From an uncultured Bacteroidales bacterium (GTDB lineage Bacteria; Bacteroidota; Bacteroidia; Bacteroidales; Paludibacteraceae): DNA of 64,000 nucleotides. Shown here in pieces: positions 1-64,000 of the stretch (positions are counted from its first letter, which is position 1; each line of letters opens with the position of its first letter). The stretch covers positions 158,812 to 222,811 of the forward strand of contig CACZVM010000003.1 in assembly GCA_902784585.1 (NCBI GenBank), given 5' to 3'. The position numbers were made by a program, and so were the translations under genes. Under the pieces are notes generated by a model that was given only the letters and a program-made list of their open reading frames with translations, did no database searches and had not been told where the DNA came from.

Positions 1-817
1 CGCAGATGATGTTGTCGATGGTGCGACGCTTGAGGCCAAGGTCCACCACTTCATCCGCACGCTTGAAATAGTCGTTGCCGTACTCCTGCTCGATGAAGTA
101 GTTCATATACATAAGGAACTCGGGCGTAGCGCATGCGCCTGAGAGCATGGAGCTGACCATGAAGACCATGTTGATAAATCCGCCGCAGAAAGACTTGAGA
201 TTACGCGGAGGCGTAGCGTTGCCACCGATGGACTTGGTGCCACCGATGAGCCAAGGATACATAGTGATGGAAGCACAGTAGTTGGCGAGGTTGGTCTCGT
301 CGTTCTTGTAGATGAAGTGCTGGTTGAGCAGGCTCATGTAACGGTCGCTCAACTCCTTGCCGTACATCTGCTTGATACGCTCTGTGAGCAGACGGCGGTT
401 GAGACGGATGAAGCCCTGCTTAGGCAACTCTCCGATGAGGGTGGCGATGTTCTTGTGCTCCACGTTGGCGTTGGCATCGAATTTCGAACCCTCGGCAGCG
501 TTGCTGGCCTGAACATAGTTCATCATGAAGTCCAGACGACGCTGCGTGTCACGATCCTCGCTATGTCCCTGGCGATAGAGAATAAAAGCTTTGGCCACCT
601 GATAGTAGCCCTCGGCCATCAAAGCTACCTCCACCTGATTTTGAATCTCCTCCACAGTAGCTTCGTTACGTACTCTGAGGTGCGAAAGGATAGCACCGAG
701 AGTCTCCTCGGTGGCAAAAGCACCTACTGCTAAGAATGCCTTAGAAATGGCATTTTTGATTTTGTCGATGGTAAAAAGTTCCTTCTTACCGTCACGTTTT
801 ATGATATAAGTTTCCAT
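1..817 (-). CDS. nrdD: Anaerobic ribonucleoside-triphosphate reductase, N-terminal part (cut by window edge)
   Basis: Class III (glycyl radical) ribonucleotide reductase, which makes deoxynucleotides without oxygen. The frame opens at the ATG complementary to 815-817 and runs off the left edge, giving about 272 residues. It begins METYIIKRDGKKELFTIDKI, the start of an ATP-cone allosteric domain (about residues 1-95). It continues into the NrdD barrel, with a stretch resembling MYPWLIGGTKSIGGN and then SFCGGFINMVFMVSSMLSGA, characteristic of the family. The catalytic glycyl-radical C-terminus and the activase nrdG, if adjacent, lie outside the window. A promoter at 1098-1129 implies a leader of about 270 bases containing tandem hairpins. 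Confidence 0.93.
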   Translation of the reverse strand, partial: METYIIKRDGKKELFTIDKIKNAISKAFLAVGAFATEETLGAILSHLRVRNEATVEEIQNQVEVALMAEGYYQVAKAFILYRQGHSEDRDTQRRLDFMMNYVQASNAAEGSKFDANANVEHKNIATLIGELPKQGFIRLNRRLLTERIKQMYGKELSDRYMSLLNQHFIYKNDETNLANYCASITMYPWLIGGTKSIGGNATPPRNLKSFCGGFINMVFMVSSMLSGACATPEFLMYMNYFIEQEYGNDYFKRADEVVDLGLKRRTIDNIIC

Positions 818-842
818 AATATAGGTATTATAATTCACAATT

Positions 843-954
843 CACAATTCAAAATTCTTAGCCCCGAAGGGCACGATTATTTGACAAGGTCAAATTTTCA
901 CAATTCAGAATTCTTAGCCCCGAAGGGCACGATTATTTGACAAGGTCAAATTTT
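843..954 (-). repeat. Two tandem 56-bp units with paired hairpins in the nrdD leader
   Basis: Units 843-898 and 899-954 differ at one base. Read on the minus strand (the nrdD transcript) each unit holds a 7-bp hairpin ATTTGAC-CTT-GTCAAAT, followed by a GCCC-TTCG-GGGC hairpin with a stable cUUCGg loop. They lie just upstream of the nrdD start and are flanked by simple attcacaattc repeats. A regulatory role is inferred, not shown. Confidence 0.75.
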
Positions 955-1097
955 CATAATGCACAAAGCGTCCTAAAAAACTCCGTACTACAAAAAATGT
1001 ACGGATTCTAATAGTTTGTGCTTTCCGTGGACTAAAAAAATATTAAACAAAAATTGTTTGTTATCTATTATTTTCTATAGTTCATTGAAATCGGGTG

Positions 1098-1129
1098 CAA
1101 AAGTACTACAAATATTTTGATTGTGCAAA
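1098..1129 (-). promoter_or_regulatory. Bacteroidota-type promoter for nrdD
   Basis: On the minus strand: TTTG (1126-1129), 20-base spacer, TACTTTTG (1098-1105). Transcription would start near 1091. It is nearly the same promoter as at 3479-3510. Confidence 0.7.
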
Positions 1130-1242
1130 TTTTTTGACAACTTTTTTCAAAAAAAATTTTACAAAGTTGTCCAAAACTTTTTGTTACTTTGTTCATTTTC
1201 TGCATTTTACATTTTTTATTAACACAAAAAGTTGTCCAAAAT
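1130..1242 (-). promoter_or_regulatory. Operator-like sites upstream of the nrdD promoter
   Basis: TTTTTTGACAACTTTTTT (1130-1147) faces AAAGTTGTCCAAAA (1163-1176), forming an inverted repeat directly upstream of the -33 box. A further AAAAGTTGTCCAAAA lies near 1228-1242, about 65 bases on. The same set with the same spacing occurs at 3511-3624, so a shared transcription factor is likely. I cannot name it. Confidence 0.5.
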
Positions 1243-1283
1243 AAAAAATTGTTAACAAACCTTGGTTCTCCGTTAGGGAAAAC

Positions 1284-1314
1284 AAAAAGCAGCCACCGAA
1301 GTGACTGCTTTTTT
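1284..1314 (-). terminator. Rho-independent terminator of the 1336-3396 gene
   Basis: Stem AAAGCAG-CAC / GTG-CTGCTTT with one mismatch, CGAA loop on the plus strand, and A/T runs on both sides. It lies about 20 bases after the minus-strand stop codon and could work in both directions. Confidence 0.75.
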
Positions 1315-1335
1315 GCCTGAAATAGAGCAATTTGC

Positions 1336-3396
1336 TTATTTCACGATGGTACCTTGAGCGTTGTACTCTACACCATTCTTGATGATAATGAGTTGACCGT
1401 TACGAACCGTCTTAACAGTGTTCACACCAGCCTCGGTATTCTCAATGCCTTCCGGATACTCACCCAGACGGCTGTAGATACCTTGTCCCCAAGTGTTGGT
1501 AGCAGCTACCTCAATAACGCCATTCTCCAGAACAGTTACCGTACCGTTAACGATAAGCCACAGCGGAATATTGATATAACCCTCGTTATCCAGCGAACCA
1601 GCGTACGAACCGTAGATGTATTGGTTAATAGATCCTGCGGTTACCGTACCTGCATCGTAGCTCTCGTTGATAGGATAAACGCCTGCAGGCAGCTCGGTCG
1701 TACCGGCAGCTACGTTGAACTCGATGGAGATTGTATTGTTCTGAGCGTCCTGAGCATCAACGACGAATACGTTGTACTGTGCCAGATATTGATCGTCAAT
1801 ATTGTATGTCGGGAACTTGTAGTAGAAGCCCTCATCCTGGCTGTCGTACTGATTGCCCTGCGGCTGCGGCTCGTAGTCCTCAACCGTAGCCGTGAGGTTG
1901 AGCGTGAACTCAATTACATCTGCGCTATTCACGTAGTTCTGTCCCTTGAGCGTACCGGTGATGGTAGCGTTGGTGCCGCTAACAGCCACAACGACATTCG
2001 CATCTACCATATCATAGTACAGCGTGTCCGAACCAACCACTTTCACTACATAGGTGTAGTCAGCCATCAGGTCAGAACGTCCGTACGTACCCGGGATAGA
2101 AGTAGCATAAGCAGCGATGGTTACCATCTGGCTAGCCGTAGAACCGATGAACTGCCAAGCTTGACCCTCATAGTTGGTGAGCTTACCGCTCATGGTGATG
2201 GTCTCTTGGCTGGTAGCGTCCGGAATAACATATTGCAGGTTGAGCGTATATTGTACGCCGTCCATGCTCAGTATAGTACCGGTGATAGCTACGCCGGTAG
2301 CGGTGTTAGCTACGGTGATCGTACCCTCGTAGATATCGATCTCGTCTTCTTCACCCTCGATGCTCAGGCTAACTTCATCTGCGCTGAACGTACCGAAATA
2401 GTTTTCTGCCGGCAGGTACATGCTTACGGTGTAGTCCTCGTTGCTTGCCTCTGCGATGATAATGCTGAACACACTTGCATAGCTATCATCCAACACGAGG
2501 TTGGTAGCGGTGATGGTCTCGAAAGTCTCTGCGGTCGGAGCCGTGAAGGAGAACGTTACATGATATACGTTACCGTCACCGGCCAGGATCCAACCCTCCA
2601 GTGCAATAACACCGTTGTTCTCAGCTACTACGCAGTGAGCGCTAACAGCCTCGAAATCATTCACGTAGGTATATTCCAGTTCCACGTCCTCTTCGCCGTA
2701 CGTACCTGCGGGAGCACCCTCAGCACACGGGAAAGTAAAGGCGATCTCATAGTCCTCGTTCTCTGCACCCAATTGGCACAGACCATCGTCGTAGATAGGC
2801 TTGTTTGCATTACCCGTGAAGACAACGTCAATGGTGTCACCGGTGATGATGAACGGAGCCTGATCATAGGTCAGGGTGTAGTTGTTACCCAGCGTGTCGG
2901 TGAAAGCAGCAGCAAAATGAACCAACTCCTGCTCCTCGTACATCGAGACCGTCTTGGTCAGCGAAGCCGAAGCATACGCCATCTTGCCGTTAGCACCACG
3001 CATGTACGAATAGTTCGGGATCATGTCAGCCAGCGTGTAAATCTGGTTGAGAGCCAACTCTTGCGTTCCCTCTGCAACGACGATGTCGAAGTAGTAAACG
3101 TTCTCGTCAGCGTCGTACAGCTTTACCCATACGTCGTTGTCAGTCGTGTAGAAGTTCTCAGCATAGTCCGTGATCGTCACGTTGTAGTTGTCGAGCTTAG
3201 CCTGCGGAGCCTTGAAAGCGACAGCAGCACGCTCTGCTTTCTGCAGACTCGTTGCCGGAAGGGTCTGATGAGCCTTTACAGTCTTCACAGCCTCCATAGC
3301 CTCTGCCTGTTTGCTCTTACCCAGCACCTTTGCAGGAGCTGCACTTGCGCTAAAAGCGATTGCGATAGCGCATACGAAAGAGAAAAATTTCTTCAT
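1336..3396 (-). CDS. Large exported surface protein with repeated beta domains
   Basis: 686 residues, function not recognised. It starts with a clear signal peptide (MKKFFSFVCAIAIAFSASAA). The rest is acidic, tyrosine- and threonine-rich beta-type sequence. Several modules of about 120-140 residues recur, each holding a pattern like GNVYxLxL or GVQYTLNL. It ends in GQLIIIKNGVEYNAQGTIVK, a short motif also seen at the end of the 58768-60546 protein and resembling a reduced type IX secretion C-terminal signal. Its modules resemble the lipoprotein at 3731-4594, whose upstream region is also near-identical. It has its own promoter (3479-3510) and terminator, so it is probably monocistronic. Surface location is inferred. 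Confidence 0.85.
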   Translation of the reverse strand: MKKFFSFVCAIAIAFSASAAPAKVLGKSKQAEAMEAVKTVKAHQTLPATSLQKAERAAVAFKAPQAKLDNYNVTITDYAENFYTTDNDVWVKLYDADENVYYFDIVVAEGTQELALNQIYTLADMIPNYSYMRGANGKMAYASASLTKTVSMYEEQELVHFAAAFTDTLGNNYTLTYDQAPFIITGDTIDVVFTGNANKPIYDDGLCQLGAENEDYEIAFTFPCAEGAPAGTYGEEDVELEYTYVNDFEAVSAHCVVAENNGVIALEGWILAGDGNVYHVTFSFTAPTAETFETITATNLVLDDSYASVFSIIIAEASNEDYTVSMYLPAENYFGTFSADEVSLSIEGEEDEIDIYEGTITVANTATGVAITGTILSMDGVQYTLNLQYVIPDATSQETITMSGKLTNYEGQAWQFIGSTASQMVTIAAYATSIPGTYGRSDLMADYTYVVKVVGSDTLYYDMVDANVVVAVSGTNATITGTLKGQNYVNSADVIEFTLNLTATVEDYEPQPQGNQYDSQDEGFYYKFPTYNIDDQYLAQYNVFVVDAQDAQNNTISIEFNVAAGTTELPAGVYPINESYDAGTVTAGSINQYIYGSYAGSLDNEGYINIPLWLIVNGTVTVLENGVIEVAATNTWGQGIYSRLGEYPEGIENTEAGVNTVKTVRNGQLIIIKNGVEYNAQGTIVK

Positions 3397-3478
3397 AATA
3401 GATAATTTTTTAGTTAATGAATTGGGTTAATACAATATAAATATTTGCATTTTTCGTACAAATAAATCATTCACGCCG

Positions 3479-3510
3479 CAAAATTACAATAAATATTCTG
3501 ATTGTGCAAA
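3479..3510 (-). promoter_or_regulatory. Promoter of the 686-residue surface protein gene
   Basis: Minus strand TTTG (3507-3510), 20-base spacer, TAATTTTG (3479-3486). The leader of about 80 bases is almost identical to the leader of the gene at 3731-4594. Confidence 0.75.
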
Positions 3511-3659
3511 TTTTTTGACAACTTTTTTCAAAAAAAATAATTCACAAAGTTGTCCAAAACTTTTAGTTATATAATTGCAAATCAATAGTTTACAAAATTT
3601 ATCAACAGGAAAAGTTGTCCAAAACGTAGAATTGTTGATAACTACAGGTTGTCAAAAAC
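3511..3659 (-). promoter_or_regulatory. Second copy of the GTTGTC operator-like module
   Basis: TTTTTTGACAACTTTTTT (3511-3528) faces AAAGTTGTCCAAAA (3546-3559), with another AAAGTTGTCCAAAA at 3611-3624 and a related GGTTGTCAAAAAC at 3648-3659. Order and spacing match the nrdD upstream region. Confidence 0.5.
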
Positions 3660-3676
3660 GTAAAATAAGAGGCACA

Positions 3677-3704
3677 AAAAAAGCTGCCCCGAAAGGCAGC
3701 TTTT
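3677..3704 (-). terminator. Terminator of the 3731-4594 lipoprotein gene
   Basis: Perfect stem AAGCTGCC / GGCAGCTT around a six-base loop, followed on the minus strand by a T run. It lies about 27 bases beyond the stop codon at 3731. Confidence 0.85.
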
Positions 3705-3730
3705 ATGGATAAAAGATTTTCTTCTACCGA

Positions 3731-4594
3731 TTAGAAAGCCAATTTCTTTGCGCCTTTTTTCGCAATAACTTTCTTAGCAGCAAGTTTCTTCGGAGCTGTA
3801 GCAGATCCGCCTTCTTCTGCTGCTGCCGGAGCAGGAGTAATCATCGTTACCTTGTACAGCGTGTTGTTGTAGCAAAGCAGGTCTGCGCTGATGGAGATGT
3901 TGTCATCATTGCTCGGGGTAATCGTAATATCAGCTGTAAAAATATCATTCATCGATTCATCTGCCATATCAGCAACGAACGATCCGATATACTGAGGATC
4001 CAGGTCATCCTCGGTGAACGTACCAGCCAACTCGTCAGCCCAGATACCCAACTGTACATACTCCGTACTGTCTTCGTTGTAACCATAAACGCCCCAAAGA
4101 CCATAAGCGCTGTAGCCATCATACAACATGCCCTCAGGGATGTTTACATTAACCGTCTTTTTAGCCTCCGGTTCTATATAAACGAGATTCAGCTCGTAAA
4201 CATTGCCATCGTCACCGGTCAACTTACCAATAACAATAACTTTCTTACCGTTGTTCTCAACCGTTACAGTAATAGAACCTTCAGTAAATGCAACTTCTGT
4301 TTCCGTAGCAATAATTTCAATGAACGAATAATCCGGATCAAGATCCTCTACAGTGTACATACCATCAGGTTTGGTGATCACTTTGTCTTCAGAATTCGAC
4401 AAGGTAATGTAATACAAGTCGTTCTGAGCCTGTATTTGCCAAAAACCATAGTCATCAATCACGTCGGTAAACTTAACACCCTCGCTGATGTTAACCTTAA
4501 TAGTAGCATCACCTTCACCTTCACCGCCTTTGTTGCAGGATGCAAAGCTGAACGCTACCAGCGCTACAGCTGCAAAAGCAAAAAATTTCTTCAT
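3731..4594 (-). CDS. Lipoprotein related to the neighbouring surface protein, basic C-terminal tail
   Basis: 287 residues, function unknown. A lipoprotein signal peptide ends in SFASC, with Cys19 as the probable lipid-attachment site. Two similar beta modules follow (about residues 30-140 and 145-255), each beginning with an INISEG or NVNIPEG type motif. The first contains GKLTGDDGNVYELNLVY, like modules in the protein at 1336-3396. The last 30 residues switch to a Lys/Ala-rich tail (APKKLAAKKVIAKKGAKK), unlike the acidic body. The gene has its own promoter (4676-4707) and terminator. Common ancestry with the adjacent gene is inferred from both protein modules and leader. Confidence 0.85.
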   Translation of the reverse strand: MKKFFAFAAVALVAFSFASCNKGGEGEGDATIKVNISEGVKFTDVIDDYGFWQIQAQNDLYYITLSNSEDKVITKPDGMYTVEDLDPDYSFIEIIATETEVAFTEGSITVTVENNGKKVIVIGKLTGDDGNVYELNLVYIEPEAKKTVNVNIPEGMLYDGYSAYGLWGVYGYNEDSTEYVQLGIWADELAGTFTEDDLDPQYIGSFVADMADESMNDIFTADITITPSNDDNISISADLLCYNNTLYKVTMITPAPAAAEEGGSATAPKKLAAKKVIAKKGAKKLAF

Positions 4595-4675
4595 AATAGA
4601 TAATTTTTAGTTAATAAATTGGGTTAATACAATATAAATATTTGCATTTTTCGTACAAATAAATCTTTCACGCTG

Positions 4676-4707
4676 CAAAATTACAATAAATATTTGATAT
4701 ACGCAAG
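4676..4707 (-). promoter_or_regulatory. Promoter of the 3731-4594 lipoprotein gene
   Basis: Minus strand CTTG (4704-4707), 20-base spacer, TAATTTTG (4676-4683). About 100 bases from here to the start codon are near-identical to the region in front of the 686-residue protein, but the GTTGTC operator module is absent. Confidence 0.7.
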
Positions 4708-4762
4708 AGCGCGCGCATTTTTTATTCTTTTGTGCATCACATCCGCTATTAAACACAAAATC

Positions 4763-4921
4763 AGCAATTTTCTAAAATCACGCCATATATACTATAAGTA
4801 TATATAAGTATGGGTATGATACGTTCCGGTCTCGTTCTGATCTCGTTCTGATCTCGTTCTGATCTCGATCCAGTCTCGATCCAGTCTCGATTCAGTCTCG
4901 ATCCGGTCTCGATCACTCTTG
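4763..4921. repeat. Dispersed element, copy A: AT-rich palindrome plus 11-bp tandem repeats
   Basis: A core from 4763 to about 4822 contains the inverted repeat TATATACT-ATA-AGTATATA. It is followed by eight 11-bp units (4823-4910), first of the type GTTCTGATCTC, then GATCCAGTCTC, and a decayed ninth unit. The first 82 bases match copy B at 29916-29998 with one single-base indel. Both copies lie between a minus-strand stop codon and the next gene. Nothing coding is seen in 4708-5006. Confidence 0.85.
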
Positions 4922-5006
4922 CTCGACTTAGGCTCCAGCCTGTCCCCCCTTTTCGAAGTCAAAAATCAATTGGCTTCTCCATGATAAAGTCTCGTTAGTA
5001 AATCTT

Positions 5007-6269
5007 CTAACATTTGAGTGTGATGATGTCGGAGAGTCGTGTGGTATAGGCAGGACTCTTGGCACCGACTTCGTAGAGCGAGGCAGCCTGTTCGGTAGGT
5101 ATATTCGGAGTGAAACCGATGGCTGTTTGACCATGTCGGGTGTTGATACGATCGATTGCCTGCTGCAGTCGTTCGTCGCGTTGTCGATCTCGAACATCGA
5201 AGAGTGACTGCTGTACGCCGTTGTCGGGCGAGACATTGCACACAATGACTCCGGCGCGTTTATAAGGTGTGTCAGGTCGCCACTGGGTGCGTACCACCCG
5301 CAGCAGGGCTTCCGTCATCTCATGCGTGTTAGCCGTCGGCGTAGAGAAAGTGACGGTGGCCTGGATGACAAACTGCTGCTCCTGGAAGCGCGAGGTATGG
5401 GCAAAGACGATCATCTGGCGGCAGACGGAATGCTGGCGGCGCAGTTTTTCTGCCACGCGGGCACAGAACCGCCCCATGGCCTGTTCGAGCAGGCTGCGAT
5501 CGGTGACACCATGGGCGAAGGTGCGTGAGCAAGTGATGGACTGCTTCTCCGGCAAATCACGCACAGAGATACAATCTTCGCCATTAAGTTCGCGCCATGT
5601 GTTAAGGCCCGGCTGATGAAGGATGTTCTTGGCAAAAGCGGGTGTACGATTCACAAAATCCAAGGCTGTCTTAATGCCATTCAGTTGGAGTTTGGCTACC
5701 GACCGGCGACCGATGCCCCATACCTCGTCGATAGGATACGCGGCAAGTGCCTTGGTGCGTTGGTCCATCGTATCGATCACGCATACACCGGCATAGCCGG
5801 CATAGCGTTTGGCGTAGTGGGAGGCCACCTTACAGAGCGTCTTGGTAGATGCTATGCCGATGGAGACTGGGATGCCAATGCCGTGCATTATCTCTGATCG
5901 GATACGCAGACAAAGCGTGCGTGCTTCGGCCGCGTTGCTGAGATAAGAGAGGTCCAGAAAAGCCTCGTCGATGGAATACTGCTGCAAGTCGTCGGTGTAG
6001 CGACTAAGGATACGCATGATACGCGAGGAGAGGTCGCCGTAGAGCGGGAAATTGGAGGAGAAATGGACGATGCCATGTTTCTCCGCGAGAGGCCTGATCT
6101 GATAGAAAGGCACACCCATCTTCACACCGAGTTGCTTCACCTCGTTGCTGCGCGCGACGACACAGCCGTCGTTGCCGGACAGCACCACTACGGGCTTGTC
6201 GTGCAGGTCGGGACGGAAGACCCGTTCACAACTGACGAAGAAATTGTTGCAGTCGACGAGGGCGTACAT
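5007..6269 (-). CDS. umuC: Y-family DNA polymerase V catalytic subunit
   Basis: 420 residues, the usual UmuC length. It carries out error-prone synthesis across DNA lesions with processed UmuD. The N-terminus has the metal-binding motif VDCNNFF (residues 5-11). YSIDEAFLDL (98-107) supplies the paired acidic residues Asp101 and Glu102. A helix-hairpin-helix region follows (VWGIGRRSVAKLQLNGI), then the little-finger domain. Stop codon of umuD and start codon of umuC are separated by two bases, so the pair is one operon from the promoter at 6727-6758. The dispersed repeat element begins downstream of the stop. Confidence 0.96.
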   Translation of the reverse strand: MYALVDCNNFFVSCERVFRPDLHDKPVVVLSGNDGCVVARSNEVKQLGVKMGVPFYQIRPLAEKHGIVHFSSNFPLYGDLSSRIMRILSRYTDDLQQYSIDEAFLDLSYLSNAAEARTLCLRIRSEIMHGIGIPVSIGIASTKTLCKVASHYAKRYAGYAGVCVIDTMDQRTKALAAYPIDEVWGIGRRSVAKLQLNGIKTALDFVNRTPAFAKNILHQPGLNTWRELNGEDCISVRDLPEKQSITCSRTFAHGVTDRSLLEQAMGRFCARVAEKLRRQHSVCRQMIVFAHTSRFQEQQFVIQATVTFSTPTANTHEMTEALLRVVRTQWRPDTPYKRAGVIVCNVSPDNGVQQSLFDVRDRQRDERLQQAIDRINTRHGQTAIGFTPNIPTEQAASLYEVGAKSPAYTTRLSDIITLKC

Positions 6270-6271
6270 GA

Positions 6272-6706
6272 TTAACGGCGGACGGAATGGATGGTATGAG
6301 TGATGACGCCCCAGACACCAAAGGCATTGTCCTCATCCACGCGGATGGGACTATAAGCATCGTTGTGCGGAATAAGCCAAGCGCACCGGCCGGATGGGTC
6401 GGAACGAAACTCCTTGACCGTAAACTCGCCGTCGATATACGCCGCCACATAGTCGCCATCAGCGGCCTGAAGCGAGCGATCGATGACCACCAAATCGCCA
6501 CTGAAGATACCAGCGTCCTGCATGCTATCCCCCTCGATGCGAGCATAAAACGTCGTCTCGGGATGACGAACAAGTTCGCGTGTAATGTCAATACGCTCTG
6601 TGCAGTCGGCTGCAGGCGAAGGAAAACCGGCGTGCAGATGTTCCGCCAAGGCCATTTGCGGCGACTCCTGCTCAGCAGAAGTGATATGAAGAATTTGTTC
6701 AGACAT
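6272..6706 (-). CDS. umuD: UmuD, self-cleaving LexA-family subunit of polymerase V
   Basis: 144 residues from the ATG complementary to 6704-6706. An in-frame ATG further upstream (6763) lies within the promoter, so it cannot be the start. The self-cleavage region is HAGFPSPAADC (residues 25-35), with the likely cut at Ala26-Gly27 as in E. coli UmuD. Catalytic serine is in EGDSMQDAG (Ser61) and catalytic lysine in GEFTVKEF (Lys98). It forms an operon with umuC. No LexA operator could be recognised by eye. Confidence 0.95.
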   Translation of the reverse strand: MSEQILHITSAEQESPQMALAEHLHAGFPSPAADCTERIDITRELVRHPETTFYARIEGDSMQDAGIFSGDLVVIDRSLQAADGDYVAAYIDGEFTVKEFRSDPSGRCAWLIPHNDAYSPIRVDEDNAFGVWGVITHTIHSVRR

Positions 6707-6726
6707 AATCGTATCGTTTTCGACTG

Positions 6727-6758
6727 CAAAAGTACAACAAAAAATTGACATATGCAAA
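6727..6758 (-). promoter_or_regulatory. Promoter of umuDC
   Basis: Minus strand TTTG (6755-6758), 20-base spacer, TACTTTTG (6727-6734). It gives a leader of only about 14 bases and decides the umuD start. Confidence 0.8.
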
Positions 6759-6797
6759 CGCAAAGAAATAAAAAATCAACAAAAAAATTCATGCGCG

Positions 6798-6829
6798 CTT
6801 GCGTATATGAAATATTTTTTGTAATTTTG
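6798..6829 (+). promoter_or_regulatory. Promoter of the bactofilin gene
   Basis: CTTG (6798-6801), 20-base spacer starting CGTATATGA, TAATTTTG (6822-6829). Divergent from the umuDC promoter. Confidence 0.75.
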
Positions 6830-6892
6830 CGCCCGATTTCCATAACTGATAATGAAATCATTCCCCTGAACATATAAAAAATAAGAATAATT

Positions 6893-7258
6893 ATGGCAAA
6901 TGAGAAACAAAGCGGACTGATGTTTAATGCACTGACCGCAGGAAGTAAGATCGTAGGTAACATCGCTGCCGACAGCGATTTCCGCATTGACGGACTGATT
7001 GAAGGTGAACTGAAATGTACCGGTAAGGTAGTGATAGGCGAGAGCGGTAAGGTGAAAGGTACCATCATCTGCCAACAGGCAGAGATCATGGGTATGCTGG
7101 AAGGCAAGGTGACCTGCCATCAGCAGTTGTCGCTCCGCAGCAGCGGACATATAGAGGGTGAGGTAGTGACCAAGACCCTGATCGTAGAGCCGGGTGCAGT
7201 GTTCAACGGTAGTTGCTCGATGGGCTCGAACGCTTCTTCTGAACCGAAGAAAGCGTAA
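6893..7258 (+). CDS. Bactofilin (polymer-forming cytoskeletal protein)
   Basis: 121 residues, a typical small bactofilin. Members form filaments from a right-handed beta-helix core and help set cell shape or locate envelope machinery. The core (about residues 15-105) shows the expected short repeats with glycines and small hydrophobic residues: KIVGNI, FRIDGLIEGEL, GKVVIGESGKVKG and HIEGEVVTKTLIVEPGAVF. The ends are short, polar and probably disordered. It is transcribed away from umuDC from the promoter at 6798-6829 and appears monocistronic. Confidence 0.93.
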   Translation: MANEKQSGLMFNALTAGSKIVGNIAADSDFRIDGLIEGELKCTGKVVIGESGKVKGTIICQQAEIMGMLEGKVTCHQQLSLRSSGHIEGEVVTKTLIVEPGAVFNGSCSMGSNASSEPKKA

Positions 7259-7307
7259 TGGTACATAAAACTAAATGAAAGTTTTTTAGAAAAAAACCGA
7301 TAAAACC

Positions 7308-7429
7308 CCTTTGAATAATTAACCACTGGCGTGTTATGAGTATTTGCTTCAACGCGTCTGCTTACAAATAAATTTGCAGCAGCCTGTTCAACCAAATCCT
7401 CATCTCTGCGAGATTCAATTATTCAAAGG
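7308..7429 (+). other. Possible structured leader: 122 bases closed by a perfect 13-bp inverted repeat
   Basis: CCTTTGAATAATT (7308-7320) pairs perfectly with AATTATTCAAAGG (7417-7429). Inside is a small hairpin CAAAT-AA-ATTTG and a promoter-like TTTG (7343-7346) ... TAAATTTG (7369-7376) with a 22-base spacer, slightly longer than usual here. The stretch sits directly before the DUF1015 gene. It may be a structured RNA, or only a promoter with chance pairing. Confidence 0.35.
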
Positions 7430-7456
7430 AGATAAACATAAAAAACATTTTCGTTC

Positions 7457-8788
7457 ATGAAAATCAAACCGTTTCGTGGTATACGACCGCCAAAGGAGTT
7501 GGTGGAAAAGGTAAGCAGTCGTCCGTACGACGTGCTCAACTCGGAAGAGGCACGCGCAGAAGCTGCGGGCAATGAGATGAGTCTGTATCATATCATCAAA
7601 CCCGAGATCAATTTTGAGCCGGGTACGGATGAGCATGACCCGCGTGTATATCTGGAAGCCAAACAACAATTCCAGCGTTTTAAGCTGAAAGGCTGGTTGG
7701 TGCAAGACCAAGAGGAGAAATACTATGTATACGCGCAGACCATTCTGGGCGGTCAGCCATCAGCCATCAGCCGTCAGCAAGATAAGACACAGTACGGACT
7801 GGTGGTAGGAGCATGGGTGGATGACTATCTGGAGGGACGCATCAAGAAACATGAGTTGACGCGTCGCGACAAAGAGGAAGACCGTATGAAACATGTGCGT
7901 ACGCTGAATGCGAACATGGAACCGGTGTTCTTTGCCTACCCTCACCGCGATGACCTCGATGCCATCGTAGCAGAAGTGACCAAAGGTGAGCCGGAATATG
8001 ATTTCGTAGCAGCACCTGAGGGCTTCCGTCACACGTTCTGGGTGATTGACGACAAGGCGACAATAGAAAAGATCACAAAGATCTTTGCTGAGATTCCAGC
8101 AATGTATATCGCAGACGGACACCATAGAAGCGCTGCTGCCGCCAGAGTCGGCAGCGAGCTAAAAATGAGCACAGCAAAGCTGCTCAATGATGAAATGAGC
8201 GCGACAAAGTCGCTCAATGATGTTCCCGAATACGAGTTCTTTATGGCGGTGTGCTTCCCAGACAACCAACTCAACATCATCGACTACAACCGCGTGGTGA
8301 AGGACCTGAACGGGCTGACGGAAGAGGAATTCATCAAGGCACTCGAGGAGGACTTTATTGTTAAATGTTATAATGGTGACGCTTCGCTTAATGGTGAAAA
8401 TGGTGTAAAGCCTAAAGGCTTGCATAATTTCTCGCTCTATCTGGGCGGAAAATGGTACTCGCTGACGGCAAAGGAAGGTCGTTACAATGACGCAGATCCG
8501 ATAGGTGTGCTGGACGTGACTATCTCAAGCAACCTGATTCTAGACAAGATACTCGGCATCAAAGACCTAAGAAGCGACAAACGCATCGACTTTGTGGGCG
8601 GTATACGCGGCCTGGGAGAACTGGAACGGAGAGTGGACAGCGGCGAGATGAAGATGGCACTCGCCCTCTACCCCGTGACCATGCAGCAGATCATCGACAT
8701 CGCCGACTCAGGAAATATCATGCCACCGAAGACAACGTGGTTTGAGCCGAAGCTGCGGAGCGGACTGGTGGTGCATGAGTTGGACTGA
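7457..8788 (+). CDS. DUF1015 family protein
   Basis: 443 residues. It begins MKIKPFRGIRPP and contains ISSRPYDV-like sequence near residue 20 and the conserved MYIADGHHRSAAAARVG near residue 215, both diagnostic of DUF1015. The family often sits beside serine biosynthesis genes in Bacteroidota, but serC and serA are not in this window and no biochemical role is established. Three stretches look like in-frame insertions of short DNA repeats: GGQPSAISRQQ (near residue 98), MSTAKLLNDEMSATKSLND (near 236) and NGDASLNGENG (near 305). The reading frame is intact throughout. Confidence 0.93.
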   Translation: MKIKPFRGIRPPKELVEKVSSRPYDVLNSEEARAEAAGNEMSLYHIIKPEINFEPGTDEHDPRVYLEAKQQFQRFKLKGWLVQDQEEKYYVYAQTILGGQPSAISRQQDKTQYGLVVGAWVDDYLEGRIKKHELTRRDKEEDRMKHVRTLNANMEPVFFAYPHRDDLDAIVAEVTKGEPEYDFVAAPEGFRHTFWVIDDKATIEKITKIFAEIPAMYIADGHHRSAAAARVGSELKMSTAKLLNDEMSATKSLNDVPEYEFFMAVCFPDNQLNIIDYNRVVKDLNGLTEEEFIKALEEDFIVKCYNGDASLNGENGVKPKGLHNFSLYLGGKWYSLTAKEGRYNDADPIGVLDVTISSNLILDKILGIKDLRSDKRIDFVGGIRGLGELERRVDSGEMKMALALYPVTMQQIIDIADSGNIMPPKTTWFEPKLRSGLVVHELD

Positions 8789-8818
8789 AATTAAGAACTG
8801 AAAATTAAGAATTAAGAA

Positions 8819-10894
8819 TTGAGAAATTCTCAACACATATTAGTCTTTTGTCTATTGTCCATTGTGCTGTGTCTGAGCGGGTGCTCTATTCAGCAGCGTA
8901 TCAAACGGGCTGACAAGAAGTTCGCCATCGGCGAGTATTACATTGCCGGGGACATCTACAAGCAATGTTACGGCCGGTTGTCGATGAAGAAAGAGCGACA
9001 ACTAAAAGGCTACGTGGCATACCGTCAGGGCGAGTGTTACCGCCTGATCAATAACCCGCGTGCGGCTAACTGCTATCAGAGTGCACTACGCTGCAAATAC
9101 CATCTGCAGGACTCGACTATCTTTCTGCACGCCGGACAGGTGCTGCAATACCAAGGCAAATACAAAGATGCCGCCAAGAGTTACGAACTCTACCTGCAGT
9201 CACACCCTGACAACTACGTAGCGCAGGCCGGTAAGTACGCCTGCCAGAAGATGGACGAATGGCGGAAGCAAACAAGCAGATATAAAGTAGCCGAGGCGAA
9301 GGAGTTTAACCAAAAGCGTACAAGTAACTTCGCACCGATGTTTATAGGTAATCAAAGTGATGCGCTGATGTTCACCACGAACCGTCAGGAGAAGCAGAAA
9401 GGCGGCAAGAAGAGCCTGAAGCGACCGAGCAACGTGACCGGACAACCGATCTTCCAACTCTACCAGACGCGCCAGAACGCCGCCGGCAAATGGGAGGACA
9501 TCGAGATGGTAGAAGGACTGACGGGTGAAGGCAGCGATAGCGGAGAGCAGAAGAACGACTCGACCGACAGCAAACAAGGCGGTTCAGCCGAGATGGGTGT
9601 ATGTAACTTCTCGAGTGACGGCCGTACGATGTACTTCACCTATTCGAAACCCATCAACGGTAAAGACCTCGGGGCAAAGATATGCAAGAGTGAGCGTGCC
9701 AGCGGTGAGTGGGGCGAGGCGCAAGAGGTAATCCTCTTCCGCGACAGTTCGATCACCGTAGGTCACCCTGCACTGAGCAACACCGGTGACACGCTGTATT
9801 TCGTGAGTGACGCTGCCGGCGGGCAAGGCGGAAAAGATATCTGGATGGCAGAACTGGAAAGTGACCAGTGGGTGAACGTACAGCCCCTACCCGCCTCTAT
9901 CAACACTTCGGCGGACGAGATGTATCCGTACGTGCATGCCGACGGCACGCTGTATTTTGCGAGCAACGGTCACCCGGGCTACGGAGGACTGGACCTGTAT
10001 AAAGCCACAATAGACAGCACCGTGACCGATTCGACCGTTTGGGTGGTTTACAACCTGGGCGCACCGTTCAACACCAACGGCGATGACTTCGGCATCACCT
10101 TTGACGGCATGACGCAGAACGGTTTCTTCTCGTCGAACAGAAACGACAAGAAGGGATATGACAAGATATACCGTTTCTGGCTGCCGGAGATGGAGTTTAT
10201 TGCCGAAGGACTGATCACGGACGAGCAGGGCGAACCGGTGGCGGATGCCAAGCTGCGTCTGGTGGGCAGCGACGGTACAAACAGCAAACTGAGCGCAAGG
10301 CGTGACGGAACATACAAGATCAAACTGAAACGCGACGTCAAATATATCATGCTGGTTACAGCCCGCGGTTATCTGAACAGCAAAGAGCAATGGAACACGC
10401 TGGGCATGAAAGACAGCAAGGCCTATGAGATGAACTTCGTGCTCAACCCCATCAGCAGGCCTGTGACGATGAACAACATCTTCTACGAGTTCGGTCGTTG
10501 GGAGTTGACAAAAGCCTCAGAGGAAGAACTGCTGAGCCTCGTAAAACTGCTGCAAGACAACCCCAATATCACCATCGAACTATCGGCACACACCGACATG
10601 AAGGGTAACGAACAGTTCAACCAGGAGTTGTCACAGAAACGTGCACAGAGCTGTTGTGACTTCCTGATCAAGCACGGCATAGAGCGAGAGCGGTTGACGC
10701 CAGTAGGTTACGGCAAGCAACGTCCTGTGGTGGCCGACAAGGCGCTGCACACGCGTTATCCGTTTATCCCGCAAGAACAGGCACTGGACGAGTCCTTCAT
10801 CCTCTCGCTGCCGGCAGACAAGCAGGAGATATGCAACCAGATCAACCGTAGAACGGAATTTAAGGTAGTGAAAACAACGTATAAGTTGTATTGA
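8819..10894 (+). CDS. PorE-like OmpA-family lipoprotein (type IX secretion, probable)
   Basis: 691 residues from a TTG start at 8819. A lipoprotein signal ends LCLSGC (Cys22). The order of parts is TPR-like helices (about 30-150), a PD40/WD40-type beta-propeller (about 165-455, with repeats such as ALSNTGDTLYFVSD and GTLYFASNGHPGYGG), a carboxypeptidase-regulatory-like domain (about 460-545) and a C-terminal OmpA peptidoglycan-binding domain (about 555-690, SAHTDMKGNEQFNQELSQKR). This is the layout of PorE of Porphyromonas, an outer membrane lipoprotein that anchors the type IX machine to peptidoglycan. Other OmpA proteins share it, so the PorE name is probable, not certain. Overlapping short repeats precede the start. 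Confidence 0.8.
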   Translation: MRNSQHILVFCLLSIVLCLSGCSIQQRIKRADKKFAIGEYYIAGDIYKQCYGRLSMKKERQLKGYVAYRQGECYRLINNPRAANCYQSALRCKYHLQDSTIFLHAGQVLQYQGKYKDAAKSYELYLQSHPDNYVAQAGKYACQKMDEWRKQTSRYKVAEAKEFNQKRTSNFAPMFIGNQSDALMFTTNRQEKQKGGKKSLKRPSNVTGQPIFQLYQTRQNAAGKWEDIEMVEGLTGEGSDSGEQKNDSTDSKQGGSAEMGVCNFSSDGRTMYFTYSKPINGKDLGAKICKSERASGEWGEAQEVILFRDSSITVGHPALSNTGDTLYFVSDAAGGQGGKDIWMAELESDQWVNVQPLPASINTSADEMYPYVHADGTLYFASNGHPGYGGLDLYKATIDSTVTDSTVWVVYNLGAPFNTNGDDFGITFDGMTQNGFFSSNRNDKKGYDKIYRFWLPEMEFIAEGLITDEQGEPVADAKLRLVGSDGTNSKLSARRDGTYKIKLKRDVKYIMLVTARGYLNSKEQWNTLGMKDSKAYEMNFVLNPISRPVTMNNIFYEFGRWELTKASEEELLSLVKLLQDNPNITIELSAHTDMKGNEQFNQELSQKRAQSCCDFLIKHGIERERLTPVGYGKQRPVVADKALHTRYPFIPQEQALDESFILSLPADKQEICNQINRRTEFKVVKTTYKLY

Positions 10895-10924
10895 TTGGTA
10901 ATTGGTAATTGGTAATTGGTAATT
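10894..10924. repeat. 7-bp tandem repeat (attggta)
   Basis: About 4.4 copies of ATTGGTA fill the gap between the PorE-like gene and thyA. This is one of several simple-repeat families between genes here. Confidence 0.9.
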
Positions 10925-10926
10925 TT

Positions 10927-11721
10927 ATGCAACAATACCTTGATTTATGTAAAAGAGTGCTGGAAGAAGGCGTGGAGAAGCATGACCGTACCGGAACAGG
11001 TACGTTGTCGGTGTTCGGCCATCAGATGCGGTTCCACATGGAAGACGGTTTTCCGCTGCTGACAACGAAGAAGCTGCACCTGAAATCCATCATCTATGAG
11101 TTGTTGTGGTTCCTACAGGGCGACACCAACGTGAAATATCTGCAAGAACACGGCGTGCGTATCTGGAATGAGTGGGCCGACGAGAATGGTGAACTGGGCC
11201 CCGTCTATGGTCATCAGTGGCGTGCATGGCCGGACTATAACGGTGGTACGATAGACCAGATCAGCAAGGTGGTGGAACAGATCAAGACTAATCCCGACAG
11301 TCGCCGACTGATTGTCAGTGCATGGAACGTAGCGGAGGTAGACCGTATGGCCCTGCCACCGTGCCACACGCTGTTTCAGTTCTACGTAGCAGACGGACGT
11401 CTGTCGCTGCAATTGTATCAGCGCAGTGCCGATATCTTCCTTGGAGTACCCTTTAACATCGCCAGTTACGCCCTGCTGCTACAGATGATGGCACAAGTGA
11501 CCGGACTGAAGGTGGGTGACTATATTCACACGCTGGGCGATGCACATATCTATCTGAACCACCTGGAGCAGGTACGTCTGCAATTGACGCGTGAACCGCG
11601 CAAACTGCCGCAGATGATGATCAACCCCGATGTGAAGGATCTGTTTGGCTTCCAATACGAAGACTTCAAGCTGGAAGGTTATGACCCTCACCCACATATA
11701 GCCGGCGTGGTGGCGGTTTAA
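10927..11721 (+). CDS. thyA: Thymidylate synthase
   Basis: 264 residues from the ATG at 10927, the same length as E. coli ThyA. It methylates dUMP to dTMP using methylene-tetrahydrofolate. The nucleophilic cysteine lies in [12 protein letters not shown] near residue 146; [14 protein letters not shown] near the N-terminus and [18 protein letters not shown] are the phosphate- and folate-binding regions. An upstream in-frame TTG lies inside the 7-bp repeat and is not used. folA follows after 46 bases, the usual pairing because ThyA turns methylene-tetrahydrofolate into dihydrofolate, which FolA recycles. Confidence 0.98.
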
Positions 11722-11767
11722 ATAAATTAAGAATTAAAAATTCAAAATTAAGAATTAAAAATTAAGA

Positions 11768-12256
11768 ATGGTTTCTCTTATTGTAGCTATAGCAGAGAAT
11801 TACGCGATCGGGAAGAAAGGCAACTTGCTATGCCATCTGCCTAACGACCTGAAGCACTTCAAGCAAGTGACCAGCGGAAAGACGGTGCTGATGGGTGAGC
11901 GTACGTTCTTCTCGCTGCCCCGCCATCCGCTGCCTAACCGCCGTAATATCGTCATCACCGACCAAGCGGGCAAGACCTTTGAAGGCGCAGAAGCCGCCTA
12001 CTCCATCCCTGAGGCACTGGCACTGGTGTGCCCAGACGAGGAGGCTTTCGTCATCGGTGGCGGTATGATCTACCGGCAGATGATGCCTCTGTGCGACAAA
12101 CTGTATATCACTCATATTCACCACAGTTGGGAAGATGCCGACACGTTCTTCCCAGTGATAGACCCGCAAGTATGGCAACAGACGGCCGCCGAACGACACG
12201 AAGCTGATGAGGCGAATCCATATGCATACACGTTTGCAGAATATAAGAAACGGTAA
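11768..12256 (+). CDS. folA: Dihydrofolate reductase
   Basis: 162 residues. It reduces dihydrofolate to tetrahydrofolate with NADPH. Recognisable parts are VAIAENYAIGKKGNLLCHLPNDLKHFK (shown here as VAIAENYAIG plus CHLPNDLKHFK) at the N-terminus, GKTVLMGERTFFSLP for cofactor binding, and EEAFVIGGGMIYRQMM with the glycine turn. It is the second gene of the thyA-folA pair, separated from thyA by aattaagaatt-type simple repeats. The active-site acidic residue is the Asp in LPNDLKHF. Confidence 0.97.
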   Translation: MVSLIVAIAENYAIGKKGNLLCHLPNDLKHFKQVTSGKTVLMGERTFFSLPRHPLPNRRNIVITDQAGKTFEGAEAAYSIPEALALVCPDEEAFVIGGGMIYRQMMPLCDKLYITHIHHSWEDADTFFPVIDPQVWQQTAAERHEADEANPYAYTFAEYKKR

Positions 12257-12260
12257 TACC

Positions 12261-13511
12261 ATGCGTCTCGGTTCACTCATAGTATTTCTCTGTTGCGCCC
12301 TCAGCCTGAGCGGCACGGTGTATCGTGGTCAGGTAGTAGACGAGAAAGGGCTCGGCATCGGTTATGCCACCGTGTATCCGGAGCAATACCCTGAATTGGG
12401 CACAGCTACCAATGATGCCGGTTTCTTTGTGTTCGAAGCCGAGCTGGACGAGAGCAGTCCTGTCATCATCAGTTTTATCGGCTATGAGAAAGCAAAGGTG
12501 GCTGCCAGCGAACTAGACGTCATCACTCTGCGTGAGCAGCCTATTGCACTAGAAGAGACCGTGGTGGCAGCAAAGGCCAGCAAGCAGCGCAACAAACGCA
12601 AACAGATGGCGGCATTGCTGCACGCCGTGTACGTCAAGCTCTGCGAGGAGTTTGACACGCCCAATGCTCGATATCGGGTGGTGAGCGACGTAGCGATGCA
12701 GAGCGATGGCAGTACGTGGGGCATGGAGCAGATGATTGCCAATGTGGTGGTGCTGCCGGAGCAATGTAAAGACGGCAACGACTCGGTGCAGTGGCAAGGA
12801 CAATACTGCAAGCGCTTCTTCCCTGCCGAGAAACGTGCACAAGCCGACACAATACTGGCTGGGCAGAGCCTGGAGCGACTGGAGAAGAAGCAGAAAGAGA
12901 AATACATGCGCAAAGCCGTCAATGCCATCGATTCGGGCGTGGTGGTGCATCGTACCCTGTTTAAGATGGGTAACATGCGGCATAACTTTGAGGAAGCGAT
13001 GAACGACTTGCGACACTGGCGGGTGAGCAACGAGTCGGAAGGCGAGACGGTGCTGACGCATACCGAGACCATCAGCAAATATCTGGGATGTCTGAAGATC
13101 ACCTTCAAGCGCCATTACATCGTCGATTCACGGACCTATGCCGTACGCCGCTTCTCGGAGCACGCGGATGTAGTGATCACTATACCGTTTGGTGTAAAGC
13201 TGAATGCCGACCAACTGCAACTGCTCAACCTCATTAACATGGGTGAAACGCAGATAGAGAAATTCAGGCTGAAGAAGATGCGTGCCTCTGTGGACTACAA
13301 CACGATCTATCAGCGTCGCGACGGACGGCTGTATATCAAAGAGAAAAACCTGATTGCCGATGCACATATCATAGGCACCAAAAAACGCGAGATACCAGTA
13401 TTGGTGCGCGCTACACAACACGTGACCGACCTGCAGACAAGTGGAGTGAAACCGCTGAGCAAGAAACAGATCACACATCGCCTGGAGAGACAGATAGTAG
13501 AAATATACTAA
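12261..13511 (+). CDS. Exported protein with carboxypeptidase-regulatory-like domain
   Basis: 416 residues from the ATG at 12261, chosen because it directly precedes a signal peptide (MRLGSLIVFLCCALSLSG) and avoids overlap with folA. Residues about 20-95 form a CarboxypepD_reg-like beta sandwich (YRGQVVDEKGLGIGYATV, then VIISFIGYEKAKV). A basic linker follows, then about 300 residues of unassigned sequence. Such fusions are common in Bacteroidota envelope proteins and many act in the periplasm or outer membrane. The specific role is unknown. It may be cotranscribed with thyA and folA since only four bases separate it from folA. Confidence 0.85.
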   Translation: MRLGSLIVFLCCALSLSGTVYRGQVVDEKGLGIGYATVYPEQYPELGTATNDAGFFVFEAELDESSPVIISFIGYEKAKVAASELDVITLREQPIALEETVVAAKASKQRNKRKQMAALLHAVYVKLCEEFDTPNARYRVVSDVAMQSDGSTWGMEQMIANVVVLPEQCKDGNDSVQWQGQYCKRFFPAEKRAQADTILAGQSLERLEKKQKEKYMRKAVNAIDSGVVVHRTLFKMGNMRHNFEEAMNDLRHWRVSNESEGETVLTHTETISKYLGCLKITFKRHYIVDSRTYAVRRFSEHADVVITIPFGVKLNADQLQLLNLINMGETQIEKFRLKKMRASVDYNTIYQRRDGRLYIKEKNLIADAHIIGTKKREIPVLVRATQHVTDLQTSGVKPLSKKQITHRLERQIVEIY

Positions 13512-13523
13512 ACAACATACCTT

Positions 13524-13728
13524 ATGGCAACCAAGAAACCGTTTACTTCGTGCTTCCCGCCTACAATAAAGAGGCGAACATCAACAAGCAGAAAGCCGTG
13601 GTCTTGGCTGCAACTGAAAGGACGTGAACCGTAGAATCCGGAAGATCATTGGTGGTCTACCGGCCGAGTATAGATACTACGACATGAGTCCGATCATCGA
13701 GAAAGTACTAAATATGATGAATAAATAA
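13524..13728 (+). pseudogene. Possible decayed glycosyltransferase family 2 remnant
   Basis: The gap between the exported protein and rho has no full gene. One frame from 13529 reads VYFVLPAYNKEANI, very like the N-terminus of family 2 glycosyltransferases, then stops at 13626. A later frame (13624-13728) reads VNRRIRKIIGGLPAEYRYY and ends in a stop, suggesting frameshifts and a large internal deletion. Identification rests on about 14 residues. Confidence 0.35.
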
Positions 13729-13737
13729 TCAAAATAT

Positions 13738-15531
13738 ATGGGATACGAATTACAAAAACTAGAGCGCATGTCGCTCGAACAAGTGAGAGAAATTGCTGAA
13801 CAGATGGGACTTCATCCACGTCGCAGCCAATCGATCCGTGAGATCAGTTATGCCATCCTCGATGCGCAGGCTGACAACCGTGCGGCTGTGGTACAAGCCA
13901 AAGAGGAAGCCCGTGAGGCGGCAGGCAAACCGTCGAAGCGGGAACGCGTACGCGGAGTGAACCGCAGCAGTACCAAGGTCAACACAACGAACATGAAGAG
14001 TGAACACGTGTTGGCCACTGTGGGTACGGAGCGTGAACAGATGGATGAGATGCAAGAACAACTGAAAGCCAATAACCATAAACCTAACCGCACGGTACAG
14101 GCCGTAGAGTCGCGTCTGCCATTAGCGCCTATCAACGAGGCGGAAGCAGTCAAAGAGAGTGCACCTGCAGCTGCACCTGTACAAGCGGAAGCGCCCAAGA
14201 AACGCGGACGCAAGAAAAAGGCAGCAGAGCCCGTAGCAGAAGAGCCGGCACAGCAACCCCAGCCTGCCGAGCCTGCACAAGCGGAAGCACCCAAGAAACG
14301 CGGACGCAAGAAGAAGACAGCAGAGCCCGTGGCAGAAGAACCGGCACAGCAGTCTGCAGAGACCGTGACGGTAAACAAAGCAGATGCTGCTTTTGAGGTA
14401 CCCAGTCTGGGAGAGAACGTGATTGCTATGGGTACACTGGAATGTGCCCCTGACGGCTACGGTTTTCTGCGTTCGGCCGACTACAACTACCTGAGCAGTC
14501 CGGACGATGTGTATGTAAGCAAAGAGCAAGTGCGTCAATACGGCCTCAAGCCAGGTGACACCATTGAATGTTCCATCCGCGTGAACCCGCAGCCGGACAA
14601 GTACTTCCCCATGGACAAGGTAATCCGCATAAATGGTTTGGCACCAGAGAAAGCCAAGCAACGGGTGGCCTTTGAGAACCTGATTCCACTCTTCCCTGAT
14701 CAGAAATTCAAACTCTGTACAGGTCACAACGATCCGCTCAGCGTACGTATCATTGACCTGTTCGCCCCCATCGGTAAGGGTCAGCGCGGCCTGATCGTGG
14801 CTCAACCGAAGACCGGTAAGACGGTACTGCTCAAAGAACTGGCCAATGCCATTCTGAAGAACAACCCCGAGGTATATATGATCATTCTGCTCATCGACGA
14901 GCGCCCGGAGGAAGTGACTGACATGCAGCGCAGCGTCAATGCAGAGGTGATTGCTTCGACATTCGACGAACCGGCAGAAAACCATGTGAAGGTAGCAAAT
15001 ATTGTACATGAGAAAGCCAAACGACTGGTTGAGAGTGGTCATGACGTAGTGATCCTACTCGACTCCATCACTCGTCTGGCACGTGCGTATAACACCGTTG
15101 CACCTTCCAGCGGTAAGGTATTGAGTGGTGGTGTAGAGGCACAAGCACTGCATAAACCCAAACGGTTCTTCGGTGCAGCCCGTAATATCGAGAACGGCGG
15201 TAGTCTGACCATTATTGCCACTGCGCTGACCGAGACCGGCAGTAAGATGGACGACCTGATCTTTGAAGAATTCAAGGGAACAGGTAATATGGAGTTGCAG
15301 CTGGACCGTAAGTTGTCGAACCGTCGTATCTTCCCTGCCGTAGACATCCCTGCCTCAAGTACGCGTCGCGACGACTTGCTGCTGCCAGCGGATGTGCTAA
15401 GTAGGATGTGGCAGATACGCAAGCAACTAAGCGACATGAGCGGCCAGGAGGCAATGGAAAAACTGAAGAGCTACATGGAGCGCACCGAGGATAATGATGA
15501 GTTCCTGCTGGCTGTGAATGGCGCACGATGA
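13738..15531 (+). CDS. rho: Transcription termination factor Rho with a disordered N-terminal insertion
   Basis: 597 residues, compared with about 420 in E. coli. The Rho N-terminal helical domain (about 1-45) is followed by a long low-complexity region (about 55-215) rich in Ala, Pro, Glu and Lys. It contains two copies of a roughly 30-residue unit with the AT-hook-like core KKRGRKKK. Then come the RNA-binding cold-shock domain ([15 protein letters not shown]) and the RecA-like ATPase with Walker A QPKTGKT, Walker [11 protein letters not shown] and the Q-loop region. Such insertions are known in Bacteroides Rho, where one has been linked to phase separation. aroQ overlaps its stop by four bases. 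Confidence 0.97.
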
Positions 15532-15950
15532 AGATCTTAATACTCAACGGTCCTAATCTAAACCGCCTCGGACAACGTAAGCCCGAGTTGTACGGTACGA
15601 AGTCGATGGCACAGATTTTGCTGGATATTCAGCAAAACTGGCCGGACTTGCATCTGGTGTACTATCAGTCAAACCACGAGGGGGACCTGATTGACCGGAT
15701 ACAAGACTTCGATGGCGATGGCATCGTTCTGAATGCCGGAGGCTACAGTCATACGAGTGTTGCACTGCGTGACGCGGTGGAAGAGTGTGATGTACCAGTA
15801 GTTGAAGTGCACATCAGTGATATTACCAAGCGTGAGCCATTCCGGCAGACCAGTCTGCTCACGGGCGTATGCGCGCAGAGCATAATAGGTAAAGGAACAG
15901 CAGGCTACGGGCTGGCTGTCCATTGGATAATCTATGAAAAAAATAGTTAG
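15528..15950 (+). CDS. aroQ: Type II 3-dehydroquinate dehydratase
   Basis: 140 residues. It removes water from 3-dehydroquinate to give 3-dehydroshikimate in aromatic amino acid synthesis. The family signature is complete: [18 protein letters not shown] at the N-terminus (with the catalytic Tyr in ELYG), [29 protein letters not shown] and [15 protein letters not shown], with the histidine in EVHISD. The start overlaps the rho stop (ATGA), and the next gene starts inside its last 17 bases, so translation of the three is probably linked. Confidence 0.98.
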
Positions 15951-18501
15951 CATCATAGTGCTATCAGCACTGGTAATGAGCACCTACGCGGCTCAAGTGA
16001 CAGGTAAGGTGATTGACTACGGCACCAAGCAGCCGATTGATTTCGCCAATGTGAGTGTGCTCAAGTCCAATGAGCAGGCTCCTATAGGCGGTACGATCAC
16101 CGATGCGGCAGGTGGTTTCAGTCTTGAACTGAAAGACGGACAATATACGGTGGTGGTATCGTTCATTGGTTACAGCGAGCAGAAACGAGAGATCATAGTA
16201 GCCGGGAAAGACGTGAACATGGGGCGTATCCAACTCAAGGAAGATGCCCATCAACTGCAGGACGTAGAAGTAGTGGGACAAGGATCGTCAATGCGCTTCG
16301 AATTGGACAAGAAGGTGTTCACAGTTGATCAGAACATAGCATCGGCAGGTGCCAGCGTGACGGATGTGCTGGAGAATATACCGTCGGTGGATGTGGATCA
16401 GGAAGGCAATATATCGCTGCGTAACTCGGAGGATGTAGAGATCTGGATCAACGGCAAGCCGGCGGGACTTAATAGTGAAAACCGCGGACAAGTGCTGCAA
16501 CAAATGCCGGCAGGAACGATTGAGAAAATAGAGTTGATCACCAATCCGAGTGCAAAGTTCTCACCGGAAGGCACATCAGGTATCATCAACCTGGTGATGA
16601 AAAAAGACCGCAAAGCAGGCTTCTACGGATCGGTGCAGGCCGGCCTGGACTATTCGCTGGCAGCACCGTGGAACGTTCCCCCAGGAGCGAACCTCGGCTT
16701 TAACATCAACTTCAATGCCGGTCCGGTGGACGGTTACTTCAACGTGGGTTATCGCTATCATATCAGCAACGGAGGCAGCAAGACCGATCGTTACAACCTG
16801 GGCAATAACCCGGGTTCGAAAGAACTGGACTCAACGCTGATTGAGAGTCACCTAACGCAAGAAGGACAGCAGACGCATCGAGGTGGAGGTATGTTTGCCC
16901 GTGCCGGCCTCAATTTCCGCCTGGCGGAACACTCCACCCTGGGAGTATCAGGTTTTGGGATGGTGAGTGAGCCAAATGTGTTTAAGATGAGCAACTCCAA
17001 CCATCGCACCTATCTAATGACGCTGCCTGACGGTACAGTGGTGCGCGACTATACGCGCGATCAAAGCAGCATTGGTTCGCACCCCGGAGGAAATGTCACC
17101 TTGGACTACACCTTTAAGTTGGACAACCACCAGTTGATGCTTAGCGGGACATACAACAACTTCGGTTTTAACATGCAGACCGATTACGCTCAGGCGGAGA
17201 ACGGGGACACCACCTATCAGGATCAGAGTAGTAACAGCAAGGATCAAGGCATTGAAATCAAAGCAGACTACGAATGGAAGCCGACACCGCAAAGTCGTCT
17301 GGAAGCCGGTTACGACTATACACGCAACTGGAGTAAGAGCAATGCGGATGCGCACAACAACTATGCAGATGGTTCGCATATCGGTGAGTTGTACCCATAC
17401 TTTGCTGACTTCCACGGCCTGACACAAAACCATGCGCTTTATATCACGTACGGCAATCGGTTCTGGGATAGATTGTCTATACAAGTTGGTCTGCGTGGCG
17501 AATACTACATGCGTCATCTGGAGTCCTATTACAAGGATAATAACGGCAATATACAAGACTCGTATGCTGGCATGGAGGGAAAGAAAGATACCGCTTATTT
17601 CCAGGTTTTTCCTAGTGCATACATCAGTTATGATTTCGGAAACGGCCATGAGTTACAACTCAACTATACCCGCCGTGTGAACCGTCCGTGGGGACACCAG
17701 ATCAATCCGCGCATGGACTTCAGCGACTCCACCAACATCAGTTACGGTAACGTTGACTTGCTACCTGCCTACTCCAACAACCTGGAACTGAATTACCTCA
17801 AGACCTGGGAACGACATACGCTCTCCGCAGGTGTTTTCTGGAAATATCGTGAAGGTGCGGTGCAAAATGTGAAGTACATGGACACAACCGATCTGACCAA
17901 CCCAGTGATGAAGAATACATATTTCAATGTATCCACTCGTCAGGAATTGGGTGTAGAAGTTGTGGCAAAGAACCGTCTGTTCGGTGAACTGTTGCAACTG
18001 ACCACCAGTGCCAACTTCTACTGGAACAATATTGCGGCCGTCGATCAGACGCTGAACCACCAAGGTCAGTCCATCCACATCGATCTTCCCCAGCAGAACA
18101 TCTTCGCAGCTTCGGTTCGCCTGAACGCACAATTTATGTTCACCAAAAATTTCAGCGGTCAGATCAGTGCCCGCTACCGCTCTCCGCGCGTGGTGGCTCA
18201 GGGTACAACCAGTCACAGTTACTCAATCGACTTGGGTTTGCGCCATACGTTCCTCAACAAGCAGTTGGCATTGGCACTCAACGTGCGTGACCTGCTGGAC
18301 AGTCGTGCACGACGCAATACTACGTGGGGAGACGGTTTCTGGCAATTCAGTGAGAACCGCTGGCATAGCCGTTCCATCAGTCTGACACTGACTTATAACT
18401 TCGGTAACCAGCAAGGCCGTAAACGCGGCCGTCCGGATAATGACATGAGCGGAGGCGGTGATGACTTTGACGATAGCGGAAACAGTAATACAGATTATTA
18501 A
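15934..18501 (+). CDS. Outer membrane receptor with regulatory-like domain and TonB-dependent-type barrel
   Basis: 855 residues. The signal peptide (about 1-19) is followed by a carboxypeptidase-regulatory-like domain (20-105, VTGKVIDYGTKQPIDFANV). A plug domain (about 120-215) has VTDVLENIPSVDVDQEGNIS and GTSGIINLVMKKD. A beta-barrel of about 600 residues ends in NFG plus a Gly/Asp-rich tail. This matches the outer-membrane beta-barrel (OMP_b-brl_3) group of TonB-dependent-like receptors common in Bacteroidota. The substrate cannot be inferred. It overlaps aroQ by 17 bases and leads straight into porT. Confidence 0.92.
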   Translation: MKKIVSIIVLSALVMSTYAAQVTGKVIDYGTKQPIDFANVSVLKSNEQAPIGGTITDAAGGFSLELKDGQYTVVVSFIGYSEQKREIIVAGKDVNMGRIQLKEDAHQLQDVEVVGQGSSMRFELDKKVFTVDQNIASAGASVTDVLENIPSVDVDQEGNISLRNSEDVEIWINGKPAGLNSENRGQVLQQMPAGTIEKIELITNPSAKFSPEGTSGIINLVMKKDRKAGFYGSVQAGLDYSLAAPWNVPPGANLGFNINFNAGPVDGYFNVGYRYHISNGGSKTDRYNLGNNPGSKELDSTLIESHLTQEGQQTHRGGGMFARAGLNFRLAEHSTLGVSGFGMVSEPNVFKMSNSNHRTYLMTLPDGTVVRDYTRDQSSIGSHPGGNVTLDYTFKLDNHQLMLSGTYNNFGFNMQTDYAQAENGDTTYQDQSSNSKDQGIEIKADYEWKPTPQSRLEAGYDYTRNWSKSNADAHNNYADGSHIGELYPYFADFHGLTQNHALYITYGNRFWDRLSIQVGLRGEYYMRHLESYYKDNNGNIQDSYAGMEGKKDTAYFQVFPSAYISYDFGNGHELQLNYTRRVNRPWGHQINPRMDFSDSTNISYGNVDLLPAYSNNLELNYLKTWERHTLSAGVFWKYREGAVQNVKYMDTTDLTNPVMKNTYFNVSTRQELGVEVVAKNRLFGELLQLTTSANFYWNNIAAVDQTLNHQGQSIHIDLPQQNIFAASVRLNAQFMFTKNFSGQISARYRSPRVVAQGTTSHSYSIDLGLRHTFLNKQLALALNVRDLLDSRARRNTTWGDGFWQFSENRWHSRSISLTLTYNFGNQQGRKRGRPDNDMSGGGDDFDDSGNSNTDY

Positions 18502-18506
18502 CAGCC

Positions 18507-19250
18507 TTGAAAAGAAAGAGTATATATAGCCTATTGGCGGTTCTGTTGTTTACGCCCAGTCTGCTGCATGCACAACGGGCAATGAACCGTCCGTATGTGG
18601 ACGATAAGATCATCCATTTCGGTTTTCAGTTGGGGGTGAACTTCTCCACTTTCAGTGTGACCGATTCTGAACTGCCTATTCTGAACGAACTGACTGGCAA
18701 GACAGAAATCTATCACGCCAGTGTGAGTACACTGATGCCAGGTTTCCACGTGGGTTTTATCAGTGATCTGCGTTTGTGCAAATATCTAAACCTTCGTTTT
18801 TGTCCGGGTATGCAATTTAGCAGTCGTACTCTCAGTTACAAGACTGAGTCGGGCGCAAAGGTAGAAGGTACACCGGGCAACGGATCGAAGGTGGATGTGC
18901 TGGCTATACCCATTTATCTGCCGCTGTACCTGAAGTGGTCGGCTGCGCGTGAGGGGAACTACCGTCCTTATGTGATTGCTGGTGGTGGCGTGAGTTTCAA
19001 TGTGAGCCGCGACCACGAGAAGCCAATACTATTGAACCTGACAGACTATTTCTGTGAAATAGGATTCGGTGTGGATCTGTATTTTCAGTGGTTTAAGTTC
19101 TGTCCGGAGATTACCTATCGCATCGGCTTTGCCAATCAACTATGTCCCGTGGAAGGTCGTATGGAACTGGCACCACAAGACGCTTTTTACACCAACGCCA
19201 TCAGTCGGTTGAGTAACCACTGTATATGTCTGACTTTTAACTTCGAATAA
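18507..19250 (+). CDS. porT: Type IX secretion protein PorT
   Basis: 247 residues, close to Porphyromonas PorT (about 244). PorT is an outer membrane beta-barrel needed for export of type IX cargo. The TTG at 18507 is chosen because it gives a complete signal peptide (KRKSIYSLLAVLLFTPSLLHA); the next ATG would remove it. RPYVDDKIIHFGFQLGVNFS directly after the signal is a family hallmark, followed by alternating barrel strands and the C-terminal CLTFNFE. It abuts the receptor upstream (5-base gap) and overlaps the start of the next gene by one base. Confidence 0.9.
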   Translation: MKRKSIYSLLAVLLFTPSLLHAQRAMNRPYVDDKIIHFGFQLGVNFSTFSVTDSELPILNELTGKTEIYHASVSTLMPGFHVGFISDLRLCKYLNLRFCPGMQFSSRTLSYKTESGAKVEGTPGNGSKVDVLAIPIYLPLYLKWSAAREGNYRPYVIAGGGVSFNVSRDHEKPILLNLTDYFCEIGFGVDLYFQWFKFCPEITYRIGFANQLCPVEGRMELAPQDAFYTNAISRLSNHCICLTFNFE

Positions 19251-20686
19251 TGCGCAAATTCCTCCTTTTTATAGTATTAGCATGCTTATTCGTCGGTTGT
19301 AGTCAATATAGAGTGACTGACGATCCCACTTGCATACTGCAGTTCTCACACGACACCCTGCGATTTGATACAGTATTTACCGAGCAAGGCAGTGCCACCT
19401 TGCAGTTGATGGTCTACAACCGCAATGCGCAAGCGCTCCTGATTGATCGTGTGACGCTTGCGGAAGGCACGGCTTTTCGCGTAAATGTGGATGGCGAGCA
19501 ACAACTGGAGCACCTGACTCATCTGCAGTTGGATGGAGGTGACAGTCTGTTTGTGTTCGTGCGTGTCGACATTGATCCTACCCATCAGAACACTCCCGTA
19601 TTGGTGAGTGATAAACTCTCATTCCATATGACGACTGGCCGCACGCAAGAGGTGACCCTTGAGGCTTGGGGGCAAGACGTGACGCGCTTGGGAAAGCAAG
19701 GCGAAAAGCAATATTTAGCAAATGCCCACTTTACCGCAGACAAGCCCTATTTGATTACCGATACGCTGATCATACAAGGCGATCTGACGATAGATGCCGG
19801 CGCTACGCTATATATGCACAACGGTGCTTGTCTGTACGCATTGGGGAATGTGACGGCCGAAGGTACGCAGGTTGCCCCCGTAGTGATATGTGGTGATCGG
19901 CTTGATCGCCTGTTTGACAGTGTACCCTATCGATATGCTTCGGGCAGCTGGAACGGTATCTACCTGATAACAGAGCAAGCCAATGTGCAATATCAGCTGT
20001 CATATGTAGATATATTGTCCGGCAATATTGGTTTATATTGCTACAGTGAACGCAACGAGGATCTACCGCAACTGCGTATGGACGGCTGTCGCATTCATAA
20101 CCATGCCCTCTACGGACTCGTGCTGATACACACAGACGCATTGATTACCAATTCGGAGATTAGCAACTGTGCGTCTTACTGCGTGTATTGTTCGGGAGGA
20201 ATGCATGAGTTTGTGCATTCTACCGTGGCCTCCTACTACGGCTACACCAACATTCGCATTCAGGCAACACCAAAAGAGGACGCAGCGGCAGTGTTTATTG
20301 ATAATCTAAGCAAGACCAAACCCGCAACCAACACTTCATTCTACAATAGTATCATCACGGGTTGGTTGCCTAATCAACTGGTTGTGGCCACGCCTTTCGA
20401 TCAGTATTATCCAGGCACCTTCCTTGGCAACTATCTCAAAACGGACACGCTGGCTTTGCCACACGCTGCGGAAAACACCTATTGGCAAGCAACCGATACC
20501 GCTGAGGTATTTCGCAACACGTTCTATCGTTACAAGGAATACGTCTATTATAATTTTCAACTCGATTCGATGAGTCCGGCCATCGGTATTGCGGATAGTC
20601 TGACAGCCCAACTTTATCCTACAGACCGTCTGGGCGTATCCAGGCAGAACGTCCGCCCTGATGCAGGCTGCTACCAGCATGAGTAA
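19250..20686 (+). CDS. Lipoprotein with right-handed parallel beta-helix
   Basis: 478 residues. The lipoprotein signal ends LFVGC (Cys17). Residues about 30-150 look like an Ig-type beta domain (HDTLRFDTVFTEQGSATLQL). From about 165 onward short beta coils repeat (LTIDAGATLYM, LRMDGCRIHN, LITNSEISNC), as in parallel beta-helix proteins. The C-terminus VRPDAGCYQHE resembles the end of choice-of-anchor Q domains. It overlaps porT by one base and ribF by eight, so it belongs to the same transcript. Its role is unknown; the surface lipoprotein assignment is inferred. Confidence 0.87.
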   Translation: MRKFLLFIVLACLFVGCSQYRVTDDPTCILQFSHDTLRFDTVFTEQGSATLQLMVYNRNAQALLIDRVTLAEGTAFRVNVDGEQQLEHLTHLQLDGGDSLFVFVRVDIDPTHQNTPVLVSDKLSFHMTTGRTQEVTLEAWGQDVTRLGKQGEKQYLANAHFTADKPYLITDTLIIQGDLTIDAGATLYMHNGACLYALGNVTAEGTQVAPVVICGDRLDRLFDSVPYRYASGSWNGIYLITEQANVQYQLSYVDILSGNIGLYCYSERNEDLPQLRMDGCRIHNHALYGLVLIHTDALITNSEISNCASYCVYCSGGMHEFVHSTVASYYGYTNIRIQATPKEDAAAVFIDNLSKTKPATNTSFYNSIITGWLPNQLVVATPFDQYYPGTFLGNYLKTDTLALPHAAENTYWQATDTAEVFRNTFYRYKEYVYYNFQLDSMSPAIGIADSLTAQLYPTDRLGVSRQNVRPDAGCYQHE

Positions 20687-21554
20687 GATTGCCACTATAG
20701 GATTCTTCGATGGTGTCCACCTTGGCCATCGTTATTTGTTTGATCAATTACGAAAACTCGCTCAGATGCGCGGATTAGCACCGATGATCATTACCTTCCG
20801 TCAGCACCCGAGAGCGGTTTTGTACCCTTCTTTTCAACCTGAGTTGATTACTCCCACCGACGAACGCATCGCTCTGATAGAAGCATCCAGCGGCATAACG
20901 CCTGAGGTAATCGATTTTGCCTCTATACACACCCTTACTGCAGCGGCTTTTATGCACAAGCTGCATCAAGATGAACAGGTGACTGCTCTGTTGATGGGTT
21001 ATGACCATCGATTCGGCAGTGACCGACTGCGTACGCAGGAGCAGTACCGGCGTGTTGGCATAAAGGAAGGCATCGACGTGCTGACACTGAACGAGTATAC
21101 TGACGCATCGCAACATATCTCTTCTACTGAGATCCGCCACGCCTTGACACAAGGCGACATCCATCAAGCCAATGCCCTGCTGGGCCGCCCCTACTCGCTA
21201 TCCGGCTATATTGAACACGGAAATGCCATCGGGAGAACAATCGGTTTTCCAACGGCAAACATCCACCCGGATGAGCACCTACAACTCATCCCGCTGTCCG
21301 GAGTTTACCAAGTGCAGGTACTATTGCCATGCTATGAGCAACCATTGAAAGGCATACTCAATATTGGCACGAATCCCACAGTAGGTAATACCCGTGAGAC
21401 TATAGAACTGCATATCCCAGACTGGACAGGTGATTTATACGGTCAACATCTCACTGTATTATTTGAGCGGCGCATTCGCGAAGAGCGTAGTTTTGGTTCT
21501 TTGGATGATCTTCGGAGGCAAATCAGTGAAGATATAAAGATCTTCCATACCTAA
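20679..21554 (+). CDS. ribF: Bifunctional riboflavin kinase / FAD synthetase
   Basis: 291 residues from the ATG at 20679, which overlaps the preceding stop region. It phosphorylates riboflavin to FMN and adenylates FMN to FAD. The N-terminal FAD synthetase half has the nucleotidyltransferase motif GFFDGVHLGHR, GYDHRFG and the ISSTEIRHAL signature. The C-terminal riboflavin kinase half begins GRPYSLSGYIEHGNAIGRTI and has GFPTANI, GVYQVQV and NIGTNPTVG. All residues of the family signatures that I can check are present. Confidence 0.97.
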   Translation: MSKIATIGFFDGVHLGHRYLFDQLRKLAQMRGLAPMIITFRQHPRAVLYPSFQPELITPTDERIALIEASSGITPEVIDFASIHTLTAAAFMHKLHQDEQVTALLMGYDHRFGSDRLRTQEQYRRVGIKEGIDVLTLNEYTDASQHISSTEIRHALTQGDIHQANALLGRPYSLSGYIEHGNAIGRTIGFPTANIHPDEHLQLIPLSGVYQVQVLLPCYEQPLKGILNIGTNPTVGNTRETIELHIPDWTGDLYGQHLTVLFERRIREERSFGSLDDLRRQISEDIKIFHT

Positions 21555-21568
21555 CCCACAGATTCTGT

Positions 21569-22858
21569 ATGTATAATCCATATATCCTCCCTCCACACCC
21601 CATTGCACAGAAAGCGGCAGAAGAGGTGATGGTGCGCGTACGTGAGTACATGCGCATGCATCCGGAGAGTGAACTGCATCGACAAGGAAAGATGTTTGGT
21701 GTGCTGGTATATACGGATGGTACTTCAGATGAGACGCATACCATTGCTGCTTTCTCTGCCATGCTGGATGGTAGTTATTTTCTTGAGGGGTATGTGCCGC
21801 CCGTCTATGCTCCATCCGCCATGCCAATCGGGAAGGACAAATTGGAATCGCAGCGACTGCAACGCCTGTTGTTTGCAGAGTACAACCTGCTAAACAAAGA
21901 GGGAGAGAAGAAAAACCTATTGGATATCTTCGCTGCAGAGAAACATATCATACCTGCCGAAGATTGGTTTGCCTCCCGACGGAAAACCAGTGAGAGCCTG
22001 CCGCCGTCCGGTGCAGGTGAGTGCTGCGCCCCAAAACTACTGCAGTACGCTTTTTCCCATCACTGGCAACCGATGGCCTTGGCTGAATTCTGGATGGGAG
22101 CTCCACCTAAAAATGAATTGCGCCGTGAGGGCTGTTTCTATCAGCCATGTTCGGGTAAATGCCGTCCCATTCTACGCTGGATGTTAGGAGACGCCTTCCT
22201 CCCCACTCTGTCGTCATACCCTCTAGATCCGATAGAAACAATTTTTGAAGACGAATGGTTGATGGTCATCAACAAGCCAGCCGGTATTCTTTCTGTGCCG
22301 GGCAAGACAGGAGTGGTATGCGTGGCAGATATATTGTCGGAGCGGGGAACAAAAGATATACTGCTAGCAGCCCATCGCTTAGATCAAGACACAAGTGGTC
22401 TGCTGGTGCTGGCCAAGACGCCGGAGGTGTATCGCACCCTACAGGCATATTTTCAACGGCGCGATATCCTCAAACGTTACGAGGCCGTTGTGAAAGGAGC
22501 AGACATGGCAGGAATGAAGGATGAAGGGATGATTGACCTTCCCTTGCTGCCAGATCCACTCGATAGACCCCGGCAAATGGTCCATCGCGAGCACGGAAAG
22601 CCCGCAGAGACCGACTATCATGTACGTGAACGCCGTGCAGACGGTTCCGCACTCGTGGATTTCTTTCCCCGCACCGGGCGTACCCATCAGTTGCGCATCC
22701 ATGCTGCTCATCCGGAAGGACTGAATGCACCTATCGTTGGCGACCGGTTGTATGGCGGTGCGCCGCACCTGCGCTTGTTGCTACACGCGGCTGAGATTCG
22801 TTTTATGCATCCGGTAACCAAAGAGGAGATGCATTTCTGCATCCCCTCCGGTTTCTAA
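21569..22858 (+). CDS. RluA-family RNA pseudouridine synthase
   Basis: 429 residues. The catalytic domain (about 220-425) has the RluA motif AAHRLDQDTSGLLVLAK with the catalytic Asp, then RYEAVV and GRTHQLRIHAAHPEGLNAPI. An N-terminal part of about 200 residues includes GAGECCAPKLLQYAF and PCSGKCRPIL, a pattern known in longer pseudouridine synthases. The exact rRNA or tRNA target cannot be deduced. The 3' end overlaps the convergent kinase gene by a few bases, leaving no room for a terminator. Confidence 0.92.
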   Translation: MYNPYILPPHPIAQKAAEEVMVRVREYMRMHPESELHRQGKMFGVLVYTDGTSDETHTIAAFSAMLDGSYFLEGYVPPVYAPSAMPIGKDKLESQRLQRLLFAEYNLLNKEGEKKNLLDIFAAEKHIIPAEDWFASRRKTSESLPPSGAGECCAPKLLQYAFSHHWQPMALAEFWMGAPPKNELRREGCFYQPCSGKCRPILRWMLGDAFLPTLSSYPLDPIETIFEDEWLMVINKPAGILSVPGKTGVVCVADILSERGTKDILLAAHRLDQDTSGLLVLAKTPEVYRTLQAYFQRRDILKRYEAVVKGADMAGMKDEGMIDLPLLPDPLDRPRQMVHREHGKPAETDYHVRERRADGSALVDFFPRTGRTHQLRIHAAHPEGLNAPIVGDRLYGGAPHLRLLLHAAEIRFMHPVTKEEMHFCIPSGF

Positions 22859-25527
22859 GCATTCGTGGTTGACTTTGGTGTCTTTGTTTGCTCTGTCGAC
22901 TCTTCATCATCCTCTTCGTGATGATAATAGTAGTAGGAGCGGTAGGCATTGTCGTCCTTGACCAGTTTGCCGTACAGTTTACCATACAGTTTGCCGTAAC
23001 GACTGCTACCTTTGCGTCCACCGTAACCGTAGCCATAGCCGCCGTAGCCGCCATAACCAAGGTGACCGTAACCGTAACCGCCATAACCACCGTAACCGTA
23101 ACCGTAACCCGAGCCATACGAGTGACGGCCTTCGGTCGGAATATCCGATAGAATCAACTGCACCTTCTCTGAGTTCTCTACCACTTCGGTCATCTGATCC
23201 AAGGTCTGCTTGCAGAACGATTTATTGGTCAGCATACAACGGATGACGTATAGACATATATCACTCTGCTCAATCAAGGCATAAGCATCCGGTACCAATC
23301 CAATAGGCGAAGTATCCATGACGATGAAGTCATATTGCTCGCGCATCTGCTGTACGAACAGCGCCAACTTATCCACATGCACCAACTCACCCGGGTTAGG
23401 CGGAATCGTACCGGCACGCACAAAGTCGAAGCCAAACGGCGTATCTTTCACCAGAATATCTTCCAATTCGCAATCGCCGATGAGGTAGTTGGACATACCA
23501 TTACCGTTCTCCAGGCCCAACTTCGTGTGAATATTCGGTTTACGGAGGTCGAAGTCTATCAGTAGCGTCTTCTTTCCGGTCATGGCATACAAGGCAGCCA
23601 AGTTGGTAGAAAGGAATGTTTTACCATCACCGGACTCCGTGGAAGTGATACAAACAACCATTTTGTCCTTGCGACGCAAGATAAACTCAAGTCGCGTACG
23701 AATAGCACGTAGCATCTCTGCATAACTGCATCGAGGCGAAGCACGCACCAGCGTCGGGTTCTGACTTCTTGCATGACGCAAAGTACCGATCAGACGGAAG
23801 CGACGTAATTTGGTCACATCCTTAGGCGAACGCATCTTATTGTTAAGCAACTCGCTTAATATGATCAATATCGCCGGAATCAGGAATCCGACAAACAGAT
23901 ATGTGGTTGTCGTCTTCTGCTTGGCTTTCGAATTCATGATCGCCGTCGTACGAGCCTTGTCCATAATGGAGTTGTCCGGCGTATTAGACGCTTTCTGGAT
24001 CTCGGCCTCTGCACGTTTCTGCAGGAAGAAGGTGTAATAGTTGTCGTCAATGCGATAGTTACGCTCGATAGCCACCATCTGCAACTCTTTCTCCGGCAAC
24101 TGCTTGATGGCGCGTTCTACCTCACTGTAGCGCTCCTTCAGGTCTTGTTTCTCTATCTCAAGCGATGCACGCATGGAGCTCACTACCTCTTCGATAGCCG
24201 TCTTGACGTTCTCTATATCCTTTGTGAACTTGGCATAATAAACGTTCTTGTCAGTCAACTCTCCGCGTTGGAGACGCAAGTCATTGAGTTGCTGCACGAG
24301 CCCCATCAGCATCGGTTCGTTCAATCCTAATGAGGTAGGAGCAATCACCGCTCCGGTCTCAATATTCTGGTGGATATAATTGATCAGGTAGTCAAAATAG
24401 GTCTCACGCAGACGCAGTTCCATGTTCTTCTGGTCATACTCAGCCACGCGGCTCATCAACTGGCCGGCATAAGAGTTGACATCCACGAACTTGTTCTCCT
24501 GACGGAAATCCGTCATGGCGCCTTCACTCACCTGCAACGAAGCCTGTAAGGCTTCCAACTGCTCGTTGATGAACTTGATAGAGTTCTCTGCCACCTCATT
24601 CTTTTGCTCCAGGTTCTGCAGAAGATAGATAGCCGCCAACTTGTCGATAAACTCACAATCACGTTGCGGGGTCTCGCTGACCAACGAGAGGGCCAGTACT
24701 GTTGATCCCTCGGTGACAAACGAGAGTTGCAGACGACTCATGAACTCATCCACCAGCGATTCGTGCGTGCGGAAACGGAAGTATATCTTGCCGCTGTTGA
24801 CCATCAGTTCGGTTGGCCAGATGACGATGTCGAATAGGTCACAATGCACGGGTTCGCCATAATGGGCATTTACCTCAAGCGGCAGTCCCTCATCATCAGT
24901 GGACGTGATCTGCAAAGAGCCGTCACGACGAAAAGAGACTTGGAACAACGATCCAAAGGCTTTCGGATCAATCCGATGGTGCTCCACCAGAATAGGTGTC
25001 TGACGGTACAATTGACGCGTCTTGAAACGCCCCTGTGTGATATACTCCGTTTCCATAAATGGCAACGAATCCACCACACGACTGATCAAGTCGTACGAAC
25101 CCAACATGATCATCTGGTTGTTCACATTCTTCAGGCCGGGGTCTGCCACAAAGCCCTGCATCAACATAGTAGCCGAGCCGCCATAGGTGCTGCTCTCCTT
25201 GATGATGATCGTGCCTTGCGAATAATAGGAAGGAATCCAACGACGATTCTTCAGCATTGCCAGACCTAAGGCAATCGCCAGACCAATCACAAACAAGTAC
25301 CAATAGTGCAAGAAGGTAAACAACCACTCCACCGGATTGAAATTGACTGCGCCTTCCTCCTCCTGATTCTCTTGCTGGGGGTCCTGCTGATAATACTGCT
25401 GATTGCCCTGGTAATATGCATTATTACCTCCATAATAGGCATTGTTGCCGCCGTAGTAAGCGTTGTTGCCGCCGGGTTGATAATACTGATTATTGCCCGA
25501 GGCGTAATATTGATTGTTGTTATTCAT
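22855..25527 (-). CDS. Wzc-like tyrosine autokinase for polysaccharide export, with Tyr-rich ends
   Basis: 890 residues. It is the inner membrane polymerisation/export regulator of a surface polysaccharide. Order: a low-complexity N-terminus (about 1-55) rich in Asn, Gln, Tyr and Gly with repeated GGNNAYY; first membrane segment (about 67-92); Wzz-type periplasmic coiled-coil region; second membrane segment (about 540-560); and a cytoplasmic BY-kinase domain with Walker A STESGDGKTFLSTNLA, A' LLIDFDLRKP and Walker B FIVMDTSPIG. The C-terminal tail holds many GY repeats and a Tyr cluster (RSYYYYHHEE), the probable autophosphorylation sites. Last gene of the operon; a Wza-like gene lies three bases upstream. 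Confidence 0.94.
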   Translation of the reverse strand: MNNNNQYYASGNNQYYQPGGNNAYYGGNNAYYGGNNAYYQGNQQYYQQDPQQENQEEEGAVNFNPVEWLFTFLHYWYLFVIGLAIALGLAMLKNRRWIPSYYSQGTIIIKESSTYGGSATMLMQGFVADPGLKNVNNQMIMLGSYDLISRVVDSLPFMETEYITQGRFKTRQLYRQTPILVEHHRIDPKAFGSLFQVSFRRDGSLQITSTDDEGLPLEVNAHYGEPVHCDLFDIVIWPTELMVNSGKIYFRFRTHESLVDEFMSRLQLSFVTEGSTVLALSLVSETPQRDCEFIDKLAAIYLLQNLEQKNEVAENSIKFINEQLEALQASLQVSEGAMTDFRQENKFVDVNSYAGQLMSRVAEYDQKNMELRLRETYFDYLINYIHQNIETGAVIAPTSLGLNEPMLMGLVQQLNDLRLQRGELTDKNVYYAKFTKDIENVKTAIEEVVSSMRASLEIEKQDLKERYSEVERAIKQLPEKELQMVAIERNYRIDDNYYTFFLQKRAEAEIQKASNTPDNSIMDKARTTAIMNSKAKQKTTTTYLFVGFLIPAILIILSELLNNKMRSPKDVTKLRRFRLIGTLRHARSQNPTLVRASPRCSYAEMLRAIRTRLEFILRRKDKMVVCITSTESGDGKTFLSTNLAALYAMTGKKTLLIDFDLRKPNIHTKLGLENGNGMSNYLIGDCELEDILVKDTPFGFDFVRAGTIPPNPGELVHVDKLALFVQQMREQYDFIVMDTSPIGLVPDAYALIEQSDICLYVIRCMLTNKSFCKQTLDQMTEVVENSEKVQLILSDIPTEGRHSYGSGYGYGYGGYGGYGYGHLGYGGYGGYGYGYGGRKGSSRYGKLYGKLYGKLVKDDNAYRSYYYYHHEEDDEESTEQTKTPKSTTNA

Positions 25528-25530
25528 AGT

Positions 25531-26295
25531 CTATTGATATATGATTGCCACATAGTTCAGAACCGAAGTGAGCAGAGCCACACTGCTGGTAATCAGTCCG
25601 ATAAAGGCCGAGTAGTTCTGTACCTTGTAGAAACTACCCTTCGTACGAGCCACATAGATCACATCATTCGGATAGATATAATAGTATTTCGAATCGATGA
25701 TCGTATTGGTACGTATATCAAATTCCAGCACCTCCGGTTCCTGTCCGCCGTCACGAGGACGAACAATACGTATATGCCTACGGTCACCACTGTTCATCAC
25801 GTCGCCGGTCATGGCCAAAGCCTGGAAGATGTTCATCTTCTCCCGATACACATAATATTGTCCCGCGCGAGCATCACCAACCACCGAAAAATACTTATTA
25901 TACAATGCCAACTTCACATCCGCATCGGGGATAATCTCGCGGAATGCAGCACGCAGCGTATCCTGAGCCTCTTGCTCGGTCAGGCCTTGCACCTTCACCG
26001 GTTTCAGGAAAGGCAGATCTATCGTACCGTCTGAATAGACACGATAGGAATTGGCATACTGACCAGCAGCATATGAATTGTTGCTTCCAAGCGCCTTACT
26101 GATGGTCTCGTCAAGAGTGATCAGACGATAGATGATCTCATCGTTCACGCGTATACGATACGGCTCATAGTGTACCGAGTCGTACACCGGCAGATGATTG
26201 CTCTTGGTAGGTTCCTGCAGGTAACCGATCACTTTATGACTGTAGCAGCTCGATAGGATGAGGGCTACGATTCCAAGTAAAAACATCTTTCTCAT
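25531..26295 (-). CDS. Wza-like polysaccharide export lipoprotein (first of two)
   Basis: 254 residues. Outer membrane polysaccharide export channel family. The lipoprotein signal ends ILSSC (Cys17). A Poly_export domain (about 45-135, YRIRVNDEIIYRL, DGTIDLPFLKPVKVQGLTEQEA) is followed by a SLBB domain (about 140-215, VVGDARAGQYYV, FQALAMTGDV, NDVIYVA). The C-terminus is a hydrophobic segment (IGLITSSVALLTSVLNYVAI). It sits between a second export lipoprotein and the Wzc-like kinase, as expected for a secretion channel. Confidence 0.92.
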   Translation of the reverse strand: MRKMFLLGIVALILSSCYSHKVIGYLQEPTKSNHLPVYDSVHYEPYRIRVNDEIIYRLITLDETISKALGSNNSYAAGQYANSYRVYSDGTIDLPFLKPVKVQGLTEQEAQDTLRAAFREIIPDADVKLALYNKYFSVVGDARAGQYYVYREKMNIFQALAMTGDVMNSGDRRHIRIVRPRDGGQEPEVLEFDIRTNTIIDSKYYYIYPNDVIYVARTKGSFYKVQNYSAFIGLITSSVALLTSVLNYVAIIYQ

Positions 26296-26306
26296 TGCGT
26301 AGCCTC

Positions 26307-27146
26307 CTATTTTTTATGTTTGTTCACGTGATTAATACCCGTCTGCACAATCGCATAGATGAACGCACCAAACGAAATCGTCGCTGCGGTCACACCAATG
26401 ACGGTCGAGACATGATTGATACCGAAGCTATAACCCGGAATCTGACGGATATAGATTATATCATTGGGCTCTACATAGTAGAACTCCGAGTTGATAATAT
26501 CTTTCGAACGGGCATCAAAGGTCTTGATGGTCGTTTTGCCGTCTATCTCACGTATGATCTTGATCTCTTTGCGGCTGTTGAACTCTTTCAGATCGCCGGC
26601 CATCGCCAGTGCCTCAAAGATAGTCAATTTCTCCTTGTTGATCGTATAACGGCCACTCTGTGCACCAATGACGGAGAACGAGCGGTTGACGATATTCACC
26701 TCCACCGACACCGTCGTGAATCCCGGAATATCGGCCAGCAACTTACCCAACTCTTCTTCCAGTTTGTGTTTCACCTCACGAGTGGTCAACCCGTGTACGG
26801 CCACCTTTCCGATCGTAGGGAAGTCAATATTTCCCTCCTCGTCCACCAGATAGGTGTAGAGATCGTAACTGCCGTACATGCCACCGTTGTTCATCTGCTG
26901 GCGCATTTGTGAAGCATTGGTGCCGCCGGCATTGTACATTGCCATTACTTTTTCGTCCAGCGAATAGACATATACATACAATCGGTCGTCTATTCGCAAC
27001 TTATAATCCTCAAAACTCAATGTGTCGGCATAGTGAGGGATATACCGGTCAGGCTCCTGCATGTAGTTCACTTTCCGCGCCGTCACACACGACACCAGCA
27101 GAAAGCCAACCACCGCAAGAAATAGTATGTTCCGTAGTTTAATCAT
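26307..27146 (-). CDS. Wza-like polysaccharide export lipoprotein (second of two)
   Basis: 279 residues from the ATG complementary to 27144-27146. Earlier in-frame ATGs lie in short repeats and would precede a normal signal peptide. The lipobox is FLLVSC. Poly_export (YKLRIDDRLYVYV, GNIDFPTIGKVAVHGL) and SLBB (FSVIGAQSGRYTI, FEALAMAGDL, NDIIYIRQ) domains match the adjacent paralogue; the C-terminal hydrophobic stretch also recurs. Two different Wza-like proteins in tandem before one kinase is less common than a single copy and could mean a mixed channel. Confidence 0.9.
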   Translation of the reverse strand: MIKLRNILFLAVVGFLLVSCVTARKVNYMQEPDRYIPHYADTLSFEDYKLRIDDRLYVYVYSLDEKVMAMYNAGGTNASQMRQQMNNGGMYGSYDLYTYLVDEEGNIDFPTIGKVAVHGLTTREVKHKLEEELGKLLADIPGFTTVSVEVNIVNRSFSVIGAQSGRYTINKEKLTIFEALAMAGDLKEFNSRKEIKIIREIDGKTTIKTFDARSKDIINSEFYYVEPNDIIYIRQIPGYSFGINHVSTVIGVTAATISFGAFIYAIVQTGINHVNKHKK

Positions 27147-27174
27147 TAAACATTCACCATTATACATTAAACAA

Positions 27175-28161
27175 TTATCGCTTCTCATCCCATCCGAACG
27201 GATGCTTGGCTAAAGGCAATTTAGCCAACGGGTGGTAATCGCCTACCAATCCAATGGGTTCACTATGACGGATCTGTGCCACCGTCTCGATGCAAGGACG
27301 GGCCTCAGAGATACGGAAACCGTTGCCTGCCAGAATCTGCTTGTAACTCTCGGTGTGCAACTCCGTAAAGCCGGCCGAGAACTCAAATTCCTCGCCGTCA
27401 ATGCTTAGCGTGCGGTAAGTGCGTTTCTCACCCTGCACCGCATTCGCAGGCAGACACTCTGCATTGATGCTCAGGAAATAACGTACTCTTGCTTTCTCAA
27501 GTTCCAGGTATCCCGCCACGCGATCAAACGACATCACATGTACGATGTTTTGCTTCACCGGACCGAATATCCATTGGAGCATGTCGTAGAAATGCACGCC
27601 GATATTCGTAGCGATGCCACCACTCTTGTGTACGTCGCCCTTCCAACTGCTGTAGTACCATTTGCCACGACTGGTGATGTAAGTCAAATCTACGTCATAA
27701 ATCTTGTCTTTCGGACCGTTCTCCACTTTCTCTTTCAGCACACGAATCTTGTCGTGAAGACGTAATTGCAAGATCGTGTACGCCTTGTGTCCTGTCTCCG
27801 CTTCGAGTTCCACCAGGTTGTCGATATTATACGGATTGAGCACCAGCGGTTTCTCGCATATCACATCACAACCCAGACGCAGGCCGTAGCGAATGAATGC
27901 ATCGTGCGTGTAGTTCGGCGTACAAATCGACAACCAACTCAGCGGATTGTCCGTACGCATCTGCTTCGAACAGAAACGGTCGAACTGCTCATTCTCCGTA
28001 TAGAACGAACAATCGGGGAAAGACGAATCCAGTCGGCCCACCGAGTCGAACTTATCGTAGGCCACCAACAGGTTATTGCCCGTGTCTGCAATCGCCTTAA
28101 TATGCCGCGGAGCAATGTAGCCCGCCGCACCAATCAATGCAAAATTCAATTTCTTATCCAT
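27175..28161 (-). CDS. Gfo/Idh/MocA oxidoreductase, WlbA/WbpB-like
   Basis: 328 residues. The N-terminal Rossmann fold starts NFALIGAAGYIAPRHIKAI (glycine-rich NAD site). CEKPLVLNPYNI is the family Lys-Pro motif (about residue 100). The C-terminal half has SWKGDVHKSGGIATNIGVHFYDML, typical of the WlbA/WbpB group, which oxidises UDP-N-acetylglucosaminuronic acid for diaminosugar synthesis. The exact sugar is unproven and no partner aminotransferase is in the window. It overlaps the deacetylase gene by 16 bases in a polysaccharide operon. Confidence 0.88.
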   Translation of the reverse strand: MDKKLNFALIGAAGYIAPRHIKAIADTGNNLLVAYDKFDSVGRLDSSFPDCSFYTENEQFDRFCSKQMRTDNPLSWLSICTPNYTHDAFIRYGLRLGCDVICEKPLVLNPYNIDNLVELEAETGHKAYTILQLRLHDKIRVLKEKVENGPKDKIYDVDLTYITSRGKWYYSSWKGDVHKSGGIATNIGVHFYDMLQWIFGPVKQNIVHVMSFDRVAGYLELEKARVRYFLSINAECLPANAVQGEKRTYRTLSIDGEEFEFSAGFTELHTESYKQILAGNGFRISEARPCIETVAQIRHSEPIGLVGDYHPLAKLPLAKHPFGWDEKR

Positions 28162-28937
28162 AGTTTCTTAATACAGTTCTTCAAATTCTGTAGCACAAGT
28201 TCCTTGAGCCATTCTCCTTGCTTATTCGTCCATCGCTGTGGATGGGTCGTCATCATCACATGATTGGGCAACCTACCCTCCTCTATGGCTTGTAGTAGCT
28301 CCTCTGTCCCATGCCAGCTTAGCCCTTTCCGGCTCCATTCTTCCTGCCATCCGGGTATCTTGTCCCGCACGCTCAATTTGTATCCGTCCCAACATCTACC
28401 CGTGTCCGTCAGATAAAACACATCCCCGAAATCCGTATCCAAATAGGGCTCACCTATCACCCCCAACTTCTTATAGTCATACTTCTTCCAAAGATCCCTT
28501 CCGTCCCACTTGCTCGTCGGCGCACCATGCATACAGATAGTCTCTACCGCATAATACATCCGAAAATAGTCCAACCAGGTCTGGAAATGGCCCCATGCCT
28601 TATCTACATCGCCATCACAAAGGCTCATATCCTCATAGTGGTAGCCAATCTCATGTCCCAGCTGAGCGATGGCTTTGATTACGGATGGATCGTTACTCTC
28701 TTTCCCTACTCGGAAATAGTAGGTGGCTCGGGCACCAAGGGCATGCTCTATCTGCGCGGTACGCAGGCTGTTTTCCGGTTTGGCATCTACATCATGCCGC
28801 AAGATAACGAACTTCTCTGCGCTACGACGTGAGGTCATAATGTCATGACGATAGTCCGCATAAGGGATCAACTCATACCTCTTCTTCTGCAAGGTCTCGA
28901 GCAACTCTCTGTATATGTCCAGGCTAAAATCCCTCAA
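28146..28937 (-). CDS. Polysaccharide deacetylase-like protein
   Basis: 263 residues. The NodB-like motif is FVILRHDVDAKPENSLRTAQ (metal-binding His-Asp), followed by ARATYYFRV and HEIGYHYEDMS with further histidines, and VMMTTHPQRW near the C-terminus. Proteins of this shape in capsule loci remove acetyl groups from sugars or only share the fold; activity is inferred. There is no signal peptide, so it probably acts on cytoplasmic precursors. It overlaps the following gene. Confidence 0.85.
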   Translation of the reverse strand: MRDFSLDIYRELLETLQKKRYELIPYADYRHDIMTSRRSAEKFVILRHDVDAKPENSLRTAQIEHALGARATYYFRVGKESNDPSVIKAIAQLGHEIGYHYEDMSLCDGDVDKAWGHFQTWLDYFRMYYAVETICMHGAPTSKWDGRDLWKKYDYKKLGVIGEPYLDTDFGDVFYLTDTGRCWDGYKLSVRDKIPGWQEEWSRKGLSWHGTEELLQAIEEGRLPNHVMMTTHPQRWTNKQGEWLKELVLQNLKNCIKKLWIRN

Positions 28938-28967
28938 TTTATAATTCCTATTTTAAAATTCCGAAAA

Positions 28968-29909
28968 TCATCGTTCAGCACGCATGGGATTTTCGAGGAA
29001 GTCCTTGTATGCCAAACGAATTCCCTCTTCCAATTCCGTCTTATACGTCCATCCGAGTGCCGTTGCCTTGCTTACATCCAGCAACTTCCTGGGCGTACCA
29101 TCAGGACGAGTGGCATCCCAAAGGATTTCGCCTTCATAGCCTACCACTTTCGCCACCAACTCCGTCAATGCCTTGATCGTCAACTCCTTGCCCGTACCGG
29201 CATTTACCGTCTCATTTCCAGAATAGTTGTTCATAAGGAATACGCACAGGTTTGCCAAGTCATCCACATAGAGGAACTCACGCAACGGGCTACCGGTTCC
29301 CCAACACGTCACCGACTTTGCCCCGTTCATTTTTGCCTCATGAAACCTTCTTATCAACGCCGGCAGCACATGGCTGTGTTCGGGGTGATAGTTATCGTTG
29401 GGTCCGTACAGGTTGGTCGGCATCACTGAGATATAATCCGTACCGTACTGCCGGTTCAAGAATTCGCAATATTTCAATCCGCTGATCTTCGCCAGGGCAT
29501 ATGCCTCGTTCGTCTTCTCCAGTTCTCCTGTCAACAGACAACTCTCCGTCATCGGCTGAGGGGCCATGCGGGGATAGATACAACTGCTTCCCAGGAACTC
29601 CAACTTCTTGCATCCATTCTTCCATGCCGCGTGGATGACGTTCATCTCCAGAATCATGTTGTCGTACATGAAGTCCGCCAGTGCATTCTGATTAGCGACG
29701 ATACCGCCTACTTTTGCTGCTGCAAGGAACACATATTCCGGTTTCTCCTCCTCAAAGAATTTCTCCACCGCCTCTTGCCGGCACAGGTCCAGTTCCTTGT
29801 GCGTGCGGGTGATGATATTCGTATATCCCTGCCGCTGCAACTCACGCACTATAGCACTTCCCACCATTCCACGGTGGCCTGCTACATATATTTTCGAGTT
29901 TTTCAACAT
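28968..29909 (-). CDS. fcl: GDP-L-fucose synthase
   Basis: 313 residues. It converts GDP-4-keto-6-deoxymannose to GDP-L-fucose. It has a Rossmann N-terminus ([16 protein letters not shown]), [15 protein letters not shown], and the catalytic Tyr-x-x-x-Lys in [35 protein letters not shown] is typical of the family. It takes the product of gmd, the next gene upstream, from which it is separated by copy B of the dispersed repeat. The pair indicates fucose in the surface polysaccharide. Confidence 0.97.
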
Positions 29910-29915
29910 TTTAAT

Positions 29916-30053
29916 AGCAATTTTCTAAAATCACGCCATATATACTATATAGTATATATAAGTATGGGTATGATACGTTCCGGTCTCGTTCTGATCTCGA
30001 TCCAGTCTCGTTCCGCTCAGGTGACGATCAGGTGGCACTTGGGCGGCGCTTGA
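29916..30053. repeat. Dispersed element, copy B, between gmd and fcl
   Basis: Bases 29916-29998 match copy A (4763-4844) except for a one-base indel in the palindrome, here the perfect TATATACTATATAGTATATA. Three clear 11-bp units (29977-30009) are followed by four more diverged units still in 11-bp phase (30010-30053). It fills the whole gmd-fcl gap and ends six bases before the fcl start. Confidence 0.85.
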
Positions 30054-30059
30054 GTGGCG

Positions 30060-31154
30060 TTACTTATCGATTCCTTTCTCCAGATACTCGGCGAGGTTTG
30101 TCTTGCGGATCTCAGCCGCGGCATCGTCTGCAGCCACTTTCTTCATATCGTGCGCTACCATCAGTTCGACGAGCTGCTCGAACGAAGTGCTCTGCGGGTT
30201 CCAGCCCAGTTCGCGTTTAGCCTTGGTAGGATCGCCAAGCAGGTTCACTACATCGGTAGGACGGTAGAAGTCCGGGCTCACAGCCACCACTACCTTGCCG
30301 GTCTTGATGTCAATACCCTTCTCGTCGATGCCGTGTCCTTCCCAACGCAGTTCAATACCTGCGTGCTTGAAGGCCAGCGTAGCGAACTCACGGACACTAT
30401 GCTGCACACCGGTTGCGATGACGAAGTCCTCCGGCGTCTTGTGCTGAAGGATGAGCCACATGCACTCCACATAGTCTTTTGCATAACCCCAGTCACGCAA
30501 GCTATCCAGATTACCCAGATACAAACAATCCTGCTTACCTTGTGCTATACGTGCAGCCGCCAGGGTGATCTTCCTTGTCACAAACGTCTCGCCACGGCGC
30601 TCACTCTCATGATTGAACAGTATGCCCGAGCAGCAGAACATATTGTATGCCTCGCGGTACTCCTTCACGATCCAATAACCATACAATTTGGCCACAGCGT
30701 ACGGACTATAGGGATGGAAAGGCGTCGTCTCGCTCTGGGGCACCTCCTCCACTTTGCCGTACAACTCACTTGTCGATGCCTGATAGATGCGGCATACTTT
30801 CTCCAGATGGTTCGTACGCACCGCCTCAAGGATACGCAGTACACCTACGGCATCCACGTCTGCAGTGAACTCAGGAGCATCAAAACTAACCTGCACATGG
30901 CTCTGAGCAGCCAGGTTGTATATCTCTGTCGGCTGTACCTTGCCTACCAGTTTGACGAGCGACATCGAGTCGCTCATATCGGCATAGTGCAAGTGAAAAT
31001 GCGGCGTGCCTTCCAGATGAGCGATACGCTCTCTGTAGTCCACCGAACTACGGCGGATGATGCCATGAACCTCGTAGCCCTTGGCCAACAGAAACTCCGC
31101 CAGATAACTTCCGTCCTGACCGGTAATGCCTGTGATAAGTGCAATGTTTGTCAT
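30060..31154 (-). CDS. gmd: GDP-mannose 4,6-dehydratase
   Basis: 364 residues, usual length. It makes GDP-4-keto-6-deoxymannose from GDP-mannose. Family features: [20 protein letters not shown] (NADP site), [21 protein letters not shown] and the catalytic region [17 protein letters not shown] with [10 protein letters not shown] (Tyr-x-x-x-Lys). [10 protein letters not shown] contacts the nucleotide sugar. It is the first sugar-nucleotide gene after the ytxH and holin-like genes on the same strand and is followed by fcl. Confidence 0.98.
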
Positions 31155-31169
31155 ATCAAACGAATAAAA

Positions 31170-31679
31170 TTATTTTTTGAAGAAAATATCACGCAGGGTG
31201 TGCCACAGTGACTGTGCCAAATGCGTGTAGTAATTATACAAGGTCTGCGCAAAGCGTATATGGCTACTCATCCGCTCGCGGTGAACAGCAGCACGTCCCT
31301 CGGCGCGCAAAGTCTCCATCTGCAAAGCGTTGCTATCCTTAAGGCCGCTTAGCTTGGTGACGATCGGATCGACAAACATCGACTTGCTACCAAGGAGCAG
31401 CAGCGGGATTAACAACAGATAGATGGCTCCGATGATGAGGCAAGCCGCCCATGCAGGCATACATTGCGCAAGAGCAAAGACCGCGGCTGCCGCGCAGAAG
31501 GAGAGCACAGCAAAAGCCACAAGGATCAGGCAGATGGTAAGCAGCAGGGCGCCCACCACACGGCTGGCACTATCAATGACCTGCAGGCGTGCCACCTCGT
31601 ACTCCGCCTTGACAAAACTCTCCACTTCGGACAGAATTTCTTCCTTTTTGTCCTGCAATTCTTTCTTATTTTCCTCCAT
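31170..31679 (-). CDS. Phage-holin-like (holin 3_6 / holin X) membrane protein
   Basis: 169 residues. A charged N-terminal helix (EEILSEVESFVKAEYEVARL) precedes two close membrane segments (about 43-70 and 78-100). An amphipathic C-terminal region of about 65 residues follows. This resembles the Phage_holin_3_6 family of cellular, non-phage proteins often encoded next to YtxH proteins. No lysis genes are nearby, so a phage origin is not implied. It lies between ytxH and gmd. Confidence 0.85.
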   Translation of the reverse strand: MEENKKELQDKKEEILSEVESFVKAEYEVARLQVIDSASRVVGALLLTICLILVAFAVLSFCAAAAVFALAQCMPAWAACLIIGAIYLLLIPLLLLGSKSMFVDPIVTKLSGLKDSNALQMETLRAEGRAAVHRERMSSHIRFAQTLYNYYTHLAQSLWHTLRDIFFKK

Positions 31680-31691
31680 AGCCCTGCGTAG

Positions 31692-31904
31692 TTATGCCTT
31701 CCCGGCGGTTTCTTCCATCTTTTCAGCCGCTTGACGAAGTTCCTCGCGACATTCGTTCAGCTTGTCCTTGGCCTGTTTGGCCAGATCCAACAACTCGCCG
31801 CGCGCCTCCTTGCCGAAATCCGACATGAGCCACATGGCACCGGCTGCTCCTACGGCTGCACCGGCTGCCAGCAGCAATACATCTTTCATAAGTCTTCCTA
31901 TCAT
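31692..31904 (-). CDS. YtxH-domain small membrane protein
   Basis: 70 residues. An N-terminal membrane segment rich in Ala and Gly (VLLLAAGAAVGAAGAMWLM) is followed by an amphipathic helix (LLDLAKQAKDKLNECREEL), the usual YtxH layout. The function is unknown; relatives are linked to envelope stress. It is the first gene after the promoter at 31949-31980 and may head the transcript that includes the holin-like gene, gmd and fcl. Confidence 0.85.
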   Translation of the reverse strand: MIGRLMKDVLLLAAGAAVGAAGAMWLMSDFGKEARGELLDLAKQAKDKLNECREELRQAAEKMEETAGKA

Positions 31905-31948
31905 AGCATTAAAATCTGGTTTTACATAAAAAAACCGGTTTCGGGCTG

Positions 31949-31980
31949 CAAAATTACTGCTTTTTTTTCATATATGCAAG
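31949..31980 (-). promoter_or_regulatory. Promoter of the ytxH-holin (and possibly polysaccharide) operon
   Basis: Minus strand CTTG (31977-31980) continuing as CATATATGA, 20-base spacer, TAATTTTG (31949-31956). No other clear promoter is seen before gmd. Confidence 0.75.
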
Positions 31981-32056
31981 CGCGCACGCATATTTTTAAT
32001 GTTTTTATGCATTTTGCATCAATAATTTTCTTTCCTTGATTTTACTTGTCTGAAAA

Positions 32057-32088
32057 TTTGCATAATTCAAAAAAAAGTTGTACCTTTG
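32057..32088 (+). promoter_or_regulatory. Promoter of the dehydrogenase-pepT-gcvT cluster
   Basis: TTTG (32057-32060), 20-base spacer, TACCTTTG (32081-32088). An in-frame TTG lies within it, so the gene starts at the ATG at 32110. Confidence 0.8.
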
Positions 32089-32109
32089 CACCCGCAAAGG
32101 TTTGTGACA

Positions 32110-33024
32110 ATGTTAAACATCGCGTTTACTACACAACTCCCCGACGAAGGCTTCTGGCGGTTGACCGGTAAGGCTCGTTATGTGCGCCCGGAAGAGGCCG
32201 AAGTGCTCGTGAGCACTTTCGACTATCGTGTGTCGCGCGAAATGATTGATGCGATGCCCAAGCTGAGACTCATTGCTAACTTCGGTGCAGGATACAATAA
32301 CATTGATTTAGAAGCCTGTAGAGAACGTGGTATTCGCGTAACCAACACCCCGCAACCGGTGGTAGAACCCACTGCAGAACTGGCCTTTGCGCTTATGATC
32401 GATGTAGCTCGCCGTGTATCCGAATTCGATCGTGCCATACGGACCGGCTCCGGGCAACCAATGGCGGTGATGAACAACCTGAGCCACTCGCTCTACGGCA
32501 AGACACTCGGCATCATCGGCATGGGACGCATCGGGCAAGCTCTCGCACGCAGAGCCATCGCCTCCGGCATGAAGATACTCTACCACAATCGCCACAGGCT
32601 GACGGAGGAGACAGAAACGAGATACAATGCCGCATATGTGGATTTTCAGACCCTACTGCAGGATAGCGACTTCGTGAGTCTGAATCTGCCCTATACGCCT
32701 GAGGTTCATCACCTGATTGGCAAGCCCGAACTGGGCATGATGCGACGCACAGCCTACCTTATCAACACAGCGCGCGGCGCGCACGTTGATGAACAAGCAC
32801 TCGTAGAAGCCCTCCGAAGCGGTATCATCGCCGGTGCAGCAATGGATGTGTACGAGCACGAACCGGCTATTCACCCTGCCCTGCTCGATCTTCCCAATGT
32901 AGTTCTCTCTCCCCACACGGGCACCGGCACTTGGGAAGGACGCATCGCCATGTGCGAGAACGTGACAGACAACATACTCGCCTGGATAGACAACAATATT
33001 AACAATATGAATATCGTATTATGA
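32110..33024 (+). CDS. D-isomer 2-hydroxyacid dehydrogenase
   Basis: 304 residues. NAD-dependent enzyme that interconverts 2-hydroxyacids and 2-oxoacids. The NAD-binding domain has GKTLGIIGMGRIGQALARRA. The catalytic set is visible: Arg in NTARGAHVDEQAL, Glu in DVYEHEPAIH and His in LSPHTGTGT. An N-terminal substrate domain contains NFGAGYNNIDLEAC. The likely substrate is glyoxylate/hydroxypyruvate or a similar short acid, but this is inferred. The start overlaps nothing upstream; the next gene overlaps its end (ATGA). Confidence 0.93.
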   Translation: MLNIAFTTQLPDEGFWRLTGKARYVRPEEAEVLVSTFDYRVSREMIDAMPKLRLIANFGAGYNNIDLEACRERGIRVTNTPQPVVEPTAELAFALMIDVARRVSEFDRAIRTGSGQPMAVMNNLSHSLYGKTLGIIGMGRIGQALARRAIASGMKILYHNRHRLTEETETRYNAAYVDFQTLLQDSDFVSLNLPYTPEVHHLIGKPELGMMRRTAYLINTARGAHVDEQALVEALRSGIIAGAAMDVYEHEPAIHPALLDLPNVVLSPHTGTGTWEGRIAMCENVTDNILAWIDNNINNMNIVL

Positions 33025-33557
33025 AAAAAACTTTCTTGTTTGTAGCAGCCGCCATCATGATGGCAGGATGCGGATTTATGCAGAACAGCACCACCAACAG
33101 TGCAAGTACCAACCAAACTGCCGCTACGCAGACAACAGTACAGCAGGCTAACACGGCTATGTCGGCCGGCCAGGGCGCAGGCGATGCACTGCTCAAGCTC
33201 TACAACCAGTACAAGGCTGATGGCAACAAGTATGACTACAAGAACATGCAGAATATGCTCAACACCGTGACACTGATTGCCAACTGCGAGGGTCTGAAGG
33301 ACAACTACAAAGACAAGACATACCTCTCCGAGTTCGGTAAAGGCATGATTGCCAGCTCATTAGGTCTGGTTACACAAAACAACGTAGAGAACGTGACCAA
33401 TAGTCTGGTGACGATGGTCAAGAATAGCGAAACCGTACAAAACGCCACGCAGAGTGTACAAAGCGGTGCAAACACAGCAGCCGGTTATGCCAATACCGCA
33501 GCACAATATGCAGGCGCACTGAGCACCTTGCTTTCTGCTTTCGGAGGAAATAAATAA
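33021..33557 (+). CDS. Small lipoprotein of unknown function
   Basis: 178 residues. The lipoprotein signal ends IMMAGC (Cys17). A Ser/Thr/Asn/Gln-rich linker (about 20-45) is followed by a helical domain (about 48-178), with an Asn/Ala/Gln-rich section ([20 protein letters not shown]). No named domain is recognised. It overlaps the dehydrogenase stop by four bases and precedes pepT by five, so it is cotranscribed. Confidence 0.85.
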
Positions 33558-33562
33558 TTCAT

Positions 33563-34723
33563 ATGAATATAGTTGACCGATTTTTGAAGTATGTCTCGTT
33601 CTGTACCACCAGCGACGAGAACACAGGCATGACGCCAAGCACGCCCGGACAGATGGAGTTCGCTCGCTTTCTGGCTGATGAACTCAGGCAGATAGGCCTC
33701 AAAGACGTGACGCTTGACGAGAACGGCTACATCATGGCCACGCTGCCCGCTAATACCGACGGCAAACCCGTCATCGGTTTTATTGCCCACATGGACACAT
33801 CTCCGGACGCGAGCGGCAAACATGTGAAAGCCAGCATCGTCAAAGCCGAAGAGCGTGAGTATATCGACCCGCGCTATGCCGGACAGGACGTGATCGTAAC
33901 GGACACGACGACCCTTTTGGGCGCAGATGACAAAGCGGGAATCGCGGAGATCGTGACCGCTATGGAATACCTCATCCAACATCCGGAGATCCAACACGGC
34001 AAAGTGCGTATCGGCTTCACGCCGGACGAGGAGATCGGCCAAGGAGCAGATCATTTCGACGTACCGGCATTCGGTGCAGATTTCGCTTACACGATGGATG
34101 GCGGTGCCATCGGAGAATTGGAGTTTGAGAACTTCAATGCTGCTGCATGTAAGATCCGCGTACACGGACTGAACGTGCATCCGGGGTACGGCTATCATAA
34201 GATGGTGAACTCCATGCGCATTGCCTACCAGTTAGCCGTAATGCTACCCCGTTGGGAAACGCCCGAGCACACGCAGGATTATGAGGGTTTCTATCATCTC
34301 GTCGGCATGAACGGAACGGTTGAAGAGACAACCCTCAGCTATATCATCCGTGATCACGATCGCGCCCGCTTTGAGAGCCGCAAACGCGAACTGGAACACC
34401 TGGTGCGCAAAGTGAACCGCGAGTTCGGAGAAGGCACTGTGGAAATAGAGATGCGAGATCAATATTATAACATGCGCGAGAAGATCGAACCCGTCATGCA
34501 TATCATCGACTTGGCCAAAGAAGCCATGACGGCTGTAGGTGTCACACCTGCTGTCAAACCGATCCGCGGAGGCACAGACGGTGCACGTCTCAGTTTCGAA
34601 GGACTGCCCTGTCCTAACATATTTGCCGGCGGCGAGAACTTCCACAGCCGATACGAGTATCTGCCTATTCCAAGCATGGAAGCGGCAATGAATGTCATTC
34701 TAGAAATTGTAAAAAAAGCATAA
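33563..34723 (+). CDS. pepT: Peptidase T (tripeptide aminopeptidase)
   Basis: 386 residues, slightly shorter than the usual 405-410. M20 zinc peptidase that removes the N-terminal residue of tripeptides in the cytoplasm. Metal and catalytic residues are visible: IAHMDTSPD (His and Asp), LGADDKAG (bridging Asp), TPDEEIGQG (catalytic Glu pair), TMDGG and [12 protein letters not shown] (last His). The dimerisation domain has [11 protein letters not shown]. gcvT follows after two bases, a pairing seen in other Bacteroidota. Confidence 0.96.
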
Positions 34724-34725
34724 CT

Positions 34726-35811
34726 ATGTTAAAAACCACTCCGTTTACAGACATCCATATTGCACTCGGTGCCAAAATGGCCGAGTTCGCGGGTTTCAAT
34801 ATGCCTATCCAATACCCTACAGGTATCAACCAGGAACACATGATCGTTCGTGAAGGCGTAGGAGTCTTCGACGTAAGCCATATGGGAGAGTTTTGGGTAA
34901 AAGGTGAGCAAGCACTCGATTTTCTGCAGTATATCACCACCAACGACCTCTCCGTCATCCCCTCCGGCAAGGCACAATACACTTGTATGCCCAACGGCAA
35001 AGGCGGCATCGTGGACGACTTGATCATCTACAAATACTCCACCACCAAATATCTGATGGTTGTCAATGCCGGTAATATTGACAAGGACTGGGCGTGGGTG
35101 AATCATGTCAAAGAAGAGAAGTTCCCCACTGCTGACATCAAGCTGGATAATGCCAGCGATCGTTATGGTCAGTTGGCAGTACAAGGCCCCAAAGCCACTG
35201 AGCTACTGCAACTATTGACCGATGCCGATCTGAAGTCAATTGACTATTATGCGTTCCGCGAATGGAGTTTTGCGGGCGTTCCTGGTGTTATTCTCAGCAA
35301 TACCGGCTACACGGGAGCAGGTGGATTTGAACTCTATTTCCCGGCGGAACGGGGCATTGAGATATGGAATGCGCTCTTCGAAGTAGGCAAGCCTTTTGGC
35401 CTCGCTCCAATTGGTTTAGGCGCTCGCGACTCGCTGCGTCTGGAGAAATGGTACTGTCTTTACGGCCATGACATAGATGACACCACTTCGCCTCTCGAGG
35501 CAGGCCTGGGATGGATCACAAAGCTCGATGCCAAAGACTTTATCGATCGTGATTTCCTCAGACAGCAGAAAGCCGAAGGTGTAAAGCGCAAACTGGTGCA
35601 TTTCGAGTGCTTGGAGCGTGCTATTCCGCGTAACGGCTACGAGATCTGCGACGAAGCCGGCAACGTGATAGGCAATGTTACCTCCGGCATCATGCTGCCC
35701 AACACCAAGGTAGGCATCGGTATGGGATACGTACAGACACCTTTCGCCAAGAAAGAGACGGTCATCTATATTAAGATACGCGAGAAACTTATTCCTGCCA
35801 AAGAAGTATAA
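34726..35811 (+). CDS. gcvT: Aminomethyltransferase (glycine cleavage T protein)
   Basis: 361 residues. It transfers the aminomethyl carbon of glycine from H protein to tetrahydrofolate. Typical features: [20 protein letters not shown] at the start, [16 protein letters not shown] (catalytic Asp region), [17 protein letters not shown] and LEAGLGW with a C-terminal barrel ([20 protein letters not shown]). H and P protein genes are not in the window. The stop codon shares a base with the start of the next gene. Confidence 0.97.
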
Positions 35812-36749
35812 TGAGTAAAAATGTAGCATTGGTGCTTGGCTCGGGCGGGGCACGCGGATTGGCACATATCGGTGCTATCGAGGCCCTGGAGGAGCGTGGT
35901 TATACTATTACCAGTATAGCCGGTTGCTCAATGGGCAGCATCATTGCAGGCATGTATGCAGCGGGGCAACTCAAAGAAGCCAAGGAGTGGTTTCTGCAGG
36001 TAGACAAGCAACTCATACTACGTATGATGGACATTAACCTGCTTAGCGGGAACAGTCTGGTCAAAGGACGACGCATCATCCAGGAACTGGAAAAAGTGGT
36101 GCCCGACAGACCTATTGAAAAACTGCGCATCCCCTGCACCATTGTCGCCTCTGACATGATGAACACAGAGGAAGTGATATTCCGCAGCGGCAGTTTGTTT
36201 GAAGCGGTGCGTGCCTCCATCAGCATACCCCTATTCTTCCAGCCTGTCCAGATAGGCAATCGGCTACTGATAGATGGGGGCATACTAAATCCGCTTCCTC
36301 TCCATCTGGTAGAGCGCACTCCCGGCGACATACTTATCGCTATGGATATCAGCGGAAAGGACAGTATGCCTGTGACGCAGACCATCCCCGACCCCATCGA
36401 CGTAGATGGCACACTTGCCGAAGTAAAGGCAACCGGTATTCCTGTACCTACGTCCTGGGAGAAACAATTACGTCAGTTTGGCAAACGTGTAGATGACTAT
36501 CGTCGCAAGCGCGCGACTGATCTGGGACGCAATATCAATTTTGTGGACCTGCTGGATAGAATGTCCGATATGCAGATCCAACAAAACACCCTGCTCGCAC
36601 TGCGGCTCACACCTCCTGACATACATGCCGTCATGCGCCAATATGCATACAACACATTCGATTTCGACAAAGCGCAACAGATCATCGCAGACGGCAGACG
36701 GATCATGACGGAAGCGCTCGAACAATATGAAAAAGATGCAAAAAAATGA
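35811..36749 (+). CDS. Patatin-like phospholipase
   Basis: 312 residues. Serine lipid hydrolase of the RssA/NTE group. Oxyanion loop GSGGARGLAH (residues 10-19), nucleophile Ser in GCSMGSI (about 42-48) and catalytic Asp in IDGGILNPLPL (about 157) are present, so the dyad is complete. A C-terminal helical region of about 90 residues follows. It lacks a signal peptide and is likely cytoplasmic or membrane-attached. It is the last gene of the cluster from 32110. Confidence 0.93.
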   Translation: MSKNVALVLGSGGARGLAHIGAIEALEERGYTITSIAGCSMGSIIAGMYAAGQLKEAKEWFLQVDKQLILRMMDINLLSGNSLVKGRRIIQELEKVVPDRPIEKLRIPCTIVASDMMNTEEVIFRSGSLFEAVRASISIPLFFQPVQIGNRLLIDGGILNPLPLHLVERTPGDILIAMDISGKDSMPVTQTIPDPIDVDGTLAEVKATGIPVPTSWEKQLRQFGKRVDDYRRKRATDLGRNINFVDLLDRMSDMQIQQNTLLALRLTPPDIHAVMRQYAYNTFDFDKAQQIIADGRRIMTEALEQYEKDAKK

Positions 36750-36765
36750 AAAAAAGCAATAAATA

Positions 36766-36797
36766 GTTGGTTATGTGAAAAAAAAAACGTACCTTTG
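36766..36797 (+). promoter_or_regulatory. Promoter of the acyl-CoA ligase gene
   Basis: GTTG (36766-36769), 20-base spacer, TACCTTTG (36790-36797). The -33 box is one base off the usual form. Confidence 0.6.
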
Positions 36798-36851
36798 CAG
36801 AAATTTTCATAACATACTATCGTAAAAGCGAACTAAAAACAAAAGAATTAT

Positions 36852-38501
36852 ATGGCAACAAAACACTATTTCTCCTATTTGCAAGAGACTATGGCTAGTC
36901 GCTGGAACTCTCTGGCTCTCAAAGACCTGGACGGCGAAAACCAATACACGTATGCCGAATTGGCAGCGGCCATCAAGCGTCTCCATATCACGTGGAAGGA
37001 ATTAGGTATCAAAGAGGGTGATAAGATTGCTCTCTGCGGTCGTAACTGCGCCAACTGGGGATTGCTTTTCCTTGCTGTAGAGAGTTATAAAGCAGTAGTT
37101 GTAAGTATTCTGCCAGATTTCACGGCTGACGGTATATACAGTCTGGTAGACCACTCCGAGGCCGTACTGCTCTATGTAGGTCCGAACGTGAAGAAGAAGA
37201 TTGACCCCGCGCAGATGAAGAGACTGAAGGCTACTATTTTCATGGACGATATGACGCTGGTTGCTTCTGAAGAGAAGACTGCCAAGGCATATGCCAATGT
37301 GGATAAAGCGTTTGCAAAAGCGTATCCCGATGGCGTTCAATTGAGCGACATCCAATTCCCTACCGACAACTACGACGATCTGGCAATCATCAACTATACC
37401 AGTGGCTCTACCGGCAACCCGAAGGGTGTAATGCTGACCCATCTCAACCTGAGTGGTAACGTAGAGTTTGCCAGCCAACGCATTCCCCACAAACCGGGAG
37501 ATGCAGTGCTGTCTATGTTGCCTATCGCACATATGTTCGGACTGATGTTCGAATTCCTTTATCAGGTGTGCGATGGCGCGCAGGTATATTTCCTAACCCA
37601 GGCTCCGACACCTACAGTACTGATGAAAGCCTTCGCACAGGTAAAGCCGTTCATGATTCTTACCGTACCTTTGGTGATCGAGAAGATTGTCAAGAAGGGT
37701 GTACTACCCAAGATCAGCAGCCCGCTGATGAAAGTGCTATGGAAGACACCCGGCATCAAGAATGTCATACGCGGCAAAGTAAAAGAAGGTCTCCACAAGA
37801 CTTTCGGCGGTCAGGTACGTTTCCTGATCATCGGTGGTGCCGCACTCAATGGCGAAGTAGAACAAGTGCTTCACGATATCCGCTTTGAGTACTGCGTAGG
37901 TTACGGAATGACGGAATGCGGTCCGCTAATCAGCTATGAAGACTGGTGGGACTATGCTTTCCATAGCTGCGGGAAACAACTGCCGCAATGCCACGTTCGT
38001 ATTGACTCTGAAGATCCTACTGGCAAAGATGGCGAGATCCAAGTAAAAGGTATCAACATCATGAAAGGCTACTATAAAAACGAAGAGGCTACTAAGGCGG
38101 TATTCACCGAGGACGGATGGATGCGCACCGGCGATCTGGGCGTACTGGACAAAGCCGGCAATATCTACATCCATGGTCGTTCCAAGAACATGATCCTCGG
38201 TGCCAGCGGACAGAACATCTACCCGGAGGAGCTGGAGGATAAACTCAACTCGATGCCTTGCGTAGTGGAGTCCATCGTTGTCGATCGTGACCACAAACTG
38301 GTAGCACTCATCTTCCCGGACAACTCTTCGGAAGGCAAGAAGCTGCTGGGCACCAAGACTATCATGGAGCAAATGGAAGAAAACCGTATTGCGGTTAACA
38401 AGACGCTCCCGCAATATAGCCAGATCAGCGGTTTTGAATTGGTAGCACAGGAGTTTGAGAAGACGCCAAAGCGCTCCATCAAACGTTATCTGTACAAGTA
38501 A
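36852..38501 (+). CDS. Long-chain fatty acid-CoA ligase-like AMP-binding enzyme
   Basis: 549 residues. ANL-superfamily enzyme that activates a carboxylic acid with ATP. The P-loop motif is INYTSGSTGNPKGVMLTHL (about 180-198). Other family motifs: YGMTECGPLIS, RTGDLGVLDKAGNIYIHGR and the catalytic lysine in TPKRSIKRYLYK at the C-terminus. Length and layout fit fatty acyl-CoA synthetases, but the acid is not determined by the sequence. It has its own promoter, and the HAD gene converges only seven bases beyond its stop. Confidence 0.93.
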   Translation: MATKHYFSYLQETMASRWNSLALKDLDGENQYTYAELAAAIKRLHITWKELGIKEGDKIALCGRNCANWGLLFLAVESYKAVVVSILPDFTADGIYSLVDHSEAVLLYVGPNVKKKIDPAQMKRLKATIFMDDMTLVASEEKTAKAYANVDKAFAKAYPDGVQLSDIQFPTDNYDDLAIINYTSGSTGNPKGVMLTHLNLSGNVEFASQRIPHKPGDAVLSMLPIAHMFGLMFEFLYQVCDGAQVYFLTQAPTPTVLMKAFAQVKPFMILTVPLVIEKIVKKGVLPKISSPLMKVLWKTPGIKNVIRGKVKEGLHKTFGGQVRFLIIGGAALNGEVEQVLHDIRFEYCVGYGMTECGPLISYEDWWDYAFHSCGKQLPQCHVRIDSEDPTGKDGEIQVKGINIMKGYYKNEEATKAVFTEDGWMRTGDLGVLDKAGNIYIHGRSKNMILGASGQNIYPEELEDKLNSMPCVVESIVVDRDHKLVALIFPDNSSEGKKLLGTKTIMEQMEENRIAVNKTLPQYSQISGFELVAQEFEKTPKRSIKRYLYK

Positions 38502-38508
38502 GTTCCGC

Positions 38509-39171
38509 TTAGAGAATATCTAGCAACTCAGAGAGCCGCGCTATCGTACGCACTTGATGTACGGGCGCGGTTTCTTGTTGCCGACAGAAGTAGCAGGTAT
38601 CCAACCCTGCCGCCTGAGCGCCCAATACATCCGTCGTCATACTGTCGCCCACCATCAATACTTCATGCGGTTGCAGTCCGCTACGACGCAACGCCTCCAG
38701 ATAAAAACGTATATCGGGCTTGTCATAACCTATATCCATTGATATATACGTATCTTCGAAATATGGCAGCAACCCAGCATAGGCCAGCCGGCTCCGCTGC
38801 AGATGTCCGAAACTGTTAGACGCAGCAAAGAGCCGATAGCCTCGCTTACACAAGGTTTCAAGAGTTTCTTTCGCCTCCGGAACCAAGACATGTGTCTTGC
38901 CCCAGGCGGCACGAAAAGACTGCTTGAACGGTTCTACTGCCTCCGGAGGATAGCCCACCGTGGCAATAAACTCCTTAGGATACAACTCCATCACATCCGC
39001 AATCGTGTGCAGACCGTGTTTCGCCTCCGAAAACAGACGACCACTGATCTGAAAGAAAATATCAAAATATTCCGGATGCTCGGGCATTGCTGCCAGAAAA
39101 GCCTCTCGACAACATGGAATATAGTCAAGCAATGTATCGTCTATGTCAATAAAAATTGCCTTATATTTCAT
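38509..39171 (-). CDS. YjjG-like HAD hydrolase (pyrimidine 5'-nucleotidase type)
   Basis: 220 residues. HAD motif I is FIDIDDTLLDY (nucleophile and acid/base Asp), motif II FAASNSF, motif III Lys in GYDKPDIRFY, and motif IV VLMVGDSMTTDVLGAQ. A helical C1 cap lies between. The SMDIGYDKPDIRFY and VGDSMTTD pattern matches the YjjG group, which dephosphorylates noncanonical pyrimidine nucleotides. Substrate is inferred from the family. It converges with the ligase gene. Confidence 0.9.
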   Translation of the reverse strand: MKYKAIFIDIDDTLLDYIPCCREAFLAAMPEHPEYFDIFFQISGRLFSEAKHGLHTIADVMELYPKEFIATVGYPPEAVEPFKQSFRAAWGKTHVLVPEAKETLETLCKRGYRLFAASNSFGHLQRSRLAYAGLLPYFEDTYISMDIGYDKPDIRFYLEALRRSGLQPHEVLMVGDSMTTDVLGAQAAGLDTCYFCRQQETAPVHQVRTIARLSELLDIL

Positions 39172-39187
39172 TTTTTTCGTCTAAAGT

Positions 39188-39218
39188 TTTGTCAATTCAA
39201 AAAAAAGCAGTACCTTTG
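39188..39218 (+). promoter_or_regulatory. Promoter of the tRNA-Pro unit
   Basis: TTTG (39188-39191), 19-base spacer, TACCTTTG (39211-39218). The transcript would begin near 39225 and include the structured element at 39251-39298 before the tRNA. Confidence 0.7.
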
Positions 39219-39250
39219 CACCCGCTTTTCAGGAGTTGGCGCTAAACCAT

Positions 39251-39298
39251 CCTAGGCGGAGGCCGCTCCTTCCGTTCCGTCGGAAGGACGCTCCGGGT
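39251..39298 (+). other. 48-base structured element, copy E2, joined to the 5' end of tRNA-Pro
   Basis: It begins CCTAGGCGGAGGCCGC (small hairpin GCGG-AGG-CCGC), then an 8-bp hairpin with arms 39267-39274 and 39281-39288 around the loop TTCCGT, then ACGCTCCGGGT, whose last five bases are already tRNA. It matches the inverse of 62374-62421 at 40 of 48 positions; six of the eight differences are three compensated base pairs in the second hairpin. Possible roles are a processed tRNA leader, a small RNA or a mobile palindromic repeat. Confidence 0.7.
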
Positions 39299-39368
39299 AG
39301 TAGTTCAGCCCGGTTAGAATGCCTGCTTTGGGAGCAGGTGGTCGCGCGTTCGAATCGCGCCTACCCGA
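39294..39368 (+). tRNA. tRNA-Pro (anticodon TGG)
   Basis: 75 bases. The acceptor stem CGGGTAG pairs perfectly with CTACCCG, discriminator A. Anticodon arm CCTGC-TTTGGGA-GCAGG gives UGG. T arm is GCGCG-TTCGAAT-CGCGC. CCA is not encoded. It is followed by a strong terminator and preceded by its own promoter. Confidence 0.98.
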
Positions 39369-39371
39369 CTT

Positions 39372-39396
39372 GAGGACCTTGGGTCCTCTTTTTTTT
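39372..39396 (+). terminator. Terminator of tRNA-Pro
   Basis: GAGGACC-TTG-GGTCCTC stem followed by eight T. From here to 39624 I see no gene: only weak open frames and no clear element. Confidence 0.92.
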
Positions 39397-39624
39397 ATAC
39401 ATACATATACAACAAAACAAAAGTGCCCGCGTAAACTTTGCTCGAGAAAACTCCTGAGAATAGGATTTGAGGCCTGCTTTTTCCTCTGTAATCCGACCAC
39501 CTCATCGCTACCATTACTGGGTCACGGCGTAGAGTATCGGCACGCCATTAGTGAAGCTACAGCACTCGGTAAGATAAATTTGTTGAGTTTTCCGGTTCCT
39601 ATTGTTACGTTGGGGCACTATATG

Positions 39625-40953
39625 TTAAAGTATGGCACGATGCCACCCTATTGTAATCACAAAGCGGTGAGTATCTGCATGCACCCTCTGACTATACGCA
39701 TCCGGATGCACGTGATAGTTGTACGACTGCCAACGATACTGGTAAGCAGCTTGTACGATAAATTGTTTTCCTCTATATCCTATACCTGCCGAGGCACAAT
39801 GTGCACTAAGCCAATGACTGCTGTAGGCATCCCTACGATAAAATCCGGGTGCCAGATTCAATGCACGAGTCTGATGCTTGAAGGTAGTCTCCCATGCATA
39901 ACCAACATTCATATACAAGCCCTCCACTGGCGTGATCTCAAAACCAGAACGAAATGCATGCGTGTCGTCGCTATAGAACATATGCTGGTAGTCATACTGC
40001 ACTGAAGCTATTCCGTAATGCCCCATCGTAAACGCAGCACCCACGCTCAGACGCAGCGGCATATGGAAATCAGAGTACGTTTCGCGCATATCGCGCGCGT
40101 AGCAATACCTAAGCGTATCAGTGAGGGAAGAGAAAGTACCGGAAGTATAAATGGTTACAGACCCCAAACTGGGTGTATGCAGCGACAAACCGACACGCGC
40201 CCACCTGGATGGACGGTATATCACTCCAAAGGCCGCATTACATCCAACGCCTGTCAGCGTAAACGCGCTCTCATTCTTGATATCCACATACTCTCCTGCC
40301 GGATTGAGTGTCGGGAAGTACTCATAGTAATCGCCATCAGAAGAAAGAAGATAAGATTGGATATGCAGGCCTAGGCCGACATACCAGCGATGAGCGATAT
40401 TCATACCCCAACTGAATGCATACTCATGGGCAGCACCCGACTCAAATACAAGTTGGTCGTAACCAGTATTGAGGGGATACGTCGGATATGATATACCCAA
40501 GTTGACACCCTCCTCATTCAATAGATGACCCAAGGAAGGACTTTCTATCCCCACCAAGTGCACGCGGCGCGAGAAATCGTGCGTGCGGCGGTAGGAGAAC
40601 ATGACAGCATTGCTGATGGCGCCATAGTCAGTGAATCGCTCACCAAAAGCAAACACTATTGATGCTTGGGGCACAATGGCTTTATTCTTCCGCCCGGAGA
40701 TTGTCAACCCTTCCTGACAAGTACGATCAAAGGCTCCTCCGATGGAGAACAGCAATTCCGAATGACGATAGAATCCAAGTCCGGCAGGATTGTCTGCCGC
40801 GGCTGAAGGATCTGCTCCCACGGCCGTCATCGCACCCGCCATGCCTACATAGCGCGCTGTGCCCATCGGGCTACGCTCATTCAGACGCTCGTAGTCCTGT
40901 GCTTGCAAAGCCAGTACGTTCAGCACCAGTCCTATGATAAACACTTTCTTCAT
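39625..40953 (-). CDS. FadL/OmpP1-like outer membrane barrel
   Basis: 442 residues. A signal peptide (MKKVFIIGLVLNVLALQA) is followed by ARYVGMAGAMTAVGADPSAA and ADNPAGLGFYRHSEL, the N-terminal hatch-like signature of OmpP1/FadL-type barrels in Bacteroidota. The remainder alternates short hydrophobic strands. The family moves hydrophobic compounds across the outer membrane; the actual substrate here is unknown. It overlaps the small lipoprotein gene upstream (ATGA) and ends the trpS operon. Confidence 0.88.
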   Translation of the reverse strand: MKKVFIIGLVLNVLALQAQDYERLNERSPMGTARYVGMAGAMTAVGADPSAAADNPAGLGFYRHSELLFSIGGAFDRTCQEGLTISGRKNKAIVPQASIVFAFGERFTDYGAISNAVMFSYRRTHDFSRRVHLVGIESPSLGHLLNEEGVNLGISYPTYPLNTGYDQLVFESGAAHEYAFSWGMNIAHRWYVGLGLHIQSYLLSSDGDYYEYFPTLNPAGEYVDIKNESAFTLTGVGCNAAFGVIYRPSRWARVGLSLHTPSLGSVTIYTSGTFSSLTDTLRYCYARDMRETYSDFHMPLRLSVGAAFTMGHYGIASVQYDYQHMFYSDDTHAFRSGFEITPVEGLYMNVGYAWETTFKHQTRALNLAPGFYRRDAYSSHWLSAHCASAGIGYRGKQFIVQAAYQYRWQSYNYHVHPDAYSQRVHADTHRFVITIGWHRAIL

Positions 40954-41165
40954 CGATGAATCCTAACAGTAATCGTTGTGTCTTGCTCATGCAGTATCTC
41001 CAGCGTTGGAGCCGACTCCTCTAGAGCCGCAGACTCCCTCTGCTCCACGAATTGTCCCTCATAATCAGGCCAATAGTACGCATCATCCAATGGTACTTTT
41101 TTGGCGGAAGAGCACGCCGCGAAGAGGCATGCGACGAACAGCAATATGATTATTCGTATTCTCAT
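40950..41165 (-). CDS. Small lipoprotein
   Basis: 71 residues. The lipoprotein signal ends LFAAC (Cys18), followed by an acidic stretch with Glu and Tyr (DDAYYWPDYEGQF) and a short C-terminal ITVRIHR strand. Function is unknown. The start shares a base with the trpS stop and the end overlaps the barrel gene by four bases. Tight coupling suggests it may serve the barrel protein, which is inferred. Confidence 0.8.
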   Translation of the reverse strand: MRIRIIILLFVACLFAACSSAKKVPLDDAYYWPDYEGQFVEQRESAALEESAPTLEILHEQDTTITVRIHR

Positions 41166-42154
41166 CAGACCTTACGGAAGCCAATAATCTCTCTTACTTC
41201 CTCTATCGTCTTCTCTGCACGTGCGGCAGCTGCTTCTGCGCCCTGACGCATTATGCGGTCGAGCAGCACGTCGTCGTTGGCGTAGGCCTGTATACGCTCG
41301 CGTATCGGGTTGAGCAGCGTGTTGCAGTCGGCGGCTATCTGTTTCTTCATGTCGCCGTAGCGTATCTCCATGCGGTTGTAGAGGTCGTTGTAGTAGTCGG
41401 CCGCCTCTTTGCCACTGATGAGTTCGCAGAAGGTGAACAAGTTCTGTATCACTTCCGGCTTCTCCTGGTTGAGCTGCGTAGGTCCCTGGTCGGTCACGGC
41501 GCGCATGATCTTCTTCGTCACCGTCTTCTCGTCGTCGCAGAGGTAGATACAGTTGCCTTCGCTCTTGCCCATCTTGCCGCTACCGTCCAGGCCCGGCACT
41601 TTCACCGCCTTGTCGGCGAAATGGAAGGATGCCGGCTCTTTGAAGTACTCCACATTATAGATGCGGTTGAAGCGGCGGGCAAACAGACGAGCCATCTCCA
41701 TATTCTGCTCCTGGTCTTTTCCTACCGGCACTTTGTCTGCCTTGTGCATCAGGATATCCGCCGCCATCAGGCAGGGATACGTAAGCAAGCCTGCGTTGAC
41801 ATTGTCCGGCTGTTTGCGCACCTTCTCCTTGAAACTCGTCACGCGTTCCAACTCGCCCAGATAAGCATTCATATTGAGATACAGATACAACTCCAACACC
41901 TGCTTCACATCGCTCTGAACGTAGATAGGTGCCTTGTCCGGATCTATGCCACAGGCCAGATATTCGCTCAGGATCGTCTTAACCGAACGACGGATATTCT
42001 CCGGCGTGGGGTGCGTCGTCAGCGAGTGCCAGTCGGCAATGAAGAACATGCAGTCATACTCATCCTGCATCTTCACAAAACTCTTAACAGCTCCGAAATA
42101 GTTGCCGAGGTGCAGATTGCCCGTCGGCCGTATGCCACTAATGACTCTTTCCAT
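41165..42154 (-). CDS. trpS: Tryptophan-tRNA ligase
   Basis: 329 residues, a normal length. Class I synthetase that charges tRNA-Trp. The HIGH-type motif is GIRPTGNLHLGNYFGAVKSF and the KMSKS-type motif KMGKSEGN. YPCLMAADILMHKADKVPVG and KDQEQNMEMAR are further family blocks. It overlaps the 3' end of the lrp gene by 17 bases and is followed directly by the small lipoprotein gene. Confidence 0.98.
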   Translation of the reverse strand: MERVISGIRPTGNLHLGNYFGAVKSFVKMQDEYDCMFFIADWHSLTTHPTPENIRRSVKTILSEYLACGIDPDKAPIYVQSDVKQVLELYLYLNMNAYLGELERVTSFKEKVRKQPDNVNAGLLTYPCLMAADILMHKADKVPVGKDQEQNMEMARLFARRFNRIYNVEYFKEPASFHFADKAVKVPGLDGSGKMGKSEGNCIYLCDDEKTVTKKIMRAVTDQGPTQLNQEKPEVIQNLFTFCELISGKEAADYYNDLYNRMEIRYGDMKKQIAADCNTLLNPIRERIQAYANDDVLLDRIMRQGAEAAAARAEKTIEEVREIIGFRKV

Positions 42155-42617
42155 TTTTCTCCAATTCTATCGGTAATTGACGGAAGATCGGTTGCGCCAG
42201 TGCGGTAAGCGTCTCCGTGTTCGCCACGCCCGGGATCTCCTGTATCTTGGAATTCAAGAGATGCAGCAGGTGCTCATTATCATGAGCAAACACCTTGATT
42301 AACAAGCCATATGCGCCTAATGTATATTGCGCCTCCACCACCTCGGGTATCTGCTCAAGTGCTGCAATCACTTGGTTATACATCGAGGCTTTCTCCATGG
42401 TAATACCGATATAGACACAGAGCTGATAGCCCAGCATCTTCGGCTGCACATGGTAACTCGAACCGGTGATGACGCCATTGTCAAACATCTTCTGCACACG
42501 CTGGTGGACAGCCGCACGACTCACGCCACATTGTTCTGCCACGTCACGAAAAGGGATACGTGCACTTTGGGTGATGATCTTCAGAATCTTTCGATCCAAT
42601 TCGTCAATTTTTTCCAT
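42138..42617 (-). CDS. Lrp/AsnC family transcription regulator
   Basis: 159 residues from the ATG complementary to 42615-42617. A longer in-frame start at 42677 lies in the promoter and is rejected. The N-terminal winged helix-turn-helix is MEKIDELDRKILKIITQSAR and VAEQCGVSRAAVHQRVQKM. The C-terminal RAM (ligand-binding) domain has YIGITMEKAS, AQYTLGAYGLLIKVF and a VANTETLTAL end. It may sense an amino acid; being in front of trpS suggests, but does not show, tryptophan. Confidence 0.93.
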   Translation of the reverse strand: MEKIDELDRKILKIITQSARIPFRDVAEQCGVSRAAVHQRVQKMFDNGVITGSSYHVQPKMLGYQLCVYIGITMEKASMYNQVIAALEQIPEVVEAQYTLGAYGLLIKVFAHDNEHLLHLLNSKIQEIPGVANTETLTALAQPIFRQLPIELEKNGKSH

Positions 42618-42646
42618 TCTTTGTGTTAAAATGATTAAATTTTGCG

Positions 42647-42678
42647 CAAAGATACAACTTTTCTTGGATATATGCAAG
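42647..42678 (-). promoter_or_regulatory. Promoter of lrp-trpS, overlapping the divergent promoter
   Basis: Minus strand CTTG (42675-42678), 20-base spacer, TATCTTTG (42647-42654). Its -33 box and that of the plus-strand promoter form the palindrome CTTG-8-CAAG (42663-42678). Confidence 0.75.
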
Positions 42679-42694
42679 AATTTTTATAATTTTG
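42663..42694 (+). promoter_or_regulatory. Promoter of the O-methyltransferase gene
   Basis: CTTG (42663-42666), 20-base spacer, TAATTTTG (42687-42694). It overlaps the lrp promoter by 16 bases, so the two should compete for polymerase; the Lrp protein could bind here. Confidence 0.75.
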
Positions 42695-42713
42695 CAGCAA
42701 ATTTTGTAACATT

Positions 42714-43355
42714 ATGTCACTTGACGAATATATTTCCGCTCATACTACTCCGGAGAACGACGCACTGGAGGCTATCTCACGCGACACGCACGTGCACGTT
42801 TTGAACCCGCATATGCTTAGCGGTCACATTCAGGGACGCCTACTCAGTATGCTGAGCCATATGATACATCCCCGCCGTATTCTCGAACTCGGTACTTTCA
42901 CCGGCTACAGCGCGCTGTGCCTGGCAGAAGGGCTGACTGACGACGGGCTGCTCATCACCGTAGAGCATAATGACGAACTGGAAGAGACCATCCGTCGCAA
43001 TCTCAGTCGCTCTCCGCTAGGCGGACGAATCCGACTGCGTATAGGGGATTGCCAGGAGGTACTGAAAGAGTTGCAAGGAGAAAATCAAATCTTTGACTTG
43101 ATATTTATCGATGCCGACAAGCGTGAGTACTGCGCCTATCTGGAGCAGGTTATGCCGCTGGTTCCTGTCGGCGGCTTCATTCTGGCCGACAACACGTTGT
43201 GGGACGGACATGTGATAGACGAAGCCTATAATAAAGACAAGCAGACCCAAGGCCTGCGTGCATTCAATGAGACGGTGGCGCATGATGAGCGCCTAGAACA
43301 AGTGATCTTGCCGGTGCGTGACGGCCTGACGCTTATTCGCAAGACCGGCGAATAA
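42714..43355 (+). CDS. O-methyltransferase (family 3, S-adenosylmethionine dependent)
   Basis: 213 residues. Catechol-O-methyltransferase-like small enzyme. Residues ILELGTFTGYSALCLAEGL (about 61-79) bind S-adenosylmethionine. FDLIFIDADKREYCAYLE supplies metal-binding Asp residues, and GGFILADNTLWDGHV completes the site. The substrate is not predictable. It is divergent from the lrp gene and its 3' end overlaps the convergent acetyltransferase gene by 23 bases. Confidence 0.93.
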   Translation: MSLDEYISAHTTPENDALEAISRDTHVHVLNPHMLSGHIQGRLLSMLSHMIHPRRILELGTFTGYSALCLAEGLTDDGLLITVEHNDELEETIRRNLSRSPLGGRIRLRIGDCQEVLKELQGENQIFDLIFIDADKREYCAYLEQVMPLVPVGGFILADNTLWDGHVIDEAYNKDKQTQGLRAFNETVAHDERLEQVILPVRDGLTLIRKTGE

Positions 43356-43821
43356 AAACGATTGCCCCTCCCTCAAGCGTCCAACCGGGCAACTGAGCCG
43401 TTTCCAGATAGTCCAACCCTCTATACAACGCCAGACAGGCTGAGTTGCGCTCCGAGATAACGGCATACAAGAGACGCAGATGCAGAAAGTCGAACGCATA
43501 GCGTTCTATCTCCTCTACAGCAGCACGCCCCACCCCTCGGCCACGTGCCTCGGGCGACACATACATGCCGAGCGCCGCACGTTGATTGCGCGGATCCAGG
43601 TCAAACAGATCGATGCAGCCAAGCGTCGCACCATCCTCCTCTATTATCAATCGCAACTGACCGTCCCGGTAAATATCTCCGGTGGTAGATTCGATATAGG
43701 CGCGCAGGTCTTGCTGCGAGAGCGGATTATGGTTGTCGCCGTCTGCCCAGGCCGAAGCGTCATTCTCCCATTGATAGAGATACGGCAGGTCGGCAGGCTC
43801 TATTTTGCGTAATCGAATCAT
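43333..43821 (-). CDS. GNAT family N-acetyltransferase
   Basis: 162 residues. The acetyl-CoA site is LGMYVSPEARGRGVGRAAVE (about 84-103), preceded by the substrate half (RLRKIEPADLPYLYQWEND) and followed by LHLRLLYAVISERNSACLALY, typical of RimJ/SpeG-like members. Substrate could be a protein N-terminus or a polyamine; this is not determined. It overlaps the O-methyltransferase gene at its 3' end. Confidence 0.9.
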   Translation of the reverse strand: MIRLRKIEPADLPYLYQWENDASAWADGDNHNPLSQQDLRAYIESTTGDIYRDGQLRLIIEEDGATLGCIDLFDLDPRNQRAALGMYVSPEARGRGVGRAAVEEIERYAFDFLHLRLLYAVISERNSACLALYRGLDYLETAQLPGWTLEGGAIVFIRRSCE

Positions 43822-43823
43822 GC

Positions 43824-44252
43824 CTAGTCAAACAGACGTGCCCAGAAACTCTTTTTCTTTTTCTTCGGACGCAGGTCTTCCATGTTACCCTGCGGTGCCG
43901 GTTCGAAGGCATGCCCCGTATGAATCATATTGTAGATGACGCCCCACTCGGGCAGTCCGCCCAGGTTGCGATCGTCAATCCAGAGGTCGGCCACCAGTTT
44001 GCGGGCTGTACCGTGAGCCGGCTCTTCCTCCGGATAGTTGCTGTTGACCGCATAGAACTCCAGTCCCTTGGACTTGCAGTAATCCAATGCCTCTTGCAGC
44101 AAATCGCCCTCGCGCACAGTCCAAAGGATGACCTGATGATGGTCCTCCTCCTGCAGTTTCTTGAGCGTCTGAATGGCAAAGGGAATAGGTTTTCCTATCT
44201 TCGGATACTCGTGGGTGACGATCGTCCCGTCAAAATCACATGCTATTATCAT
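43824..44252 (-). CDS. Small HAD-like hydrolase (BT0820 type)
   Basis: 142 residues from the ATG complementary to 44250-44252; the longer upstream frame runs through the neighbouring gene and is rejected. HAD motif I is ACDFDGTIVTHEY. VILWTVREGDLLQEAL is the motif II region and VADLWIDDRNLGG the C-terminal acidic motif. A basic tail follows (RPKKKKKSFWARLF). Length and motifs resemble a compact Bacteroides HAD family with no known substrate. It is flanked by the GNAT and membrane protein genes with two-base gaps. Confidence 0.87.
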   Translation of the reverse strand: MIIACDFDGTIVTHEYPKIGKPIPFAIQTLKKLQEEDHHQVILWTVREGDLLQEALDYCKSKGLEFYAVNSNYPEEEPAHGTARKLVADLWIDDRNLGGLPEWGVIYNMIHTGHAFEPAPQGNMEDLRPKKKKKSFWARLFD

Positions 44253-44254
44253 AA

Positions 44255-44692
44255 TCAATAGGTTTCTTCGTTGGGATCTTTCGGTTTCATCTCTTCCTCC
44301 ATCTTGCCGAGTGTAGGCTTGGTGAAATACCAGGCGACAGCAGCCATCGCAGCAATCCACATAAGGGGTCTGTACCCACCCAGCAGATAAAAGAAACAGA
44401 GCGACATAGGCATCGTGCCTCCTACCATCAGGATTCGGCCGATAGCCAAGTCTTTGTACTGTTCCAATGTCTCCGGTTTGCGCCATTTGATCAGGTACAA
44501 GCCCACCACGATACCAAGCAGCGTAGCCGCAATAGCCACAGTTTGCAGTATAGTACCGAGTTCAGACATCGGGTCAATCGGTGTGTACATCTGATGCATA
44601 AACAGATAATACATGACGCTCAACACGATGAGCGATACGACCATCACGCCGTAATAGTACCAGTTGAGGGTTCGAATGATTTTTTCTTCCAT
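44255..44692 (-). CDS. Membrane protein, four predicted helices
   Basis: 145 residues from the ATG complementary to 44690-44692, one base after the recR stop; the longer frame overlaps recR. Hydrophobic segments lie at about 12-35, 48-70, 88-107 and 110-128. The C-terminus is charged (KMEEEMKPKDPNEETY). No domain is recognised. It is cotranscribed with recR and the HAD gene. Confidence 0.82.
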   Translation of the reverse strand: MEEKIIRTLNWYYYGVMVVSLIVLSVMYYLFMHQMYTPIDPMSELGTILQTVAIAATLLGIVVGLYLIKWRKPETLEQYKDLAIGRILMVGGTMPMSLCFFYLLGGYRPLMWIAAMAAVAWYFTKPTLGKMEEEMKPKDPNEETY

Positions 44693-44693
44693 A

Positions 44694-45308
44694 TTATGCT
44701 TTAAATTCTGTTCGGTTAACAATCGAGCGACCAAGCGTAATCTCATCGGTATATTCCAACTCATTGCCGATGGCCACTCCGCGAGCTATCTGCGATATCT
44801 TGATGTCCAGTCCTGCGTTCTGCAGACGACGATAGATATAGAAATTGGTGGTATCCCCCTCCATTGTGGTAGGCAAGGCCAGGATGATCTCATCCACTCC
44901 GCCCTTGCTGATCCGCTCGATGAGCGAGTCTATCTCAATGTCCTTGGGGCCAACGCCATCCATTGGCGAGATAATACCGCCTAACACATGATACACACCG
45001 TTGTATTGACCGGTATTCTCGATCGACATCACGTCCTGCACGTTCTCCACCACACAGATGGTATGATGGTCACGCCGCGAGGATGCACAGATCGGGCACA
45101 ACTCATTATCGGAGATATTATGGCATTCACGGCAATAGACCACCTCTTGTTTCAGGCGCGTGAACGCACCGGCAAATGCCTGCACATCCTGCTCCGGCTG
45201 ACGGAGCAGATGCAACACTAGCCGCAAGGCCGTCTTGCGTCCAACTCCGGGAAGCGATGCCATCTGGTTGACGGCCTGCTCCAGTACTATGCTCGGATAG
45301 TCACTCAT
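44694..45308 (-). CDS. recR: Recombination mediator RecR
   Basis: 204 residues from the ATG complementary to 45306-45308, overlapping the rel stop as ATGA. RecR works with RecO (and RecF) to load RecA at gaps. It shows the helix-hairpin-helix [20 protein letters not shown], a four-cysteine zinc site ([16 protein letters not shown]), and the Toprim domain ([30 protein letters not shown]). A Walker-like C-terminal end follows ([20 protein letters not shown]). Confidence 0.97.
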
Positions 45309-46741
45309 GCTTTCTTGGCCCAACGGGCTGGTAAGACACGATACGGATAACGCTCACGTATATCGTTGGCGTTCGGACAGTCGCAACGGTGGATACGGAT
45401 CCCTTTCAGTACCGACACAAAGGCGAAGATCGGATCTCCCGGTTGAGGATTACAGCATCTACTCAAGTTATAATCCACATTCTTCACATTCATGTCCACC
45501 TCGATAGCCAGACCTTTGAGTTCCGATCTGTCTACATATTCAGTATGTTCACGCGGTGCGACAGGCTGTTCCTCCGGTTCCAGGAGCACCTCGCGTAAAC
45601 GCTGTACATCCTCTTTCCCGTTGGCCACCGACTGATACATATCCGAAACGGCTTTGTAGCCCAACCGGATAGCCATCTTGGTGATATCACCTTCCGTATA
45701 TTCGACCTTCCAGTTCTTAAACTTGCGTTCTATTATCTCCTTGCCTTCAGCCGCCTGTTTGTACTCTATTTCCTTCAGAGCCTGACGTATCTTGTTGCGG
45801 GCCTTGGTGGACACCACAAAATTGAGCCAGTCGGAATTGGGATGCTGGTTGGGCGAGGTCTGGATAAACACCTGATCGCCATTCTCCAGCTTCTGTCGGA
45901 TGGATACATTCTGGTTGCGAATTGTACCTCCGACACAGTGCGCACCCACTTCGCTATGTATCGAATAGGCAAAATCCAATACAGTGGCATTGGCCGGAAG
46001 ACGACGCAAATCACCGTTAGGCGTAAACACATATACATCACTCGGACGCTGCACGATCGACCCCTTAACACCTTTGTACGACCAGTGCGCCGCCACTCCC
46101 TGCTCCGCAACCTCATCCATACGGCGGGTGCGAATCTGCACCTCCACCCATCGGTTGTCCGGTCCCAGCACCGTGGTATGAAGCGACTCGTAGCCGTTCT
46201 CCTTCGGCACTGAGAGCCAGTCTCTCAGGCGCTTCGGATTAGGCGTGAATACGTCGGTGATCAACGAATAGACCTGCCAACAGTCACTCTTCTCACGTTC
46301 CATCGGCGAGTCCAGAATAATACGGATAGCAAACAGATCATAGATGCGGTCCACATCACAGTGCTGTGCCTCCATCTTATGATAGATCGAGTGGATCGAC
46401 TTGGGACGCCCTTTGATGGTAAAGCGGAAGCCCTCGCGCGTCAACTTCTCCTGAATAGGTGCGATGAAACGCGCGATATATGCCTCACGCTCTGCCTTTT
46501 TGGCATTGAGCGCGTGCGCAATATACTTATAGGTATCGTAATCCAGGAACTTCAGCGCCAAGTCTTCCATCTCCGTCTTGATCTGGTACAGACCCAGGCG
46601 GTGAGCCATCGGCGCATGCAGCGTCTGGGTCTCACGCGCTATGTGGCGGCGACGTTCACTGTCGCCCTCCGCATCCAGTTTGCGCAGCAAATCCAGGCGC
46701 TCGTTGAGGATATCATATAGTACTTTATTGCTGTCTTCCAT
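45305..46741 (-). CDS. Shortened RelA/SpoT-type (p)ppGpp synthetase lacking HD and ACT ends
   Basis: 478 residues, compared with about 700-750 for normal long RelA/SpoT proteins. The frame opens only at the tail of the HD hydrolase domain ([20 protein letters not shown] at about 34-53), so the HD catalytic residues are absent. The synthetase domain looks intact ([45 protein letters not shown], about 105-222). TGS (235-295), helical and zinc-finger ([11 protein letters not shown]) parts follow, but the C-terminal ACT domain is missing. A promoter sits 16-55 bases upstream of the ATG, so the short form appears genuine. Predicted to be a synthetase without hydrolase activity. Confidence 0.88.
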
Positions 46742-46764
46742 CCATGTCCATTCAAAAAACGCTG

Positions 46765-46796
46765 CAAATTTACGATTTTTTTTGCATATATGAAAA
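46765..46796 (-). promoter_or_regulatory. Promoter of the rel-recR operon
   Basis: Minus strand TTTT (46793-46796) followed by CATATATG, 20-base spacer, TAAATTTG (46765-46772). Its position just before the ATG at 46741 supports the short reading of the RelA/SpoT gene. Confidence 0.65.
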
Positions 46797-46812
46797 TATT
46801 TTTGTAATTTTG
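46781..46812 (+). promoter_or_regulatory. Promoter of the gene at 46849
   Basis: TTTG (46781-46784) followed by CATATATGA, 20-base spacer, TAATTTTG (46805-46812). It overlaps the divergent rel promoter by 16 bases. Confidence 0.8.
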
Positions 46813-46848
46813 CAGCGTATTTTGCAAATTTATGTAAATTCTACTATA

Positions 46849-47610
46849 ATGAAAGCAACACGAACTCTCTTGATTTGCCTGCTCAGCATCGCAGCTGTCG
46901 CCATGGCGTATTTCTGCGTAACGAGCGTCACCACCCCTATTAAGTTTGAGGACACACGCATAGAGCGTGAGGTGGCAGTCATCAAAAACCTAGTTGATTT
47001 GCGTACCGCAGAGGTGGAGTTCCACCATCAGAACGGCCGTTTCACCGCCAGCTACGACACGCTGCTCACGTTCCTGAAGACCGTTCCGAAGAAGGAGTTG
47101 ATGAAGGAAGGTAGTCTAACCGACAAGCAGCTGGAGGCAGGTCTGAACGAGCACAAAGCCGTGAAGATACTGGACGCAGCCAAGAAGAAAGCGCTGAAGA
47201 ACAACAAGTTCGACGACATGGACGCCCTCTACGCCTATATCTGGGCCAATGATGCGGATGTGAAGAAAAACGAGTTGCAGGGCTTCCGTCGTGACACCAT
47301 CGAGCTCAACATGCTGGAGGCACTCTACAAGGGCGAATATACGGTGGAGACCATCGATCAGATTACCTATATCCCCTACAACGAGGAGCAGAAACAGTTT
47401 GAGCTGGAGGTGAACAACGACTATAAGACCAGCCAGGGTATCCGCGTGCCGCTGTTTGAGGCGCGTGCGCCGTACGAGAGCTATCTGGGCGACCTGAACC
47501 AACAGGAGCTCGTCAACCTCATCGACCGCGAGCAGAAGCTCGAGCACTATGCCGGACTGAAAGTCGGCGACATCTACGCGCCGAACAACAATGCCGGTAA
47601 CTGGGAATAA
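46849..47610 (+). CDS. Membrane-anchored protein of unknown function
   Basis: 253 residues from the ATG at 46849; upstream ATGs are inside the promoter region. One N-terminal membrane segment (about 7-26, TLLICLLSIAAVAMAYFCVT) anchors a long soluble part. The latter has a helical region (IEREVAVIKNLVDLRTAEVE) and then a mixed charged domain, reminiscent of a pilin-like N-terminus, though no processing motif is visible. It is followed after 19 bases by rsmD. Confidence 0.85.
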   Translation: MKATRTLLICLLSIAAVAMAYFCVTSVTTPIKFEDTRIEREVAVIKNLVDLRTAEVEFHHQNGRFTASYDTLLTFLKTVPKKELMKEGSLTDKQLEAGLNEHKAVKILDAAKKKALKNNKFDDMDALYAYIWANDADVKKNELQGFRRDTIELNMLEALYKGEYTVETIDQITYIPYNEEQKQFELEVNNDYKTSQGIRVPLFEARAPYESYLGDLNQQELVNLIDREQKLEHYAGLKVGDIYAPNNNAGNWE

Positions 47611-47629
47611 GCATTTAGAGTTTAGAGAG

Positions 47630-48160
47630 ATGCGTATAATCTCCGGAACATATGGGGGGCGGCGATTGTCGCCCCCTAAAAATATCACCGCGAGGCCGAC
47701 TACAGACTTTGCCAAGGAGAGTCTGTTCAATCTGCTCAACAACCGCATGCAACTGGAGGACATCGACATGCTGGATCTGTTTGCCGGCACCGGTGGCATC
47801 GGCATCGAATGCGTCAGCCGTGGCGCTCGTTCGGTCACGGCCGTCGAGATAGCCCATGTGCAACAGAATTGGATCATAGCATGCTGCCGCCAACTGGGTA
47901 TCCGCAACCTGTCAGTCATCCGCGGTGATGTATTCCGCTTCTTAAGCGCATGCCATATTCAGTACGATCTCATCTTTGCAGATCCGCCATATGCGCTTGA
48001 GCAACTCCCTGCCCTGCCGGACCTGATCCTCAAGCAGGACATCCTCAAACCCGAAGGATGGCTGGTGATTGAGCACGGCAAGGACACCGATTTCACTGCC
48101 CATCCGCGCCACGTGGAGACGCGCACCTACGGCAGCGTCCATTTCAGTTTCTTCCAATAA
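47630..48160 (+). CDS. rsmD: 16S rRNA (guanine966-N2)-methyltransferase RsmD
   Basis: 176 residues from the ATG at 47630. It methylates G966 of 16S rRNA. Family blocks are MRIISGTYGGRRLSPPKN, RPTTDFAKESLFNLL, DLFAGTGGIGIECVSRGA (S-adenosylmethionine site) and the catalytic DPPY motif in DLIFADPPYAL. The upstream in-frame ATG lies within the previous gene. It ends at a bidirectional terminator. Confidence 0.96.
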   Translation: MRIISGTYGGRRLSPPKNITARPTTDFAKESLFNLLNNRMQLEDIDMLDLFAGTGGIGIECVSRGARSVTAVEIAHVQQNWIIACCRQLGIRNLSVIRGDVFRFLSACHIQYDLIFADPPYALEQLPALPDLILKQDILKPEGWLVIEHGKDTDFTAHPRHVETRTYGSVHFSFFQ

Positions 48161-48185
48161 GAAAGCGCCTCGTCGGCGCTTTCTT
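48159..48185. terminator. Bidirectional terminator between rsmD and the VWA gene
   Basis: AAGAAAGCGCC / GGCGCTTTCTT, an 11-bp perfect stem with a five-base loop. It overlaps the rsmD stop and lies three bases from the convergent gene's stop. Confidence 0.88.
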
Positions 48186-48187
48186 GC

Positions 48188-49981
48188 TTACTGAATCAAT
48201 ATCTTTCTGGTATGCCACTGGCCCTCATAGAAGGCCTTGATGAAATATACACCTTTGGGCAGCGCGTACGGCATCACCGGCAGTCGTCCGTCAGAGAAAT
48301 CACCTGTATAGACGCCCATCAACTTGCCACTGATATCCATCAGGTATAATATCTGCGGTCCTTGCGCAATCGTCGAGTCATGCGCGATCTCCTCCACATG
48401 GAAGGGGTTGGGCACAAAGCGCTCCTCAATCCCGTCTTCAGGTGCGCCGTCAGCTTGGCATACCGGCATCGTACTATATTCCACGATGGTACGTACCAGC
48501 ATGTCGTTCAGGTGCTCCACCTTCAGTGTATCCATCGTCGGCTTAAGATGTTTACCGCCTATGCCGGAGTCATCGGTCAGGAAGAACGAGGTACCATTGG
48601 TAGCCAGTGCCATCTGACGTAGCAGCAACTCACCGCTCTCACCTACTCCACTGCATACCACCGGCACTATACGTACACCCATCGCAGCCGCATTGAGCAC
48701 CTGTTCGTGCAGCAACGCCACCGTAGCGGAATCCTCGTGACAAGGGGCGTCCAGCACCAGGAAGAGGATACGTGCACGCGCCAGCTCGTTCCATCCGCTG
48801 CTGTTCAGCGCAGCCATCAGGGCCTCAGGCACAGCCTCCGGATAGTCACCTCCACCGTTGGCCTCCTGCTTGTCGATGAATGTCTGGGTCTCTTTGATAT
48901 CCTCCGTCAGACGTGACAGACGCGTCAGATACTCGTCGCCGTGATCGCGATAGACTACCGCTCCGGTACGGATAGTCAGTCCGCCGGTGGCCGACTCGGC
49001 ACGCGAGATGACATCCCGCATCTCCGCTTGCAGATAACGCAACTCATCGCCCATCGACCCCGTGGCATCAAACACAAACAGCACATCCACTACCTGCGAG
49101 GCCTCGCAAGGCTCGTCCACCACGAACATATTCATGCCTTCCGACCAGTCTTTGGCCGTCTGTTTCTGCTCGTCCACCTGCACATACAAGTCGGCGTGCT
49201 TACCGCACAGACCATTGCTGATCAGCTGATACCACAATTCCGCCTTACCGGTATTGTCGGTCACAGCCTGATACAGCGTATTCCCTTGAGCGTCCAGCAG
49301 ACTCACTGCACGACCTGCCACAGGGTAGCCTTCCTCATTCGTCACCTGCGCCGTGTAACGATGACGCGCTGCCATCTGCCATGTCTGCACATATGCCTTG
49401 TGGGTTCCGTCCAGCACTTTCGGCCAGAAATACCATTTGGCAAAATCATTCACCTCTCCGGCTGTCAGCAATCCGGCACCTATATTGGCATCCACACTGG
49501 CATCTTCCACTATAACCTCCACACCTTCACCTGTCACCAGCGGCATCGCTTCGTCCATCACCATCATCTTCTCCTCTGGTGCCGATGTCATCGAATAACG
49601 CACACCACTCGTGAGAGTCAGACTCTTGGGATAACCTACATCCATCTTCGTCTTCTTCGGTTTTTCCGGGACCAGGCATACACACTGCCATCCCTCGCCG
49701 CTAGTGCGTATCGTCTGCTGCTTATAGCCCTCGCAACGCACGACAACACGGGTATCCGGCTTCACTTCCGGCAACACGACACGCCCGTCAAAAGCGGTTG
49801 TCAGCCGCTGTTTGCCTATACGCACTTCCGCCTCCGGCAACAAAGCCTGAGACGTATCCATCACGATGAGTGTCAGCTCATAAGGAGCAGTTGAGGCCGA
49901 TTTGCACACACACGCACTTGCTTCCGTCGCACCTGCATACAGCATGCCGACCAGAACCAAAAGAGAAAAGAATCGTTTCAT
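48188..49981 (-). CDS. Von Willebrand A domain surface protein, probable type IX cargo
   Basis: 597 residues. A signal peptide (about 1-22) precedes a CarboxypepD_reg-like domain (about 33-105, [20 protein letters not shown]) and an Ig-like section (205-265). The von Willebrand A domain (about 300-490) has the metal site [15 protein letters not shown]. The last about 80 residues have the sorting-signal pattern of type IX substrates ([31 protein letters not shown]). Export through the type IX machine and attachment to the surface are inferred from this tail. Possible roles in adhesion are unproven. Confidence 0.9.
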
Positions 49982-50072
49982 AGGTTCTATCCGTTTTCTT
50001 ATACTATTTTCGCCGCAAACATTATGCCAAACTCACACGATTTTCGCTTGAAGAATTATTTTCTTCAAAAAT

Positions 50073-50104
50073 CTTGTATATTTCAAAAAAAAGCAGTACC
50101 TTTG
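50073..50104 (+). promoter_or_regulatory. Promoter of gltX
   Basis: CTTG (50073-50076), 20-base spacer, TACCTTTG (50097-50104). It places transcription start near 50112 and rules out the in-frame ATG upstream of it. Confidence 0.8.
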
Positions 50105-50140
50105 CAGTCGTTTTTAGCGAAATATATGACAACATCCCAT

Positions 50141-51772
50141 ATGGAAAGAAGAGTTCGTGTTCGTTTTGCGCCCTCTCCCACAGGCGCATTGCACATCGGC
50201 GGTGTACGTACCGCTTTGTACAACTACCTGTTTGCCCGTCAGCACGGCGGTGACATGCTGTTGCGTATCGAGGATACGGATAGTACCCGATTTGTCCCCG
50301 GAGCAGAGGAATATATCCTGGAAGCGCTGGATTGGCTCAGCATCGGCATCGACGAAGGTCTCAGAATTAAAAAATCTGAAATCATAAATCATAAATCTGA
50401 AATTGAGAGCATAGGCTCTCACGGACCGTATCGTCAGAGCGAGCGCCGCGAGATCTACCACCAATATGTAAAGCAGTTGTTGGACAGCGGTCGCGCCTAT
50501 ATCGCCTTTGATACGCCGGAAGAACTCGAGGCCAAACGTGCGGAGATTCCTAACTTCCAGTACGATGCACGCACCCGCTTGCAGATGCGCAATTCACTGA
50601 CGATGAACGCAGAAGAAGTGCGCGAATTGCTTGCGAATGGAGAGAAATACGTCGTTCGCTTCAAGGTGGAGCCGAATGAGGATGTACACGTACACGACTT
50701 GATTCGCGGGGAAGTGGTGATCAACTCCAATATTCTGGACGACAAAGTGCTCTACAAATCAGCCGATGACCTGCCTACCTATCACCTGGCCAACATCGTG
50801 GATGACCATCTGATGGAAATCAGTCATGTCATCCGCGGCGAGGAATGGTTGCCTTCTGCTCCACTCCACGTGCTCCTCTATCGCGCGTTCGGATGGCAAG
50901 ACACCATGCCTGAGTTCGCGCACCTGCCGCTGCTGCTCAAGCCGGACGGAAACGGCAAACTCAGCAAGCGTGACGGCGACCGCCTCGGTTTTCCGGTCTT
51001 CCCGCTGGAGTTCCACAACCAGAAAGACGGCACTGTTTCGTCCGGCTACCGCGAGAGCGGCTACCTGCCCGAAGCAGTCATCAACTTCCTCGCACTGCTC
51101 GGCTGGCACGGCAGCGGTGACCAGGAGATGTATACGATGGACGAACTCATCAAAGACTTCTCGCTCGACCGCGTCAGCAAGTCCGGTGCCAAGTTCGATT
51201 ATGAGAAAGGCAAATGGTTCAACCATCAATATCTGCAACTCCGCAGCAACGAGGAACTGGCAGAGATGTTCATTCCTGTCCTCAAAGAAAAATTAGCAGC
51301 AATGAACCTCCCCTCCTTTCAGGGAGGGGAAGGGGGTAGGCTCGCGACAATCATCGGTCTCGTCAAGGACCGCGTGAACTTCGTTCCGGAACTCTGGGAA
51401 CAAGTGAACTTCTTCTTCGCGGCTCCGACGGAATATGATGAGAAATCTCTCAAGAAGCGCTGGAAAGAAGACAGCCCGCGTCATATGCAGGAACTGCTGG
51501 CAGTACTGGATACCGTCAGCGAGGTCGACTGGCACAAGTTCTACGAGACGACCGACGACAACGGCAATACGGTTACCCGTTGGCATCTGGACGATGTGGT
51601 CATGCCGTGGATAGCCGAAAAGGAATACGGCGTAGGCATTGTGATGAACGCCTTCCGTATCTGCCTCGTCGGTGCAGCACGCGGTCCGCACATATGGGCC
51701 ATCACCGACATCCTCGGCAAAGCCGAAACACTCAAACGTGTCAAAACGGCGATTGAGAGAATTAATTCTTAA
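50141..51772 (+). CDS. gltX: Glutamate-tRNA ligase
   Basis: 543 residues from ATG 50141; the ATG at 50126 is an alternative. It charges tRNA-Glu. HIGH-type motif is [20 protein letters not shown] and KMSKS-type motif [11 protein letters not shown]. The protein is about 35-40 residues longer than usual because of two in-frame insertions of simple repeats: [14 protein letters not shown] (near residue 78) and [13 protein letters not shown] (near 388). The first comes from aaatcataaatc repeats; the second from a palindromic CCCCTCC...GGGAGGGG element. Both lie in surface loops away from the signature motifs. Confidence 0.96.
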
Positions 51773-51798
51773 TTCGTAATTTTTAATTTTTAATTCAA

Positions 51799-53568
51799 GT
51801 GACTCCTAAAGAGGCACTACATACTTACTTCGGATTCGATGATTTTCGTCCTTTACAGGAGGAAATCATCGATTCTGTTTTGGCCGGAAAGGATACCTTG
51901 GCCTTGATGCCGACCGGTGGCGGCAAGAGTATCTGTTTCCAGGTGCCTACCCTCGTCATGGCGCACGACCATCCGGACCAACGCCTGTGCCTCGTCATCA
52001 CGCCGCTGATTGCATTGATGCGCGATCAGGTAGCCAACCTCCAGGCGCGTGGGATACACGCAGCTGCCGTCTATACCGGCATGAGTTACGACAAACAACG
52101 CACAGCGCTGGATAATTGCCTCTACGGACCGTATCATTTCCTCTATTGTAGTCCCGAACGACTTGAGTCGGAAGAGTTCCGCAAACGGCTTGCCGACCTG
52201 CCTGTCGGACTGATAGCCGTAGATGAGGCACATTGTATCTCCCAGTGGGGCTATGACTTCCGGCCTTCGTATCTGAACATATCCGCAGTACGCGAACTGC
52301 TACCCGACGTACCGGTGCTGGCGCTCACTGCCACCGCTACACCCGAGACAGTAGATGATATTCAGGACAAACTGGGATTCAAGGAACACCATGTATTACA
52401 GAAGTCCTTCCACCGCGAGAACCTCAACTATATCGTACGCCGCACCGATCATAAAGACGAACAAGTGGCGCATATCCTTTCGCGCGTCCCCGGTTCAGCT
52501 ATCGTCTATGTACGCAACCGCAAGCGGGCACAAGAACTGAGTGAATGGCTCAATGGTAGATTGATCAATGGTGACGCGGCAAAGCCGCTTAATGGTGAAA
52601 TGGTTGATTACTACCATGCAGGGCTGACCACGAAGGAGCGGAACGAGCGGCAACAGGCATGGACGGAAGGCAGGACGCGCGTGATGGTAGCCACCAATGC
52701 TTTCGGCATGGGTATAGACAAACCGGATGTGCGGGTGGTTATCCACTATGACCTTCCTTCGCACCTGGAATCGTATTATCAGGAGGCGGGTCGAGCCGGG
52801 CGAGACGGAAAGACGGCTTATGCCGTATTGCTCTACAACGAGCAGGAAGACAAAGCCAAACTGAAGAAACGCGCCGTGGACACCTACCCTCCCAAGGAGT
52901 TTGTCGAACAGGTATACCACAAGACCATGGATTTTCTGCAGGTGGGTGCCGGCAGCGGCTTGGGGCATCGGTTTACGCTGCATATCGACCAGCTATGCCA
53001 TGTGATGCGATTGCCGGTGGTACAGACCTACTCTGCCCTGCATATCCTCACCCAAGCGGGATATATCGACTTTGAGGAGGAACATGAGACCCAACCCCGT
53101 GTGCAGATCCTCGTACCTCGTCACCTGCTCGGCGAATACAACCTTTCTTACGAGCAAGCGGAGCTGTTAGACAGGCTTATGCGCTCCTACTCCGGCATCT
53201 ACACCGACCTCCAATACGTCCGCGAGGCCGACGATACCCAATGCACAATTCACAATTCACAATTCACAATTCATGAGATCCTCGTTTCGCTTGCGAAACG
53301 TGGCATCATCACGTATATCCCGCGCTCCATCGGTTGCAGCCTGACTATGACAAACGAGCGACAGACAGAGATCTATCTATCGCCCGTTATCTTTGAGGAG
53401 CGCCAGGCGCGCTTCGCGCAGAAGCTGCAAGCTATGCTTGAGTACGCCGACCAGACGCAGTTCTGTCGCGAGCAGTTACTCTTGGCTTACTTCGGAGAAA
53501 CCGGTGCTGTCGCTTGCGGTCATTGCGACGTCTGTCGCGAGCTCGCTCACCGAATCATGGCTGAGTGA
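51799..53568 (+). CDS. recQ: ATP-dependent DNA helicase RecQ
   Basis: 589 residues from a GTG start at 51799. Superfamily 2 3'-5' helicase. Motif I is MPTGGGKSICFQVP, motif II VDEAHCISQWGYDFRPSY, and motif VI QEAGRAGRDGK. The zinc-binding region with CREQLLLAYFGE and CGHCDVC is at the extreme C-terminus; no HRDC domain follows. Two short in-frame insertions derive from DNA repeats: NGDAAKPLNGEM (near residue 256) and CTIHNSQFTIHE (near 482). The last 93 bases overlap the convergent gene, so the zinc motif is coded opposite that protein's C-terminus. Confidence 0.95.
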   Translation: MTPKEALHTYFGFDDFRPLQEEIIDSVLAGKDTLALMPTGGGKSICFQVPTLVMAHDHPDQRLCLVITPLIALMRDQVANLQARGIHAAAVYTGMSYDKQRTALDNCLYGPYHFLYCSPERLESEEFRKRLADLPVGLIAVDEAHCISQWGYDFRPSYLNISAVRELLPDVPVLALTATATPETVDDIQDKLGFKEHHVLQKSFHRENLNYIVRRTDHKDEQVAHILSRVPGSAIVYVRNRKRAQELSEWLNGRLINGDAAKPLNGEMVDYYHAGLTTKERNERQQAWTEGRTRVMVATNAFGMGIDKPDVRVVIHYDLPSHLESYYQEAGRAGRDGKTAYAVLLYNEQEDKAKLKKRAVDTYPPKEFVEQVYHKTMDFLQVGAGSGLGHRFTLHIDQLCHVMRLPVVQTYSALHILTQAGYIDFEEEHETQPRVQILVPRHLLGEYNLSYEQAELLDRLMRSYSGIYTDLQYVREADDTQCTIHNSQFTIHEILVSLAKRGIITYIPRSIGCSLTMTNERQTEIYLSPVIFEERQARFAQKLQAMLEYADQTQFCREQLLLAYFGETGAVACGHCDVCRELAHRIMAE

Positions 53569-55335
53569 CACACTGTCTTCACCCAACAGCTCATTCATCT
53601 CCTCCACCTCGTCATCGCTGATCGTACGACTGTCGTCGTTCACGCCCATCAACGGCCCGAAGAACACCTTCAGCAGTGCACGGCCGATGACCTTACCCAG
53701 TTTGAACTTCGGATTGGTCACATCGCCTTTAACGGGCACATCCAGCACGATCTTGTCCTGCGCCGAGGTGAGTATACCGAAGGCCGCACGCACAGGTATA
53801 TTCTTATACGGCGCCTTGCTGAACAGCTCTTTCTTGCCCACACGGGGATGATCGATGACGAGCAGGTTCGTCCCCAGCAGTTGCCCCTTCTCCACATTCA
53901 TGTGGCTCTCCAGGTCTAGTTCTCCGGAGTCGAGCGTATAGCCGGTATAGTTACGGCACAGCGCGCTGAAATCAGCCAACTGCACATTCAGCAACTTCAG
54001 GTTCAGACGGCAGTTATCCTCCTTGAGATTCAGACTACCCACATAGTCGGCTTTCACTTGCGCGCCACCGGTCAGTGTAGCTTTCAGGTCCACCTGGTTG
54101 CGTCCGTTGCTGGCCATATTGCGTCCTTTCACGTCAAGCGTCTTGATGGCGTAGCCCCACTGATTCTGCATCGAGTAGTCGCTATACGTCAGGTCGTGTC
54201 CGTTGAGCGCCACATGTTTGGCCAGCCATACCAAGGGTTTACGAGCCGGCTTGGGTTGCGCATCATTCGACGACGCAGTCGTATCATTGAGAGGCGCAGC
54301 CTCGCTCATTTTATCATTCTTCTTCGGCTCTTTTATGATTCTGGAGATCGTATTCCAGTTCTCATGCACCTCATAACTTCCCGTCAACCCGTTGATAACG
54401 AGGGAGTCCAGCAGATAGGTATTGGTAGCCACATCGCCTTTCTCTATCACGATGCGCAGCGATTCCATCGCGGCTATCTCCTCATCTCTGCGGTCACGCA
54501 GACTGAGTCCGCTCAGTGTCAGATGACCATTCAGCAGGATCTGCGTGATCTCCTCCAGACTACCGTCCACATGTACCGAACCGTTGATCTTAGCCCCCAG
54601 ACCCGTCACGTCCAGATAATCCTGCACAAGCGGCAGTACCACATCGGTATGTACGTCATAGAGGTTCAGACGCACAGCATAGCGGTTGGCCTGCATCTTC
54701 ATACCGGCTGCGATGCCCACGCGGCCACCTGTCGGCAGAGCGAACTCCAGACCCGCATTCGTCTGGGTGTTGTCGAAATAGAGTCCCGGCACGCGCAGCG
54801 ACAGATCCTCCAGTTTCCACTGTTTGTCGCTCACCACGTCGCGATAGCGAATCGCGCTACGGTTGATGCGGATGTCTTTCAGGTGCACTTTCCAGCTGCT
54901 CTTGGCCGTGTCGGTATCCACTTTCTCCGGCTCCACCAGCGTCGTATCTTTCTTGGAGAAACGCTCGATGATGTCTGAGAAATTCACCTTGTCGTCCCGC
55001 TTGAGCACCTGGCCGTTAAATCCGTCCAGATGGATAGCCCGCAGCGTCACGTGCTTGGCCAGCAGATGGGGATACGCTATCTGCACATAGAGCCGGTCAA
55101 AGGTCACAAAGTCGGTCTCTCCGTTCGCTTCCTTGCACGCAAACCCCTTGATGGTCACACCACCCCAGTACGGATTGATGATCACCCGGTCGGCATGCAT
55201 CTGCCTACCTATCAGTTGCTCGCCCTTGTTGTTGACCACATATTTGGCCACAGGCGAAGCGACAGCCAGTATCAATGCGAAGAGGAGCACTATTGCTAGC
55301 GCTCCCCATCCACATATCATCAGAAATTTTTTCAT
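53476..55335 (-). CDS. AsmA/DUF748-like envelope protein
   Basis: 619 residues. One N-terminal membrane helix (about 7-29) is followed by VVNNKGEQLIGRQMHADRV and IRINRSAIRYRD, typical of the AsmA-like DUF748 family. Beta repeats with SGxLxL-type strands run to about 560 (TLDSGELDLESHMNVEKGQL, VPVKGDVTNPKFKLGKVIGR). The acidic, serine-rich C-terminus (DDEVEEMNELLGEDS...) is the part that overlaps recQ. Such proteins may carry lipid between membranes; function here is inferred. Its start shares a base with the tsf stop. Confidence 0.88.
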   Translation of the reverse strand: MKKFLMICGWGALAIVLLFALILAVASPVAKYVVNNKGEQLIGRQMHADRVIINPYWGGVTIKGFACKEANGETDFVTFDRLYVQIAYPHLLAKHVTLRAIHLDGFNGQVLKRDDKVNFSDIIERFSKKDTTLVEPEKVDTDTAKSSWKVHLKDIRINRSAIRYRDVVSDKQWKLEDLSLRVPGLYFDNTQTNAGLEFALPTGGRVGIAAGMKMQANRYAVRLNLYDVHTDVVLPLVQDYLDVTGLGAKINGSVHVDGSLEEITQILLNGHLTLSGLSLRDRRDEEIAAMESLRIVIEKGDVATNTYLLDSLVINGLTGSYEVHENWNTISRIIKEPKKNDKMSEAAPLNDTTASSNDAQPKPARKPLVWLAKHVALNGHDLTYSDYSMQNQWGYAIKTLDVKGRNMASNGRNQVDLKATLTGGAQVKADYVGSLNLKEDNCRLNLKLLNVQLADFSALCRNYTGYTLDSGELDLESHMNVEKGQLLGTNLLVIDHPRVGKKELFSKAPYKNIPVRAAFGILTSAQDKIVLDVPVKGDVTNPKFKLGKVIGRALLKVFFGPLMGVNDDSRTISDDEVEEMNELLGEDSVSLSHDSVSELATDVAMTASDSTGFSEVSQE

Positions 55336-56327
55336 TATTCTGCAGAAAGTGTTATACGACGGAAGTCGGTGATCACTACGCCTTTAGCTTTCAGAACGTC
55401 CTTCACGAGCTCTTTGCTCTCGCTCATGATGTAAGCCTGCTCAACGAGCGTGCTTTCCTTCAGGAACTTATTCAGACGACCGGTAGCAATCATCTCGATT
55501 TTCTTTGCCTGTGCAGCCAGGTTAGCCTCGGCCTCGGCCGGCACTTTTGCGCGGATGTCGCGTGCTACCTGAGCCTGCTCCTCGGTCAGCCAACCCTTAG
55601 CGGTGTTGGAAGCGATATGATCATCGCTGTCGCAGTGAGCGGGGTTCAGACCGGCCTTACGCAGTGCGTTCTCAACGGCCTTGTTGATCTCGTCCTGTTT
55701 GGTCTTCTCGATAGCTACCTCCAGCTCGTGCTTCTTCACTTCTTCTGCTACATGATCAGCATCCAGAGCGATCGGGCTCATAGCGGCAACCTGCATAGAG
55801 ATACCGTGAACGGTCTCCTGCTCTGCGCCGGCCTCTGCAGCCACGAGCGAGCTCAGTTTGTTACCCAGGTGGTTGTAAGCGTCCACTACCGGTGCCTCCA
55901 GGCAAGCGTAGTCAGCCAGCTCCATCTTCTCACCAGTCACGCCGGAGCGCTCGGTGATGATCTCTGCCACGGTGAAGTTACCTATCTTCAGGTTCTTGAG
56001 CTCCTCTTGCGTACGTACTTTGTTATCCAAAGCAGCGTCGAGGATGAGCTTAACCATACCTACGAAGTCCTCGTTCTTAGCTACGAAGTCGGTCTCGCAC
56101 TTCACGCCAACGATAGCGCCGAAGTTACCTTTTACCTTACCGAGCACGCAACCTTCGGAAGCCTCACGGTCACTACGCTTGGCTGCGATTGCCTGTCCGC
56201 GCTTGCGGAGCAAGTCCTTCGCAACCTCAAAGTCGCCGTTTGCCTCTTCCAGAGCCTTCTTTACGTCCATCATACCTGCGCCGGTAATATCGCGCAGTTT
56301 TTTGATATCTGCTAATGTAACAGCCAT
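55335..56327 (-). CDS. tsf: Elongation factor Ts
   Basis: 330 residues, longer than in E. coli (283) but normal for Bacteroidota. It exchanges nucleotide on EF-Tu. The N-terminal UBA-like domain has IKKLRDITGAGMMDVKKALE, the TDFVAKNEDF motif contacts EF-Tu, and coiled-coil sections (about 180-250) follow. It is the last gene of the rplM-rpsI-rpsB-tsf cluster; spacing to rpsB is 106 bases and includes a 10-bp tandem repeat. Confidence 0.98.
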   Translation of the reverse strand: MAVTLADIKKLRDITGAGMMDVKKALEEANGDFEVAKDLLRKRGQAIAAKRSDREASEGCVLGKVKGNFGAIVGVKCETDFVAKNEDFVGMVKLILDAALDNKVRTQEELKNLKIGNFTVAEIITERSGVTGEKMELADYACLEAPVVDAYNHLGNKLSSLVAAEAGAEQETVHGISMQVAAMSPIALDADHVAEEVKKHELEVAIEKTKQDEINKAVENALRKAGLNPAHCDSDDHIASNTAKGWLTEEQAQVARDIRAKVPAEAEANLAAQAKKIEMIATGRLNKFLKESTLVEQAYIMSESKELVKDVLKAKGVVITDFRRITLSAE

Positions 56328-56398
56328 AATTTTTTAATTGGAATTAAAAAGTTTATTTTTGTTTGAAGGTTTGATGCTTCGCGTTTGAGGGTTAATGT

Positions 56399-56430
56399 CA
56401 AACCATTTCAAACCACTTCAAACCATTTCA
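56399..56430. repeat. 10-bp tandem repeat between rpsB and tsf
   Basis: About three copies of CAAACCATTT (one with C for T) in the gap between two essential translation genes. Confidence 0.85.
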
Positions 56431-56433
56431 AAC

Positions 56434-57267
56434 TTACTCTGCTTCTGCAGGAGCAGCAGCCTCTGCTACTTTCTCAGCCTCTGCTTTCGGAGCAGCTTTG
56501 CGGATACGCTGGCGACGCTCTTTGGGTTGCGGAGCCTCGGCGGTTGCCTGCTCCTGAGCTGCCTCTTCGTCTGCCTTCTCCACCTTACGCTCCTCGAGAC
56601 CCTCTTTGATAGCCTCGCATACAGCGCCCAGGATCACGTCGATAGCCTTGGTGGCATCGTCGTTAGCAGGGATGACGAAATCGATATTGTTCGGGTTGGA
56701 GTTGGTATCCACGATAGCGAATACGGGGATTCCCAGACGGTTAGCCTCGGCAACGGCGATCTTCTCCTTGATCACGTCCACTACGAATACTGCACTCGGC
56801 AGACGGGTCATGTCGGCGATAGAGCCAAGGTTCTTCTCGAGTTTCTCGCGCTGACGGCTGATCTGCAGTTTCTCACGCTTCGACATGTTGTCCATCGTAC
56901 CGTCGGAAGCCATCTTGTCGATCTGGCTCATTTTCTTCACTGCCTTGCGGATAGTCGGGAAGTTGGTGAGCATACCACCTGCCCAACGCTCGGTGATGTA
57001 CGGCATGCCTACTTCCTGTGCATGAGCGGCAATCACTTCCTGTGCTTGCTTTTTCGTGCCTACGAAGAGGACCTTACGTCCGCTGCGAGCCAGGTTCTTC
57101 AGTGCCTCTGCTGCCTCTTCCACTTTGATAGCAGTCTTGTTGAGGTCGATGATGTGGATACCGTTGCGCTCCATGTAGATGTACGGAGCCATTGCCGGAT
57201 TCCATTTGCGTTTGAGGTGGCCAAAGTGTGCGCCAGCCTCGAGAAGTTGATCAAAATTTGTTCTCAT
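56434..57267 (-). CDS. rpsB: 30S ribosomal protein S2
   Basis: 277 residues. The family starts MRTNFDQLLEAGAHFGHLKR, with IYMERNGIHIIDLNKT, VLFVGTKKQAQE and GIPVFAIVDTNSNPNNIDF. The C-terminal 45 residues are an Ala/Glu/Lys/Arg-rich extension (ERRQRIRKAAPKAEAEKVAE), longer than in E. coli, and probably disordered. It follows rpsI after about 340 bases that contain a large inverted repeat. Confidence 0.98.
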   Translation of the reverse strand: MRTNFDQLLEAGAHFGHLKRKWNPAMAPYIYMERNGIHIIDLNKTAIKVEEAAEALKNLARSGRKVLFVGTKKQAQEVIAAHAQEVGMPYITERWAGGMLTNFPTIRKAVKKMSQIDKMASDGTMDNMSKREKLQISRQREKLEKNLGSIADMTRLPSAVFVVDVIKEKIAVAEANRLGIPVFAIVDTNSNPNNIDFVIPANDDATKAIDVILGAVCEAIKEGLEERKVEKADEEAAQEQATAEAPQPKERRQRIRKAAPKAEAEKVAEAAAPAEAE

Positions 57268-57411
57268 TTTGAAAAAATCTAAAATTTAAAATGTAAAATA
57301 TAAAATTATTTTATCTCCTTCTACTCATGCTTCAGTATCCACGCGCGTACGTTCATTGTTATACGTGCGCATAATGATTATTCATTATTCACTGAATCAG
57401 AGCAATCATAG

Positions 57412-57476
57412 GGTAATTCTTAATTCTTAATTCTTAATTCCTAATTCTTAATTTTTAATTCTTAATTCTTAATTTT
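57412..57476. repeat. Simple repeat of taattct/ttaattctt units
   Basis: About eight near-copies of TTAATTC in tandem upstream of rpsB. The same family appears at 11721-11767, 51769-51798 and 58517-58567. Confidence 0.85.
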
Positions 57477-57513
57477 AGCCAAGAAGTCCCCACGATTTGG
57501 AGTATTTTGGGAA

Positions 57514-57600
57514 TTTTTATTGAGAGATTTTGGTTTTTGCTGTTAGGGAGTTATGGTGACCATAATGACCGAACAAAAAAACCGAAATCTCCAATAAAAA
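57514..57600 (-). terminator. Large inverted repeat after rpsI (terminator or regulatory hairpin)
   Basis: Arms of about 26 bases (57514-57539 and 57574-57600) are near-complementary, beginning TTTTTATTG and ending in the reverse complement. The interior holds a second palindrome TTATGGT-G-ACCATAA (57551-57565). It starts nine bases after the minus-strand rpsI stop. It may end or attenuate transcription into rpsB. No other clear element was found in 57268-57609. Confidence 0.55.
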
Positions 57601-57609
57601 ACCAAAAGC

Positions 57610-57996
57610 TTAACGTTTACTGAACTGGAAGTGCTTGCGTGCCTTCGGCTGACCCGGTTTCTTACGCTCAACCTCACGAGCGTCACGTGTCATGAAGCCT
57701 TCTGCCTTCAGAGCCACTTTGTCTTCCGGATTGATCTTCACCAGTGCGCGGGCGATAGCGAGACGAAGTGCCTCTGCCTGGCCTTTGAAGCCACCGCCGT
57801 CAAGGGTAACCTTGATATCGTATTTCTCTGCCACGCCCAGCTTGTTCAGCGGCTGGCATACGATATAGCGCAGAATAGAAGACGGGAAATAAGTCTCGAT
57901 GTCGCGACCGTTAATCACGATCTTGCCGGCACCTTCATTTACGTAAACGCGGGCTACTGCCTCTTTACGACGTCCTAATGCATTAACTGTTTCCAT
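57610..57996 (-). CDS. rpsI: 30S ribosomal protein S9
   Basis: 128 residues. Features are ALGRRKEAVARVYVNEG at the N-terminus, VTLDGGGFKGQAEALRLAIA and the basic C-terminus RKKPGQPKARKHFQFSKR that reaches the P-site. It follows rplM after ten bases, the standard pairing of S9 with L13. Confidence 0.99.
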   Translation of the reverse strand: METVNALGRRKEAVARVYVNEGAGKIVINGRDIETYFPSSILRYIVCQPLNKLGVAEKYDIKVTLDGGGFKGQAEALRLAIARALVKINPEDKVALKAEGFMTRDAREVERKKPGQPKARKHFQFSKR

Positions 57997-58006
57997 GTGC
58001 TTCTAT

Positions 58007-58462
58007 TTATTTGAGGGTGTTAATATCAATTGCTTTCGGTTGTTGAGCCTGCATGTTGTGCTCTGCGCCTTCGAAGATGTACAGATTGTTGATCTGCTTT
58101 GCACCGAGACGGTTCTTCGGGAGCATACCTTTTACTACTTTGCGAACGAGCTTGTCTGCGCCCTTGGCCATCAGGTCAGCCGGGGTGAACTCACGCTGGC
58201 CGCCCGGGAAACCGGTGTAGCGTACATAGACGCGGTCGTTCCATTTGTTACCGGTCAACTGCACCTTGCCGGCGTTGATGATGATTACGTTGTCTCCACA
58301 GTCCACGTTCGGAGTGAAGGACGGTTTGTACTTACCACGCAGCAGTTTTGCCACTTTGGAAGCCATGCGGCCGAGGATCTGGCCTTCAGCGTCAACCACT
58401 ACCCACTCTTTCTTGGCGGTAGCTTTGTTTACTGACACTGTTTTGTAACTGTTAAATTCCAT
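58007..58462 (-). CDS. rplM: 50S ribosomal protein L13
   Basis: 151 residues. Recognisable blocks are VVVDAEGQILGRMASKVAKL, VDCGDNVIIINAGKVQLTG, YVRYTGFPGG and VVKGMLPKNRLG. It is the first gene of the ribosomal cluster; the promoter at 58649-58680 implies a leader of about 180 bases. Confidence 0.99.
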   Translation of the reverse strand: MEFNSYKTVSVNKATAKKEWVVVDAEGQILGRMASKVAKLLRGKYKPSFTPNVDCGDNVIIINAGKVQLTGNKWNDRVYVRYTGFPGGQREFTPADLMAKGADKLVRKVVKGMLPKNRLGAKQINNLYIFEGAEHNMQAQQPKAIDINTLK

Positions 58463-58648
58463 TTGTTTTGTTTGTTTTGGCCAACCCGACAGACATCTTT
58501 ACGGCTTTGGGATTCATTCTTAATTCTTAAGATTAATTCTTAATTCTTAATTTTTAATTCTTAATTTCCCTTCAGCGCACTGCCCAGATTGGCGATTATT
58601 ATTAGTTGTTTATATGTATCCGTGCGCACTACGCGCACAAAACGGCTG

Positions 58649-58680
58649 CAAAATTACTGCTTTTTTTTGACATGACCAAA
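58649..58680 (-). promoter_or_regulatory. Promoter of the rplM-rpsI-rpsB-tsf cluster
   Basis: Minus strand TTTG (58677-58680), 20-base spacer, TAATTTTG (58649-58656), a perfect match to the consensus. The leader holds ttaattctt-type repeats and no recognised structure. Confidence 0.85.
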
Positions 58681-58715
58681 TTTTTCTGAAAGAAAATTCA
58701 AAAAAACAATTTTTA

Positions 58716-58747
58716 TTTGCATATTTCATCGAAAAGCAGTATCTTTG
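58716..58747 (+). promoter_or_regulatory. Promoter of the surface protein gene at 58768
   Basis: TTTG (58716-58719), 20-base spacer beginning CATATTTCA, TATCTTTG (58740-58747). Confidence 0.8.
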
Positions 58748-58767
58748 CAACATAAACATATCGAAAT

Positions 58768-60546
58768 ATGAGCAACAAAATCACTTTACTAATTGTCCTG
58801 TTCGCATACTGTCATGCGTTTGCTGCGACCTCAACGCTTACCTTTACCGCAAAATGCAACGGTTCCGGCACGGCAGATGATGGTGCGGTATGGACGGTCA
58901 GTTCGGATGGAACAGAATCATCCTATAATTCCACCAAAGGTGTCTGTTTTGGATCAAGCAGCAATAGTGTTTCCTATTTAATTCTATCCACCAACGATAT
59001 TCCCGGTACGATAACCCAAGTGAAGGTAAATGCCTGTGGAACAGTATACAAAACCTTTATTTCTATTAAGGTAGGAAGTTCGGATTTTCTCTTCAACGAT
59101 ATAACGCTTGCCGGTCTTGCATCCACTCCTGCCTATGCCACTTTTACCGGTTCAGCAAGTGGAGAGATCAGAGTATATATTACCCAAACTTCCGCAAAAA
59201 CTTCCATCTATTGCAAATCGATCGAAGTGACCTACACTGCCGACATGATGGTTCATGATACGGAGACGCAGACCATCAGCAGTCCGCAGACCGTAGAGAA
59301 TCTCACCATAGAGGCCGGAGGTGCTGTGGTGCTGAGTGATAAAAAACTGACGGTAAACGGTGATTTTGTACTCCATACAACGATGGGAAGCGGCAAATCA
59401 GGCCAACTGACAGGTGCCACGAGCACCAATTTCGAAGTGAACGGAGACGCGTTCATCGACATCACGCTTGGCGACAATGGCAATCCCGCCAAATGGCATG
59501 CCTTCACGGTACCCTTCCCCGTGGATGCGCTCCACGGCATCTACGACACGGATGGCACCCCACTGACCAACGAGGTACACTACGCCATCATGGATTATCA
59601 TGGAGACATGCGAGCCAATGGCGAATACGGCTGGAAGAAATTCACGGGAACGATGAGTCCCGGCACGTTCTACCTGATGACCGTAGATGGCTCACGAACC
59701 ACCTACCGAATGAAAGCTGCGGGAGAACTGCTGACGGCCGCGAGCAAGCCTTTTGAGTACTATACGGGCAGTGGTGCTACTACGGACTACGGCTGGAACG
59801 GTATCGGCAATCCGACACTCGGCTACCATAAGGTCGACTATCCCGTACAGGTGCTGGATCCGGAGCATTATGTCTTCGAAACGAAACCGGCTAATTCGTG
59901 CAATTTTGTGGTGGGTACGCCGTTCTTCTACCAGGCTTCAGCGGACGGATCGATGTCGATGCTTACGGCAGATGCAGCTGCAGCATACGCTCCTCAGCGC
60001 ATGAACACGGCGCAACAGCCACAAGCCGCTATCACGTTCGGCAATGACGATTATACCGACTGTCTATACCTCTCCGCATCCGAAGATGCCGGCGAGTTCT
60101 ACGAAATAGGCAAAGACCTTGAGAAGATGACGATGACAACGCACCCTACTGTGCCACAGATCGCTGGCCTTGCCTACGGCACAAGCCTCTGTATGCTCCA
60201 CGCACCCTTGTCCGACGACGAAGCCAGCTACTCGCTCTCGCTCTATGCTCCCACCGACGGCACATATACCATCGCTGCACAAGACATCAGCGAGGCTAAG
60301 GTATATCTGACGGAGGACGGCATCGTGCTGCAGGACATCACTTCTCAGGCGGCTCAGCTGCAACTCACTCAAGGCCCAAACAACCGATACGGAATTGTCC
60401 TCTCCATCCGCTCGTCTTCGCCGACCCTTATGGACGAGACAGGCAGTTCGGAGAAGGCGGCTCGGAAGATGCTCCTCCGCAATCAACTATGGATCCTCCG
60501 CGGAGGCAAACTATATGATTCTACAGGAAAAATCGTTCGTCAATAA
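58768..60546 (+). CDS. Large exported surface protein
   Basis: 592 residues, function unknown. A signal peptide (about 1-19) is followed by a beta domain of about 135 residues and a short parallel-strand section (VENLTIEAGGAVVLSDKKLT, about 170-210). The rest is Ala/Thr/Gly-rich beta sequence (WHAFTVPFPVDALHGIYDTD). It ends NQLWILRGGKLYDSTGKIVR, close to the ending of the protein at 1336-3396. Export is likely; surface anchoring through the type IX route is possible but this tail is shorter than a full sorting domain. Confidence 0.87.
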   Translation: MSNKITLLIVLFAYCHAFAATSTLTFTAKCNGSGTADDGAVWTVSSDGTESSYNSTKGVCFGSSSNSVSYLILSTNDIPGTITQVKVNACGTVYKTFISIKVGSSDFLFNDITLAGLASTPAYATFTGSASGEIRVYITQTSAKTSIYCKSIEVTYTADMMVHDTETQTISSPQTVENLTIEAGGAVVLSDKKLTVNGDFVLHTTMGSGKSGQLTGATSTNFEVNGDAFIDITLGDNGNPAKWHAFTVPFPVDALHGIYDTDGTPLTNEVHYAIMDYHGDMRANGEYGWKKFTGTMSPGTFYLMTVDGSRTTYRMKAAGELLTAASKPFEYYTGSGATTDYGWNGIGNPTLGYHKVDYPVQVLDPEHYVFETKPANSCNFVVGTPFFYQASADGSMSMLTADAAAAYAPQRMNTAQQPQAAITFGNDDYTDCLYLSASEDAGEFYEIGKDLEKMTMTTHPTVPQIAGLAYGTSLCMLHAPLSDDEASYSLSLYAPTDGTYTIAAQDISEAKVYLTEDGIVLQDITSQAAQLQLTQGPNNRYGIVLSIRSSSPTLMDETGSSEKAARKMLLRNQLWILRGGKLYDSTGKIVRQ

Positions 60547-60547
60547 C

Positions 60548-60682
60548 ATGCGCACCATGAACAGAAAACCCTATATCCTGCCATATACGCAAGCGGTTTC
60601 CATTCAGACCGATTGTCATATCATGCTCTTGGGATCCTCTACTGCTCCGCAACCCGGGAAAACCAACGCTCCCGTTTTTTAA
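60548..60682 (+). CDS. Small protein downstream of the surface protein
   Basis: 44 residues, beginning MRTMNRKPYILPYTQAVSIQ and ending in a Pro/Ser/Asn-rich tail. The start lies one base after the stop of the surface protein. Short proteins of the type MKK-x-Y-x-x-P-x-x-x-V-x-I-x-T are common in Bacteroidales beside exported proteins. The role is unknown and it could be untranslated. Confidence 0.55.
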   Translation: MRTMNRKPYILPYTQAVSIQTDCHIMLLGSSTAPQPGKTNAPVF

Positions 60683-60713
60683 ATACGGCACGGAGCCAAT
60701 CATAAATCTTAAA

Positions 60714-61958
60714 TCATAAATCTGCAAGAACGTTGATAATACGTTCTGCAGCATGTCCGTCCCAGAGCGGCGGGATAGCCCCTTTCTTCCATTCTCCGGC
60801 AAACAACTTGCGCAATGCAGGTGCGACGGCAGCAGGATCGGTTCCGATCAGCTCATTCGTACCGATAGTGCATGTCTCCGGACGCTCGGTGTTGTCGCGC
60901 AGCGTGATACAGGGCACGCCCATGACGGTGGTCTCTTCGGTGATACCGCCGCTGTCGGTCACCACGGCTTTGGCGCGTTCCACGAGGTAGTTGAACTCCA
61001 GATACCCCATCGGTTCAACAATATGCAGGTTCGGCAACCGTTTAGCCAACTCGTCACCCGCATGGCTATCTGCTCCGTCGGGAGCACCCGACCCCCAAAG
61101 TCCGTAGAACAACTTTGCTGTACGCGGATGAATCGGGAAAATCACCGGAAGACCATGCACATTATCAATGATCTGCTCCATCATTGCACGCAGATGGTTC
61201 TCCTCGTCCACGTTAGCTGGACGGTGCATCGTCATGACGATATACTGCTGCTCTTTCAGCCCAAGTGCGTCCCATACTTCCGGTTTGCGGAATCGTGCCC
61301 TGTTTGCCAGCAACGTATCAATCATCACATTCCCCACATGCCAAACCCGTTGCTGCACACGCTGGTTAGCATACTTATCTTCCGGCAGAATGCGCTCTCC
61401 CGTAACCTGTAACCCGTAACCCGTAACCAATTCGGCTCCCTGCCGAATCAGATTGCGGTTCGCGACATCACTCGTCGTAAACATATAATCCGCCAGGCTG
61501 TCGGTCACCATACGGTTGATCTCCTCCGGCATCGTCAGGTCCCAACTGCGGATACCTGCCTCTACGTGGCACACTCGGGTATTCATTTTCTTCGCCACAA
61601 TAGAACATGCCATGGTAGATGTCACATCGCCCACGACCAGCACCACATCCGTAGGATGCGTCATCAGTTCTTTCTCAAACGCGATCATGATAGCCGCCGT
61701 CTGTTCGGCCTGGGTGCCGCCTCCACAACCTAGGTTCACGTCCGGAGCAGGAATACCCAGTTCCTCGAAGAACGTGTCACTCATGTTCTTGTCGTAGTGC
61801 TGCCCCGTGTGCACCAACCGGTACTCTACCCGTTTGGGGGAACCCGGTAACCCGTAACCGGTAACCGATAACCCCTCATTAAACCGTTCTATCGCATGCA
61901 CCAACGCAGCAATCTTCATAAAATTGGGCCTTGCCCCTGCAATCAATGTTATATGCAT
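60714..61958 (-). CDS. wecB: UDP-N-acetylglucosamine 2-epimerase (non-hydrolysing)
   Basis: 414 residues, about 30-40 more than usual. It interconverts UDP-GlcNAc and UDP-ManNAc for surface polysaccharides. Family blocks are LIAGARPNFMKIAAL, HTGQHYDKNMSDTFF, VVGDVTSTMACSIVAKK, HVEAGIRSWDLTMPEEINR and VTDSGGITEETTVMGVPC. Two in-frame segments come from ttacgggtaac repeats in the DNA: SVTGYGLPGSPKRV (residues about 31-44) and VTGYGLQVTGER (about 176-187). The frame and all active-site blocks remain intact. Single gene behind its own promoter. Confidence 0.95.
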   Translation of the reverse strand: MHITLIAGARPNFMKIAALVHAIERFNEGLSVTGYGLPGSPKRVEYRLVHTGQHYDKNMSDTFFEELGIPAPDVNLGCGGGTQAEQTAAIMIAFEKELMTHPTDVVLVVGDVTSTMACSIVAKKMNTRVCHVEAGIRSWDLTMPEEINRMVTDSLADYMFTTSDVANRNLIRQGAELVTGYGLQVTGERILPEDKYANQRVQQRVWHVGNVMIDTLLANRARFRKPEVWDALGLKEQQYIVMTMHRPANVDEENHLRAMMEQIIDNVHGLPVIFPIHPRTAKLFYGLWGSGAPDGADSHAGDELAKRLPNLHIVEPMGYLEFNYLVERAKAVVTDSGGITEETTVMGVPCITLRDNTERPETCTIGTNELIGTDPAAVAPALRKLFAGEWKKGAIPPLWDGHAAERIINVLADL

Positions 61959-61979
61959 TTCAAATCAATTTTGCGGCTG

Positions 61980-62011
61980 CAAAATTACAAAAAAAATCTC
62001 ATATATGCAAG
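61980..62011 (-). promoter_or_regulatory. Promoter of wecB
   Basis: Minus strand CTTG (62008-62011) followed by CATATATGA, 20-base spacer, TAATTTTG (61980-61987). Leader about 15 bases. Confidence 0.8.
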
Positions 62012-62078
62012 CATATACGAGAAATTCGTTTATAAAAATCATTTTTGCATCTACAACGAACTATTTACGGCACATTCC

Positions 62079-62348
62079 CTACTCCCCCTTCTCCTTCAAC
62101 TTTGCAAGCAGTTCCAGTCCCTTAGCGGTAAGTTTGTAGGCTTGTTCGGGTCGACTGGGCACCTCTGGGAACTGCATTTTGACTAATCCTTTGGCAGTTG
62201 CCGGTTTGAGGTAGTTGTCCCGAAAATTGCGTCTCGCACTTTGGCGAAGTCCAAGCGCCGCAATCAGTTCACGACGCGGCAGCACATCCGTTCCAATGAT
62301 GAGCACAAGTCGGTTCACACGATCATCTACTTTCGTTTTAGTATTCAT
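62079..62348 (-). CDS. Small winged-helix protein (Fic/AlbA-type C-terminal domain)
   Basis: 89 residues. It has a winged-helix pattern: VLPRRELIAALGLRQSARRNFR, DNYLKPATAKGLVKM, then PEQAYKLTAKGLELLAKL. This resembles the C-terminal winged helix of Fic-family and AlbA-type regulators, but nothing precedes it, so it is either a free-standing DNA-binding protein or a gene fragment. A paralogue is at 63594-63998. Upstream lies the nine-copy repeat array with a structured element. Confidence 0.7.
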   Translation of the reverse strand: MNTKTKVDDRVNRLVLIIGTDVLPRRELIAALGLRQSARRNFRDNYLKPATAKGLVKMQFPEVPSRPEQAYKLTAKGLELLAKLKEKGE

Positions 62349-62364
62349 ATGTTTGTCAACTGTT

Positions 62365-62742
62365 CAAAAAAGGACCCGGAGCGTTCTCCCAACGGAATGG
62401 GAGAAGCGGCTTCCGCCTAAGAGGGTAATTCAAAAAAGGACCAAGCCATGACACACAACTCATTCAAAAAAGGACCAGGCCATGTATTAACTCTACTCGA
62501 ATATAATATCCCTTCAAAAAAAGGACCAGGCTATGTAATAAGTCTACTCAAATATAAATCTCCACAAAAAAGGACCAGGCTATGTATTAACTCTACTCGA
62601 ATATAATATCCCTTCAAAAAAGGACCAAGCCATGACACACAACTCATTCAAAAAAGGACCAGGCCATATATTAACTCTACTCTAATATTTATCCCTTCAA
62701 AAAAAGGACCAAGCCAAGGGACGTGTTACTCAAAAAAGGACC
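62365..62742. repeat. Array of nine CAAAAAAGGACC repeats
   Basis: Copies start at 62365, 62431, 62465, 62515, 62565, 62615, 62649, 62698 and 62731. Two copies have seven A instead of six. Gaps between starts are 66, 34, 50, 50, 50, 34, 49 and 33 bases. There are two main unit types: about 34 bases (with AAGCCATGACACAC) and about 50 bases (with ATTAACTCTACTCGAAT). It fills the whole gap between the winged-helix gene and the truncated DUF354 gene. The spacing is not that of CRISPR, and the spacers themselves are repeated. Confidence 0.9.
62374..62421 (-). other. 48-base structured element, copy E1, within the repeat array
   Basis: Read on the minus strand it begins CTTAGGCGGAAGCCGC and ends ACGCTCCGGGT. 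The 8-bp hairpin arms (62384-62391 and 62398-62405) enclose TTCCGT, the loop also found in copy E2. Compared with 39251-39298, three stem pairs change on both sides and keep pairing. It lies about 25-75 bases upstream of the winged-helix gene start. Confidence 0.7.
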
Positions 62743-62748
62743 AGGCTA

Positions 62749-63528
62749 CTATTTAAATCTATCCCAGAAATCGGGGGTGGCATTTTTAACTTCTTGTGCA
62801 GAGGAGGGATATTGCTCGATGAAATAGGTCAAGAACTTGGCACAATCGATTTTGTCGCTGAGCATCTTCTCCCTGCGGGATTGGAAAGTGGCTCGGCGTT
62901 CTTCGGATGGCATGGAGACAAGCTCTTCCACACGCTTGTATAATTCTTCTACTCCACTCGGCTGGAGGGAACCATCGGTGCGACGGATGGGTGAATCGAC
63001 AGGAAGGACACTTGCGTGTATTCCATAGCCTAATTCATATTTGTCTTCCAGTTCGCGGAGGTAACCGATGCGGCCAACGAAGTCGTTGAAGCGGACGAAG
63101 GGTACTCCCAGCACACCAGCTTCGGCAGCCATGGTCTGCGAGTCGCCGATATAGAGCGACGCAAACGCCATGACGTGGTGCATGTCAAGCGGATTGATCT
63201 TAATGCGGTACTTCTCAAACTGCGGTTCCAAGGGACGTTCGGAAGTAATGTATATGCGAGGCTTGTTCCTCGAAGCTTCAGAAAGGGAACAAGCTGAGGG
63301 AGAAAGGGAACAAGCTGAACCTGAGTTCTCGAGAATATCTATCAGCCGCTGCGCAATTTCGGTGTTGATGCCTTTGATGCCGGAGTCGTGGTGGGCATTG
63401 AGGGACGCGAAGCGGATTACGAAATAGGGTTTGGAGGTATCGATGCCGTATGCTTCGACAATCTTCGGATCGGGTGTAAAATGATTCGGATGGAGATATA
63501 ACAGTTCGATGTTCCCGGGCCAACGCAG
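62749..63528 (-). pseudogene. Truncated DUF354 glycosyltransferase-like gene
   Basis: The open frame covers only the C-terminal two thirds of a DUF354 protein: LHPNHFTPDPKIVEAYGI, YFVIRFASLNAHHDSGIKGI, then YIGDSQTMAAEAGVLGVPFV and LEDKYELGYGI, typical of the family. An in-frame TAA at 63529-63531 closes the 5' side, no start or N-terminal Rossmann half is present, and the earliest ATG (63229-63231) would remove more. A 22-bp tandem repeat adds SACSLSPSACSLSEAS in frame near 63290. DUF354 genes usually accompany wecB-type epimerases, which fits the neighbour at 60714-61958. Confidence 0.8.
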
Positions 63529-63564
63529 TTAAAAATCAAAGATCACTTTCAAAAATATTCTATG

Positions 63565-63579
63565 GTCACAATTTGTGAC
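63565..63579. promoter_or_regulatory. Perfect palindrome GTCACAA-T-TTGTGAC
   Basis: A 15-base palindrome in the gap between the two flanking genes. It could be a regulator-binding site for the 63594-63998 gene or its relatives; no function is shown. Confidence 0.35.
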
Positions 63580-63593
63580 TTTAAAACTTTATC

Positions 63594-63998
63594 TCACTCC
63601 GGCTCACCATCCATCGTCGCCAACAGCTCCAAACCTTTCTGCGTCAGTTTGTAGGCTTGTTCGGGTTTGGTGGGAGAATTGGGGTACGCAAAAGCAATCA
63701 GGCCCATGCCACATGCCGGTTTCAGGTAATGATCGATAAACGTTCGCCTACTCTTCTGCCGCAGTTGCAAGTCAGCCACCAGTTGTCGCCGCGGCAGCAC
63801 AGCCTTCCCGATCACACGCACCAATATCTTCACGCGCTCATCCACAGCACCATCTCCACGCAACCGTTTGTTCCTTGGCTCCTCAACAATCACATTAGGT
63901 TCCTCAGTCGGTTCGTCGATTGCCTCAATGTAAAAACTAAATGGCCGGAACCCATCGTTGCAACTGATCATCGCGCTCATCGGATTGCGCATCCACCC
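63594..63998 (-). CDS. Winged-helix protein paralogue (5' end beyond window)
   Basis: At least 132 residues. The C-terminal half (VLPRRQLVADLQLRQKSRRT, DHYLKPACGMGLI, PEQAYKLTQKGLELLA) is clearly related to the protein at 62079-62348. The N-terminal part is acidic and polar (EPTEEPNVIVEEPRN). The frame has an ATG at 63992 but stays open to the window end, so the true protein may be longer, possibly a Fic-type or AlbA-type regulator. Confidence 0.65.
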   Translation of the reverse strand, partial: GWMRNPMSAMISCNDGFRPFSFYIEAIDEPTEEPNVIVEEPRNKRLRGDGAVDERVKILVRVIGKAVLPRRQLVADLQLRQKSRRTFIDHYLKPACGMGLIAFAYPNSPTKPEQAYKLTQKGLELLATMDGEPE

Positions 63999-64000
63999 AT

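Follow-up and report, generated by a model that had tools for sequence, protein, structure and literature searches.

Rickettsia palindromic elements (RPE) are mobile palindromes that lie between genes, in frame in conserved protein genes, and in the genes of tmRNA and M1 RNA; the available part of the source gives their length as 105 to 146 bp (PMC2229807). In the same part of that source, the Yersinia palindromic sequence (YPAL/RU-2) measures 168 bp, contains internal inverted repeats, and has direct repeats of variable length (3 to 26 bp); positions at tRNA starts are not mentioned there (PMC2229807). A third system, the CGTC-tagged REP super-family, is built on an 8- to 9-bp hairpin, occurs in several phyla including Bacteroidetes, is also found inside genes, and has no known transposase according to the available part of its description (PMC3733652).

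Here, we analyze an element of ~50 bp, two copies of which lie in the window (the whole 64,000-nucleotide stretch of DNA studied). Like RPE, it occurs both between genes and in frame in conserved proteins (EngB, NadD, and AroC). Unlike RPE, it is only about 50 bp long, has a fixed CTCCG^GG end (the caret marks the boundary), and lies exactly at tRNA and tmRNA 5′ ends, not within the RNA. Its direct repeats vary in length, as in YPAL, which is longer and belongs to another host. Many copies show CGTC beside the stem, read backwards, as do the CGTC-tagged REPs. The latter are marked by an unpaired CGTC (or TGTC, CCTC) tag next to the stem; in the element, by contrast, the tag position is paired and changing (pair 36/89: 64 CG, 20 UA, and 18 unpaired), the window copy reads CGTT, the CCA tail is missing, and there are an extra small hairpin and a fixed end. 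We therefore file the element as a new family of the RPE-like kind, set apart from RPE, YPAL, and CGTC-tagged REPs by their described length or tag. The comparison of its behavior with RPE and of its duplications with YPAL draws on the available parts of two sources (PMC2229807 and PMC10969869). No description of the family was found in the literature by title or start of abstract, and exact placement at tRNA and tmRNA 5′ ends is without description in the available parts of the compared papers. The family would place selfish palindromes of the Rickettsia type in a rumen Bacteroidales genus.

Window copies and hairpin structure

The preliminary description reported that the block at 62374–62421 (minus strand) aligns without gaps to 39251–39298 (plus strand) at 40 of 48 positions and that six of the eight differences are three Watson-Crick exchanges (C-G/T-A, T-A/C-G, and G-C/A-T) in an 8-bp stem with a TTCCGT loop. 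Recomputation gave the same alignment and the same exchanges; the second-best ungapped partner of the block within the window matches at 27 of 48 positions. When the whole window was searched with a covariance model, two strong copies were found (Table 1), the third-ranked match having an E value of 0.45. At the gathering score, Rfam recognized only tRNA-Pro in the window, and the element matches no known Rfam family. Folding z-scores were −2.64 (array copy) and −1.23 (tRNA-Pro copy).

The element proper, 62377–62428, is bracketed by two copies of TTCAAAAAAGGACC. These flanks alone do not prove target duplication because the element sits in an array of TTCAAAAAAGGACC. No empty site for the array copy was present among its matches in a listing of 51 matches overall. 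The possibility of a coding tail at 62374–62421, raised earlier, is irrelevant for this copy, as no open reading frame of at least 80 amino acids covers it, but other copies of the family are indeed in frame within conserved proteins. In the minus-strand reading of the array (62429–62748), GGTCCTTTTTTGAA alternates with differing inserts of ~20 and ~36 nt, and the element is one further insert of the same kind.

Overlooked in the preliminary description was the position of the second window copy, which runs into the first bases of a tRNA-Pro gene: tRNA positions 1 to 5 lie within its CTCCG^GGT end. The copy is placed between the likely promoter and the tRNA.

Table 1. Positions of the element copies and adjoining features in the window.
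Feature	Positions	Strand	Basis
Array copy of the putative mobile palindrome (class A; 5′ arm TTCTCCCA)	62377..62428	−	Boundaries by flanking repeat
Model match of the array copy	62374–62430	−	Covariance model, 74.8 bits, E 9.5e-21
Right end CTCCG of the array copy	62381–62377	−	Boundary from flanking repeat
Main stem, 5′ arm TTCTCCCA	62398..62405	−	Read; pairing counted in alignments
Loop TTCCGT	62392..62397	−	Read from sequence
Main stem, 3′ arm TGGGAGAA	62384..62391	−	Read; pairing counted in alignments
Right flanking direct repeat GGTCCTTTTTTGAA, also array unit	62363..62376	−	Repeat search
Left flanking direct repeat GGTCCTTTTTTGAA, also array unit	62429..62442	−	Repeat search
Array hosting the element, AAAAAAGGACC units and alternating inserts	62429..62748	−	Tandem and direct repeats
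Second copy, 5′ leader of tRNA-Pro	39242..39298	+	Covariance model, 73.9 bits, E 1.9e-20
tRNA-Pro (TGG)	39294..39369	+	ARAGORN; Rfam tRNA, 64.4 bits
TTTTG ... TACCTTTG, which we take to be the tRNA-Pro promoter	39187..39218	+	Read from sequence; Bacteroidota promoter motif

The element consists of a small hairpin, GGC[GGAR]GCC, followed by a ~10-bp stem with a bulged C and by CTCCG, ~50 bp in total. The 8 bp described earlier are real, but the true stem is longer, with two extra pairs past the bulged C; one of these has changed on both sides among orthologous copies (L099/L139 and L062/L129). Bases of the GGAR loop can pair with CTCCG bases near the 3′ end, which may represent a loop pairing or a nested outer stem. 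The fourth such pair is broken in 33 of 102 copies. One copy (L145) has a loop insert of ~40 nt.

In an alignment of 106 matches, 102 of them distinct (A2), the main stem was 96.4% paired, both sides had changed at five of the eight pairs, and the whole structure scored 0.232 for covariation, compared to at most 0.130 with partners slid; this alignment was fitted to the proposed structure and so is biased in its favor. An eight-copy MAFFT alignment (A1) gave similar values (0.252 compared to at most 0.157). In the hairpin-filtered set, 159 of 185 copies had a perfect 8-bp stem, the filter itself favoring perfect stems and the set including a few chance matches; about a dozen arm types recurred, each with its own partner.

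Distribution, insertion sites, and host genes

A loose sequence pattern found seven copies in the window’s own genome, and the reversed pattern used as a control found none. A covariance model built from eight own-genome copies had matches in 26 of the 37 genus genomes searched, in 22 of them with E < 1e-8 and in 4 by weak matches only. None of 24 genomes belonging to other families of the order gave a match. This search of the genome and of other Bacteroidales, proposed in the preliminary description, thus returned many copies with covarying stems: pairing persists in further copies, and similar sequence is found at more than 100 sites. The preliminary view is supported in that the element is genuine, recurs, is structured, and carries paired stem changes.

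The 119 located copies, a subset of the listed model matches from which the weakest were mostly left out, have many and unrelated flanks. A pattern scan of named genomes found at least 118 stretches; nearly all of the 80 listed came from rumen or other gut assemblies of Paludibacteraceae or Bacteroidales, and the hosts among the matches listed were goat, cattle, sheep, deer, and yak. One copy (L248) is on a contig labeled Candidatus Alistipes equi, possibly a mis-binned one. In IMG/VR, the element was found in four stretches of three contigs. The single contig of these that was scanned, the phage contig L306, has terminase and head-protease genes, near which the copies at 6792–6832 and 9157–9199 lie within two open frames; these two frames had no PHROG match.

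Six weak model matches in the own genome belong to a sister family and not to the element. This family, GCCCCTTCCGTCTAGGG TTTCCCCG ... CGGGGACACCGTCA^GGT, is embedded in tandem repeats of the GGTGATT type at each of the six places inspected (L442–L447), with CGGGGAAACC instead in one copy (L443).

To the right of CTCCG, 122 distinct non-tRNA flanks begin with G (88%), G (93%), and then T (51%). Direct repeats that start exactly at CTCCG^GG accompany 28 of 182 copies (score of at least 9), compared to 0.74 expected from mismatched flanks. Among these cases, the in-register row for L014 is an artifact, L216 and L304 are possibly one locus in two genomes, and some repeats carry little weight because they fall in tandem repeats, (GGTGATT)n for instance, or in element units arranged in tandem. 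Most copies are without a visible direct repeat. The cleaner cases (L076, L116, L118, L125, L199, L216, L230, and L231) measure ~14 to 21 nt by eye, and the range over all cases is ~9 to 27 nt, with no single fixed length as would be seen for a transposase-driven MITE. The 5′ side is looser, up to ~27 extra bases lying between the repeat and the core. At L017 and L061, the left flank and the element are common and the right flank differs; L061 seems to have lost the lipoprotein signal region. An exact filled/empty pair of a single site was not obtained. Two further candidates were set aside. Most of the 41 left halves that lack a strict hairpin, considered as a larger cargo-bearing relative, proved to be unrelated sequence or imperfect copies. 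In a copy thought to split a start codon (C16), the bases in question are part of the upstream frame.

Long open frames, which are not all necessarily genes, contain 39 of the 121 non-tRNA copies that have long flanks (L304 is a chance pattern match). The stop-free form is commoner in these copies (24 C and 15 A) than in the others (17 C and 60 A; Fisher P = 6.5e-5, orthologs not collapsed). NadD and AroC were verified as in-frame hosts by Pfam, and EngB by the 16 residues at the insert, which are missing from solved relatives. The element is present in three engB genes (L215, L264, and L269); of 30 further EngB genes in the genus, none has the element, 9 are free of inserts, and 21 contain different inserts. 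Among 30 NadD genes, the element was displayed in four; a fifth (L417), missed by the display pattern, has a covariance-model match inside the nadD coordinates. With such inserts, EngB and NadD offer natural experiments on the tolerance of protein loops. Across L382–L441, one EngB loop and one NadD loop carry short in-frame inserts that vary from species to species. The nadD gene at L418 contains yet another repeat in frame, the third, TTCTTAGCCCC ... GGGGCACGATTATT, and a close form of it occurs in a tandem repeat at window positions 841–960.

Copies at tRNA and tmRNA 5′ ends

Some eukaryotic retrotransposons, such as TRE5-A, prefer sites before tRNA genes; they lie at a distance from the tRNA and code for enzymes. 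Unlike them, the element described here joins the tRNA without a gap and has no coding capacity.

In the own genome, five pattern copies adjoin tRNA genes (Pro-TGG, Glu-CTC, Arg-ACG, Arg-TCT, and Glu-TTC), and inspection of leaders adds the element at Ala-GGC. The element is found at 6 of the 31 tRNA genes listed, one additional Rfam hit having no locus. Counted by hand, it is present at 6 of 12 tRNAs with GGT in the first five bases and at 0 of 19 others. Among the located model matches, 30 of 119 end at a tRNA start. In the profile search of all retrieved loci, 41 of 223 copies, the tRNA-Pro copy of the window among them, adjoin a tRNA or tmRNA 5′ end, in one orientation throughout; this share is rough, as the pattern of the named-genome scan favored the commoner stem class. 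For the other 182 copies, ARAGORN called no same-strand tRNA or tmRNA within ~450 nt downstream, and two of them (L095 and L282, the latter at a contig end) resemble tRNA starts by eye. In the rarer stem class (arm TTTCCCCG and kin), 18 of 21 copies are at a tRNA or tmRNA.

Leaders of the same tRNAs in related genomes differ in the presence of the element. It was found in 5 of the 27 tRNA-Glu leaders listed (from 30 tRNA-Glu loci), all five within the 16 exact Glu-TTC matches, and in 5 of 30 tRNA-Arg leaders listed; the Glu leader at L336 has a variant form. Element-free Glu and Arg leaders are down to 16 to 20 nt or contain different repeats.

Beside the 41 tRNA copies, there was no sign of a duplicate of the tRNA start: the mean score was 9.61 for the own tRNA and 9.62 for other tRNAs, and 925 of 2000 permutations were as high. 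This is the least explained point of the analysis. At tRNA-Pro and tRNA-Ala, the CTCCG end reaches into the tRNA, and the junction comes after GGT, not at the cut site. Nor did the 122 dispersed targets show extended homology to tRNA starts (at least 6 nt in 11.5%, compared to 7.2% of controls); the two longest such homologies are themselves tRNA starts.

A second repeat family of the own genome, GAGCGGAGGC ... GCCGAACGCGA, ends at or a few bases from tRNA 5′ ends (e.g., L453, L457, L460, and L466). It is found at Phe, Met, Pro-GGG, and Ser-GGA tRNAs, with more copies at L458, L459, L462, and L465.

Mode of spread and origin of the paired changes

Overall, these results suggest that the element is probably a non-autonomous mobile palindromic repeat of ~50 bp. 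A palindromic mobile repeat had been named as an alternative in the preliminary description, and it is this alternative that the wider evidence shows. The signs of mobility are the many unrelated sites, presence or absence at tRNA and protein genes of relatives, and the in-register direct repeats. The in-frame copies in EngB, NadD, and AroC, the preference for the stop-free form in open frames, and the copies on a contig with phage genes also speak for this reading. In the mechanism we propose, an enzyme acting in trans would insert the element before GG, mostly GGT, and would require the DNA hairpin. Copies with a broken hairpin would cease spreading, and subfamilies would be recognizable by their paired changes. 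In front of a tRNA gene, the hairpin would replace the ordinary short leader beside the RNase P site. The family offers a testable system both for the spread of palindromes without an enzyme of their own and for a mobile hairpin as a substitute tRNA leader.

As for the CGTC-tagged REPs, no dedicated transposase was seen nearby: among 90 locus groups (125 copies), the same protein family was found in at most 4. Movement as a REP element by a Y1 (RAYT/IS200-type) transposase would agree with the short hairpin, with the GGAG motif on its 5′ side, and with the occurrence of REPs inside genes, as stated in the available part of PMC3733652. A strong match to PF01797 (Y1 transposase) was found in one genome of the genus (G027), and weak, partial matches were found in copy-bearing G003, G010, G018, G022, G030, G032, and G035. 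Yet at E 0.001 there was no match in G000, G002, G004, G006, G026, G034, and G036, each of which has several copies, although several of the genomes searched for Y1 or reverse transcriptase are incomplete. It is the missing Y1 transposase in these seven genomes that rules against a REP/RAYT origin. Flanking direct repeats, which are present here, are also not expected from Y1 transposase chemistry. We consider this origin largely refuted and highly improbable.

The tRNA copies invite another explanation, in which the element serves pre-tRNA and pre-tmRNA as a functional 5′ leader by the RNase P site and the dispersed copies are reverse-transcribed leaders, similar to SINEs. RNase P would make the CTCCG end by freeing a leader hairpin that ends in CUCCG, and the hairpin would be copied back into GG sites, including in-frame sites in essential proteins, with target duplications of variable length. 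Such a process would account for the share and single orientation of copies at tRNA and tmRNA starts, for the concentration of the rarer stem class there, for a fixed 3′ end combined with a looser 5′ end and variable direct repeats, and for the absence at tRNA copies of the duplication seen elsewhere. It is harder to reconcile with the junction after GGT at tRNA-Pro and tRNA-Ala, with the near absence of wobble pairs, and with dispersed targets that have no extended homology to tRNA starts. Among the 25 genus genomes searched for RVT_1, matches were present in G002, G008, G012, G015, and G018 and absent from G000, G004, and G006, despite 10 to 22 model matches of the element in each of these three. 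Because no reverse transcriptase partner was found in G000, G004, and G006, we keep the leader explanation only as a rival and regard both its general form and the fuller version with RNase P release as unlikely.

The preliminary description took the paired changes as a mark of selection for a folded RNA or single-stranded DNA. Selection for a folded RNA at this site is unsupported here, both window stems being among many arm types; the reading is weakened further since both arm types recur at other sites in other species. In A2, the 816 cells of the main stem comprise 786 Watson-Crick pairs, 1 of G-U type, 4 C-A, 23 T-C, and 2 others. Under selection for an RNA fold, U-G intermediates should exceed C-A, but they do not, and such selection is therefore not shown. 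The comparison of orthologous sites, in which 16 groups differing in sequence were listed, gave a mixed picture. Paired changes were found at L099/L139 (nadD), at L062/L129, at L064 compared to L205 and L227, where the change is at the three-base hairpin, and at tRNA-Arg L210/L263. One-sided changes were found at engB L264 (two), L117 (one), and L149/L150 (one position), and the entire hairpin was replaced in groups 1, 3, 4, and 8. With wobble pairs almost missing and orthologous sites mixing hairpin swaps, paired changes, and one-sided decay, selection for RNA is left unsupported.

A DNA hairpin, arm-templated correction, or whole-hairpin swapping accounts better for the stem changes than an RNA fold. 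In a rival explanation, the paired changes would come from one arm being copied onto the other in replication or from swaps of whole hairpins between copies, with no selection for a fold. The rarity of G-U type pairs relative to C-A, the en bloc replacements, and the one-sided decay at engB L264, L117, and L149/L150 are consistent with this idea. However, arm copying is awkward to reconcile with paired changes at the three-base hairpin (L064) and across the bulge (L099/L139 and L062/L129), and we consider this explanation possible, if on balance doubtful. In-place upkeep of the fold is plausible, not proven. Three paired changes in non-tRNA orthologous copies hint at an in-place constraint and were counted against the mobile-repeat reading. 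A more general caution is that a repeat may show strong covariation without being an RNA selected for its fold.

Two related minus-strand genes with a match to Pfam Fic-like_C are located in the window at 62079–62348 and 63594–63992. In another genome (G002), the copy L116, flanked by GGTCCCTTTTGAAT, adjoins what by eye is the apparent end of a gene similar to these Fic-like_C genes.
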